NCBI GenBank assembly: GCA_003566885.1
Contig: PXBO01000063.1
Span: 1-44,348 of the forward strand
Length of the DNA stretch: 44,348 bases
DNA from: Opitutia bacterium
GTDB taxonomy: Bacteria; Verrucomicrobiota; Verrucomicrobiia; Opitutales; T3Sed10-336
Direction: 5' to 3'
In this document: positions 1 to 44,348 of the stretch, piece by piece
Position numbering within the stretch: the first letter of the stretch is position 1
Layout: every line of letters starts with the position of its first letter
Made by a program: the position numbers and the translations under genes
Notes under the pieces: model-generated
Told to the model about the DNA's origin: nothing
Database searches by the model: none
The model's input: the letters and a program-made list of their open reading frames with translations, nothing else

Positions 1-410
1 CGGTAGTTGTACCAGACCATGTTGGCGACGCCGGCTTTTTCGACGGCCCCGACCATCTCCTCGCCTTCCTCACTGTTCATGGCCAGCGGCTTTTCGCAGA
101 GGATCATCTTGCCGGCTTCGGCCGCGGCGACCGCAATTTCCCGGTGAACGTTGTTGGGTGTGCAAATGTCGATGGCGTCGATGTCGTCGCGGGCAATCAG
201 CTTTTTCCAGTCGGTTTCGACCGATTCATAACCCCAGACGTCGGCGAACGCCTGAGCCTTTTCCCGGTTGCGGGCGCAGACCGCTTTGAGGACCGGCCGG
301 TACTCGAGGTCGTGGAAAAAATGGTTTACCTTGGCGTAGGCGTTGGAGTGGGCGCGGCCCATGAAGCCGTAGCCGATCATACCGATGTTCAATGGTTTTT
401 TATCGCTCAT
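1..410 (-). CDS. Gfo/Idh/MocA family NAD(P)-dependent oxidoreductase, partial (C-terminus beyond window)
   Basis: Translating the minus strand from the ATG at 410 gives [20 protein letters not shown], a Rossmann dinucleotide-binding start with a glycine-rich GYGFMG turn. It is followed by DICTPNNVH and the family signature CEKPLAMN (about residues 102-109), and the visible part ends at WYNYR. About 136 residues are visible; the substrate-binding domain lies off the left edge. Family members oxidise or reduce sugars and cyclitols with NAD(P), usually in the cytoplasm. It is the last visible gene of a same-strand run with two TIM-barrel isomerases and a cupin isomerase, and its start lies 31 bases after the preceding stop. 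The substrate cannot be read from sequence. Confidence 0.93.
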
Positions 411-441
411 AGTCGGATAGGGAAGTGGGTTGAATTGGTGC

Positions 442-1488
<1,047 letters not shown>

Positions 1489-1496
1489 GATGGTGT

Positions 1497-2771
1497 TCAG
1501 TTAGGGTTGGTGTTGTCGTTCTGTTGCAAATAATCGCCTACCTCCGGAGCGTCGGAATGAACCTCGGGTCCGAAGTAGCGCAGGAGGACCAGGGGTTCGG
1601 TGGCGGAGGTATTTTCGAAAGTCAGCCCCGCTTTGGCGGCCGGTTCGGTGATGAAAACCTCGTCCTCGGTCAACTCGTGGAACCGGATCAGCTTGGGACA
1701 GTTGAGTCGCATCTCGTTGAGTTTGCCTTCCCCCTGCACCACGATCACTCCGCTGGCGCCCGGGTCCTTGAGCGTGACCTTGCCTTTGGGGAAGACGGTG
1801 AGTTCTTTGGCTGAAAAGTACTGGGCGCCGTCAATTCCTCCGTAGACGATCCACCGGTCGACATGAGCGTCGTCCCGGGTAGCGATAATGGGTTCCAGGT
1901 AGTGGTTTCTCTTGAACTGCGGGTCCACGTTCCGGTCCCAGTCGAGCTGGTCCACGATAAAATCCAGATCCTGGTGTTTCTCTTTGGGCATATCCTTCAC
2001 CAGCAGAGACCAGGGAACCTCCCGCCCTTCGACAAGGGACTGGTACATGCCGAAGACATCGCTTCCCCATTGCGGCTCGTAAGTGCAGAGCGAGCCGGGC
2101 GCATGCAGCACGCATGGCGGAATCAGCCAGCCGCTGCCTGCCTTCAACCGGTAAGCCTGGGAGAGATCGAGGATTCCGTTGTCGCCCCGGTTCCAATCCT
2201 CCAGGCATTTCCGGACCTGTGCCCTGGTGACGCCGGGATTCAATCCCATGAACGTGTAGGGGAAGTTGTTGCCGACATTGTTGTGTTGGGGCGGGAAATA
2301 ATAGGACTCCGGCTTGCCTTCCTGCCCTACCAGCGCGGCCTGTTCCGCGTTTTGGTGCATGTGATGCGGAATCGGCCCCAAGTTGTCGAAGAACTTTGAA
2401 TACACGGGCCACTTGCCGTATTTTTCCCAGATTTCATTGCCGATGATGGACCCTCCGAGTTCGCCCACGACATCGCGCAACAGAAAGCGCTGCTGTTTAT
2501 GCACCACATAACTCAACCCCTCGTCGGGCACGCGGCCCTCGTTGGCGGCTTCCGTGGTGGAGGCGAACCAGCGTTCGTCGATTCCTCCGCGGTTGAGGCC
2601 GTAGGCATAAAGGTCGTCCGGGTGAAGTTTGAGGCGTTTGCCCGGCATGAGGAAGGAGCGGGGAACCCAGGCCGGAGCGAGGCGCAGCAGACCGCCGGTC
2701 GCCTCCAATGCGGCTTCGGCCGCTTCTTTGATGTTCCGGCTCAGGATGGGAGTGTCTTGGATGGTCGTCAT
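1497..2771 (-). CDS. Cupin-fold protein resembling type I mannose-6-phosphate isomerase
   Basis: The 424-residue protein carries a histidine-rich cupin metal site, [11 protein letters not shown] (H136, H137, H139, E143), followed by YYFPPQHNN and later [10 protein letters not shown], which could supply a further ligand. This resembles the zinc site of type I phosphomannose isomerases, but overall similarity to a characterised enzyme is not evident by eye. No export signal is seen. It lies between two TIM-barrel isomerase/epimerase genes with gaps of 8 and 35 bases, so it is likely co-transcribed with them and part of the same sugar pathway. Alternatives are an oxygenase-type or regulatory cupin; isomerase is favoured by context. 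Confidence 0.7.
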
Positions 2772-2806
2772 AAATGTTGGTGCGAATCGGTTGGGATCTG
2801 ACGGCG

Positions 2807-3655
2807 TCAGCGACGCGCGGCCAGTTGGTCACGGATAAACCGGTACCCTCCCTCATAGACGGCTTCCGGGGGATCGAACTCCCGCCACACCCGGGCGACC
2901 GCCGCCAGGTCGGGCAGGGCGCGGCTGAAGGCTTCGATGGTCAACCAGCGGTCGTAGCCGCCCTCGACCAGCGTGTCGAAGACGCCGTCCCAGGGCACAT
3001 GGCCGGAGCCGGGTGCGCCGCGGTCATTCTCCGAAATATGAACGTGGCGTACCGATCCGAGGTTGCGCCGCAGGGCCAGGACCGGATCCTTCTCCTCCAT
3101 GTTGGCGTGAAAGGTGTCGAACATGGTGTGGAAGTTCGGATGGCCCACCTGCTCCACGTATTCGGCCGCCTGATCCAGAGTGTTGAGAAAATAACATTCG
3201 AAGCGGTTCAATGGCTCGACCGCCAGGGCCACACGGGCGGCGTCGGCGTATTCCGCCGCTTCCCGATGGACCTCCGCCGCGCGTTTTCTTTCGTCGCCGG
3301 TGGGAGGCTCGCCGGTGAATATGCCGAGTGGTTGGTAAAAAGGACCTATCAGAGTTTCGCCGCCCGCCGCCTGGCAGCAGTCGATGGCCCATTGAAAATA
3401 GTCGAAAGCCCGTTTCCGGTCTTCGGGATTCTCACTGATGGGACTGTGGGCCTGGTCGGGGATTACCGTGACCGCGGTCGCCGCCAGACCAGAGTTTTTC
3501 AGGGCTTTGCCGATGGCCTCGTATTGTTCGGTGCTACCGCTGAAGACCGGGATTTCAACGCCGTCGTATCCAATCTGCTTCAATTGGTCGAGGTAGCCGA
3601 ATTGGTCCTCGGAGAGAAACGTGGTCCAGTAGAGAAGGTTGAAGCCGATTTTCAT
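2807..3655 (-). CDS. D-tagatose/D-psicose 3-epimerase-like sugar epimerase
   Basis: From the ATG at 3655 the protein is 282 residues (MKIGFNLLYW), the usual length for this family. The longer frame to 3811 adds 52 basic residues with no family resemblance, so the internal ATG is preferred. Active-site candidates are VEPLNRFE (E147), MFDTFHANMEE (D180), HVHISENDRG (H206) and LTIEAF (E241). This matches the Glu/Asp/His/Glu metal set of ketose 3-epimerases and hydroxypyruvate-isomerase-like enzymes. It is the first gene of the sugar run that continues through the cupin, the second TIM-barrel protein and the oxidoreductase. A promoter is expected in the 257-base gap upstream. Confidence 0.85.
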   Translation of the reverse strand: MKIGFNLLYWTTFLSEDQFGYLDQLKQIGYDGVEIPVFSGSTEQYEAIGKALKNSGLAATAVTVIPDQAHSPISENPEDRKRAFDYFQWAIDCCQAAGGETLIGPFYQPLGIFTGEPPTGDERKRAAEVHREAAEYADAARVALAVEPLNRFECYFLNTLDQAAEYVEQVGHPNFHTMFDTFHANMEEKDPVLALRRNLGSVRHVHISENDRGAPGSGHVPWDGVFDTLVEGGYDRWLTIEAFSRALPDLAAVARVWREFDPPEAVYEGGYRFIRDQLAARR

Positions 3656-3877
3656 AGCTGGTTGCCCGTTGGCCCAGGGTTTCGGGCGGTTGGTGAGTGA
3701 GGAGACATCTTTACGATCAAAATGAAAAATGCGAACACGAAATTTCCGGCGCTTCGCTGTTTGATATGGATTCCATTCTCGGGCATAATCAAGGCGCTTC
3801 TTTGGGGCCACCGCATAGGTCCGGGCTTTAGACAGTCGGTCGTTTCAGGACCGCAATTTTATGGCGGTTATGGTTTC

Positions 3878-3892
3878 TTGGAATCATTCCAA
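3878..3892. promoter_or_regulatory. Perfect 15-bp palindrome, candidate operator for the sugar operon
   Basis: The sequence TTGGAATCATTCCAA is a perfect inverted repeat around a central C. It lies in the 257-base gap between the gamma-glutamyltransferase stop and the epimerase start. On the minus strand a TAAAAT hexamer follows it and the palindrome overlaps the corresponding -35 position. A dimeric repressor site is plausible but no regulator gene is nearby. The rest of the gap shows no coding signal. Confidence 0.4.
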
Positions 3893-3912
3893 ATCGCGCC
3901 GAACGCTTCTCC

Positions 3913-5499
3913 TCAGTACCCGGCGGCATGACCGTCCTTGCGGGGGTCGGAGGCGGCGAGGTGGCCGCATTCAAGACGATGGACCAGTTGGGCGCCCCCG
4001 AAAACACCCTCCGGGCCGGGGTGGGTGACCCGGTGTCCGCGGCGTCGGAGCTCATCGGCCACCTCCCGGGGAATACCCGCTTCCAGGGCGAGGCTTGAGT
4101 CTTCGCGGAGAAAAAAACGGGGGGCGTCGACCGCGGCCTGCGGATTTTGCCCCCAGCCGAAAACGCGCACCATCATCTGAACGTGTCCCTGCGCTTGCAG
4201 GTGTCCTCCCATCACTCCGAAAGCGAGCACCGGGCTAACGCCATCGGTGACGAATCCGGGAATGATGGTGTGGAATGGGCGTTTGCCTCCGGCGGCCTCG
4301 TTGGGGTGGCCCGGTTCGAGTGAGAAGCCGTGCCCCCGGTTCTGCATGCTGATTCCCGTATCCGGAATCACGATACCCGAACCGAATCCGTGAAAGTTCG
4401 ATTGGATGAAGGAGACCATTCGCCCTTCCTCATCGGCCGTGGCCAGACAAACCGTGCCGCCGTCGCGCGGAATCTTCGAACGCGGCGCCGCGGCCTGCTT
4501 CATGTCGATTTCGGCCGCGCGCCCGGCGAGGAAAGCTTCCCCGAGAAAGCGCTCCGGCGTTTCGGTCATAAAGGCCGGATCGCCGAGATGGGCCGCCACC
4601 TCGGCCAGGGCGATCCGGATGGCCTCGACCTGGAGGTGGACGGCATCCGCGGAATCGGGCGCGAAGCTTTCGATCCGGCGGTGGCGAAGGATCCCCAGCG
4701 CGATCAGGGCGGCGAGTCCCTGTCCGTTGGGCGGGAGTTCATGCAGGGTGTGTCCGCAAAACTCCACGCCAAGCGGATCGACCCATTCACCGCGGTGAGC
4801 GGCGAGATCGTCCTCGGACATCAGCCCGCCGGAGTTCTGCGAGTCCCGGGCGATCCTGGCGGCGAGGGGACCGCGATAAAAAGATTCACCCCGGGTTTGC
4901 ATGATCTCTTCCAGCGTCCGCGCCTGGGCGGGACAGGAGAACCATTCTCCCGGACCGGGAGCGTGGCCTCCGGGAAGGAAGGTTTCGGCGAACTCGGGAA
5001 AACCTCCGAATCGTTTTTCCGCCGCAACCCAGGCCCGGGCGGTAATCGGAGAAACGGCGTACCCGTCCCTTGCATAGGTGATCGCGTCGGAGAAAAGCTC
5101 GGCGAAGGGCAAACGGCCGAAGCGCTCGGACAAGCGCGCCCACGTATCGACGGCCCCGGGAACGGTCACCGAGTCCCAGCCGGTGGCCGGCAACTCGCTC
5201 ATTTCCTGGAATCGGTCCGATGACAATGCTGCCGGCGCTCGCCCCGATCCGTTGTAACCGTGCAGCTTCGATCCATCCCAAAGCAGGGCGAAGGCGTCGC
5301 CGCCGATTCCGTTGCCGGTCGGCTCAACCACCGTCAGGGTAATCGCGGCGGCCAGGGCCGCGTCGATCGCATTCCCGCCCCGGCGCATGGCGGCGATTCC
5401 CGCCTGGGTGGACAGAGGTTGGGAGGTCGCCACCACGTTCCGCGCCGCCACGGGCATGCGCCGGGAAGGGTAAGGGAATTGCCAGGAGAACGTGGACAT
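3913..5499 (-). CDS. Gamma-glutamyltransferase family protein (Ntn-hydrolase)
   Basis: The start at 5499 (MSTFSWQFPYPSRRMPVAAR) gives 528 residues and leaves a 28-base gap to the GH2 gene; the upstream ATG at 5607 would overlap GH2 by 80 bases. N-terminal landmarks are GGNAIDAALAAA and EPTGNGIGGDAF. The autoprocessing and catalytic threonine is in DGGTVCLATADEEG (T349), followed by SNFHGFGSG and GISMQNRGHG. The family cleaves or transfers gamma-glutamyl groups, as in glutathione use, or acts as an acylase. There is no signal peptide, unlike periplasmic Ggt, so it is probably cytoplasmic. The link to the GH2 neighbour is unexplained. Confidence 0.9.
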   Translation of the reverse strand: MSTFSWQFPYPSRRMPVAARNVVATSQPLSTQAGIAAMRRGGNAIDAALAAAITLTVVEPTGNGIGGDAFALLWDGSKLHGYNGSGRAPAALSSDRFQEMSELPATGWDSVTVPGAVDTWARLSERFGRLPFAELFSDAITYARDGYAVSPITARAWVAAEKRFGGFPEFAETFLPGGHAPGPGEWFSCPAQARTLEEIMQTRGESFYRGPLAARIARDSQNSGGLMSEDDLAAHRGEWVDPLGVEFCGHTLHELPPNGQGLAALIALGILRHRRIESFAPDSADAVHLQVEAIRIALAEVAAHLGDPAFMTETPERFLGEAFLAGRAAEIDMKQAAAPRSKIPRDGGTVCLATADEEGRMVSFIQSNFHGFGSGIVIPDTGISMQNRGHGFSLEPGHPNEAAGGKRPFHTIIPGFVTDGVSPVLAFGVMGGHLQAQGHVQMMVRVFGWGQNPQAAVDAPRFFLREDSSLALEAGIPREVADELRRRGHRVTHPGPEGVFGGAQLVHRLECGHLAASDPRKDGHAAGY

Positions 5500-5527
5500 C
5501 GTTGCCGAAGTGTTATCGGTGCGATCT

Positions 5528-8329
5528 TCAGGGGTCAACCCTGAAGAGGGATTCGATTTCCTGATTGGAAAGCCGCTCGACTGGCTCGAAGACGGCGCTG
5601 GATGCATAAGTGATCATACGGTGCAGAAGCTGGCGTGCGACGGGATTCGTTTCCTCATCCAAAATATCGATACCGGATGCGATGAGCTTACCCGCCCCGG
5701 CCCGCGCCTCAAGGATCAGGCCGAGCCTGCGATTGGTAAACCAGTCGTCCACCACCTGCACCAGAGGGCGGAACCCTGGCGGCAAGAAATCCAGGTTCAG
5801 GGCCGCCGCGCGGGTGATGAGGTGCCACCATTGCCAGTTGCTGTGGGAATCGGTTGGGAACCCGGCGAATAGAGGGTGGGTCGGATCGCAAAGAATCCCC
5901 AGCGTATGCGGCGGCTGACCCTGCGTGCACGCGGTGTTCCAGAAGATTGGGGAAAATCCGAGAGCGACATCATTTCGGGGCTGGTTCGCTTCCGGTATGA
6001 GCAAAACGGTCCGGCCTCGTTCCAGCAGGGCCAAAGCATCGGGCACGGAACGAACAAGGGAAAGCTCCGGTGGAACTGTGACATCGATTTGAGAGGGATA
6101 AAGCCAGAGGTCCCAGTGGTTCTCGCCGCAGGTTTCATCGGCGGTAATGCGAACGGTGAGTTTATATCGGGCGGGAGCGGCGGCGCCCTGCAGATCCACG
6201 GAAATCCTTCCCAGATGGCTGCCATTCCCGAGGGGAATGTGGGTTGGTGAAAGCTCGCCGCGTTGAAGCACCGCGCCCCGGTCGCACGCGATTTCCCAGG
6301 AAGTGACGGCGTTCTGTAGTGGTGCCGCGCCGAAGTGTGCCGCTTCAATATCGGCGTGCAACGCCTCGTCGCTCGTGAAGACCCGTTTCGGTAATCGTGC
6401 CAGCGGAACGGTCGGACCACAAAAACGCCGCATTTCAGGGGCGGAAAGGTATCCTTTCTCCTCCCAGAAAGCGTCAAGCAATCCTACCGGCGCCGTTCCT
6501 TGTCCGGGGAAATCCTGCAGCCCCAGTAATTGAAAACCGGCCATCCCGGGTGTGCGCAAAGCGGATTCGATCTCTTCTTTGTAACAAAGCGCTTGCAGCT
6601 TGCCCGATGCGTGGAGGAAGTCCTCCGCCTGGTCGGCCATGTGGTGTGCCGCGAGGTCCTCGGCGAAAATTTCGTAACTGTACGCCTTGAGGGGTTTTTT
6701 ATATTTTTCGGTATCTCCAATCGGTGGATACGCGCACCACTGACCGATTTCATGGCTGACCACCGGAACGTCGCGGCTGGAAATGACTTCGCGGTAATCA
6801 TGGGTGGTTGCCGGAGGTTGGCCGTTGATTCGGCAGGCCAGCCCGTCGCCCCATTGGTGGATGCGTGGATCCGGAATCACGTGAAACTGGTTCTCCGGCA
6901 ACTCCGGCCAGCCTGCGGTCCCGGTGTAAAGACGGCGCCCGTCCAATTGACGAAAATGATTTACCCAGGCGCTGAGATATTCCTTGTGGCGGGCTCCACC
7001 GGGCTCGTTGCCACAAGCCATCAGCACAAAACACGGGTGGTTGCCGTAGGCTCGAAGAATCCGCTCGCCTTCGGAGATCGCCCAGCGGTCGATTTCGCGT
7101 CCATCACCGATTCCGCGCGGCGACTCGGACCCGAGCACAGCGGTTGAGTTCGGCCAAACCGCGCATTCCACCTGGAAGTAGAGACCCAATTCATCTCCGG
7201 CGATAAAGGCCGCTTCGGGTGGGCACCATGAATGAAAGCGAACATGATTGAGACCGTATGTCCGGATTTTCCCCAGGATTGCACGCCACGAATCGACGTC
7301 CATCGGCGGGTGTCCGGTGTGCGGGAAGATGCAACAATCGAGTGTGCCGCGCAGAAAGATCTTTTTGCCGTTAATGCTGAACTGAGTTCCGTCGGCGCGA
7401 AATTCACGCAGGCCAAAGAGCGCTCTTCTGGTTTCTCCGGCGAAAGTCGCGGTCAGTTCATAGACCACCGGGTCAAATTCGTCCCAGAGCCGGGCGTTCG
7501 CTCCGAGGCTCAGTTGCGCTGCAAAAAGACCGCCCTCGCTCGTCCAGTTGATCTCGGTGTTGTGGCTCGCCAGTATCGCGGCATCATATCGGCTCATTAC
7601 TTGCAGGGTGACTTCGCTCTCTCCCGGCGCCCTTGTTCCGGCAAGTTTTCCACGCACCGTCACTGAACGCGATGCGACCTGCGGGTCGATGTTCAATTCC
7701 TCGATCCAACTCCGTCCGGTAGCTCGCAACTCGATTCGTCCGGCGATGCCGTTCCAATTGCCCTGGGTGTGGTCGGAGATGCTGTGAGCGTTTTCTCCGA
7801 CGTCGATGTGCACCCGGTTGTCCACCCTGATCGTAATGCGATGCCTGCCGGCGGCCGGAGGTTCGTCCACGGCGATCTCATGCGGGGTTGACAAACTGTC
7901 CCCGAACCCGACTTCACGGTCATCGATCCAGACGCGGGTCTGCCAATGCGGTCGTTCGAGGAATAGCACGAGGCGTTGTCCGGACCAGGATTCCGGAATG
8001 TCGATCTCGCGTTGATACCAGGCCGGCCCAACGAAATATTTTTCCGGCTGCAGCCAGAACGGCACCTTGATATTCCCCGGCCGGCGATACCTGGCGTATT
8101 TATCGGATTCAAAGTACGAGCGATCGAATATGGTGCCAGTCCACTTGGTCTCCGGTGTGATTTCGTCGCCAATGCCTTGAGCGGGCAGTGAGCCGGGCAG
8201 TGAAACGCGGTTCCTGAGCGTACGCTGAAACCATTTATTGGATACCCCTTCATCCGAGGGATCCAATTCAAGGGTCCAATCCCCGGCGAGAGAGATGACG
8301 TTTGTTTCCTGGCGAGAGCGTGTGGACAT
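5528..8329 (-). CDS. Glycoside hydrolase family 2 (beta-galactosidase/glucuronidase-like)
   Basis: This 933-residue protein has the GH2 order: sugar-binding jelly roll (about 45-205, with PAWYQREIDIP and NWNGIAGRIEL), immunoglobulin-like domain (about 205-312), then a TIM barrel from about 315. The acid/base is the glutamate of ACGNEPGG (E442) and the likely nucleophile is in VVSHEIGQW (E527). About 270 C-terminal residues follow the barrel without a clear assignment. No signal peptide is visible, so it would act on imported oligosaccharides. It starts 17 bases after the GH57 stop and may be read together with it. Beta-galactosidase, beta-glucuronidase or another exo-activity is possible. Confidence 0.9.
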   Translation of the reverse strand: MSTRSRQETNVISLAGDWTLELDPSDEGVSNKWFQRTLRNRVSLPGSLPAQGIGDEITPETKWTGTIFDRSYFESDKYARYRRPGNIKVPFWLQPEKYFVGPAWYQREIDIPESWSGQRLVLFLERPHWQTRVWIDDREVGFGDSLSTPHEIAVDEPPAAGRHRITIRVDNRVHIDVGENAHSISDHTQGNWNGIAGRIELRATGRSWIEELNIDPQVASRSVTVRGKLAGTRAPGESEVTLQVMSRYDAAILASHNTEINWTSEGGLFAAQLSLGANARLWDEFDPVVYELTATFAGETRRALFGLREFRADGTQFSINGKKIFLRGTLDCCIFPHTGHPPMDVDSWRAILGKIRTYGLNHVRFHSWCPPEAAFIAGDELGLYFQVECAVWPNSTAVLGSESPRGIGDGREIDRWAISEGERILRAYGNHPCFVLMACGNEPGGARHKEYLSAWVNHFRQLDGRRLYTGTAGWPELPENQFHVIPDPRIHQWGDGLACRINGQPPATTHDYREVISSRDVPVVSHEIGQWCAYPPIGDTEKYKKPLKAYSYEIFAEDLAAHHMADQAEDFLHASGKLQALCYKEEIESALRTPGMAGFQLLGLQDFPGQGTAPVGLLDAFWEEKGYLSAPEMRRFCGPTVPLARLPKRVFTSDEALHADIEAAHFGAAPLQNAVTSWEIACDRGAVLQRGELSPTHIPLGNGSHLGRISVDLQGAAAPARYKLTVRITADETCGENHWDLWLYPSQIDVTVPPELSLVRSVPDALALLERGRTVLLIPEANQPRNDVALGFSPIFWNTACTQGQPPHTLGILCDPTHPLFAGFPTDSHSNWQWWHLITRAAALNLDFLPPGFRPLVQVVDDWFTNRRLGLILEARAGAGKLIASGIDILDEETNPVARQLLHRMITYASSAVFEPVERLSNQEIESLFRVDP

Positions 8330-8346
8330 CCTGATTTGCGAAAGGT

Positions 8347-10017
8347 TTAGTGATGGTAATCAAAGCAGTCGAGCGTAAGCCCGGCGGGCGAGCTGTCGGC
8401 GCGCTCGCAGGCCTCAAGGAAATCGGGGCAAACGGTGTTGTTTTCGAGGTCGTCGCACAGTCTCTCGAAGCTTGAGAACAGCGAGTTCAGGTGTGTGGCG
8501 GCGAGATCCGGAAGCGTTCCGGAAGTGATCATAAAGGGCCAGTCCGAGGCCTGCAGGAGGAGTAGCGTACGACCGGCCTGGAGCAGTGTCCTTTGGCGGA
8601 GGGTATTCGGGGACGGCCTTCTTGCCGCCCGCGCCGAGCCGGAATTAGGGGGGGCGGCCTCCGTGTTGAGGCGGTTCAACAGATCGCGAAAGCGCAGTTC
8701 GGCGTCGTGAAGTTGAGGATACAGCCAGTCCGTGTCCCGATTGATCCAGTGGGAGTAGTCGCCTCCGGCGCCCCAACTGGAGGGCGCGGGGAGGCCCGAA
8801 GGGGCTGCGGAACAGCGCCGGATTGCCTCGCTGGCGGTGACCGGGGTGATTCGAGGATTTTCCGCGAGGTACCGGAACAGGCTTTCCAGCCAGACCGGTC
8901 CCTCGAACCACCAGTGCCCGAAAAGCTCGGCGTCGAACGGGAGGAAACAGATTTCCGGGGTGGAGGGGACGTTGGCGCGACGGGTGTTTTCCGGAAAGAG
9001 TTTTTCCACGAAGTCGGCCGCATGCTGGTGAGCACGGGTCACGGCGTTTTCCGGATTATACAGGTCTTTTTGATCGGTCGGGCCGGTGATCCGCCAGTAT
9101 TTTAATCCGGAGGGGAGCCGGGGGTCCGCCGTGCCGATGAGGGCGCGGAGAGCTTCCCGGGGTACCTCGTGGATACGGTCGCGGTGGAACTCGCGGTAGT
9201 CGGGATGTCCCGGATAACCGTGCTCCGCGCTCCAGACCAGCCGCGAAGCCTCGGTGTCGCGACCGAACGCCATCACGCCGTTGGGGCAGCGAAGGGCTGT
9301 GCGGGCGCCGCCGGCCGGCGCTGGCCGGGCCTGGGTGATGCCGTGACTTTCCAGCCCGAACCCGCGGATGCCGGCCCTGGCGAGCATTTCCTCCAGTCCG
9401 GGATAATAACCGCATTCCGGCAGCCAGAAAAATTCGGGGCATCGGCCCGTGTGTTGCCGGAACGAGGCCAACCCTGCGCGAATCTGGGTCTTGGCGACGA
9501 CGGAGTCGCCCTGGTGGGCGGGGAGAAAGGCGTGGGTGGCGCAGGTGGTGGCGAGTTCGATGCGGCCTTGACTGACGTGTTCCAGCAGCGCCTCCAGCGG
9601 ATCCCCCAGGCAGCGTTCCTCCCGGAACCGGTCGATTTCGGAAAGCATTGCGGCATGCCATGTGGCAATGGGCCGAAGCGAAGCCGGGCCGGTTTCGGCG
9701 TCGTGGAGCGCGATTTTTTGGGCGTCGGACAGCCAGGTTTTCCAGCGGAGCGCCAGATTGGGATCGCGGAGCTGATCCAGCAGGGTGGGGGACAGGCTCA
9801 AGGTAAGGCGTACCGGGATTCCGTCGTCGCGGAGCCGGTCCAACAGACGGATCAGGGGGAGGTAACTTTCAGTCAGAGCCTGAAAGAACCAGGTTTCCTC
9901 CAGGCTGCGGGAAAGACCGGGCCGGCGGCAGTCCGGCAGGTGGGCGTGCAGCAGGAGGACGAGCAACCGTTCCGGGGTTGGCCGGGCCATGGGCGAAATC
10001 GGACAAGATTCTTTCAT
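8347..10017 (-). CDS. GH57 alpha-glucan branching-type enzyme (DUF1957)
   Basis: The 556-residue protein matches GH57 glucan branching enzymes in length and motifs. It has the N-terminal LLLHAHLPD, the nucleophile region FFWLPECGYYPG (E201), AEHGYPGHPDYREFHRDR, and the acid/base region LPFDAELFGHWWFEGP (D362). A helical C-terminal DUF1957-like segment follows. Such enzymes make alpha-1,6 branches in glycogen, and the nearby glycogen synthase supports that role; 4-alpha-glucanotransferase is the alternative. A second ATG at 9990 (MARPTPERLL) is an equally plausible start, and neither has a clear ribosome binding site. Confidence 0.88.
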   Translation of the reverse strand: MKESCPISPMARPTPERLLVLLLHAHLPDCRRPGLSRSLEETWFFQALTESYLPLIRLLDRLRDDGIPVRLTLSLSPTLLDQLRDPNLALRWKTWLSDAQKIALHDAETGPASLRPIATWHAAMLSEIDRFREERCLGDPLEALLEHVSQGRIELATTCATHAFLPAHQGDSVVAKTQIRAGLASFRQHTGRCPEFFWLPECGYYPGLEEMLARAGIRGFGLESHGITQARPAPAGGARTALRCPNGVMAFGRDTEASRLVWSAEHGYPGHPDYREFHRDRIHEVPREALRALIGTADPRLPSGLKYWRITGPTDQKDLYNPENAVTRAHQHAADFVEKLFPENTRRANVPSTPEICFLPFDAELFGHWWFEGPVWLESLFRYLAENPRITPVTASEAIRRCSAAPSGLPAPSSWGAGGDYSHWINRDTDWLYPQLHDAELRFRDLLNRLNTEAAPPNSGSARAARRPSPNTLRQRTLLQAGRTLLLLQASDWPFMITSGTLPDLAATHLNSLFSSFERLCDDLENNTVCPDFLEACERADSSPAGLTLDCFDYHH

Positions 10018-10118
10018 CGAAACCGTTGGCTCGCTCGGTTCAGGTGCGGTTCGGCGGTTTTATCTCATTCTTCGCAGATCCCATATCTCCCCGCTTTTTG
10101 TCACGATATTTCCTCTTT

Positions 10119-10152
10119 TAGGAGCCTGTCGGCGAAGCCCGACAGACTCCTA
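10119..10152. repeat. REP-like imperfect palindrome overlapping the DUF4912 stop codon
   Basis: Two 14-base arms (10119-10132 and 10139-10152) pair with a single mismatch around the hexaloop CGAAGC. The distal arm contains the TAG stop of the DUF4912 gene. There is no T-run after the stem on either strand, so a simple intrinsic terminator is unlikely. The shape (short GC-rich imperfect palindrome between genes) resembles REP elements, and a REP-associated transposase start lies at the right end of this window. I found only one copy here. Confidence 0.5.
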
Positions 10153-11289
10153 GGCGGCGGATGAGGCCTTGTGCCGGAGCGACCATGCGGGAACGAGGGC
10201 GTGATCACTCGGCAGCGGGCGGGAGGCGCGGAATCGGTTGGCCGCGTCCACGGTCAGGCCCCGGGGCAACATGGCCAGGTAGGTTTTGTCCCGGACAACC
10301 CCCTCGAGTTCGAGAATGAATTGGGGTTCGGAGCCTAGCGCGGCGCCTTTTGCGGGTTTCGTGGGTTTTTTGAGGAGGTTCCAGGCCGCGGTGAAATCTT
10401 CGCAGGGCAGAGTCCAGCAACAGCGGCCGTTCCGGTCGGGTTTCCCCTCTATGCCGGCGACGGTCAGGCGTTCGTCCGTCCGGGGAAATGCTTCGGCCAC
10501 CAGGACGGCGTGTAAAGCCAGGGGGGCGCCGCCTTCGTAAGCGGAGCCCGTGGCCAGACTATGGGAGGAGGGAGCCGTGGCGGAGGAAAACACGGGTTGG
10601 GAGTGCGCGGTTTGAGACGAGTCGGTTTCCAGGTCGGGATCCGGCTGGGGTGATCTTTGATTCAGGGCGCGCTCCACCACATTCCGTTCGTTCAGCGTCG
10701 GGGTTTGTGGAATGACCGTGGCGTGAGGTTCAGGGTGAAGTAAGTTGATCCGGCTTACAGAGCGATCTCCCGGCAGCCGGAGGAGTTCCGGTGGGAGACC
10801 GGTCAGGGACGCCCGCTGGAGCACGGCAGCTTCGCTGATGCGCTTGGGAGTGTGCCTTTCCGGGGATGCCGGGGCTTCCGGCAGGGCGGCGCGGGCGGAC
10901 CGTACCAAAGGATAAAATCGACCCTGGCGGTCCTGGAGGCCAAGGAAAGCCACCACATACCCCCCCGGCCGCGGGAGATGCACGCGGGTTTCCCGCCGGT
11001 TGCGGTTTATGGGAACGGTTTCGGTGGCGCTGGCCCGTGAAAGGCCCGAGTTCAGTCCGTCCAACTGGAAGATCCTGAGCAGAAGGCGGTCGGGAACCGC
11101 CGGCCGGCCCACCGTGCGGTGAGCTTCCCGGGTGAGCGTGTCCGAAAGTTTCCAATAGACGAAAACCCGGTGTGGATCCATGGGCAGAATCCGCAGGTAG
11201 GAACCGGGCGGATTCTGCGGAGCGGACTCGACCTCGGCAAGCCGAGGCAGCGGGTGCGTGGTTCGATCTGGGTGATGCGGCGCCGACAT
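10150..11289 (-). CDS. DUF4912 domain protein of the glycogen cluster
   Basis: From the ATG at 11289 the protein has 379 residues; GGAA eight bases upstream favours it over the ATG at 11340, which has no such site. Residues about 30-130 contain LRILPMDPHRVFVYWKLSD and RLLLRIFQLDG, the beta-rich pattern of DUF4912. A variable, proline- and serine-rich stretch follows, then a second folded region (about 240-365, ALHAVLVAEAFPRTDERLTV and FILELEGVVRDKTYLAML). The biochemical role is not established. It sits between glgA and the GH57 gene on the same strand, 111 bases after glgA, suggesting a carbohydrate-binding or structural role in glycogen metabolism. Confidence 0.75.
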   Translation of the reverse strand: MSAPHHPDRTTHPLPRLAEVESAPQNPPGSYLRILPMDPHRVFVYWKLSDTLTREAHRTVGRPAVPDRLLLRIFQLDGLNSGLSRASATETVPINRNRRETRVHLPRPGGYVVAFLGLQDRQGRFYPLVRSARAALPEAPASPERHTPKRISEAAVLQRASLTGLPPELLRLPGDRSVSRINLLHPEPHATVIPQTPTLNERNVVERALNQRSPQPDPDLETDSSQTAHSQPVFSSATAPSSHSLATGSAYEGGAPLALHAVLVAEAFPRTDERLTVAGIEGKPDRNGRCCWTLPCEDFTAAWNLLKKPTKPAKGAALGSEPQFILELEGVVRDKTYLAMLPRGLTVDAANRFRASRPLPSDHALVPAWSLRHKASSAA

Positions 11290-11400
11290 CAGGAATATTC
11301 CGAATGAGATACGGTTCCGGCTGCCGGGGACCGATGCCATCGCGGGCAGGGAAGCCGATCCCTAACCGTGGTTAGAGATGAGGAAAATTCGATCGAGGAA

Positions 11401-13203
11401 TTATTTGTTCCGGATGTGGTCATAGATGTTGAGATAATGCTGACCGGGTACATTCCAGGAGTGATCGGAGTGCATCGCGTTGATTATGAGGTGCCGGAAA
11501 TGCTCGGGGTACGTGTAGTAACACGCGATGGCGCGGGCCAGTGCGGACTCCAGACCCGGGTGATCGTCGTGGTGAAAGACGTAGCCGTTTCGTTGGGAGA
11601 GAGGTTTGTCGGAATAGTCTTTGTCGAAAACGGTATCGGCCAGCCCCCCGACCGAACGGACGATCGGAATGGTGCCGTAGCGCATTCCGATGAGCTGCGT
11701 GAGGCCGCACGGTTCGAAGCGGCTGGGGACGATGATCATGTCCGCCCCGGCGTAGATGAGGTGTGAAAGTTCCTCCTGATACCCGATCTCGAGGTGGGAA
11801 TCGGGGTTTTCGTTGATCTCTCCCTTGATGCGCCGGAAGTGATCGTTGACCGATTCTTCCGGGGCGCTGCCCAGCAGGACGAATTGGGCTCCGTGATTCA
11901 CGCAGTAAAAGATGGCGTGGCGAACCAGATCCAGGCCTTTTTGCGAATCCAGTCGCCCCACGTAGGCCACGATGGGCCGCTCGTTGTCCGCCAGGAGCAG
12001 CCGTTCGCGCAGGGCGCGTTTGTTGATGTACTTGCCTTCCAGATTGTTCGCGTCGTAGCGGGCGGGGAGGTAGGGGTCGGTCGCCGGATTCCAGACCTCG
12101 CAATCGATGCCATTGAGCACGCCCCCGTATTTTACCTGATGGGTGTGCAGCACCGGTTCGAGACCGAAGGCATTGCCGCCGTCCTTCGCCTCCCCGGCGT
12201 AGGTGGGTGAGACGGTGGTTGTGAAATTACTGTATACGATGCCGCCCTTCATCAAATTCAGGCAGTCGGGCGCGTCCCAACCGAGGCGGGTTTGGTCGAA
12301 AAAGTATTCCGGGCGGTGCAGGCCGGTCGCCCGCAGAAGGCCGGCGCCGCAAAGCCCCTGGTGTTTGAAATTATGGATGGTGTAACAGACGCGTGGATGC
12401 GACATCCCGAGGTGTTGATAGATCTCGTAGAGGAAAATCGGCGCCAGGGCGGTTTGCCAATCGTGGCAGTGAATGATGTCGGGGTGTTTTCCCGACCGGA
12501 AGAGGAACTCCATGGCGGCCCGCGAGAAAAAGGCGAATCTCAGGGTGTCGTCGGGATCCCCATAAACCTTGCCCCGATCGAAAAAGCGGTCTTCGGAATG
12601 CGGCTCGATGAAAAAGCATTTCCGGTCGTGTACGAAACCGAAATAGACCGTGCAATGTACGGCGCCGTCATACCACGGAACCCAAAGATCCTCAAAGACG
12701 GGTTGGAAATCGCGAATGTGGTCCCAGCGGAGGCAGTCGTATTTGGGAAGAATGATCTCCACCGCGTTGCCCCGAATCTCCAACTCCCGGGTGAGCCCGA
12801 AAACCACGTCGGCCAATCCGCCGATCTTCGCCACCGGCGCCAGTTCGGGCGTGATCATGACGGTGAACAGATGGGGGATGCCCGGGTGGAGGAATGCCCT
12901 GGAAGCGTCGGGATAGGGTTCCGGCAGCGCCGGAACGGGAATCGATTCCCTCTTGCGCGCGATTTCTTCCTGGGTGTAGCCCGCTTCCGCCGCATGCTCC
13001 AGTTCGTCGAGGATCGCGGGGTCAAGTCCGCCCGGTCTGGCCCGGGATTTTTCCGGGGAGGATCGCGCCGAGAGCCCGGGAGCCGGTTTTGTCATTTTTT
13101 CTTCTTCGGGAGGAGCTTTTTCGCTCGTCGCTTTGACGGCTTTGCGTGAAGCGTTTTTGGGTCCGGCTTTTGGTTTCTGGGATCGGGAAGAGCGTTCCGT
13201 CAT
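11401..13203 (-). CDS. glgA: Glycogen synthase (GT5, ADP-glucose type)
   Basis: The 600-residue protein transfers glucose from ADP-glucose to alpha-1,4-glucan. Family signatures are clear: the ADP-glucose-binding ELAPVAKIGGLADVV (KIGGL at 126-130), HCHDWQTALAP, NGIDCEVWNP, YVGRLDSQKGLD and PSRFEPCGLTQLIGMRYG. The C-terminal catalytic GT5 body is complete. Unusual is an N-terminal extension of about 110 residues, with a Lys/Ala/Pro-rich first part and a short helical segment at about 62-87; an internal ATG at 13095 could shorten it by 36. It leads the run to DUF4912 and GH57 and is divergent from gap. Confidence 0.95.
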   Translation of the reverse strand: MTERSSRSQKPKAGPKNASRKAVKATSEKAPPEEEKMTKPAPGLSARSSPEKSRARPGGLDPAILDELEHAAEAGYTQEEIARKRESIPVPALPEPYPDASRAFLHPGIPHLFTVMITPELAPVAKIGGLADVVFGLTRELEIRGNAVEIILPKYDCLRWDHIRDFQPVFEDLWVPWYDGAVHCTVYFGFVHDRKCFFIEPHSEDRFFDRGKVYGDPDDTLRFAFFSRAAMEFLFRSGKHPDIIHCHDWQTALAPIFLYEIYQHLGMSHPRVCYTIHNFKHQGLCGAGLLRATGLHRPEYFFDQTRLGWDAPDCLNLMKGGIVYSNFTTTVSPTYAGEAKDGGNAFGLEPVLHTHQVKYGGVLNGIDCEVWNPATDPYLPARYDANNLEGKYINKRALRERLLLADNERPIVAYVGRLDSQKGLDLVRHAIFYCVNHGAQFVLLGSAPEESVNDHFRRIKGEINENPDSHLEIGYQEELSHLIYAGADMIIVPSRFEPCGLTQLIGMRYGTIPIVRSVGGLADTVFDKDYSDKPLSQRNGYVFHHDDHPGLESALARAIACYYTYPEHFRHLIINAMHSDHSWNVPGQHYLNIYDHIRNK

Positions 13204-13435
13204 AGCGAACGCCAGAGTAACCGGGTGCGAGTCGGGAAGTAAAGGGATTTTGCGGTCATGATGCCGGAGGTTTTTCCGGGGAAATTTTATTCTTTCTTGC
13301 CAAACCCCGGAGCGCTCCCTTGTGTTGAGATGCGGCTTGAGTCTTCGACGCGGCGGACAGTCCTGAAGGCAGCCCCGCAGGGAGGCTCATAGCGCGCGAC
13401 CACACCTAGAGTGAATAAGAAAAGGGAATAGAACT

Positions 13436-14458
13436 ATGGCAGTAAAATTAGCAATCAACGGATTCGGGCGCATCGGCCGTCTGGTTTTCCGGTCGCTGGT
13501 CGACCAGGGACTCCTGGGCAAGGAAATCGACGTGGTCGCGATCAACGACCTCGTTCCCGCGGTTAACCTTGCCTACCTGTTGAAATACGACTCCATCCAG
13601 GGGCGCTTCAACGGTACCGTCACGACCGAAGGCGACGACGTTCTGGTCGTCAACGGACACAAGATCAAGTGTCTGTCCCATCGCGCCGAACCGGCCCAGC
13701 TTCCCTGGAAGGATTTCGGGGTGGATATCGTCGTCGAGTCGACCGGATTGTTCGTCCAGGACGTCAAGGCCAGGGGGCATATCGAGGCCGGCGCCAAGAA
13801 GGTGATCATTTCCGCCCCCGGCAAGGGCGATGTGAAGACGGTCGTGGTTGGAGTCAATGACGACACGATCACGGCGGACGATCACGTCATTTCCAACGCT
13901 TCCTGCACGACGAACTGTCTGGCGCCGATTACCAAAGTGGTGCTCGACAATTTCGGCATTGAAGAGGGGCTCATGACCACGGTGCACTCGTACACCGCCA
14001 CCCAGAAAACGGTGGATGGTCCCTCTCCCAAGGACATGAAGGGGGGCCGCTCCGCGGCCATCAACATCATTCCGTCCACCACCGGAGCCGCCAAAGCGGT
14101 CGGGTTGGTGCTGCCCGAGGTTCAGGGTAAACTGACCGGGATGGCCTTCCGCGTTCCCACACCCACGGTTTCCGTGGTGGATCTTACCGTCCGCACGGTC
14201 AAGGAGACTTCCTACAAGGAGATCTGCGAAAAGATGAAGGAAGCCGCCAACGGCCCGTTGAAGGGGATCCTGGAGTACACGGAGGACGAAGTGGTTTCCT
14301 CGGATTTCATCCACTGCGAGGCCTCGTCGATCTTCGACGCCGGTTCCGGGATGGGATTGAACAGCCGGTTTTTCAAGCTGGTGAGCTGGTATGACAACGA
14401 GTGGGGTTACAGTTGCCGCTGCATCGACGTCATTCGCAAGGTTTCCAGCTTCCTCTAA
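13436..14458 (+). CDS. gap: Glyceraldehyde-3-phosphate dehydrogenase, type I
   Basis: The 340-residue enzyme catalyses the NAD-dependent phosphorylating oxidation of glyceraldehyde 3-phosphate. It shows the N-terminal NGFGRIGR Rossmann motif, an Asp at 38 (AINDL) typical of NAD preference, and the catalytic SNASCTTNC with C157. The C-terminal WYDNEWGYS is also present. AAGGGA upstream of the ATG is a suitable ribosome binding site. It is first in gap-pgk-tpiA; a 103-base spacer containing a strong hairpin separates it from pgk, which suggests gap may be expressed above the downstream genes. Confidence 0.98.
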
Positions 14459-14473
14459 GACGCGTTTTGACAT

Positions 14474-14524
14474 TCCCGGCGCGCTGTTCCTTTTATCAAT
14501 GAAACGGCGCGCCGGGATTATTTA
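14474..14524 (+). terminator. Strong hairpin between gap and pgk, candidate partial terminator or mRNA stabiliser
   Basis: TCCCGGCGCGC (14474-14484) and its exact complement (14507-14517) form an 11-bp stem. It extends by a G-T wobble and three more pairs to about 15 bp, with a loop of about 14 bases. The sequence after it, ATTATTT, is U-rich but not a pure T-run, so read-through into pgk is likely. Its place 15 bases after the gap stop fits attenuation or 3' end protection of the gap message. Confidence 0.6.
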
Positions 14525-14561
14525 ACCTGATTTATTTGATTTTATCTGAAAGGGAAGGCCT

Positions 14562-15767
14562 ATGTCCGCGGTAAAAACGGTCAAGGATGTTGATGTATCC
14601 GGTAAACGGGTACTGGTGAGGGTGGATTTTAACGTTCCGCTGGAAGACGGCAAGGTTTCGGATGACAGCCGTATCGCCGGCGCTCTCCCCACGATCAAGC
14701 ACTTGCTGGACAAAGGAGCCCGGGTCATTCTGATGAGCCACCTGGGGCGTCCGAAGGGCAAGCGCGACCCAAAATTCAGTTTGCGCCCGGTCGCTTCCGA
14801 CCTTGCGGATAAACTGGGTCAGCCGGTTCTCTTTCTTGAGGACTGTATCGGCGACGAAGTGGAGGATGCGGTCAAACAGATGAAGGACGGCAACGTCGTA
14901 CTCCTGGAGAACCTGCGCTTTCACGAGGCGGAGGAAAAGAACGGTGAGGAAATGGCCCGGGCATTGGCCCGGCTGGCCGAGGTCTACGTCAATGACGCTT
15001 TCGGCACCGCCCATCGGGCGCATGCGTCCACCGACGGTGTCACGCAATTTGTGGATACCTGTGTGGCCGGTTTCCTGATGGAAAAGGAATTGAAATTCCT
15101 TGGCGATCACACGGAAAAACCGGATCGGCCCTTTGTGGTGATTCTTGGCGGAGCCAAGGTAAGCGACAAGATAAAGGTCATCGACGCGCTTTTGGAAAAG
15201 GCGGACACCATTCTGATAGGCGGGGCCATGGCCTACACCTTCAAACTCGCCCAGGGGGGTAAGGTGGGAGACAGCCTTTCCGAACCCGATCGGGTCGATG
15301 TGGCTCGCGCCGCTTTGAAAAAGGCGGAGGAACGCGGGGTGACTTTTATGCTGCCGGTGGACAATATGATTGTCGATTCGGTGGATTTCGATGCCCGAAC
15401 AGTGGGACAAAGTCGTTTTACCGGGGAAGGGGAGGACATCCCTGACGGATGGGAAGGGGTTGATATCGGCCCGAAAACCATCGCCCGCTTCAGCCGTGAA
15501 ATCGCCGGAGCAAAGACCGTGCTCTGGAATGGCCCGATGGGAATTTTTGAAATCGAAGCCTGCAACAAGGGCAGTTTTGCCATTGCCGAGGCGGTTGCCG
15601 GAAATACCGGTTGCGTTTCCATCATCGGTGGCGGTGATTCCGTCAAGGCGGTCCGCAAGAGCGGGGTTTCGGACCGGGTGAGTTTTATCAGTACCGGGGG
15701 AGGCGCCAGCCTTGAGTTCCTGGAGGGCAAGACCCTGCCGGGAGTGGCTGCGCTCGACACCCATTAA
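14562..15767 (+). CDS. pgk: Phosphoglycerate kinase
   Basis: The 401-residue protein is of normal length and converts 1,3-bisphosphoglycerate and ADP to 3-phosphoglycerate and ATP. Recognisable elements are [12 protein letters not shown] near the N-terminus, SHLGRPKG, the substrate-domain [24 protein letters not shown], the nucleotide-domain WNGPMGIFE and [11 protein letters not shown] near the end. A good ribosome binding site (AAGGGAAGG) precedes the ATG. It is the middle gene of gap-pgk-tpiA, and tpiA follows after 14 bases. Nothing about it is unusual. Confidence 0.98.
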
Positions 15768-15781
15768 ATCTGGAGAGAATT

Positions 15782-16558
15782 ATGAGTTCAACGCGGAAGT
15801 ACCTGATTGCAGGGAATTGGAAAATGAACAAGAACGTGGCGGAATCCGTCACGTTGGCCAAAGAGCTGGCACGCTCGGTCGGGCAGCGGTACGACGTTGA
15901 CACGGTGGTTTGTCCGCCGTTCACGTCCTTGCAGGCGGTGGTGCGCGTTCTCGAGGATTCCACCGTCAAGGTGGGCGCGCAGAACATGTATCCCGAGAGC
16001 AACGGCGCTTTCACCGGCGAGATTTCACCCGAGATGTTGCGCCACCTTTATGTGGATTACGTGATCCTCGGGCACAGCGAACGCCGGACCCTCTTCGCGG
16101 AAACCGACGATTTTGTGAACGCCAAGGTCAAGTCGGCTTTGGAGAACCGGCTGCGGCCCATCCTCTGTGTGGGTGAGACCCTGGAGGAACGTGAGGCCGA
16201 AAAGACTTTTGACGTTATAGAAACCCAGTTGAATGGAGGCTTGGCCGGTGTTTCCCCGGAGGAGGTCGAGCGGGTGGTGATCGCCTACGAACCGGTCTGG
16301 GCGATCGGTACCGGTAAGACCGCTTCGCCGGAACAGGCCGAAGAAGTGCACGCGTTCATCCGCGGCTGGTTGGGTAAACGTTTCGACAGCGCGGTTTCAG
16401 AACGCCTTAGGATCGTTTACGGCGGTTCCATGAAGCCGTCCAACGCGGACGATCTGCTGGCCAAGCCCAATATCGACGGCGGTTTGATTGGGGGCGCGGC
16501 CTTGGAGGGTCGTTCGTTCGGGGATTTGGTCAAAGCGGCGGAGAAAGCGTCGAAGTAG
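15782..16558 (+). CDS. tpiA: Triosephosphate isomerase
   Basis: The 258-residue enzyme interconverts dihydroxyacetone phosphate and glyceraldehyde 3-phosphate. It carries the active-site set N12/K14 in GNWKMNK, H98 in ILGHSERR and E170 in AYEPVWAIGTGK, and the phosphate-binding YGGSMKPSN and GGLIGGAALE. GGAGAG just upstream is its ribosome binding site. It closes the gap-pgk-tpiA operon and faces the convergent polyprenyl synthase gene 150 bases away. Confidence 0.98.
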   Translation: MSSTRKYLIAGNWKMNKNVAESVTLAKELARSVGQRYDVDTVVCPPFTSLQAVVRVLEDSTVKVGAQNMYPESNGAFTGEISPEMLRHLYVDYVILGHSERRTLFAETDDFVNAKVKSALENRLRPILCVGETLEEREAEKTFDVIETQLNGGLAGVSPEEVERVVIAYEPVWAIGTGKTASPEQAEEVHAFIRGWLGKRFDSAVSERLRIVYGGSMKPSNADDLLAKPNIDGGLIGGAALEGRSFGDLVKAAEKASK

Positions 16559-16623
16559 GGTGATTCGTTCCGCGTTTTCTCGCTGGCAGCCTGCCGTCAA
16601 GTTCTCTGATTTTCTTCGGTAGC

Positions 16624-16641
16624 GTCGCCGCTTGCGGCGGC
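16624..16641. terminator. GC-rich hairpin between convergent tpiA and ispA
   Basis: CGCCG and CGGCG arms around CTTG form a short GC hairpin in the 150-base convergent gap. The outer elements TCAAGTT and AACTTGA also pair across it. There is no T-run directly after the stem on either strand, so it is only a candidate bidirectional transcription end. No coding signal is seen in the rest of the gap. Confidence 0.3.
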
Positions 16642-16708
16642 CTTCCAAGCACGAAAAACTTGATGACGCAAAGTGTAGTATCTCAACCAATCACCGATCA
16701 CCGTGTTC

Positions 16709-17623
16709 TTATTGAATCCGGTGTTCCAGTGATCGGATGAGTTCGATCAGGAATGACGAATCTCCCTCCAGAGAGCGGCATTCCTCGATGGCGATCCTGG
16801 TGTGGCGTCGGGCTTCCTCCCGTGAGCGATCCAGACCGTGCTGGCTGACATAGGTGGCCTTTTCGGCGGCCTGGTCGGATCCGGCGGTTTTACCCAGGAT
16901 ACCGGTGTCTCCGGTGACATCCAGGATATCGTCGACGATCTGGAAGGCGATGCCAAGGTGCAGTCCGATGCGACCAAGGCGTTCGATTTGCACGGTTCCG
17001 GCCGCCGAGAGGCGTCCTCCCATGGTCAGGGTGGCCGCCATCAGGGCGGCCGTCTTGTTTCGGTGGATATAATCGACTTTTTCCGGATCCGCGCATCCCG
17101 AAAGCTCGGCTTCAATGTCCTCGGTCTGGCCCCCGATCAAACGCTCACTGCCGGCCGCAAAGGCGAGATCTTCAATAAGGTCGGCGGCCAATGCGGGTTC
17201 CGCTCGATAGTGCCGGGCCAACAGGAGGAAGGCGTAAGTGTTTAATGCGTCCCCCGCCAGGACGGCCGTGGCTTCGTCGAATTGCTTGTGGCAGGAGGGC
17301 TTTCCGCGGCGCAGGTCGCCGTCGTCCATGCAGGGAAGGTCATCATGGACAAGGGAATAGGTGTGAATACATTCCACCGCGGTTGCGGCGGGAAGCGGAT
17401 CGACCTTTCCCGGAACCAGTTCCGCGGCCGCGAGCAGCAGGGCGGGCCGCAGCCGTTTGCCGCCCGACTCCATGCTGTACCTCATCGCCTGGTGGAGACG
17501 GGCCGGCCGGGTGGATTCCGAGGGCAGCAGGGCGTCCATGGCGGCTTCAAAGCGCGCCTTGTAGTCCTGAAGTTTTGTTTTGAGGTCCGTCGTCGAATCG
17601 CTACTGTGACTTGAATATTTCAC
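16709..17623 (-). CDS. ispA: Polyprenyl diphosphate synthase (farnesyl/geranylgeranyl type)
   Basis: The 304-residue protein condenses isopentenyl diphosphate with allylic diphosphates. It contains GGKRLRPALLL (about 54-64), the first Asp-rich motif HDDLPCMDDGDLRRG (DDxxxxDD at 94-101), GDALNTYAF, and the second motif FQIVDDILD (231-235). The two-residue insertion in the first Asp-rich motif is typical of bacterial IspA-type enzymes. The only frame-consistent start near the expected N-terminus is GTG at 17623, two bases from the divergent ATG at 17626, with no ribosome binding site visible. Product length (C15 or C20) cannot be decided from the sequence alone. Confidence 0.92.
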   Translation of the reverse strand: MKYSSHSSDSTTDLKTKLQDYKARFEAAMDALLPSESTRPARLHQAMRYSMESGGKRLRPALLLAAAELVPGKVDPLPAATAVECIHTYSLVHDDLPCMDDGDLRRGKPSCHKQFDEATAVLAGDALNTYAFLLLARHYRAEPALAADLIEDLAFAAGSERLIGGQTEDIEAELSGCADPEKVDYIHRNKTAALMAATLTMGGRLSAAGTVQIERLGRIGLHLGIAFQIVDDILDVTGDTGILGKTAGSDQAAEKATYVSQHGLDRSREEARRHTRIAIEECRSLEGDSSFLIELIRSLEHRIQ

Positions 17624-17625
17624 TT

Positions 17626-18246
17626 ATGTTGAGTTTCGAAAATGGCTGGCGCAGGCTGACTTCTCAATCGGATTGGGGTTGGAAATGCCTGCTGGGCGGG
17701 GTTCTGATGGCGGTGCCGGTGGTCAATTTTTTTGCTCTGGGTTATCTTTATCGCCTGTTGGATGAGACGCGACAGGGTCTGCCGTTGACGTTGCCGGACT
17801 GGAACGACTGGCATCGTCTTTTCCTGGATGGACTGATTTTCTTTCTCATAATTCTTGTTTTTGCCGGAGTTCCCCTGCTGGCCACCTACCTTCTAAGCCG
17901 CATGCCGTTCGTCAATCTCTTTGGTCCGCTTTCCTACGTTCCCATGATTCCGGCCGTGGTGGCCGCCGCGCCGCTGACCGCCGCCGCTCTGTATCGCTTT
18001 CAAACCCACGCCAGGGTGGCCGACGCGCTTGAAATCAAACGGCTTTTGGAAATGCTGCAAGTGGAAGCGAGAGAATTTGCGGTGCCAACCTTCGCATTTC
18101 TCGGCTTCCTGGTGGCCGGGGCGCCGCTTCTGCCGTTCGCGTTTTTTGTTGGCGCAATTCCAGTATTTTATTTTTACTTCTCTAGGTTCCATCAGTTGGA
18201 AACCGGAGGGCGGCCGGGACAGGTCGGGCCCTATTCATTTTTGTAA
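17626..18246 (+). CDS. DUF4013 family integral membrane protein
   Basis: The 206-residue protein begins with a hydrophilic segment and then GGVLMAVPVVNFFALGYLYRLLDETRQG, the recognisable DUF4013 opening. Hydrophobic stretches follow at about 66-93, 105-127 and 155-185 (GFLVAGAPLLPFAFFVGAIPVF...). It should sit in the cytoplasmic membrane; no biochemical role is known for the family. The start is ATG at 17626; a TTG at 17611 would run into the divergent ispA start. FmdB follows after 10 bases and two more genes after that, so it probably leads a four-gene operon. Confidence 0.8.
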   Translation: MLSFENGWRRLTSQSDWGWKCLLGGVLMAVPVVNFFALGYLYRLLDETRQGLPLTLPDWNDWHRLFLDGLIFFLIILVFAGVPLLATYLLSRMPFVNLFGPLSYVPMIPAVVAAAPLTAAALYRFQTHARVADALEIKRLLEMLQVEAREFAVPTFAFLGFLVAGAPLLPFAFFVGAIPVFYFYFSRFHQLETGGRPGQVGPYSFL

Positions 18247-18256
18247 TTGAAACACT

Positions 18257-18568
18257 ATGCCAACTTACGAATACGCTTGTCAGGCTTGCGGGCATCGCTT
18301 TGAGACCTTTCAATCGATCAAGGCGGAGCCCTTGGTGGATTGTCCTTCCTGCGAGGACCAAGGCCTTCGCAGGATGATCGGTCAAGGGGCTGGAATTATT
18401 TTCAAGGGTTCCGGGTTTTACCAGACGGATTACCGCAAGGCGTCCGCGGGAGGCGGAGAAACGAGTGCCGGATCTTCCTCCTCAGGCAGTGATTCAGCAT
18501 CGGGTAAGGCGCCCGGAACGTCTTCCGAAAACAAAAAGGTCGCCGGAACCGGAGCGACCAAAGACTGA
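18257..18568 (+). CDS. FmdB family zinc ribbon protein
   Basis: The 103-residue protein starts MPTYEYACQACGHRFETFQS and has two CxxC knuckles (C8/C11 and C29/C32), the typical FmdB regulatory-type zinc ribbon. The region to about residue 60 is folded; the rest is Gly/Ser/Ala/Thr-rich low-complexity tail. Function is unknown despite the historical link to formamidase regulation. It lies 10 bases after the DUF4013 gene and 11 bases before the next gene, so it is very likely co-transcribed with them. Confidence 0.9.
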   Translation: MPTYEYACQACGHRFETFQSIKAEPLVDCPSCEDQGLRRMIGQGAGIIFKGSGFYQTDYRKASAGGGETSAGSSSSGSDSASGKAPGTSSENKKVAGTGATKD

Positions 18569-18579
18569 TTGGATATAGT

Positions 18580-19251
18580 ATGGCGTCCGCAAGAAAAAAA
18601 GAAGAACCCAAGGGGCCGAAACCTTACGAGGTCATCATCGGCGCATTCCTTAGCATCATACTGGGCGTGCTGCTGGCGGCCGTTTACCTGGTCTCTCAGC
18701 CGGTGGAGGAGGTGGATGAGCTTCCGCCTGAAACGCAGCGGGACCGCAGGACCGTCTATTTTGTGGAAGGGCGTACGGGAAGCGCGTTGGATTTCAACTG
18801 GAGGCCGAAAGCGACGGCTTTTGAGGAGGGAGTGTCCGGCAGCATCGAATTGGTCGAGGAGGAACTGAATCAGTGGGCTGCGGTCACGTTCCCGGACCTT
18901 GAAGACATGGAATCCGAGGGAATGCTCTCGATCATGCCGCGCAGTGTCAATTTCAGGGTTGATGATGACCGTCTGCATATCGCGTCCAATTTGGAGATAA
19001 GTGTTTTCGGGTTTGGGGGGGAATACCTGGCACAGAGTCGGGGCAATCTGGTTCAGCGGGATGGCAGGTATGTTTTTGCCCCCGAGAGTTTGGCGCTGGG
19101 CGGTTTTCGTGTTCCGCACGGTGGATTGATTGACCTCCTGGTCGGTCGGGTGTTGTCGGCGTTCGATCCACCCGAGGAATTGTCCGAGGCATGGTCACGG
19201 ATGAGCCGGGCCGAGGTTCAGGGTGACCGTTTGATTGTTGAACTTCCTTGA
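18580..19251 (+). CDS. Conserved-looking single-TM protein of unknown function
   Basis: I do not recognise this 223-residue protein. A short basic, Pro-rich N-terminus is followed by one transmembrane helix (about 16-42, VIIGAFLSIILGVLLAAVYLV). The remaining 180 residues are a probably extracytoplasmic domain with FNWRPKATAFEEG, IMPRSVNFRVDDDRLHIAS and GGFRVPHGGLIDLLVGRVL. This pattern suggests a beta-rich globular domain anchored to the membrane. Its TGA stop overlaps the next gene's ATG (TGATG), which implies translational coupling. It is the third gene of the DUF4013-FmdB operon. Confidence 0.75.
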   Translation: MASARKKEEPKGPKPYEVIIGAFLSIILGVLLAAVYLVSQPVEEVDELPPETQRDRRTVYFVEGRTGSALDFNWRPKATAFEEGVSGSIELVEEELNQWAAVTFPDLEDMESEGMLSIMPRSVNFRVDDDRLHIASNLEISVFGFGGEYLAQSRGNLVQRDGRYVFAPESLALGGFRVPHGGLIDLLVGRVLSAFDPPEELSEAWSRMSRAEVQGDRLIVELP

Positions 19252-20402
19252 TGGGGTGTGTTTTTCGCTGGATCGGTTTGCTCTTCATGTTTCCGTTGCT
19301 GGCGGCGGCGGAATCGGGTCAGGGGACGGCAATGTTGTCCACCCTGCGCACTTCCCATTTCGAGGTAGTCGGGTACGATCTGGTAAGCGCCGAGTTCGCC
19401 AGCCGGAGTTGTCATCGGTTGGTCGAAAGCACGCGCCCGTGGCTGCGCCTTCCGGCGGGCTCACCCGCCACCCGCATTGGTGTTGAGCTCAGACCGGGGC
19501 ACCTGTACCGCTGGACGGAACCTTTTCGGACTCAGATTGAATTGCCCGGCGTCAGTGTGGTCGTGCGCTGGGATGCGGATACCGAATTGGAGAATTTGCA
19601 GCGGGCTTTGGCGCAGGCGTTGTTATTGCGCGTGGCGGTATGGCACGGCATCGCCGATGAGGGATTGTCGGTTCCGCTATGGTTGGAGGCGGCTTTACAG
19701 CGATCGATACAGGCCGCCGGGAATCCGTCGTACGTCGATTCCATGGCCCGCACGCTGCGGGAGCAGGGGCCAATCTCGTTGGACGCCTTGCTGTTGACCG
19801 AAGGGGATGAAGGATTCGACCGAAGGTTCGCCGACAATGCCTACTGGTTCTTGCGTCACCTGGAACACCAGGGAAGGGGATCCGACCGCACCCACAATTT
19901 CGTAATCCGTTTGTTAAGGGGCCAGGAACCGAGATCGGCCCTGATGGCGACTTTCGGTCCCGTGATTTCCGGGGAGGAACAGATGGATCTCTGGTGGCGG
20001 GTCGGAGCATTCGACCGCCTGCAGAGACGGGCGCTGACTCAGAGCCACTTTCGCGATTCCCAACAGGTGTTGCGTTCGTTTTATGCGTTCTCGTTTCAAC
20101 GGGAGGGAGATGAAGTTCGTTTGCCGATCGACGATCTTTGGGAACATCGCCGGGAGCCGTTGCTCCGGGCGGAGCTGGAGTATCGGATCCAAAGAATCAA
20201 TCTGGAGGTGCGGACCATTCATCCGTACCATTTTAATGCGGTGCTTTCCCTTGGGCAGGCGATGGTCGCCTTGAGGGAGGGCAACGAAGCTGTTTTCCGC
20301 GAGGCGGTGGACTTGTTTCGACAGGATTATCGTCAGGCGCAACGTCTTTTCGCGGAAACCGAGGCGGCGCTCGATCAGTTGGAGGAAACGTTGGACCGCT
20401 GA
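19251..20402 (+). CDS. Secreted protein of unknown function, coupled to the single-TM protein
   Basis: The ATG at 19251 overlaps the previous stop; the protein is 383 residues. MGCVFRWIGLLFMFPLLAAAES is a signal peptide, cleavage probably near AAA-ES. The mature part is alpha-rich, with YDLVSAEFASRSCHRLVEST, VPLWLEAALQRSIQAAGN, ADNAYWFLRHLEHQG and a long C-terminal helical section (LFRQDYRQAQRLFAETEAALDQLEE). The arrangement of an N-terminal domain followed by WLEAAL-type helices recalls peptidase-MA-like proteins, but I see no HExxH zinc motif. It closes the four-gene operon. Confidence 0.75.
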   Translation: MGCVFRWIGLLFMFPLLAAAESGQGTAMLSTLRTSHFEVVGYDLVSAEFASRSCHRLVESTRPWLRLPAGSPATRIGVELRPGHLYRWTEPFRTQIELPGVSVVVRWDADTELENLQRALAQALLLRVAVWHGIADEGLSVPLWLEAALQRSIQAAGNPSYVDSMARTLREQGPISLDALLLTEGDEGFDRRFADNAYWFLRHLEHQGRGSDRTHNFVIRLLRGQEPRSALMATFGPVISGEEQMDLWWRVGAFDRLQRRALTQSHFRDSQQVLRSFYAFSFQREGDEVRLPIDDLWEHRREPLLRAELEYRIQRINLEVRTIHPYHFNAVLSLGQAMVALREGNEAVFREAVDLFRQDYRQAQRLFAETEAALDQLEETLDR

Positions 20403-20448
20403 CAAACGCCGTTCGTTTCGCCCATGGACGATTCGACCGGCGATTAGT

Positions 20449-21621
20449 TCAGGCCAGGCTCTCGACCAGGCGATCGATGTCCACGTTTTCCCGAATTAGT
20501 GCTTCAATGACTGGGATTTTGTCATGGTCCTGGGGTTGCGTTTTAATGGTCATGCCCGTGATTTTCGAGGCTATGACGTAACTTCCCTCCGTGGCGACCA
20601 CGACCGGGATGTTCGTTTGCACCAGAAGCTCCATGATCCGCTCATGGGGCATCACATCGCGCGGGAGAATGATCCCGGAGAGAACTTTGTCCCCGGAAAT
20701 GGCGGCCTGGGCGATGGCGGCGAGAAGAATATCGTCCCGGTCGCCCGCCGTGATGAGAATCGTACCGGGACTGAGGTAGTCGAACATGCTTTTGGCCGAC
20801 ATGGTGGCGATGATGAATCGGTAGATCCGTTCTCCGGCGCCGTGGCTCTTGCCGTTCAACCAGCGTCCGTCGATCTCCTCGGCCACTTGGGACATGTTCG
20901 GAGCCGATAGGGTCTTCTGGATGGGAAGAACTCCGAGCAGCGGGATTCCAAGACGACGAAGTCCCAGGCCGGCGTATTCCCTGACGGTTTCGATCTTGTC
21001 GGCGTTGACTTTGTTGAGGATCGCTCCCACCACTTCCACGCCCTCCTGGTCGAAGAGCGCCTTGTTCATGGCGATTTCATCGACCGGATTGCCGATCCCG
21101 CCGCGGGAGACGATGATCGCCTTGGCCCCCAGAATCCGGGCGACGGAGGCGTTGGAAAGATTGAAAACCGACCCCACTCCGGCATGGCCGCTGCCCTCGA
21201 TGATAGTGATATCCTTTTCCCAGGAAACGCGGTCAAAGGCTCGGCAGATTTTGTCGACCAGACCGGGGAGTATCGTGTCCGGAGATTTCAGGAAACGCCG
21301 GGTGAATGAGGTGTCGATGGCGATCGGGCTCATGGAGTCGATCGGCACCCGCACGTGGTATACGGTGTCCAGGAGGAAGGAGTCCTCGTCCACCCGGTGC
21401 CCTTCCACCTCGATGAATCGCTGTCCAATCGGTTTGATGAAACCTACCCGGGAGAAGCGCGCCTGCAGAGCCGAGAAAAGCCCGAGGCAGGTGGTGGTTT
21501 TCCCCTCGTTCTGGCGCGTCCCGGCTACGAAGATGCGTTTTGTCTCCCGATTGACCGGTTTTACCAAAAGGCGATCCGCGGCCTCCGGCGGCATGGTTTC
21601 CGGCGGCGATTTATCGCTCAT
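20449..21621 (-). CDS. BioD-like P-loop plus DRTGG protein (detached regulatory half of phosphate acetyltransferase)
   Basis: From the ATG at 21621 the protein has 390 residues. A P-loop lies at 34-43 (AGTRQNEGKT), followed by IIEGSGHAGVGSV and ILNKVN of the dethiobiotin-synthetase-like fold, then a DRTGG-type region (about 225-340, GTILITAGDRDDILLAA). In long phosphate acetyltransferases these two domains precede the catalytic domain on one chain. Here they form a separate gene placed after the catalytic gene, and the ATG overlaps its TGA. A regulatory partner of Pta is the obvious inference. Confidence 0.85.
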   Translation of the reverse strand: MSDKSPPETMPPEAADRLLVKPVNRETKRIFVAGTRQNEGKTTTCLGLFSALQARFSRVGFIKPIGQRFIEVEGHRVDEDSFLLDTVYHVRVPIDSMSPIAIDTSFTRRFLKSPDTILPGLVDKICRAFDRVSWEKDITIIEGSGHAGVGSVFNLSNASVARILGAKAIIVSRGGIGNPVDEIAMNKALFDQEGVEVVGAILNKVNADKIETVREYAGLGLRRLGIPLLGVLPIQKTLSAPNMSQVAEEIDGRWLNGKSHGAGERIYRFIIATMSAKSMFDYLSPGTILITAGDRDDILLAAIAQAAISGDKVLSGIILPRDVMPHERIMELLVQTNIPVVVATEGSYVIASKITGMTIKTQPQDHDKIPVIEALIRENVDIDRLVESLA

Positions 21622-22658
21622 CAACCGTCGTCTCCATAAAGCAGCCGATGGTCGATCGCCTGGCAGCCGACGATGGCGGCGGCTCCGAACACATTGTGGG
21701 CGCTCGAGCCGCGGCTGATTTCGGCGGCGGGTTTGCTCAGACCGGTGATCACCTGTCCGTAAAGATTGCTGTTGCCTACGATCTGCAGCAGTTTCGAGGC
21801 GATATTCGCACTGTTCAAATCCGGAAAAATCAGAACGTTGGCCCGCCCGGCGACCGGACCTTCGATCCCCTTGGTCAGGGCGGTGGTGGGATCGAGGGCC
21901 GCGTCCACCTGCAGTTCCCCGTCGATTTCCATCGGTATCCCGGCCGATTTGGCCTTCTGGCGTGCGAGTTCGGTGGCGGCGCGCATTTTGACAATGGCCG
22001 TGTGGTGGGTGTTAACGCTCTTGCTGGAATAACTCAGCATGGCCACTCGAGGCAGGGTGTTGGTGAGGTGATGGGCGATCTTCGCGGTGGTGATGGCGAT
22101 ATCGCTCAACTGCTCCGCATCGGGATCCGGGATAACGCCGCAGTCGGCCAGGAAGAGGACTCCATCGAATCCCAGGCTTTTGTTTTCCTGTTCGAGAATC
22201 AGCAGCGAGGACGCCGTTTTGACCCCGGTATGGCGCGGAATGATGCGAAAAAGCGGTCGCAGGGCACTGGATGCGGCCACGGTCGCTCCGGATATCAGGG
22301 CGTCCACCCGGTTGGTGGCCAGCATCAGGGTGGAAAAGGTGCTGGGGTCCTTGACCGCTTCACGGGTTTCTACCGTCTTGAGCCCCTTGTAGCGGCGGAA
22401 GGTCTCCAGGCGTTTGACGAAGTCATCGAAGTCATCGCTGTTCTCCGGTTCGATGATGCGCATGCCCTCCAGGTTGATATCCAGGCGCCCGGCATTCTCT
22501 TTGATCGTGGCCCGGTCGCCCAGCAGGATAGGCACTCCCATCTTGCGTGTGGTGAACTGGCGCGCGGCCTGGAGTATGCGCGGATCGGCCCCTTCGGCAA
22601 AAACGACACGCTTGGGGTGACGCTGAAGTTTGGCGGAAAGTCGTTCAATCAGTGACAT
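21621..22658 (-). CDS. pta: Phosphate acetyltransferase catalytic domain (PTA/PTB family)
   Basis: This 345-residue stand-alone catalytic protein interconverts acetyl-CoA and acetyl phosphate. Landmarks are RVVFAEGADPRILQAA, LISGATVAASSALRP, LFLADCGVIPDPD, AMLSYSSKSVN, DGELQVDAAL and NVLIFPDLNSANIASKLLQ. It corresponds to the C-terminal part of long Pta. The regulatory BioD/DRTGG part is encoded by the next gene, overlapping by TGATG. No acetate kinase gene is in the window. It is divergent from murJ across a 173-base gap. Confidence 0.93.
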   Translation of the reverse strand: MSLIERLSAKLQRHPKRVVFAEGADPRILQAARQFTTRKMGVPILLGDRATIKENAGRLDINLEGMRIIEPENSDDFDDFVKRLETFRRYKGLKTVETREAVKDPSTFSTLMLATNRVDALISGATVAASSALRPLFRIIPRHTGVKTASSLLILEQENKSLGFDGVLFLADCGVIPDPDAEQLSDIAITTAKIAHHLTNTLPRVAMLSYSSKSVNTHHTAIVKMRAATELARQKAKSAGIPMEIDGELQVDAALDPTTALTKGIEGPVAGRANVLIFPDLNSANIASKLLQIVGNSNLYGQVITGLSKPAAEISRGSSAHNVFGAAAIVGCQAIDHRLLYGDDG

Positions 22659-22762
22659 CAGTTGCTTGTTTTGTGAGTTGGACCGGTTTTAATGGGCGGC
22701 ATTATTATCCCCGGAAGGATTTAACCGCAATCCTCAAGAAAGGATTGTTTAATGAATTGGGA

Positions 22763-22817
22763 CCGGCATAAATCCAGACTCCCGGTGTCTCCCGGATACG
22801 GTTTGGATTCGTGCCGG
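22763..22817 (+). other. Long hairpin in the leader of murJ
   Basis: CCGGCA (22763) pairs with TGCCGG (22812), AATCC with GGATT, and the pairing continues inward through AGACT/GGTTT and CCGG/CCGG. The result is a roughly 55-base, nearly continuous stem ending 14 bases before the murJ ATG. It lies in the pta/murJ divergent gap and covers the alternative GTG start at 22811. It may be a structured leader affecting murJ translation. Confidence 0.45.
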
Positions 22818-22831
22818 GGTTCGTTTTTAAA

Positions 22832-24382
22832 ATGTCAGGTCTGTTTCAACGCATAGGGATCGTGTCCGCCTCCACCGTGATTTCGCGGGTGCTTGGTCTG
22901 GCGCGCGACATTCTCACCTTCGCTGTTTTTGGTACCTCGGCTCTGAACTCCGCCTTCATCTTCGCCTTTACCCTGCCCAACCTGTTCCGGCGGCTATTGG
23001 GAGAGGGAGCTTTGACCGCGGCCCTGGTGCCCACTCTAAGTGAGGAATTGGAGCGCAATCGGAGACCGGGGATCTTTGCGCTGCTGAATCAGGTGATGAC
23101 CTGGTTGCTGGGCGTTCTGACGGCATTGGTGGTGGTGGCGCTGCTCCTTTTTTCCGCCATTCACTGGATCCCGGGTTTGGATGAGCGCTGGTACCTGGGG
23201 GCCGACTTGGGGCGCATCCTGTTTCCCTACCTGTTTTTTGTTTGCCTGGCGGCCATGCTGGCGGCGGCATTGAACGTGCTTCAGCGTTTCGCCGTTCCGG
23301 CCCTGTCCGCGGTGTGGCTGAATCTCAGTGTGCTCCTGTCGCTGGGTGCACTGGGCGGTTGGCTGGCCGGAACGCCGGAGGGGAAAATGGCATTCCTCTG
23401 CTTTGGGATATTGGCCGGCGGAATCATCCAGGTGGCCGTGCCGGTCTGGGCTCTGCGGCGCGAAGGATGGCGTCCCCGTCTCGATGCTCGCGTGACTCCG
23501 GGTGTGCGGGAGATCTCCGGACTCATGCTGCCCGGCCTGGCGGGAGCGGCCATTTTTCAGATCAATGTGGTGGTGTCCCGGTTCCTGGCCTTTTCCCTCG
23601 ATGAATCCGCCGTGGCCATTCTTTATCTGGCCAGTCGCTTGATGGAGCTTCCGCTCGGAATATTCACCATTGCCGTGACCACGGTGGTGTTTCCTTTGAT
23701 CGCGGGGCACGCGGCCCGAAAGGATTTCGAAGGTTTTGCGGTCGGTTATCAGAAAGGCGTCAGCCTGATTCTCGCCATCACTTTGCCGGCCACCGCGGGT
23801 ATTATCCTGATGCGCGAACCGATTCTGGTCAGCCTGTTTCAATGGGGGGCGTTCGATGCCGCCGATACCCGGGAGACTTTGCCGGTACTGACGGTCTTCG
23901 CCCTCAGTTTGCCCTTCTACTCATTGGCCGCCCACCAGACCCGCGGTTTCTACGCCCTCAAGGATATGGTGACGCCGGTGAGAATCGCCGGCATTGGATT
24001 CTTACTGAACCTGTTTCTCAGTCTGACCCTGATGCAGTTTCTGGGTATTGTGGGTTTGGCCCTGGCCAACCTTGGTTCGGTCGTGGTGCAGAGCCGATTG
24101 CTCCAAGTGCGTCTCAATCGGCGGTTAAGCGGTACCGCGTTCCGGCATCAGGCCAGGGATCTGGGCAAAATCACCATCGCCACCGCGGTCATGAGCCTGG
24201 CGGTGTTTCTGGCCATGCGGGGATTGGAAGCGGTATTTCCCGAAGGGCGTTCGGCCGCGTTTGCCGGCATCCTGGGGGTCATCCCCGCCGCCATAGGTCT
24301 CTACGGACTGATGATCTGGTACCTGCGCCTGGAAGGGCGGAATGAGGTGGACGCGCTGGTGCGGCGGTTCCTGGGAAAGTGA
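22832..24382 (+). CDS. murJ: Lipid II flippase MurJ
   Basis: The 516-residue polytopic membrane protein of the MOP/MVF superfamily flips lipid II across the cytoplasmic membrane for peptidoglycan synthesis. Typical features are SASTVISRVLGLARDI, LPNLFRRLLGEGALTAALVPTLSE, the LYLASRLMELPLGIFTIAVTTVVFPL segment and about 13-14 hydrophobic helices. ATG at 22832 is preferred over GTG at 22811, which lies inside a hairpin. No cell-wall genes adjoin. It ends next to a terminator that serves the opposite-strand rpmB gene. Confidence 0.95.
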   Translation: MSGLFQRIGIVSASTVISRVLGLARDILTFAVFGTSALNSAFIFAFTLPNLFRRLLGEGALTAALVPTLSEELERNRRPGIFALLNQVMTWLLGVLTALVVVALLLFSAIHWIPGLDERWYLGADLGRILFPYLFFVCLAAMLAAALNVLQRFAVPALSAVWLNLSVLLSLGALGGWLAGTPEGKMAFLCFGILAGGIIQVAVPVWALRREGWRPRLDARVTPGVREISGLMLPGLAGAAIFQINVVVSRFLAFSLDESAVAILYLASRLMELPLGIFTIAVTTVVFPLIAGHAARKDFEGFAVGYQKGVSLILAITLPATAGIILMREPILVSLFQWGAFDAADTRETLPVLTVFALSLPFYSLAAHQTRGFYALKDMVTPVRIAGIGFLLNLFLSLTLMQFLGIVGLALANLGSVVVQSRLLQVRLNRRLSGTAFRHQARDLGKITIATAVMSLAVFLAMRGLEAVFPEGRSAAFAGILGVIPAAIGLYGLMIWYLRLEGRNEVDALVRRFLGK

Positions 24383-24384
24383 AC

Positions 24385-24419
24385 AAAAAAACCCGGAACG
24401 ACATTGGTCGCTCCGGGTT
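24385..24419 (-). terminator. Intrinsic terminator of rpmB
   Basis: On the minus strand AACCCGGA/TCCGGGTT and CGAC/GTCG form an interrupted 12-bp stem followed by a six-T run (24385-24390), 38 bases after the L28 stop. The murJ stop lies just on the other side, but in that direction only A residues follow. Confidence 0.85.
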
Positions 24420-24457
24420 AAAAATTATGGTGGAGCCCGTCCGTCTCCGCCCCGGCT

Positions 24458-24688
24458 TCAGGCTTTGACTATCTTCCCGGCCTTGATTGCCTTGACCGCG
24501 ACCAACATACGCTTCACCTGGCCGTTGGGCAGGCGAACACGCACCCGCTGAAGGTTGGGCCGAAAGGTCCGCTTGGTGATTTTGGTGACGTGGGTCCCGA
24601 TGCCCCCGCTCTTCTTGCTCTGTCCCTTGCGGTGAATGATGCTGCCGCGCGTCGGGCGCTTTCCGGTAATCTGACAAATCTTGGCCAT
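24458..24688 (-). CDS. rpmB: 50S ribosomal protein L28
   Basis: From the ATG at 24688 the protein has 76 residues: MAKICQITGKRPTRGSIIHR, then KSGGIGTHVTKITKRTFRPN and a C-terminal RMLVAVKAIKAGKIVKA. This is the normal L28 length and sequence; the longer frame to 24847 runs through the upstream tRNA and is not coding. It is a structural protein of the large ribosomal subunit. Its own leader contains a TGCGCT/AGCGCA hairpin at about 24736-24752, of unknown function. tRNA-His is upstream on the same strand with its own terminator. Confidence 0.97.
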   Translation of the reverse strand: MAKICQITGKRPTRGSIIHRKGQSKKSGGIGTHVTKITKRTFRPNLQRVRVRLPNGQVKRMLVAVKAIKAGKIVKA

Positions 24689-24766
24689 GGCTAAAGTATG
24701 GACGGTGTAAATCGTTAAATGGAAGAACAAAAGATCTGCGCTCCGCGAGCGCAAGCTTTTAATAAT

Positions 24767-24798
24767 AAAAACCATCGCAGCCGGGGAACGGGCGATGG
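24767..24798 (-). terminator. Intrinsic terminator of tRNA-His
   Basis: On the minus strand CCATCGC and GCGATGG pair across a 13-base loop and are followed by TTTTT (24767-24771), six bases beyond the tRNA 3' end. This separates the tRNA transcript from rpmB. Confidence 0.75.
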
Positions 24799-24804
24799 AA
24801 AAAG

Positions 24805-24882
24805 TGGGGTGGCTGACCGGATTCGAACCGGCGACCCTCGGTACCACAAACCGATGCTCTAACCAACTGAGCTACAACCACC
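24805..24882 (-). tRNA. tRNA-His (GTG anticodon), CCA encoded
   Basis: The minus strand folds as a cloverleaf: acceptor GTGGTTG/CAGCCAC, D arm GCTCAGTTGGTTAGAGC, anticodon stem TCGGT/ACCGA with loop TTGTGGT (anticodon GTG), and T loop TTCGAAT. The genome-encoded extra G at position -1 (24882) faces C73, the identity element of tRNA-His. The 3' CCA is in the DNA (24805-24807). Confidence 0.95.
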
Positions 24883-24895
24883 GCAGGAAAAGGGT

Positions 24896-24924
24896 TTTTT
24901 CCGGCTTTTTTCGATCGGTGTCAA
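24896..24924 (-). promoter_or_regulatory. Candidate promoter of tRNA-His
   Basis: A consensus TTGACA -35 element (24919-24924) is followed after 17 bases by GAAAAA (24896-24901), 14 bases before the tRNA 5' end. The -10 match is weak, but the place and the similar arrangement at tRNA-Gly support it. Confidence 0.5.
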
Positions 24925-24942
24925 CAGGTTTATTGACGGGTG

Positions 24943-25584
24943 TTACAGCCGGCGGACGACCGACGTTGCAACCCCTTGAACCAGAAGTTCATTGACCGGA
25001 TAAATGGAGGGAAAGGTTCGGTTTTCAGCTTTGAGATACGGAGGCTGACCCCGCGGCTGGAGGTAGCGCTTGAGGGTGGTTTCGCCATCGATCAGCGCGG
25101 CCACGATGTCGCCGTTGCGCGGAGACCGCACCTCCAGGATCACGGTGTCACCGTCAAAAATCCCGGCGTCGATCATACTCTCACCGCGTACCCGCAGGGC
25201 GAAACTCTTGCCGCCCCGTGCGATGCCGGCGGTCTCCACGTCGATTTGCAGACGGGCGATGGCGTTGCCGGACTCCACGCCTTCCGGAAATCCGGCGGCG
25301 ATATTGCCGTAAACCGGAATTTCCACCACATCGATTTCATCGGCAAAGGTTTTGCCGCCGTTTTCGGCGGTGTCGCCGGTGATCCGGTAGGCGCGCGCCT
25401 GCCCGGGAACTCTTGCCAGGGCGCCTTTGCGTTCCAGGGCCAGAAGATGGCCGGCCACCGCGTTGGTGCTTTTGAATCCGAAGTGTTTCTGAATCTCGCG
25501 GATGCTGGGCCAGTAGCCCTGATCGCGGGCGAAAACTCGAATGAATCCAAGGATTTCCTGCTGACGAAGTGTTAGGGAGTTCAT
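24943..25584 (-). CDS. lexA: LexA repressor
   Basis: The 213-residue protein has an N-terminal winged helix (about 1-65, LTLRQQEILGFIRVFARDQGYWPSIREIQ and KSTNAVAGHLLALERKG) and a C-terminal S24 autoprotease domain. The self-cleavage site is IAAGFP (A97-G98), with S136 in RGESMIDAGIFDGD and K172 in TTLKRYL. It represses SOS genes and is inactivated by RecA-stimulated self-cleavage. A 14-bp palindrome 16 bases upstream is a strong candidate autoregulatory site. No other SOS gene is beside it. Confidence 0.96.
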   Translation of the reverse strand: MNSLTLRQQEILGFIRVFARDQGYWPSIREIQKHFGFKSTNAVAGHLLALERKGALARVPGQARAYRITGDTAENGGKTFADEIDVVEIPVYGNIAAGFPEGVESGNAIARLQIDVETAGIARGGKSFALRVRGESMIDAGIFDGDTVILEVRSPRNGDIVAALIDGETTLKRYLQPRGQPPYLKAENRTFPSIYPVNELLVQGVATSVVRRL

Positions 25585-25594
25585 GGTGAATAAA

Positions 25595-25623
25595 TGGATA
25601 TGAACTTACGTTCACGCTGTCAA
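25595..25623 (-). promoter_or_regulatory. lexA promoter with LexA operator filling the spacer
   Basis: On the minus strand TTGACA (25618-25623) and TATCCA (25595-25600) are separated by exactly 17 bases. The spacer contains the perfect palindrome TGAACGTAAGTTCA (25601-25614), of the GAAC-N4-GTTC form known for Gram-positive-type LexA boxes. The start codon is 10 bases beyond the -10, so the transcript should be almost leaderless. Autorepression is inferred. Confidence 0.75.
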
Positions 25624-25675
25624 GCCGGGAAATCTCTTGCTTTTGCGACCGGGTTTCCGGCGATCGATTCCCAAT

Positions 25676-26077
25676 TCAAAATTGACCGACGATGCGCAAC
25701 CGGAGAAAGCGTGGGCCGACCGATCCGGAGATAGGGGCGGAATCGAGAACGCGCATCATTTCTCCGTCGGTGTTCACCTGCGGGTCGGTGGTCGAGTCGT
25801 AAAGGACTTCAGTCCAGTCGACCAGGTCGGATGAAGCTTCGACAATGTAGGCGATGTCGGTTTTTGCCGGGGAGCGGTGAAAGAGCAGTGACAGCCGGTC
25901 GTCGACGATCTCAATCAGCGGCATCGACTTTGCCGCGGAATCTCCGGGAGCGATTTCGAGCGCGTATCGAACCAGGTTGGTGATGCCGTTTCCCCAGGGG
26001 TCGGCTTGCGGGCCCGATACGACGGGATTTTCGCGGTCATCGGGATCCGGGAACACCCGTTCCACCCACAACTGGTA
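25676..26077 (-). other. Shared C-terminal module, copy 1 (CotH-type protein)
   Basis: The last 133 residues run YQLWVERVF..., then ADPWGNGITNLVRYAL, a beta-strand pair with LSLLFHRSPAKTDIAYIVEASSDLVDW, and the ending RFLRLRIVGQF. The same order of elements ends the LamG protein and GH43. It is probably an extracellular targeting or beta-sandwich domain; its role is unknown. Confidence 0.7.
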
Positions 26078-29000
26078 GGTTTCAGCGGCACGATCGTTGA
26101 GAAAGACCGGTTGGATTCCGCTGTTTGGGCTGATTGTTGTGGCGATTCCGTCCGGGAATGTCCCGACGGCGACCAGGCTCCCGTCCTCCAGTGATCGTTC
26201 CTCGATCCGGCGAATGCCGGTGGCGAGATCATTGGGAATCAGCGTTCCCCAGCGGTTTGGGGTTTGAGCCACGATCTCATGGTAAAATGGCGCGTAACGG
26301 TCGTCGACCTCCGCACCCGTGATTTCCACCACAGTCGCCGCCAGCGGTCTCCCTTCGCCCGCGACATTGTCGTAGAGGACCACAAACTGCTTCGTGCCGG
26401 TTACACTTTCCCCGACCACGCCGGTCGCTTCCTCGGGGCCGGTTCCAAAGCCGATAACCCGCACCGCCTCTTCGGTTGTGAGGAAGTGGTAATATTCTTC
26501 CCCGTCTTCTCCATCATTTAAGAGCAGGCGTACTCCCACATCGTTCCCGGGGGTGAAACGGGGGTTTCCGCTGGGTTCGGTGACGAACCACCCGGAATAG
26601 GTTCCCTCGGAATCGGTAGTGAAAAGGTAATGACGGCTTCCGAAGTCTCCGGGCCGGAACCTCGGGGAATCGGTGTTGCGGATCCAGTCGACCTCCCGGC
26701 CGGTCACGAGAATCGCGTTCCCCGCCCCATTCTGCTCGGGCGGATCGTCCCCGGTGATGATCCGATTGCCGTAGCGATAGACCGAATTCGGGCGCAGTCC
26801 TTCCAGGGAAAGCCGAAAAGCGAATGGCACCCGGTTGTTGTTGTCGGCGGTCGCGTCCTGCTCTCCTTGTATGTAGCGTGGCATGACCAACTCGTTGAGA
26901 CGGACGATCCGAAAGGCGTCGCTCGTCGCGGACTCCAGGTTTCCGGTATCGGCTTTCAACCTGAAGACGCCCGCGCCTTCGACGGCGAGACCTTCGAAGG
27001 TGGCGACGCCGTCGACAGCCGGGACGGTGGTGGTTCCGGTCAACGCCCCGGTGCCATCGGGCGACAGGCTGAGGGTGATCTCGCCGTCGAAGAGCGGATC
27101 GATGAAACCGTCCGCAGTGGTCGCGCGCACGACGATCGGCGGCAGTTCCAGGACACTTTGACCCGTGCTTGGCGGGTGCGATTCGAACGCCAGTGCACTC
27201 GCGTCTCCAGGATCGCCGGCGGCGACGAGGATATTGTCGAGGCGCAGTTCGGCACGTGGCCCGGAGTCGCCCAGGACGTGGTAGTACTTCCAGCGCAGTT
27301 CGACGTACGGTTCTCCCTCGGCGTCGAGGGGAAGCGTCACCGGGCCGAACAACCGACTGTGTCCCGGCGTTTCGTTACGCAAATAGTCCAGGGGCATTCC
27401 GTCCGGTCCCGGAACGTCGGAGAAGACTCCGGTCGGACCGATGCGGTATTGCAGCCGCAAGGCGTAGACCCGATCGTTTGGTGTCACTGTGCCCGCCGTC
27501 CACTGGACCCGGATGTTTTCCGCATCCCGAGTATCGAGAGAGAGGACCGCTGAACCCAGGTACCCGGCTTCTTCGTTTTCCTGGGTGTTGGCGGTGTTGA
27601 TGAACGAGAGCCCCTGTTCCCCGAGACCGTTGACCCGGCTTCGGCTTTCGAGGTTGTAAGGCAGCTGCCAGAGTCCGTCCATCTCAACCCGAAGGCCCGG
27701 ATCGGATTCCTGGACTTGCTCGAAGAGCATGTGCGGCGGATACGTTCCGGCGGAGGCTTCCCGACTCCACCCGTTGAACTCGTAGGATCCTTCGGCAATG
27801 GGGTGGGGTTCCGTCCGGGCGGTCGCGAAGTGGACCTCATCCAGGGCGCTCCACTCGCCATTATCGAAGACACGGGCCTTGATCACGGTATCGTCGGTAA
27901 TCGTAATGGTTCCGGTGTAAGGGGTGGCGCGGGAGGCAATCTCTCCCGTTCCATAGATACGGGGGTCGCCTCCGTTCAGCGTGTAATAAATTGTGCCGCT
28001 GGACGAAGTCATCGAAACCTCGCTGCTTCCCAGGATAACGCCTCCCCGGGGCGAGAAAACCGGGGCCTCGGTATTGGGGTACAAACCGGCGTTGCGGAAC
28101 TGATTAATGACAATACCGGTTCGTTGCGGAAGGTAGTTGTTCACAATGCGGTCGAATTCCGGCATCCAGTGATCGGTGTGGGTGTACAAGACGCAGGGTG
28201 CGCCGCGACAGTGTTTGTCGCGACGATAGCTCCCCCAGCGGGCCGACTCGGCGATGACGGCCGCTTCGACGATAGCGGCTGTTTCGATGAACCGGTTGAT
28301 CGTTTTTTCGGGGGTGAGGGCGCCGTCATTGAAAAGATGCCGCTGCACATGGTCGGCGAACAGCAGGCGAAACTCCGCGTTATTGCGCAGTTCGGCGTAG
28401 AACCGGGCCGCGTCGGCGCTTACGTTTGTCCGATTGTTGTGCAGGCCCTCCATTGATCTCTCGGAATCCCAACAGAAAAACATCCACCCCGCTCCCGGCT
28501 CACGGCGACGGATCGCGTTCCAGTTATTGTGGGGCCAGTCATCCATGCCCGCCCACATATTCACGATCAGGTAGTCGATGTACTGCGGCACATCGAGGTA
28601 TTCCCGGATCGCCTCGTAGCTTTCGAGCGAGGACAGTCCGGCGTTGGTCAGGGAGACCATCGCGTCCCAGGCTTCCCGGTTTCCGTCCCGCACTCCGTTA
28701 TGGGTAAGAGCGTCCCAGTCCTCGCGTTCCCCTCCGAAGTAGGTGGACCCGAAGGCCGCGTCGATTCGTTCGGAGGGGTTGTAAAGCCCCCAATACACGC
28801 CGTTGATATAAAGGTGAACGTGCTTGCTGTGGGAGCCGCTGCCGCTCACCGCGATTTGTGAATCGCGTATGAACCGGTCCCGCATATACAGTCCTCGATT
28901 GCGTTGCTCGCTCGCCCAATGCAGCCACTCGTTGTTATACTCGGCGCGGAAGGTGATGGTGTTGAAATCCGCCATGTCCGAACCACTGCTTAGAAAAAAG

Positions 29001-30949
29001 GGATGTTCGAGTCGCCTGGCCTCGTAATCACTCTTGAAGAGGACGCGAAGTGACGCCTTGGGAGTGTTGTTGATTTGACGGCTGGCCCCGCCCTGGGAGC
29101 GCAGACCGGCGTTGATCTGAAATCCGGGGTTCCCGTTGGGATGTATCAGTTCCATGGACACCGGTCGCTCCCATTGCTGGCCCTTGCGCGTGCGATTGGG
29201 GTAGATTCCCGTGTCGGGATGGAACATGTCGTCCATGTCGATCACCAGCGATATACTGGGAATGCCGGTCAGGGCTTCCACCATCCGAGGCGCGTAGGCC
29301 GGGTTTTGGGTAACCTCGGGGGTCATCCCGTAGTGGACGAGATCCCAGGAACCCCATTGGGCTGGAAAATTCAGGGCTTCAGGGTCGTCCGGTTGCGCGA
29401 TCACCTCTTCCAGGAAAAGGTAACTGTGGGTCATGACGTGATGGGCCGGAAGAGCGGTGTCCGTGTGAGCGACGGCCCGCACCACGGTGTTGCCTTCAAT
29501 GGAAACGGGCCCTTGGTACAGGGCGCCCGTCGATTCCGTGGGAGGGCTTCCGTCGGTGGTGAAACGAATCTCGGCTTCGGGGTCGTCGTGGGAAAGGGTC
29601 AGTTCAAAAGGGGTTTCGTAGAATCCCCGTGCGTGCGAAAATTCCGGCGGAGAAAGCGGGGCGGAGTAGGTCTGAGTGGTGTTGCTTGCAGACGGAGTCG
29701 GCTCCAGGAAGTGGAACCAGTCGCCGGTTCCATCGGGGAAGCGGCCGTAGGAGGTATCCCGCGGGACCATTACCGGAGGCACTTCGTCCGCGGTGGAGCC
29801 GTCGGGACGGGTGAGCGACAACGGCTCTCCGTCGGCGCTGATTCGGAAATTGGCATGGAGCTGGGGGCCGGCCGGGCCTCCGAAGAAAAGGTTGTATTTG
29901 TCCGCCAGATACCGCTCGACTTCACGGCGCTGGTCCGGGGAAAGGGAGTGATTGTAGAGGATGAATTCGGCGATGTGCCCGTCGAAATTCCTGGGAGAGT
30001 CGTGCGAATTTCCCAGGAAGATGCCGCCGAAGCTCGAAGTGTTCACCGTTCCGGGATCCTCGGTGCGGGTTCCTACGATCTCGCCGTCGCGGAAGAGTCG
30101 AGCGACCGGCTCGTCTCCGGCGGATTGGGAGGCGCCCACCAGTGCCCAGGCGCCTTCCTCCAGAACGTTGCCCGCGGATATGGAGTTCATCGCCCCGACC
30201 CGAAGGCGAAGCGTTCCTCCGGACGAGGTCACCTCCAGGTGCATGTTCCCGGAATTGGTGTTCGAGGGGCCGGTGCCGAAAATGCCGGAAGTGATTCCTC
30301 CGTTCCATCGCACCAGGGTGAACAGGGTAAAATTTTCAAAATCGGCCATTTCCGCGAACTGCTGGTTCGGCAGGGAGAACTGCTGGTTGGAGCCGTCGAA
30401 ATGGAGGGCAGGGAGTCCGTTGATAGCGTTGTTGGCGAAGGTTGGACGCGCATTCGCCGCGGTCTGAATGGCGTCGTTGCCCAGTCCGCTCAAATCGGGC
30501 CAAACGTCTACGGGATCACCGTCGGACAAACCGCTTAAAGTACCGGCGCTGAACCATCCTGTCAGTCCCTCGATCGAAGCGGGATCGCTGAAATCGTTTT
30601 CGTCCTCGCCGTCCTCCGAACCCGGACGGCGGTCCTTTCCCGAGGCCCAAACCAGGAGGTGTTCGCCGGGACCGATCGTCCTCGACGGAAAAGTCCATTT
30701 GAAGGGGGTGTCCGAGTCGTCGGACAGCCCCCACCCTTCGAGGTTCACCGGCTCGGAACCTGTATTGTGGAGCTCGATCCAATCCTCGAAGTCTCCATCC
30801 TCATCCATCAATACCGAACCGTTCGAGGCGACGAATTCATTGATGACCACCTCGGACGAAAGCGGCGCCGCCAATAGGAGGACGACCGGGAGGAAGTGGA
30901 GAAAGCGTAGTACCGAATCGATTCGAAGATGCGTATTCAAGGGGATCAT
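25676..30949 (-). CDS. Giant secreted LTD/LamG/CotH-kinase-like protein
   Basis: From the ATG at 30949 the protein has 1757 residues with a signal peptide (FLHFLPVVLLLAAPLSS); an ATG at 31042 would add 31 residues and hide it. Domains in order: lamin-tail-like (about 32-115, VINEFVASNG...DWIELHNTG), LamG/ConA-like (120-360), chitobiase C-terminal-like (432-513, EIRFTTDGSPPTEST), CotH-kinase-like (565-880, with YLYING-type HLYINGVYWGLYNPSERID and WPHNNWNAIRRR...WDSERS), a second chitobiase-like domain (962-1042), further beta-rich sequence, and the shared C-terminal module. CotH proteins are atypical kinases; activity here is untested. It is divergent from the LamG gene. Confidence 0.85.
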   Translation of the reverse strand: MIPLNTHLRIDSVLRFLHFLPVVLLLAAPLSSEVVINEFVASNGSVLMDEDGDFEDWIELHNTGSEPVNLEGWGLSDDSDTPFKWTFPSRTIGPGEHLLVWASGKDRRPGSEDGEDENDFSDPASIEGLTGWFSAGTLSGLSDGDPVDVWPDLSGLGNDAIQTAANARPTFANNAINGLPALHFDGSNQQFSLPNQQFAEMADFENFTLFTLVRWNGGITSGIFGTGPSNTNSGNMHLEVTSSGGTLRLRVGAMNSISAGNVLEEGAWALVGASQSAGDEPVARLFRDGEIVGTRTEDPGTVNTSSFGGIFLGNSHDSPRNFDGHIAEFILYNHSLSPDQRREVERYLADKYNLFFGGPAGPQLHANFRISADGEPLSLTRPDGSTADEVPPVMVPRDTSYGRFPDGTGDWFHFLEPTPSASNTTQTYSAPLSPPEFSHARGFYETPFELTLSHDDPEAEIRFTTDGSPPTESTGALYQGPVSIEGNTVVRAVAHTDTALPAHHVMTHSYLFLEEVIAQPDDPEALNFPAQWGSWDLVHYGMTPEVTQNPAYAPRMVEALTGIPSISLVIDMDDMFHPDTGIYPNRTRKGQQWERPVSMELIHPNGNPGFQINAGLRSQGGASRQINNTPKASLRVLFKSDYEARRLEHPFFLSSGSDMADFNTITFRAEYNNEWLHWASEQRNRGLYMRDRFIRDSQIAVSGSGSHSKHVHLYINGVYWGLYNPSERIDAAFGSTYFGGEREDWDALTHNGVRDGNREAWDAMVSLTNAGLSSLESYEAIREYLDVPQYIDYLIVNMWAGMDDWPHNNWNAIRRREPGAGWMFFCWDSERSMEGLHNNRTNVSADAARFYAELRNNAEFRLLFADHVQRHLFNDGALTPEKTINRFIETAAIVEAAVIAESARWGSYRRDKHCRGAPCVLYTHTDHWMPEFDRIVNNYLPQRTGIVINQFRNAGLYPNTEAPVFSPRGGVILGSSEVSMTSSSGTIYYTLNGGDPRIYGTGEIASRATPYTGTITITDDTVIKARVFDNGEWSALDEVHFATARTEPHPIAEGSYEFNGWSREASAGTYPPHMLFEQVQESDPGLRVEMDGLWQLPYNLESRSRVNGLGEQGLSFINTANTQENEEAGYLGSAVLSLDTRDAENIRVQWTAGTVTPNDRVYALRLQYRIGPTGVFSDVPGPDGMPLDYLRNETPGHSRLFGPVTLPLDAEGEPYVELRWKYYHVLGDSGPRAELRLDNILVAAGDPGDASALAFESHPPSTGQSVLELPPIVVRATTADGFIDPLFDGEITLSLSPDGTGALTGTTTVPAVDGVATFEGLAVEGAGVFRLKADTGNLESATSDAFRIVRLNELVMPRYIQGEQDATADNNNRVPFAFRLSLEGLRPNSVYRYGNRIITGDDPPEQNGAGNAILVTGREVDWIRNTDSPRFRPGDFGSRHYLFTTDSEGTYSGWFVTEPSGNPRFTPGNDVGVRLLLNDGEDGEEYYHFLTTEEAVRVIGFGTGPEEATGVVGESVTGTKQFVVLYDNVAGEGRPLAATVVEITGAEVDDRYAPFYHEIVAQTPNRWGTLIPNDLATGIRRIEERSLEDGSLVAVGTFPDGIATTISPNSGIQPVFLNDRAAETYQLWVERVFPDPDDRENPVVSGPQADPWGNGITNLVRYALEIAPGDSAAKSMPLIEIVDDRLSLLFHRSPAKTDIAYIVEASSDLVDWTEVLYDSTTDPQVNTDGEMMRVLDSAPISGSVGPRFLRLRIVGQF

Positions 30950-31366
30950 TGGAAATGAACGAATTGCTTTATGAATCCTGCCAGAGCTAAATAAAACCTG
31001 CCTCAGCCGATTGGGTAATACAAAAGAAAAAGGCATCACCAATGTCGGCTCCAGGCGAGTATTTTATTTAATCTGTTGACTAAACCGTGTTCTCAATTGA
31101 CTCCCACTCGACGTTGTTCCAGAAAATGCGTCACCTGAAACGGCGTTCAATTCGCACTTGTGAGATTGGATCCTCCGCTCCCTGCAGAGGGGTTTCCAAT
31201 CGGTTTCGAATGATCGCGAAAACAGGTCCGCGGACATTAGGTACCATAAGACAATCATTTAACTTGCAGATATTTGCAATTCTCAAACTCCCGTCCCTTT
31301 TTCAACCTCGTTTCGGATGCTTCTGCTTCCGGTTGGGAAGACGGCGGGTACGAATAACCCGAAAAA
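30950..31366. other. 417-base divergent intergenic region between two giant secreted genes
   Basis: No coding frame of convincing quality is present; the 64-codon minus-strand frame at 31064-31258 has no recognisable motif. The region is more AT-rich than its surroundings and should hold both promoters. A TAAAAT on the minus strand near 31060 is a possible -10 element for the CotH gene. I see no clear operator or riboswitch. Confidence 0.5.
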
Positions 31367-34300
31367 ATGGAACAGACGATGAACCTCAGCTCAAAAGTAT
31401 TCCGGTGGTTGGCCTTGCTGTTTGGTTCGGCGCTCGTGTCGATCGCGAGCACCGTATCCGCCCAGCACAATATTATAATCGTTTCCGATGCTCCCCTCAA
31501 CGAGACGGGCTATGCGGAATGGCTGTCCGGATTCGGGCACAACGTGACGATCAGCGAAAACGGTCAATTTCACGGCACGCTCAGCGAGCAACAGAAGTCG
31601 CTTCTGGAGAGCTACGATCTGGTGATCGTGTCGCGAAATACCGGCAGCGGCAGTTTTAACGAGCCCGCCGATTGGAACGGCCTCGACGTGCCGATCCTGA
31701 TGCAAAATCCTTGGATGGGGCGAAACAATCGCTGGTTCTGGCAAAACGCAGACGAGATGCAGGGAAGAGGTGCCGCAGTCATGCAGGTGGGGAGCGCGCG
31801 TTTCGCCGGAGAGCATCCCAACACGGTTCCGGATTTCGACCACCCGGTTTTCGAAATGGTATCCATTAACCAGGATGGCGATTTCCCCACCGTGACCGTT
31901 CGTTCGATCGAGGTGAACAGCGACGTCAACTTGGCCGATCCAGGTGCCGGTCAATGGCTTCTGAGCGATATTCAGGAGTCCAGCCAGCGTGCGATGCTGA
32001 TCGATTTCACCGGAGCCATCGGAGAAGAGTATTATCCCGGCTCGGGCCACACCATCATCAATCGCCGCATGATCTTTCTGACCGGGAACGAATACAATGT
32101 GGGTTCGGCCGACGAGTGGCGGAGCCGGTTCACCCTGGACGGAGAACGGCTTCTCATGAACGTCATCAATCACGCGGGTGCGTTTGGCACCCCTCAGGCG
32201 GAGATGCCCTTTTCCACAGACTTTGGTTCCGTCCGGTTTATTCGTGTGCTGGAACAGATGACCAGAGAGGTTTTTGAATTCGAGCCCGTCAGCGAAGGGG
32301 GTTCGATCTACGTGGGCGACGATGCGACAGTGACTTCTCTTCCCGCCAGTCTGGCCGGAAATCTGGCGTTCAAGACGCGCAATCTTCGCCCGGAAACCGT
32401 TTTGCAATTCGCAGGTGCTTCACCGATCAACAGCCGAGTCGACACCAATCTGGCGACCGGAAGTCTTTCGTATCCCCTGTCTTTCTCCATTTGGATCAAC
32501 CGTTTTGATGACGGCACCGAACGAAACAAGATTTTCGGATGGTTTCCCACCGGCGGCGTTCCGAACCGCGGAGAGGTCGAAATCGTCGGCAGTTCCAACC
32601 TGCTGCGGTTGGTGTGGTGGGGTGGCGGACCCGTTATCGAGGTGCCCGCGCCCGCCCCGAATGTCTGGGCTCAGATCGGCTTGGTTATCACCGAGGACGA
32701 CGCTCGGCTCTACATCAACGGCAACCAGGTGGGGAGCCTGGACGAGGAGCCGTGGCCTTTGGACACCGGCATCAACCTCTGGGTCGGAGGCCGGCCTGAT
32801 GATTCGGAGGACAGTTTCCCGGGTTGGTTGAAGGAATGGGTCGTGTACGATGGCGATATCGGGGATGAAGGCATGCAACAGCTCGCCGCTGAAGCGGGAT
32901 TGCCGGACGGAGATCTGTTGCAGTACCTTCCTTTGAACGAAGGAGAAGGAGATGTCGTGTTCGATCAATCGGGCAATGGCGTTAACGGGCAATTGTTCGG
33001 CCCGTATTCCTGGGAAAGCACCGCTCTGGATGTTGAGGCCGCGTTCGGCATCGGCTTTGTCACCGACCGCAATCTGACGGTTTATCTCGCGGTTGACGAA
33101 AACATGGATGTGCCGGCGTGGATCGAGAATCGTTACACCAATAGCGGCATGAAAGTCGAAACAACCGTCGGCGATTTCGATCTCTGGCAGCGGCATTTCG
33201 GCGCGAGGGGGCAGGTTTCGTTGCTGGCCACGCCGAGGGAGCCGGGAGAGAATAATTACTGGGTGATTTTGAGCGAGGGGCCGGACGCCATTGTCGGGCC
33301 TCGCGACTTCCTCTTTAATCGTGCTTCCGCCGGCACTGGTGATTGGCGTCTCGATGCTCATAATTGGACGCTAACGACCGACCCGGCATCGGAAAAACAC
33401 CAGTCCGAAATGGTGGCGAACTTTAGTAATTTCAGTCCGGAAGCGGGATTCCGTACCTCTGCCCGGATCCGCGTTCCAAGTCTCCAGGACGCCGGGGATA
33501 ACGCCATCGGACTTTCCCTGTTGGGGAGTAATGGCGAGGGTCTGCGCGCGGAGTGGTTGCCGCGGACGCAGGACGAAGGGTCGGTATTACGTTTGGTCAG
33601 AGCTGCTACCGAGGAGATTCTAGCCGAAACGGACTTGAATGGTTCGGCGCAGACCCGCGTTGACAACAATGTGGGAGTCTCCTCCGGCGCGACGGAAATT
33701 GAGTTCTCATCCGGTGTTCCGGTCTTCGCAGACACTGCGGAAGGTATCGTTGTATTCACTGAGGCCTTTGCGGATGGAGGTGAAGGATGGACCACCGGAA
33801 GCAATAATCCCGCCGTCGATCAGTGGGAAATCGGAGTCCCCACCAGCGGCCCAGGATCCGCCTTTAGTGGTAGCAATGTTGCCGCGACGAACCTGGCGGG
33901 CCCTTATACGAGCGGTGGATTAAACGACACCATCGCTTGGTTGCGATCTCCGGTGATCGACCTGGTGGAGGTCGGAGAAGCGACGCTCAGTTTCTACGAG
34001 TATATGGATGTGGATACGTTCGAGGTGAACGACGAGGTGTTTCACTTCGGCGTCGTGACCGCCCTGGACGCGGACACCTTGGATGTGGTGGCGGAGATTG
34101 CCAGCTACAGCGCGGAAATCACCTCGTGGACCGAACGCGTGCTCGACCTTTCCGAAGTGACCGGACGCCGGATCGTGCTGGAGTTCGCTCTTTTTACCGA
34201 TGACGAGGAGGAATTCGTCGGTGACGGGTGGTATATTGACGCCATTGAGATCGTCGGAACCGGAGTCGAGATCTCGGCCTTGCCGGAAGCACTGGCGTTA

Positions 34301-35305
34301 GATGGCAGTTTGTTCGGGATTTCGACCGAGCGTGCCGGGGTGGTCGACGAGAGCGACAATCATCTCGAGTTTACCGTGGTCGATCGCGGGACGTCCGGAA
34401 ACGACGGTGTCACGGTTTATGTGGCGTGGGACGTTCGCGCATCCGGTTTCGAGCCGAATTGGTTGGTCGATCATTTCGCCCGCACCGATCACTTCGTGGA
34501 CGTTACCGGACAGGCCCGACAGCACCGTCTATGGGGTCGGGTATATCCAGATGGTGAAGTCGTGACCCTCGGCGGTGCTTCGGCCGCAGGCGCCGGACCG
34601 TTCCCGGAGGGGATCAACAACTACTTCGTCCTCTTCGGCGACGCCCGCCGGGGTTTGGAGTCGATTTACACCCTGACCGCCGAAGGTGAGTTGGTGGACG
34701 GTTCCTGGGAGATCGTGGTCTCTCTGCGCCGTAATGCCAATGGCACCGTGGGAACTGTTTCAACGGTGGTCGACGATCTCCCCGGTTCCTCGGAATTCGG
34801 TGTTTTTGCTCGCCATCCGGATTCGGCCGCGGGAGGGGTAACGCATTCCCCGATTTGGCAAGTCTTCGATTTCTCCATGGATTTCCTCGGTGAACTGCCG
34901 GATCTGCCCGGTTTCGAGGCTTGGAGAGAAGAATACTTCGCCGGCCAGCTCGACAATCCCGAGATCAGCGGTCCCGAAGCCGCTCCCGCCGGTGACGGAG
35001 TCTCCAACCTGGTGAAATACGCTCTCGGTTTGTCCCCCTGGGATCCGGCGGCTGCGGGAGACACCGGTACGGTGGCGGTGACCAACGAAGGTGAGGTTGT
35101 GCTTATCTACTGGCGGCGGACCGACATCGACGATATCGAATATATTCCGGAGGTTTCTGATGATCTGATCGTCTGGCGGAGTGGCTCGCCACATGTGGTG
35201 GAGGCCCTGGGCGCTCTCGACGGCAACCTTCGGGAGGTCGAGGCCACCGGAAGCGTGTCCGGGGACAGAGGGTTTATTCGTCTGCGGGTCAGGCTGATCG
35301 AATAA
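31367..35305 (+). CDS. Large secreted protein with ThuA-like, LamG and MAM-like segments
   Basis: The 1312-residue protein starts with a signal peptide (MNLSSKVFRWLALLFGSALVSIASTVSA from the second ATG, 31379). Residues about 33-280 (NIIIVSDAPLNETGYAEWL..., YDLVIVSRNT, MIFLTGNEYN) look like a ThuA/class I glutaminase-like alpha/beta fold. A LamG-like domain follows at about 350-500 (NVWAQIGLVITEDDARLYING). A MAM or choice-of-anchor segment is at about 800-965 (EGWTTGSNN, RSPVIDL, GDGWYIDAIEIVG). The last 130 residues are the module shared with the CotH protein and GH43. Probable cell-surface or matrix protein; enzymatic activity is not evident. Confidence 0.75.
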   Translation: MEQTMNLSSKVFRWLALLFGSALVSIASTVSAQHNIIIVSDAPLNETGYAEWLSGFGHNVTISENGQFHGTLSEQQKSLLESYDLVIVSRNTGSGSFNEPADWNGLDVPILMQNPWMGRNNRWFWQNADEMQGRGAAVMQVGSARFAGEHPNTVPDFDHPVFEMVSINQDGDFPTVTVRSIEVNSDVNLADPGAGQWLLSDIQESSQRAMLIDFTGAIGEEYYPGSGHTIINRRMIFLTGNEYNVGSADEWRSRFTLDGERLLMNVINHAGAFGTPQAEMPFSTDFGSVRFIRVLEQMTREVFEFEPVSEGGSIYVGDDATVTSLPASLAGNLAFKTRNLRPETVLQFAGASPINSRVDTNLATGSLSYPLSFSIWINRFDDGTERNKIFGWFPTGGVPNRGEVEIVGSSNLLRLVWWGGGPVIEVPAPAPNVWAQIGLVITEDDARLYINGNQVGSLDEEPWPLDTGINLWVGGRPDDSEDSFPGWLKEWVVYDGDIGDEGMQQLAAEAGLPDGDLLQYLPLNEGEGDVVFDQSGNGVNGQLFGPYSWESTALDVEAAFGIGFVTDRNLTVYLAVDENMDVPAWIENRYTNSGMKVETTVGDFDLWQRHFGARGQVSLLATPREPGENNYWVILSEGPDAIVGPRDFLFNRASAGTGDWRLDAHNWTLTTDPASEKHQSEMVANFSNFSPEAGFRTSARIRVPSLQDAGDNAIGLSLLGSNGEGLRAEWLPRTQDEGSVLRLVRAATEEILAETDLNGSAQTRVDNNVGVSSGATEIEFSSGVPVFADTAEGIVVFTEAFADGGEGWTTGSNNPAVDQWEIGVPTSGPGSAFSGSNVAATNLAGPYTSGGLNDTIAWLRSPVIDLVEVGEATLSFYEYMDVDTFEVNDEVFHFGVVTALDADTLDVVAEIASYSAEITSWTERVLDLSEVTGRRIVLEFALFTDDEEEFVGDGWYIDAIEIVGTGVEISALPEALALDGSLFGISTERAGVVDESDNHLEFTVVDRGTSGNDGVTVYVAWDVRASGFEPNWLVDHFARTDHFVDVTGQARQHRLWGRVYPDGEVVTLGGASAAGAGPFPEGINNYFVLFGDARRGLESIYTLTAEGELVDGSWEIVVSLRRNANGTVGTVSTVVDDLPGSSEFGVFARHPDSAAGGVTHSPIWQVFDFSMDFLGELPDLPGFEAWREEYFAGQLDNPEISGPEAAPAGDGVSNLVKYALGLSPWDPAAAGDTGTVAVTNEGEVVLIYWRRTDIDDIEYIPEVSDDLIVWRSGSPHVVEALGALDGNLREVEATGSVSGDRGFIRLRVRLIE
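34913..35305 (+). other. Shared C-terminal module, copy 2 (LamG protein)
   Basis: The final 130 residues begin FEAWREEYF, continue with NPEISGPEAAPAGDGVSNLVKYALGL and DIDDIEYIPEVSDDLIVW, and end GFIRLRVRLIE. They line up with the ends of the CotH protein and GH43 with about the same spacing. The segment is found only at the C-terminus. Confidence 0.7.
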
Positions 35306-35378
35306 GCCGCAAAACCTATTCTCCGCCAGGAAGGATCAAAGCTTCTTTTCTGGATCAAAAAGGAATGTTCCGATTGAG

Positions 35379-35424
35379 GCCCGTTCCCGGCGCGATTTCT
35401 CCCACGCCGGGAACGGGCTGTTTT
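35379..35424 (+). terminator. Intrinsic terminator after the large LamG gene
   Basis: A perfect 14-bp GC-rich stem (35379-35392 with 35405-35418) encloses a 12-base loop and is followed by TGTTTT. It lies 73 bases after the stop at 35305. It occupies part of the 314-base gap before the lipoprotein gene. Confidence 0.75.
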
Positions 35425-35523
35425 GGCTCGGGCCGACAGCACGGCCTTCGTTCAGGGGATCGGCGCATGGAGATTGGGAATCGATAAAGTAGCGGGAAAG
35501 GCTGCGGGACACTCCCGCTTTCC

Positions 35524-35552
35524 TTGACAGCTTCAAGGCCGGTTCGTAGAAG
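35524..35552 (+). promoter_or_regulatory. Candidate promoter of the CxxCH/FG-GAP lipoprotein gene
   Basis: TTGACA (35524-35529) and TAGAAG (35547-35552) are separated by 17 bases. The predicted leader is about 60 bases to the ATG at 35620. A GCGGGA/TCCCGC hairpin lies just upstream. The frame that begins at 35524 is therefore leader, not coding. Confidence 0.45.
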
Positions 35553-35619
35553 AAATGGGTGTTCTCGTCACCGCTGTTTTCCCTTGGCTCCCGGTCGGAG
35601 TGAGGTAAATCGTGAATCA

Positions 35620-37158
35620 ATGCGCGCTCCGCTTTTATCTCGAAGTTTTGCTCTTTTCAGTCTGCTCGTTTTTGGCTGTTCGCCCCAACCTGAACAGGAT
35701 CCTCTTCCCCTGGCCGGGAGCGCGGAGATGGATATGTTGTTGGCTACCGCCTGCGGGATCTGTCACACCGTTCCGTCTCCTTCCTACCTCCCGCCGGAAG
35801 AATGGCCCTACCTGATGTCATGGATGGGCACCTTCCTTGGACACCCTCCGGAAGTGCCGATTCACCCGGCTTTGGTGGGGCAGGATGGGATGCCCTCGAC
35901 GCCGCTGATTCCCTATCGGGATTTTGATGCTATACGGACTTATTACCTCGTGGAATCCGCCCGGCAATATGAGGAACCCGCGCGGCTTGAAATCCCGCCG
36001 GTCACGCCGCTGTTCGAGCCGGTGGAATTCCATCACCTTCCGCCCGTCATCAGCATGGTAGGAGTCGATCCCGAAGGGCCGATCCTGTTCATCGGATCGT
36101 CACAGCCTCCCGGACTGCAAATTCTTCGTCGCGGTGCGGCTCCGATTTCAGTGCCGGTGCACACCGAACCAGTGGAGCTTGAAATGGTCGGGGATGCCCA
36201 TCGAATCGCCCTGATGGGGGATCTGGGGCGGGATGTTCGACAGGGCCAGGTGGTGGAGTTTCACCTGGGGCGGGCCACCCGGCGTATTCTGGTGGAGCGG
36301 CACCATCGCATCGTTTCGCACCGGACACGCGACATCGACGGCGACGGACACCCCGACCTGTTTGTTTGTGGATTCGGCGATTATCCCGAGGGGCGGGTTG
36401 GAATCTGGTGGGGTGCTCCGGACTGGGAGTTTGAGGAACAGGTCCTTTTCACCGAACCGGGGTCGACCTGGGGAGAGGTTGTCGATCTCAATGGCAATGG
36501 GTTGCTGGACGTGGTCATTTCCGTGGCCAACCAAAGACCGCGCATTCTGGCTTTTATGAATCAAGGGAACCGTCAGTTCAAGCAGGAGGTATTGGTCGAA
36601 CGTCCGGTGGGCTGGGGGTATAACCGATGCATGATCGTCGACTGGAACGGCAATGGCAAGCCCGATATCGTTGAGTTGGCCGGCAACAACCTGGAGATGC
36701 GAGGGCGTCCGATCAAACATGATCACGGCATCCGCATTCTCATCAATCAGGGTGATTTGCAGTTTGAGGAAATACATTTCGAGCCGTTTCCCGGCGCCAT
36801 GGATCTCGCTGCGGGGGATTTCACCGGCAATGGCAAAGTGGATCTGGCGGTGACTTCGTTCTATCCCGATTGGCGCGACGAGGTGCCTCTCACCTTTCTC
36901 ATGCTTCTCCAGCAGGAGGACGGAACGATCGAGCGGGCCGGTATCGACGACCGTTATTGGAATCGTTGGATGCGCGTGGTGGCCGCCGACGCGACCGGGG
37001 ATGGAAATACGGACATCCTCCTCGGCGCCGCCCAGGTGCCCATGGCGATTCCCGAAGAAGAGATGGATCGGTACCAACAGCTATTGGAGGGCAAAGCAAG
37101 CGTCCTCCTCCTGCGGAATCCAGGCACCGGAGCCGGGGTTTCGCCGTCCATAGAATAG
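35620..37158 (+). CDS. Lipoprotein with CxxCH heme-like motif and FG-GAP/VCBS repeats
   Basis: From the ATG at 35620 the protein has 512 residues. A signal sequence ends in the lipobox LVFGC (C20), so it should be an acylated envelope protein. A cytochrome-c-type motif CGICHT (C45, C48, H49) follows, with methionines at 66 and 69 as possible distal ligands. The rest is a beta-propeller-like series with Asp-rich calcium-type repeats: DIDGDGHPD, DLNGNGLLD, DWNGNGKPD, DFTGNGKVD and DATGDGNTD. The long upstream frame to 35524 is rejected because the lipobox defines the start. Electron transfer or redox sensing at the surface is possible but unproven. Confidence 0.85.
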   Translation: MRAPLLSRSFALFSLLVFGCSPQPEQDPLPLAGSAEMDMLLATACGICHTVPSPSYLPPEEWPYLMSWMGTFLGHPPEVPIHPALVGQDGMPSTPLIPYRDFDAIRTYYLVESARQYEEPARLEIPPVTPLFEPVEFHHLPPVISMVGVDPEGPILFIGSSQPPGLQILRRGAAPISVPVHTEPVELEMVGDAHRIALMGDLGRDVRQGQVVEFHLGRATRRILVERHHRIVSHRTRDIDGDGHPDLFVCGFGDYPEGRVGIWWGAPDWEFEEQVLFTEPGSTWGEVVDLNGNGLLDVVISVANQRPRILAFMNQGNRQFKQEVLVERPVGWGYNRCMIVDWNGNGKPDIVELAGNNLEMRGRPIKHDHGIRILINQGDLQFEEIHFEPFPGAMDLAAGDFTGNGKVDLAVTSFYPDWRDEVPLTFLMLLQQEDGTIERAGIDDRYWNRWMRVVAADATGDGNTDILLGAAQVPMAIPEEEMDRYQQLLEGKASVLLLRNPGTGAGVSPSIE

Positions 37159-37238
37159 GAACGTGATTCGCTTGTGTCCGATCCCGTCTTCTCCGGGTGC
37201 CTTTGGGCGCCCGTGTTTCGGTGTTGGGATAGCAATTG

Positions 37239-37290
37239 TTGCAGGATTTGATCCGCTCTCGCGCCGTTTGGCGGATTGTCTTTCCTGCAA
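37239..37290 (+). other. Nested inverted repeat in the leader of the DUF418-type gene
   Basis: TTGCAGGA (37239-37246) pairs with TCCTGCAA (37283-37290), and inside it ATCCGC pairs with GCGGAT (37271-37276). It ends 26 bases before the ATG at 37317. It indicates a structured leader or a protein-binding site; no T-run follows. Confidence 0.45.
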
Positions 37291-37316
37291 ACATTCTGGA
37301 TTTTCGGGTTAACGAG

Positions 37317-38399
37317 ATGATCGCCGAAGCCACATCCCACCGTCCTGAGGGTGCCGAAGGTCGAATCGCCGGACTGGATACCGCTCGGGCGTTGGCGATC
37401 GTGGGCATGGTCATGGTGCATTTTGGCCCCTATAACCTCGCGGCTGAGAATTGGCTGGAATGGGTGTATGGCCTTTCGCACGGGCGGGCCTCTTTGCTTT
37501 TTGTGGTCCTGGCCGGAGTCGGTATGACACTCATGGCCGGACAGCGCGGACAGACCAAATGGCGGCGTGTCTGGCCATTGATCGCCGGCCGCGTTGCCGT
37601 GCTGCTGCCGCTTGGACTGGGTCTGCAGATGCTTGATATCGGGCCGTTGGTGATCCTGCATTATTACGCCATGTTCTTTGTGTTGGCCGCCCCGGCGACC
37701 TTTCTCTCCAACCGAATCCTGCTCGCGGTCGCGGGCACCCTGAGCCTGGCCGGGCCGGCGGCGTACTACCTGATCGAACGGGCCAGGCCGGAATGGGTGG
37801 TGCGGTACGATCCGGTGACCCTGACCGACCCTCCGGCGTTGATTTTGCGCGAGCTGCTTTTTACCGGCTCCTATCCGGCCATGGTCTGGATGGCGCCGTT
37901 TCTTTTCGGTATGTGGTTGGGAAGGCGGGCGCTGAATGCCGGCGGAACGCGGATTGGTTTGTTCCTGGGGGGAGGGATTGTCGCTTTTCTCGCCTTGGTG
38001 GTTGGTATCCTGTCGCCGAATACGGGTTGGTGGGCGTTGGCGGCCGCCACGCCCCACAGTCAGATGTGTGTTTGGCTGATCGGAGGCACCGCTGCGGCGA
38101 CGACCTTGCTGGCGGTCTGCCTGAGCCTTACCGATCTATTGGGACGCTTTCTTTGGCCGCTTGTGGCGATGGGCCAGCTGGCATTGACCGCCTACGTGAG
38201 CCATTTGTTGCTGCTTGATGCGGTGCCGGGAGTGAAATCGAACACCGTGGAATCGGCGTTTCTCGCTGTCGGACTTTTCACTCTCGGAGTCATGTTGTTC
38301 GCCGTTGTCTGGCGGCGGAGGTTTCAGCGTGGTCCTTTGGAGAACGTGCTGCGTTTTCCCGCGTATTGTTTTGGACGAGGATTCGGGCCCGACCGGTGA
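37317..38399 (+). CDS. DUF418/DUF1624-type multi-pass membrane acyltransferase-like protein
   Basis: From the ATG at 37317 the protein has 360 residues. It starts RIAGLDTARALAIVGMVMVHFGPYN, the opening typical of YeiB/DUF418 and heparan-glucosaminide acetyltransferase-like proteins, with a histidine in the first helix. About ten hydrophobic helices follow, then GQLALTAYVSHLLLLDA near the end, also characteristic. It should sit in the cytoplasmic membrane and may transfer acyl groups to envelope glycans; the substrate is unknown. It follows the CxxCH lipoprotein after 158 bases with a hairpin between. Confidence 0.8.
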   Translation: MIAEATSHRPEGAEGRIAGLDTARALAIVGMVMVHFGPYNLAAENWLEWVYGLSHGRASLLFVVLAGVGMTLMAGQRGQTKWRRVWPLIAGRVAVLLPLGLGLQMLDIGPLVILHYYAMFFVLAAPATFLSNRILLAVAGTLSLAGPAAYYLIERARPEWVVRYDPVTLTDPPALILRELLFTGSYPAMVWMAPFLFGMWLGRRALNAGGTRIGLFLGGGIVAFLALVVGILSPNTGWWALAAATPHSQMCVWLIGGTAAATTLLAVCLSLTDLLGRFLWPLVAMGQLALTAYVSHLLLLDAVPGVKSNTVESAFLAVGLFTLGVMLFAVVWRRRFQRGPLENVLRFPAYCFGRGFGPDR

Positions 38400-38425
38400 T
38401 CCCCGGATTGGACCAGGTCGTCGAT

Positions 38426-38539
38426 TTAATGTCTGCGCGCAACGCTGACGCGCTTCTGCCAGTCCTTGGCGTACCGTTTGATTCGGTCACGGACCGCGCC
38501 GGCGGCACCCGGGGAGTGACGGTTGTGATTTTCATGTTT
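38426..38539 (-). other. 37-codon open frame without a start codon, possible small-protein remnant
   Basis: On the minus strand a frame between TGA (38540) and TAA (38426) reads ENHNRHSPGAAGAVRDRI then KRYAKDWQKRVSVARRH. Its third positions are GC-rich like those of real genes here. There is no in-frame start; ATG AAA ACA TGA immediately upstream is one frame off, so a one-base shift would join it. It may be a decayed gene, a frameshift or chance. It lies in the 230-base gap before the histidine kinase, which otherwise holds a CGACGG/CCGTCG hairpin near 38590. Confidence 0.2.
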
Positions 38540-38629
38540 TCATGAGAGAGGATTTCGCGAAAGGTTGGAGGCGCGGAATATCGATTCGACGGAATTCCGC
38601 CGTCGCCGAACCGAAATACAAGGGAGGGT

Positions 38630-39838
38630 ATGGTTGCCAAAAAAATGAGTTCACTGGATCGGGTTCTGGGCAGGTTGGAGAATCTCGACTCGGTTAATCT
38701 GACGAATCTCGTGCAGCGCCTCGCCCGGGAGAGAAATCTTCTGGAGGCGGTTTTTAACACGGTGCGCGAAGGGATTTTGGTGATCGATCGGCACGGCGTT
38801 GTCGAATACGCCAACGAGGCCTCTACCCGTCTCATTGGGCTTAAGGAGCATGAAATCGGGAAAATCACCCTTTGGAAACTGGTGCCGGACCTGGCCATGA
38901 GCCTGGAAACCAATCTTGACGCCCTTAGACCGCGGTTGCCGCTGCTCCTGCGGGAGATTGAAATCAGTTATCCGGAAACCCGCTATCTGCGTCTCTACAT
39001 TGTGCCTTTCCGCGAGGAGTCGCCCGAACACGAGGAGATTGACGAACAGGAAACGGGACATTTCGCCGTGATCCTCCACGATATTACCGCCGAGAAATCG
39101 TCCACTGAGGAAATGATCGAGAACGAGAAGATCTCCTCACTCCTGCTGCTGGCCGGCGGGGTGGCTCACGAATTGGGCAACCCGCTCAACACCATTAATA
39201 TTCACCTGCAATTGATCCAGAGAAAGCTGAAAAAGCTGGATCGTTCGCCCGCCGCCGAAAAGATCCGGGAATCGGTCGATATCTGTTCCGGGGAGGTGGC
39301 GCGGCTCGACGGTATCATCAGCCACTTTCTCAAGGCGATTCGTCCCAGTCCACCCGATTTCCAGGATATCCGCCTTCTCGATCTTATCGAGGAGGTGCTG
39401 CGCACCCAGGCCAACGAGCTATCCGATCGAGGCATTCAGGTCGATGTCGAGCTCAACCGCGACCTCCCGGTAATTCTGGGCGACCGGAATCAGCTTAAAC
39501 AGGTGTTTTTTAACATTTTCCGCAACGCCATGGACGCCATGGAGTCCGGCGGCCGCCTGCGGGTACGGGCATCCAGCGACGACACCTCGGTTTTTATACA
39601 GATTGCCGATACCGGTACGGGCATCAGTCGCGACAACCTGTCCAAGGTCTTTCAACCCTATTACACATCCAAGAAGAAGGGTCACGGGCTCGGGATGATG
39701 ATCGTCCAACGGATTATGCGCGACCACGGCGGCCAGGTCGGCATCGAAAGCCAGGAAGGCGTCGGTACGGTCATTTTCCTGCAGTTCACCCAGAAACACC
39801 GCCGGGCCCGCCTCCTCAAAAGCCGGGACGAAACCTGA
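38630..39838 (+). CDS. PAS-domain sensor histidine kinase (NtrB-like, soluble)
   Basis: The 402-residue protein has no transmembrane helix. A PAS domain lies at about 35-150 (FNTVREGILVIDRHGVVEYANEAS). The phospho-accepting histidine is H180 in GGVAHELGNPLN. The ATPase domain shows the N box VFFNIFRNAMDAM, G1 DTGTGIS and G2 GHGLGMMIV. No response regulator is adjacent, so it is an orphan here. AGGGAGG is only about 3 bases from the ATG at 38630, so the ATG at 38645 is an alternative start. It probably phosphorylates an NtrC-type or other regulator elsewhere. Confidence 0.93.
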   Translation: MVAKKMSSLDRVLGRLENLDSVNLTNLVQRLARERNLLEAVFNTVREGILVIDRHGVVEYANEASTRLIGLKEHEIGKITLWKLVPDLAMSLETNLDALRPRLPLLLREIEISYPETRYLRLYIVPFREESPEHEEIDEQETGHFAVILHDITAEKSSTEEMIENEKISSLLLLAGGVAHELGNPLNTINIHLQLIQRKLKKLDRSPAAEKIRESVDICSGEVARLDGIISHFLKAIRPSPPDFQDIRLLDLIEEVLRTQANELSDRGIQVDVELNRDLPVILGDRNQLKQVFFNIFRNAMDAMESGGRLRVRASSDDTSVFIQIADTGTGISRDNLSKVFQPYYTSKKKGHGLGMMIVQRIMRDHGGQVGIESQEGVGTVIFLQFTQKHRRARLLKSRDET

Positions 39839-39858
39839 AAATTCCTCAGGGAATCGTG

Positions 39859-39888
39859 TTGACAGGGCGCCCGCCATTCCGGAAATTA
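39859..39888 (+). promoter_or_regulatory. Candidate promoter of tRNA-Gly
   Basis: TTGACA (39859-39864) is followed after 18 bases by AAATTA (39883-39888), ending 13 bases before the tRNA. With a 17-base spacer the hexamer would be GAAATT, similar to the tRNA-His arrangement. The position fits, the -10 is weak. Confidence 0.5.
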
Positions 39889-39901
39889 CCGTTTTCCACG
39901 T

Positions 39902-39974
<73 letters not shown>

Positions 39975-39979
39975 CCCTT

Positions 39980-40015
39980 AAAAAAGCCTTTTCCTCGACG
40001 GGAAGGGCTTTTTTT
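39980..40015 (+). terminator. Intrinsic terminator of tRNA-Gly
   Basis: Arms at 39980-39994 and 40000-40014 pair over 15 positions, two of them G-T, around the loop TCGAC. The distal arm runs into a seven-T tract (40009-40015). It lies five bases after the tRNA. Confidence 0.92.
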
Positions 40016-40061
40016 GATCCGGGTCAATGCGTTCCCTGACGATTTCCGGTAGGATAGGGGC

Positions 40062-41249
40062 ATGGAACGAAAGTGGATCAAGGTTTCGGATCTTCAGGGG
40101 GAGCCGTTTCGGTTGTTCTTTCCGCTGGGTTGGCTGGCAGGGGTGTTCGCGGTGTCCATGTGGCCATTGTACTTCGCGGACCTGTATCCGTTTTATCCGG
40201 GCGCGGCCCATGCGCGTCTGATGATACTGGGGTTTATCGGGGCTTTTGTGGTCGGGTTCCTGGGGACGGCCCTGCCGCGTATGCTCGAAGTGCCGTCCTT
40301 CAGTCGCTTGGAATTGTGGGGATTTGTTCTGCTGTGGGTGGCGGGGGTGCTGGCCTATGCCGGTCTTTGGGTGACGGCGGGTGACGCCTTTTTCCTGGCC
40401 TTGTTCGCCGGGTTCGTGCTGGCCCTGGCCCGTCGGTTCCCGCGTCGCCAGGATCTGCCGCCTCCCGCCTTCGTGCTCGTGTTGTGGGGGTTTGTCCATT
40501 TGTTTGCGGGTTTGCTGTTTTTGCTGGGAATGCCGGTTCTGGGTTTGGGGGGGACATGGGGGCGGTTGGGCGCCGATTTGCTTTACCAGGGATTCCTCCT
40601 TTGCCCCATGCTTGGCATCGGGACCTTCCTTTTTCCCCGCCTGCTGGGTTATGCGCCCATGAAGGTGACCTTCCCAGGGAATCCCGCTCCCACCCCGGAA
40701 TGGCGCCGCCGGGCGTTCCTGGCATTTCTGGCCGGATTGTTGATTTTTGCCGGCTTTTGGGTGGAAACCTGGCTGCACGCCCGGTCGGGCGCCTGGCTGC
40801 GGGCGGCGGCTGTGGTTCTGTTCCTTTTTTTGACGGTGCCCTTCTGGCGGAAGAACGAGGCCGGCGGTTGGTACCCCCTCGCCGTGCGGGTCGGTCTGGC
40901 GGGGCTGGTGGTGGGCCTGTTGGTTTTTCCGGCGGCGGAAGTCTTGAGATTGCCGGGCCTGCACATCACGTTCATGGCTGGTTTCGGCATGCTCACCTTT
41001 CTTGTCGCCACCCGGGTGTTGTACGGTCACGGGGGCGAGATCGCGCGATTCCGTACGACCCTTCCGTGGGCCGGGGCAGTACTCGTGCTGACCCTGGCGG
41101 CTATCGGCGCCCGCCTCGCGGCCGACACCTGGCCGGCTCACTACCTGGGTTTTATCTGGGTGTCCGTGGCTCTGTGGATCGCCGCCGCGGTGGTCTGGGC
41201 GGCCCGGGTTCTGGTTTTTGCGTTTTTCAAGGAAACGGAGGGCGAATGA
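40062..41249 (+). CDS. NnrS family multi-pass membrane protein
   Basis: The 395-residue protein has about twelve hydrophobic helices and NnrS-type features: an N-terminal EPFRLFFPLGWLAGV, WPLYFADLYPFYPGAAHARLMILGF with conserved histidine, GFLGTALPRML, and GLHITFMAGFGMLTFLVATRVLYGHGG with further histidines. NnrS proteins bind heme and copper and are linked to nitric oxide stress. No denitrification or NO reductase gene is in the window, so a stress-protection role is more likely than a pathway role. It follows the tRNA-Gly terminator and is followed by a methyltransferase. Confidence 0.9.
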   Translation: MERKWIKVSDLQGEPFRLFFPLGWLAGVFAVSMWPLYFADLYPFYPGAAHARLMILGFIGAFVVGFLGTALPRMLEVPSFSRLELWGFVLLWVAGVLAYAGLWVTAGDAFFLALFAGFVLALARRFPRRQDLPPPAFVLVLWGFVHLFAGLLFLLGMPVLGLGGTWGRLGADLLYQGFLLCPMLGIGTFLFPRLLGYAPMKVTFPGNPAPTPEWRRRAFLAFLAGLLIFAGFWVETWLHARSGAWLRAAAVVLFLFLTVPFWRKNEAGGWYPLAVRVGLAGLVVGLLVFPAAEVLRLPGLHITFMAGFGMLTFLVATRVLYGHGGEIARFRTTLPWAGAVLVLTLAAIGARLAADTWPAHYLGFIWVSVALWIAAAVVWAARVLVFAFFKETEGE

Positions 41250-41471
41250 GAGAAACACCACCCTGATCAAAACGGCGCAGGTCATTGCTCACAGCAGCTT
41301 ATGTTTATCAAAATCCAAACGGTTCGTTCCCTGGAGGGCCATGCTCCCGTGCGGCCGGAGTCGATGGGAACCCTGCTACCCTGCCGGCGTCGGCGCGGCC
41401 AGGGGTTCGCGAAAATAGCCCCCTTTGAAAGTTCCCTTGACCTTCTCCAGCGGGCAGGGTGCCCTAGAGGC

Positions 41472-42254
41472 ATGTCTGACACCAACCGTAAATCCGGTAC
41501 TACCGGGGTAAAGACCGACGAAAAGAAACAGCATTTCGATGATATCTATATCGAGCCGAATCCGGTGGCTTTCAAGGAACGGATCATCGACGCGCTGGAT
41601 TATGTGTCAGACGACTTTAATCGTGCCACCTTCGACCGACTGATTAAACCCTGGTGCGAGGACCGCGTCGCCAACGGTGAGACCTTGAAAATTGTCGACC
41701 TGTGCTGTTGCTTCGGCAACACCACCCTGGCTCTCGTCAACGGTATGACCGTGGACGGTATCCGCGCCAACTGGAAGGATGTCGATTCGTGCCGCGCCCC
41801 GCTCAAGCCACGCCGTTTTTCTGCGGTGGTCACCGGCATCGACATATCCGGACCGGCCCTGGCCTATGGCAAAGAAGCCGGAATTTTCGACCAGGTGATC
41901 GAAGCCGACCTGAACGCGCCGTCGCCCGAAGCCAAGGAGGCTGCCGAGCGCGCCATGACGGAAGCCGACGTGGTGATCTCCACCGCCTCCCTGGTCTACC
42001 TGGACCTGCCCGCCATTGAAGGGCTGATCGACCGGTTTGCCGACGCGCCGAAGGAGGGGTTTTTACTGGTCAACTTTCTCAATCCTTTCGCCCTCGAAAA
42101 GGCCGACGCGACCAAAAGGCTGTTGCTGGAGAAACTCGATTTCGTCGGGAGCACCGCCTCCCGCCACCGCCGTTTGTCTCCTCTGGAACGCGAAAACTAT
42201 CCCGGGGAGGAATGGGCGTTGCTGGAACTCTGGGTATTGCGGCGAAGGGTTTAG
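41472..42254 (+). CDS. Class I SAM-dependent methyltransferase
   Basis: The ATG at 41472 (MSDTNRKSGTTG) gives 260 residues; the 57-residue extension to 41301 has no resemblance to the family. Motif I is KIVDLCCCFGNTT (about 73-85), followed by GIDISGPALAYGKEAG, DVVISTASLVYLDLP and LLVNFLNPF. The triple cysteine in motif I is unusual compared with the common DxGxGxG. The substrate cannot be deduced. The 222 bases upstream contain a GGGCA/TGCCC hairpin directly before the start, but no riboswitch I can identify. It converges with the GH43 gene 16 bases away. Confidence 0.8.
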   Translation: MSDTNRKSGTTGVKTDEKKQHFDDIYIEPNPVAFKERIIDALDYVSDDFNRATFDRLIKPWCEDRVANGETLKIVDLCCCFGNTTLALVNGMTVDGIRANWKDVDSCRAPLKPRRFSAVVTGIDISGPALAYGKEAGIFDQVIEADLNAPSPEAKEAAERAMTEADVVISTASLVYLDLPAIEGLIDRFADAPKEGFLLVNFLNPFALEKADATKRLLLEKLDFVGSTASRHRRLSPLERENYPGEEWALLELWVLRRRV

Positions 42255-42270
42255 CCGTAATGGCACTTGG

Positions 42271-42648
42271 TTACCGGCTCACTTTCAGTCTCAGGAAACG
42301 AGTTGGGTGGGCGGCGACCCCCTCGGCGTCCTCGACGGTGACCGGGCCTGCGACATTGTCGCTGCCGGTTGAACTCCAGATCGGCTTCCAGTCGCCGTCG
42401 AGTTGTGCCGCCGCTTCCACCGTGTAGGTGAGATCCGGGTAGGAAATGCGATTGAAGGTGATGGTGAGCCGGTCATCAGAGATCTCCAGGGATTGGTGCA
42501 CCGGCGCTCCCGGATTAAGCGCCACTGGATCCCGCCCCAGGGCGTATTCGACCAGGTTGGGAAGGCCGCTTCCATTTGCATCGTAATCGTCCGCTGCGAT
42601 TCCGGTGTCCTGGGACTGGCCAAAATAGCGCAATCGCCATAGCGCCAA
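42271..42648 (-). other. Shared C-terminal module, copy 3 (GH43)
   Basis: The last 125 residues begin LALWRLRYFG, include DDYDANGSGLPNLVEYALG and DLTYTVEAAAQLDGDW, and end RFLRLKVSR. The element order and spacing match the ends of the CotH and LamG proteins, although the catalytic parts are unrelated. Confidence 0.7.
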
Positions 42649-44133
42649 CTCAGAGAGCGGAGGATCGTTTTCATAGGATACCCGGCTGCCCCACAGTGCG
42701 ACACCTTCCTCGGAAAGCGCGCTGAAGGCACGAATCCAGACGCGATTGTCGTTGTCCCACTGAGTGCTGACCACGCCCCGATATGCGACGGAGTCGAGGG
42801 TGAGAGTGAGTAAGTGCCGTCCCGACAGTTCCCAGGTTCCCCTCGACGGAGGAAGGCGTCCGTCGGCGGGCTCGCGAATGGTGAAATCGGGAGCCAGCAA
42901 CAAGGGGATGGATTCCTTGACCTGGGTTGTTATGTCTTTGCCGTGGTTGATAATCTTATAGGTGCCTGCCACATCTTCCGTGGCAAAAGTGTCGAGGAAT
43001 TCTCCGGCGTAACGGTGGGGCGCCACCACCGGCCAGCCGTCCTCATTCATGTACATTTGGTGCACCCGCACCCGATGCTGGTTGCCGGTGCCGACAAAAC
43101 GGGTGTGAAAGATGAGGTAATATTTGCCGGTTTCTTCGTCGTGGAAGGCGGAGTTATGCCCGGGCGAAACATACCCTGTGGTAGAGGTCGATGATTCGCC
43201 CGAGGTCTGGAGGAAACGGAAATTGCCCATCAGCTTCACGCCGTACGGCGTGATGGCGTCGTCGTCGAAAAGGGTGCCGGGGGTGCCGGCGGCATTGATC
43301 ATATCGTTGCCCTCGGAGTCAAAATAAGGGCCGTGTGGATTCTCCGACCGGGCCACGCGCATCTGGTACCCGCCGTCGGCCCCGAGGCCGCCGAACGAGA
43401 GAAAGAGGTAGTAGTACAAGGTGTCTGGACTGTAGAGAATGTAGGGAGCCTCGATGCGCGGGTGGTAACCGCCAGTAAGACGGGTGCCCCATCCCTGGTC
43501 GCTTTGGCCGCGGACGGAGAGGATCTGTCCGGTTTGCGGGTCCATTCGCAGAATAAAAATCCCTCCGGAGTAGGAGCCGTAAACCATCCACAGGCGCCCC
43601 TGATGATCAAAAAAGGTGTAAGGGTCGACCGAGTTGGGATGAATGTTGGCGTTGAAGCCGGAATCTGATGAGCGCAGCATCACACCCACATTCTCATACG
43701 GCCCCTCTATATGGTCGGCCACTGCCAGACCTAGCGCGCCGCGCGGTCCGCTCAGGATTCCGGTACAGTAATAGAAATAAAAGCGGCCGTCTCCGAGTTG
43801 GATGGCGTCGGGCGCCCAGAAGGCGGCGCTGTCAGTGCTGGTAGAGGTCCATTCGACTGCGCTGGAGAGTTCTTCCCAGGGATCGTTGAAAAGCGTACTG
43901 TTATTCGGGTTGGTGGAAATCTGGGTCCACTGCATCAGGTTATCACTGCGTGCCACGGCCAAGTGGGAACCGAAGAGGTAATAGGTGCCGTCCACCCGCA
44001 CCACGGATGGGTCGTGTACCGTGACATTGGAAAACTGAGGCTCTCCAGTTTGCCCCACAGCACCAGTCGGAATCAGAGTTAAGCTAATTAGGAAAACATC
44101 GACGCGGCGGAGAAGAGAAGAAGAGATTGGCAT
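42271..44133 (-). CDS. Secreted GH43 arabinanase-like enzyme with C-terminal module
   Basis: From the ATG at 44133 the protein has 620 residues; MPISSSLLRRVDVFLISLTLIPTGAVGQ is the signal peptide, absent from the longer frame to 44220. The five-bladed propeller shows the catalytic triad: base D41 in VTVHDPSVVRVDG, D170 in NSVDPYTFFDHQG and acid E228 in RIEAPYI, plus PGHNSAFHDEETG. These fit endo-1,5-alpha-L-arabinanases. A beta-sandwich follows at about 360-490, then the module shared with two other secreted proteins. It would act outside the cell or in the periplasm on arabinan. Regulation by the palindrome upstream is possible. Confidence 0.9.
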   Translation of the reverse strand: MPISSSLLRRVDVFLISLTLIPTGAVGQTGEPQFSNVTVHDPSVVRVDGTYYLFGSHLAVARSDNLMQWTQISTNPNNSTLFNDPWEELSSAVEWTSTSTDSAAFWAPDAIQLGDGRFYFYYCTGILSGPRGALGLAVADHIEGPYENVGVMLRSSDSGFNANIHPNSVDPYTFFDHQGRLWMVYGSYSGGIFILRMDPQTGQILSVRGQSDQGWGTRLTGGYHPRIEAPYILYSPDTLYYYLFLSFGGLGADGGYQMRVARSENPHGPYFDSEGNDMINAAGTPGTLFDDDAITPYGVKLMGNFRFLQTSGESSTSTTGYVSPGHNSAFHDEETGKYYLIFHTRFVGTGNQHRVRVHQMYMNEDGWPVVAPHRYAGEFLDTFATEDVAGTYKIINHGKDITTQVKESIPLLLAPDFTIREPADGRLPPSRGTWELSGRHLLTLTLDSVAYRGVVSTQWDNDNRVWIRAFSALSEEGVALWGSRVSYENDPPLSELALWRLRYFGQSQDTGIAADDYDANGSGLPNLVEYALGRDPVALNPGAPVHQSLEISDDRLTITFNRISYPDLTYTVEAAAQLDGDWKPIWSSTGSDNVAGPVTVEDAEGVAAHPTRFLRLKVSR

Positions 44134-44206
44134 AAGTAGGCTGCTTTGTTCCGATGTATCACCAGAAACCAGAAAAAGTCGCTGGTGGTTCCTGAATTCA
44201 AAGATG

Positions 44207-44223
44207 ATTTTGCCAGGCAAAAT
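44207..44223. promoter_or_regulatory. Perfect 17-bp palindrome between GH43 and the transposase, candidate operator
   Basis: ATTTTGCCAGGCAAAAT is an exact inverted repeat around a central A, 73 bases upstream of the GH43 start. LacI-type operators have comparable size and symmetry. No regulator is encoded nearby, so the binding protein is unknown. Confidence 0.45.
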
Positions 44224-44264
44224 ATACCTTGACAGGTTCGGTTTGGCGGGATGGGGTGTGGGGT

Positions 44265-44348
44265 ATGAGATTGAATCGCAGGCGACTGAAGGTTTTGGGG
44301 GAGATGAGCGGGGTGTACCACTGCATGACCCGGGTGGTGGCGGGGGAG
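44265..44348 (+). mobile_element. REP-associated tyrosine transposase (RAYT/Y1 type), 5' end only
   Basis: The 28 visible codons read MRLNRRRLKVLGEMSGVYHC followed by MTRVVAGE. The YHCMTRVV-type opening is characteristic of Y1 transposases of the RAYT group, which process REP palindromes. The catalytic HUH motif and tyrosine lie beyond the right edge, so intactness is unknown. The REP-like palindrome at 10119-10152 may belong to the same family. Confidence 0.6.

Follow-up and report, generated by a model that had tools for sequence, protein, structure and literature searches.

A giant modular protein with a CotH-type kinase fold and its mosaic paralogs in an Opitutales bacterium

Here, we describe a divergent pair of genes for giant proteins in an Opitutia bacterium of the order Opitutales (assembly GCA_003566885.1). 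The window, i.e., the whole stretch of 44,348 nucleotides that was analysed, is one contig (C108; PXBO01000063.1) of a 2.5 Mb draft genome (G000) with a completeness of 67.6%. Two open frames, P0001 on the minus strand and P0002 on the plus strand, diverge from a gap of 417 bases (Table 1). Both frames are real, and their strands, their lengths and the gap are as a sequence-only reading of the window had described them; the N-termini of both proteins look like signal peptides by eye, as that reading also held. The gap contains neither sigma-70-like nor terminator-like sites (0 of each, with shuffle means of 0.8 and 0.6), and its sequence matched nothing in the fetched loci besides the window's own sequence. 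Lysine is very rare in both proteins (0.9% in P0001 and 0.6% in P0002), and arginine makes up 6.4% and 5.0%, respectively.

Table 1. Features of the divergent pair in window coordinates; the last row gives positions within the named loci.
Feature	Position	Strand	Remark
P0001, 1757 aa, putatively exported multidomain protein with CotH	25676..30949	-	stop codon included
P0001 C-terminal tail module	25685..26086	-	shared with P0002
Module Y, residues 1246-1620	26090..27214	-	without Pfam name
Module X, residues 1046-1245	27215..27814	-	without Pfam name
CHB_HEX_C_1 domain 2, residues about 970-1043	27821..28042	-	second Pfam stretch; approximate
CotH kinase fold, residues 562-955 (structural extent)	28085..29266	-	Pfam and model
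CotH Pfam match, residues 663-909	28223-28963	-	PF08757
D828, pairs with B. cereus CotH chain D247	28466..28468	-	presumed equivalent of B. subtilis D251
D804, pairs with B. cereus CotH chain D224	28538..28540	-	presumed equivalent of B. subtilis D228
CHB_HEX_C_1 domain 1, residues 441-496	29462..29629	-	Pfam PF13290
P0001 LamG-like domain, residues 185-340	29930..30397	-	Pfam PF13385 (Laminin_G_3), 49.1 bits
Lamin tail domain, residues 31-112	30614..30859	-	Pfam PF00932, 55.5 bits
Gap between the divergent genes, 417 bases	30950..31366	.	GC 0.46 vs 0.59 for the window
P0002, 1312 aa, putatively exported multidomain protein	31367..35305	+	stop codon included
P0002 N-terminal domain, residues about 34-270	31466..32176	+	recurs in proteins of G003 and G004
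P0002 LamG-like domain, residues 366-496	32462..32854	+	Pfam PF13385, 44.4 bits
P0002 MAM-like stretch, residues 864-963	33956..34255	+	PF20773, under cut-off
P0002 C-terminal tail module	34907..35302	+	shared with P0001
CotH clade, apparently dead	L037:5262-10634, L040:176-4882, L041:7624-12111, L042:6331-10923		

P0001 consists, in this order, of a lamin tail domain (LTD), a LamG-like domain, a CHB_HEX_C domain, the CotH domain, a second CHB_HEX_C domain, two modules without a Pfam name (X and Y) and a C-terminal tail. The lamin tail, LamG, two chitobiase-like and CotH parts that the sequence-only reading had assigned to this 1757-residue protein all lie over the curated Pfam cut-offs (CHB_HEX_C_1 in two stretches, Fn3_assoc, CotH, LTD and Laminin_G_3), with the CotH match at 61.7 bits against a cut-off of 23.8. 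Fn3_assoc coincides with the two CHB_HEX_C_1 stretches, the second of which was placed by eye from a conserved YYT.DG.DPR block. A search of NCBIfam gave one match only, far under its cut-off. The LTD is 58-72% identical across the eight giant relatives that possess one. Module X recurs in nine of ten giant relatives (48-69% identity) and is absent from the protein at locus L047; module Y recurs over most of its length in the protein at locus L049 and in those of C47, C58, G003 and G004 (46-59%).

In P0002, only Laminin_G_3 exceeds its Pfam cut-off. The LamG part of the earlier description of this protein thus stands; its MAM-like stretch scores 16 bits against a cut-off of 26.9 (E 0.009), and its ThuA-like part found no support. 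Pfam gives no ThuA (PF06283) match in the N-terminus of P0002 or in six proteins with homologous segments, and the same model finds 14 places in the window's own genome, 13 of them over the cut-off. A profile-profile comparison of 15 P0002-type segments with 9 of 10 ThuA loci, both in shallow alignments, gave P 0.08, against P 0.27 for a reversed decoy. By Pfam, genome search and profile-profile comparison, a ThuA identity of the N-terminus is unsupported at the sequence level, and a single-sequence model of residues 33-510 (pLDDT 33.9) is too low in confidence for a reading of the fold. Four of the 14 ThuA-family places lie within open frames of >1000 residues. The N-terminal domain of P0002 at times occurs in more than one copy per protein at loci L138-L143 (G003 and G004); some of these proteins end in a PEP-CTERM motif, and one has a zinc carboxypeptidase domain.

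The two proteins were also said to carry the same C-terminal module. Such a module is present, the two tails being 30% identical, but it is not specific to the pair: a 9-row tail profile finds 34 places in the window's own genome and 26, 28, 15, 90, 89, 34 and 76 places in seven other genomes of the family. The tail is best read as a generic module that would function in export or anchoring.

The CotH core of P0001 has the fold of a known kinase. Residues 480-1030 were modelled with AlphaFold on a 55-row alignment (the window and 54 of the 80 related loci described below, with L082 left out for a residue not determined in its sequence), and the model reaches a mean pLDDT of 93.6 and a pTM of 0.91. 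With the core model, Foldseek places the B. cereus CotH entries 5jda and 5jd9 on top (E 1.8e-13 and 2.6e-13) and returns no other match at E ≤0.001. VIA-align superimposes the core on B. cereus CotH 5jd9 with Z 30.9 and rmsd 2.2 over 323 residues of the 358-residue chain; the second-best structural family is the lipid kinase PI4KIIalpha (Z 13.4), and a Fam20C entry scores Z 9.1. With carbohydrate-associated modules around it and lipid kinases as the second-best structural matches, the core might phosphorylate a non-protein target, e.g., a surface glycan. Glycan kinases of related fold exist. However, the CotH protein kinase is matched far better, and middling Z values such as those of PI4KIIalpha and Fam20C cannot tell small-molecule kinases from protein kinases; we consider a non-protein target improbable.

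Several observations bear on the reading that we prefer, in which the core acts on proteins. First, the catalytic residues of Bacillus CotH can be located in P0001. While phmmer searches of PDB chains with P0001 and with the CotH region of L001 gave no match each, a 12-row CotH profile reaches 5jd9 at E 4.1e-6, and in this profile alignment D804, N809, D828 and E830 align to D224, N229, D247 and D249 of the 5jd9 chain sequence, positions that were numbered by manual counting. For B. subtilis CotH, the variants D228Q and D251A are described as lacking catalytic activity (PMC7821199). D224 and D247 of B. cereus lie 23 residues apart, as do D228 and D251 of B. subtilis, which suggests, on this spacing rather than on an alignment with the B. 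subtilis protein, that the two pairs are equivalent; in P0001, D804 and D828 are 24 residues apart. Second, these residues are conserved. In the best 80 of at least 538 relatives, K631 and E727 are kept in 80/80, D804 and N809 in 78/80, and D828 and E830 in 79/80, one locus lacking coverage at the last four positions; all six residues lie outside the two peptide patterns that were used to fetch the loci. On the other side, P0001 has Glu (E830) where the WDxD motif has its second Asp (chain D249), as do 79 of these best 80 relatives. Third, the core is among the best-kept stretches between P0001 and the protein at L049 (core 73% identity, LTD 71% and a 76-residue linker 75%, against 60% for LamG, 66% for X, 59% for Y and 39% for the tail). 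The catalytic pocket, on whose integrity the earlier kinase proposal depended, is intact by structural match and by aligned, conserved D804, N809 and D828. A working CotH-type kinase in P0001 is plausible on this comparative evidence.

P0001 has many relatives. When GTDB species genomes were scanned with a 5-row alignment, at least 567 pattern matches were obtained, at least 538 of them relatives, of which the best 80 were kept (L049-L128). These best 80 of at least 538 comprise 38 from Verrucomicrobiota, 30 from Planctomycetota, 8 from Bacteroidota, 3 from other phyla and 1 without a label, and their cores are 36-69% identical to that of P0001. The LTD shares an open frame with CotH in 73 of the best 80, modules X and Y occur in 1 (L049, which aligns with P0001 at 63% identity over residues 36-1624), a LamG part of the P0001 type in 3 and the tail in 4. 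These frequencies make LTD plus CotH the common architecture and the frame of P0001 a local elaboration of it. P0001 is a member of this LTD+CotH family, which is widespread and occurs mainly in Verrucomicrobiota, Planctomycetota and Bacteroidota. The suggestion that a CotH kinase would be new in this group does not hold, since the window's own genome has nine CotH places and CotH occurs in 29 of 132 genomes sampled from its order.

The sequence-only reading had proposed that the two genes are co-regulated and that P0002 is a possible substrate of its neighbour. For a pair that works together, P0001 and P0002 are suggestively placed, being adjacent and divergent. However, a search with residues 35-1160 of P0002 (E 1e-3) came up empty in all 80 P0001-type loci (the best 80 of at least 538), which extend ≤10 kb per side where the contig allows. 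Many of these loci are shorter, and a locus end cuts the CotH frame in 17 of the 80, so that some neighbours are invisible. At the level of genomes, the 4.4 Mb draft of L049 (G132) has no P0002 match at 1e-5, and two of seven genomes searched in the same way have weak matches (29-39%) to single stretches. When residues 34-1161 of P0002 were compared with 31 genomes, any match at 1e-5 was found in five, and only the window's own genome and G006 match most of the protein; 16 P0002 matches in G003, G004 and G005 include none on the contig that carries the CotH gene of the genome concerned. G006, the only genome of the same genus that was examined, contains a relative of P0002 (47% identity over residues 279-1309) at the very start of a contig, with the far side out of view, and has no CotH match anywhere in its 92% complete draft. 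A sulfatase-like gene (by eye) follows the P0002 relative in G006. With G132 lacking P0002 and G006 lacking CotH, both as draft genomes, each protein occurs without the other.

One further place in the window's own genome bears on the question. On contig C101 there is another CotH giant, and 2.4 kb from it a gene with a P0002-like tail (L037:12999-13367) is truncated by the contig end. Over its last 123 residues, the product of this gene shares 52-55% identity with the P0002 tail, compared with 30-43% for seven other aligned tails. Because this tail gene lies near a CotH gene, a second CotH/P0002-like neighbourhood is possible, and a small doubt about the absence of linkage persists. A 239-aa open frame with a PEP-CTERM-like end (by eye) lies between the two C101 genes. 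As a substrate, P0002 lacks Ser-rich repeats like those of CotB and also lacks basic repeats (at most 11 S/T/Y or 6 K/R occur within any 40 residues, and lysine makes up 0.6%), and the tail that it has in common with P0001 is generic. Altogether, the pair is not kept in the relatives searched, and phosphorylation of P0002 by P0001, with both controlled from their common gap, is highly improbable.

The CotH giants of the same order retain a common frame, with 58-72% identity to P0001 in the LTD, 48-61% in X (not in L047), 46-58% in Y in the four that possess it, and 37-47% in the tail. Over residues 600-905, their CotH cores diverge to 25-39% identity to P0001, except in the near copies L038 (82%) and L049 (73%). 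L038 (447-5906; contig C61, 5.9 kb) continues in other frames with autotransporter-like stretches (by eye), followed by the common tail. Trees were computed for the 11 proteins, out of 19 gathered, that hold both a CotH core and module X. In the core tree, P0001, L049 and L038 group with L046 (100/100), whereas in the X tree the same three group with L048, L043 and L044 (100/100). Imposing the grouping of each tree on the other data is rejected by the AU test (p-AU 4.7e-10 and 3.4e-7), values that are optimistic because the groups were named after the trees had been seen. Most of the LTD tree lacks resolution, and this tree neither backs nor contradicts swapping. P0001, L046, L048 and L037 all come from one genome. 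The conflict between core and X trees and the presence of these paralogs in one genome therefore show swapping or homogenising of modules, whether among paralogs or through transfer, which left giant paralogs with a common frame and CotH cores of conflicting ancestry.

Within the same frame, D804 and N809 are replaced by H and E in one clade of cores (L037, L040, L041 and L042). The loss of D804 may be an alignment slip, given that L040-L042 have another Asp one residue earlier; close to the N809 column, no Asn occurs in any of the four rows. This clade is probably catalytically dead and pseudokinase-like. In motif windows inspected by eye, the D...N...D set is kept by 8 of the 9 CotH places of the window's own genome and not by C101. 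A seeming loss of K631 in some paralogs is likely an alignment slip, as a lysine stands beside that column.

The persistence of the L037/L040-L042 proteins, apparently without equivalents of D804 and N809, indicates that the frame tolerates a dead core, and it raises the alternative that the CotH core of P0001, though it keeps the kinase fold, serves a large adhesion protein as a structural or binding part, its conserved residues holding the fold or a metal instead of acting in catalysis. Such a role would fit a core that lies among adhesion-type domains, and a 2025 review treats the role of CotH in cellulosomes as unsettled, naming both structural and kinase-based regulatory roles (PMC12484212). 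Yet retention of D804, N809 and D828 in 78, 78 and 79 of the best 80 of at least 538 relatives, across six phylum labels, seems to go beyond what a scaffold would need, and we regard a purely structural core as unlikely, though less so than a glycan target.

We favour, with moderate confidence, a model in which P0001 is an exported modular protein with a CotH-type atypical kinase core acting on extracytoplasmic proteins and P0002 is an independent neighbour. Here, the LTD, LamG and chitobiase-like parts would most likely hold P0001 on the envelope or on a polysaccharide surface, the tail would serve export or anchoring, and the core would phosphorylate proteins outside the cytoplasm; export, kinase activity, a substrate and an ATP source are all presumed in this model. 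P0002 would be an independent exported protein whose common ground with P0001 is limited to the generic tail and a LamG-type domain. More tentatively, and with somewhat less than an even chance, the exported giants of the order could form a modular kinase display set, in which one frame (LTD, linker, X, often Y, and tail) carries CotH domains from different old lineages, some of them catalytically intact and one clade apparently dead. Surface kinases and pseudokinases would then be exchanged through domain swapping on an unchanged delivery frame.

Should the intact CotH cores be active, Verrucomicrobiota and Planctomycetota, which together account for 68 of the best 80 of at least 538 loci, may commonly phosphorylate proteins outside the cytoplasm. 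CotH domains of the P0001 type are widespread and little studied in these bacteria: among the open-access literature, as judged by listings and with subscription journals mostly outside, we found no paper on CotH in either phylum. The swapped frame, which supplies natural intact and apparently dead CotH versions for comparison, is the part most worth following.

Among known systems, Bacillus CotH (5jd9 and 5jda), which acts on CotB and CotG of the spore coat (PMC7821199), resembles P0001 in core fold and in the aligned catalytic aspartates. However, its solved chain has about 360 residues and P0001 has 1757, which include adhesion-type modules; P0001 also carries Glu where WDxD has its second Asp. 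In Clostridium thermocellum, the cellulosomal protein Cthe_0239 is described as LTD, LTD, Fn3 and CotH, and CseP (Cthe_0044) as CotH (PMC6083626). Cthe_0239 thus resembles P0001, being an exported protein that combines a lamin tail domain with CotH. Both clostridial proteins are tabled with a dockerin type I module in the same paper and are compared here by that description; instead of a dockerin, P0001 has a Verrucomicrobiota-type tail, LamG and two chitobiase-like domains. Exported proteins with a CotH domain also occur in anaerobic fungal cellulosomes and in Mucorales (PMC12484212); by description, they are set apart as eukaryotic and with other partner domains. Also similar are the LTD+CotH proteins L049-L128, the best 80 of at least 538, which share the LTD in 73 cases and the same catalytic residues, and differ from P0001 in the rarity of X, Y, LamG and tail. 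Compared with these systems, what appears to be new here is a set of giant paralogs with a common frame but CotH cores of conflicting ancestry, one clade of which is apparently dead.
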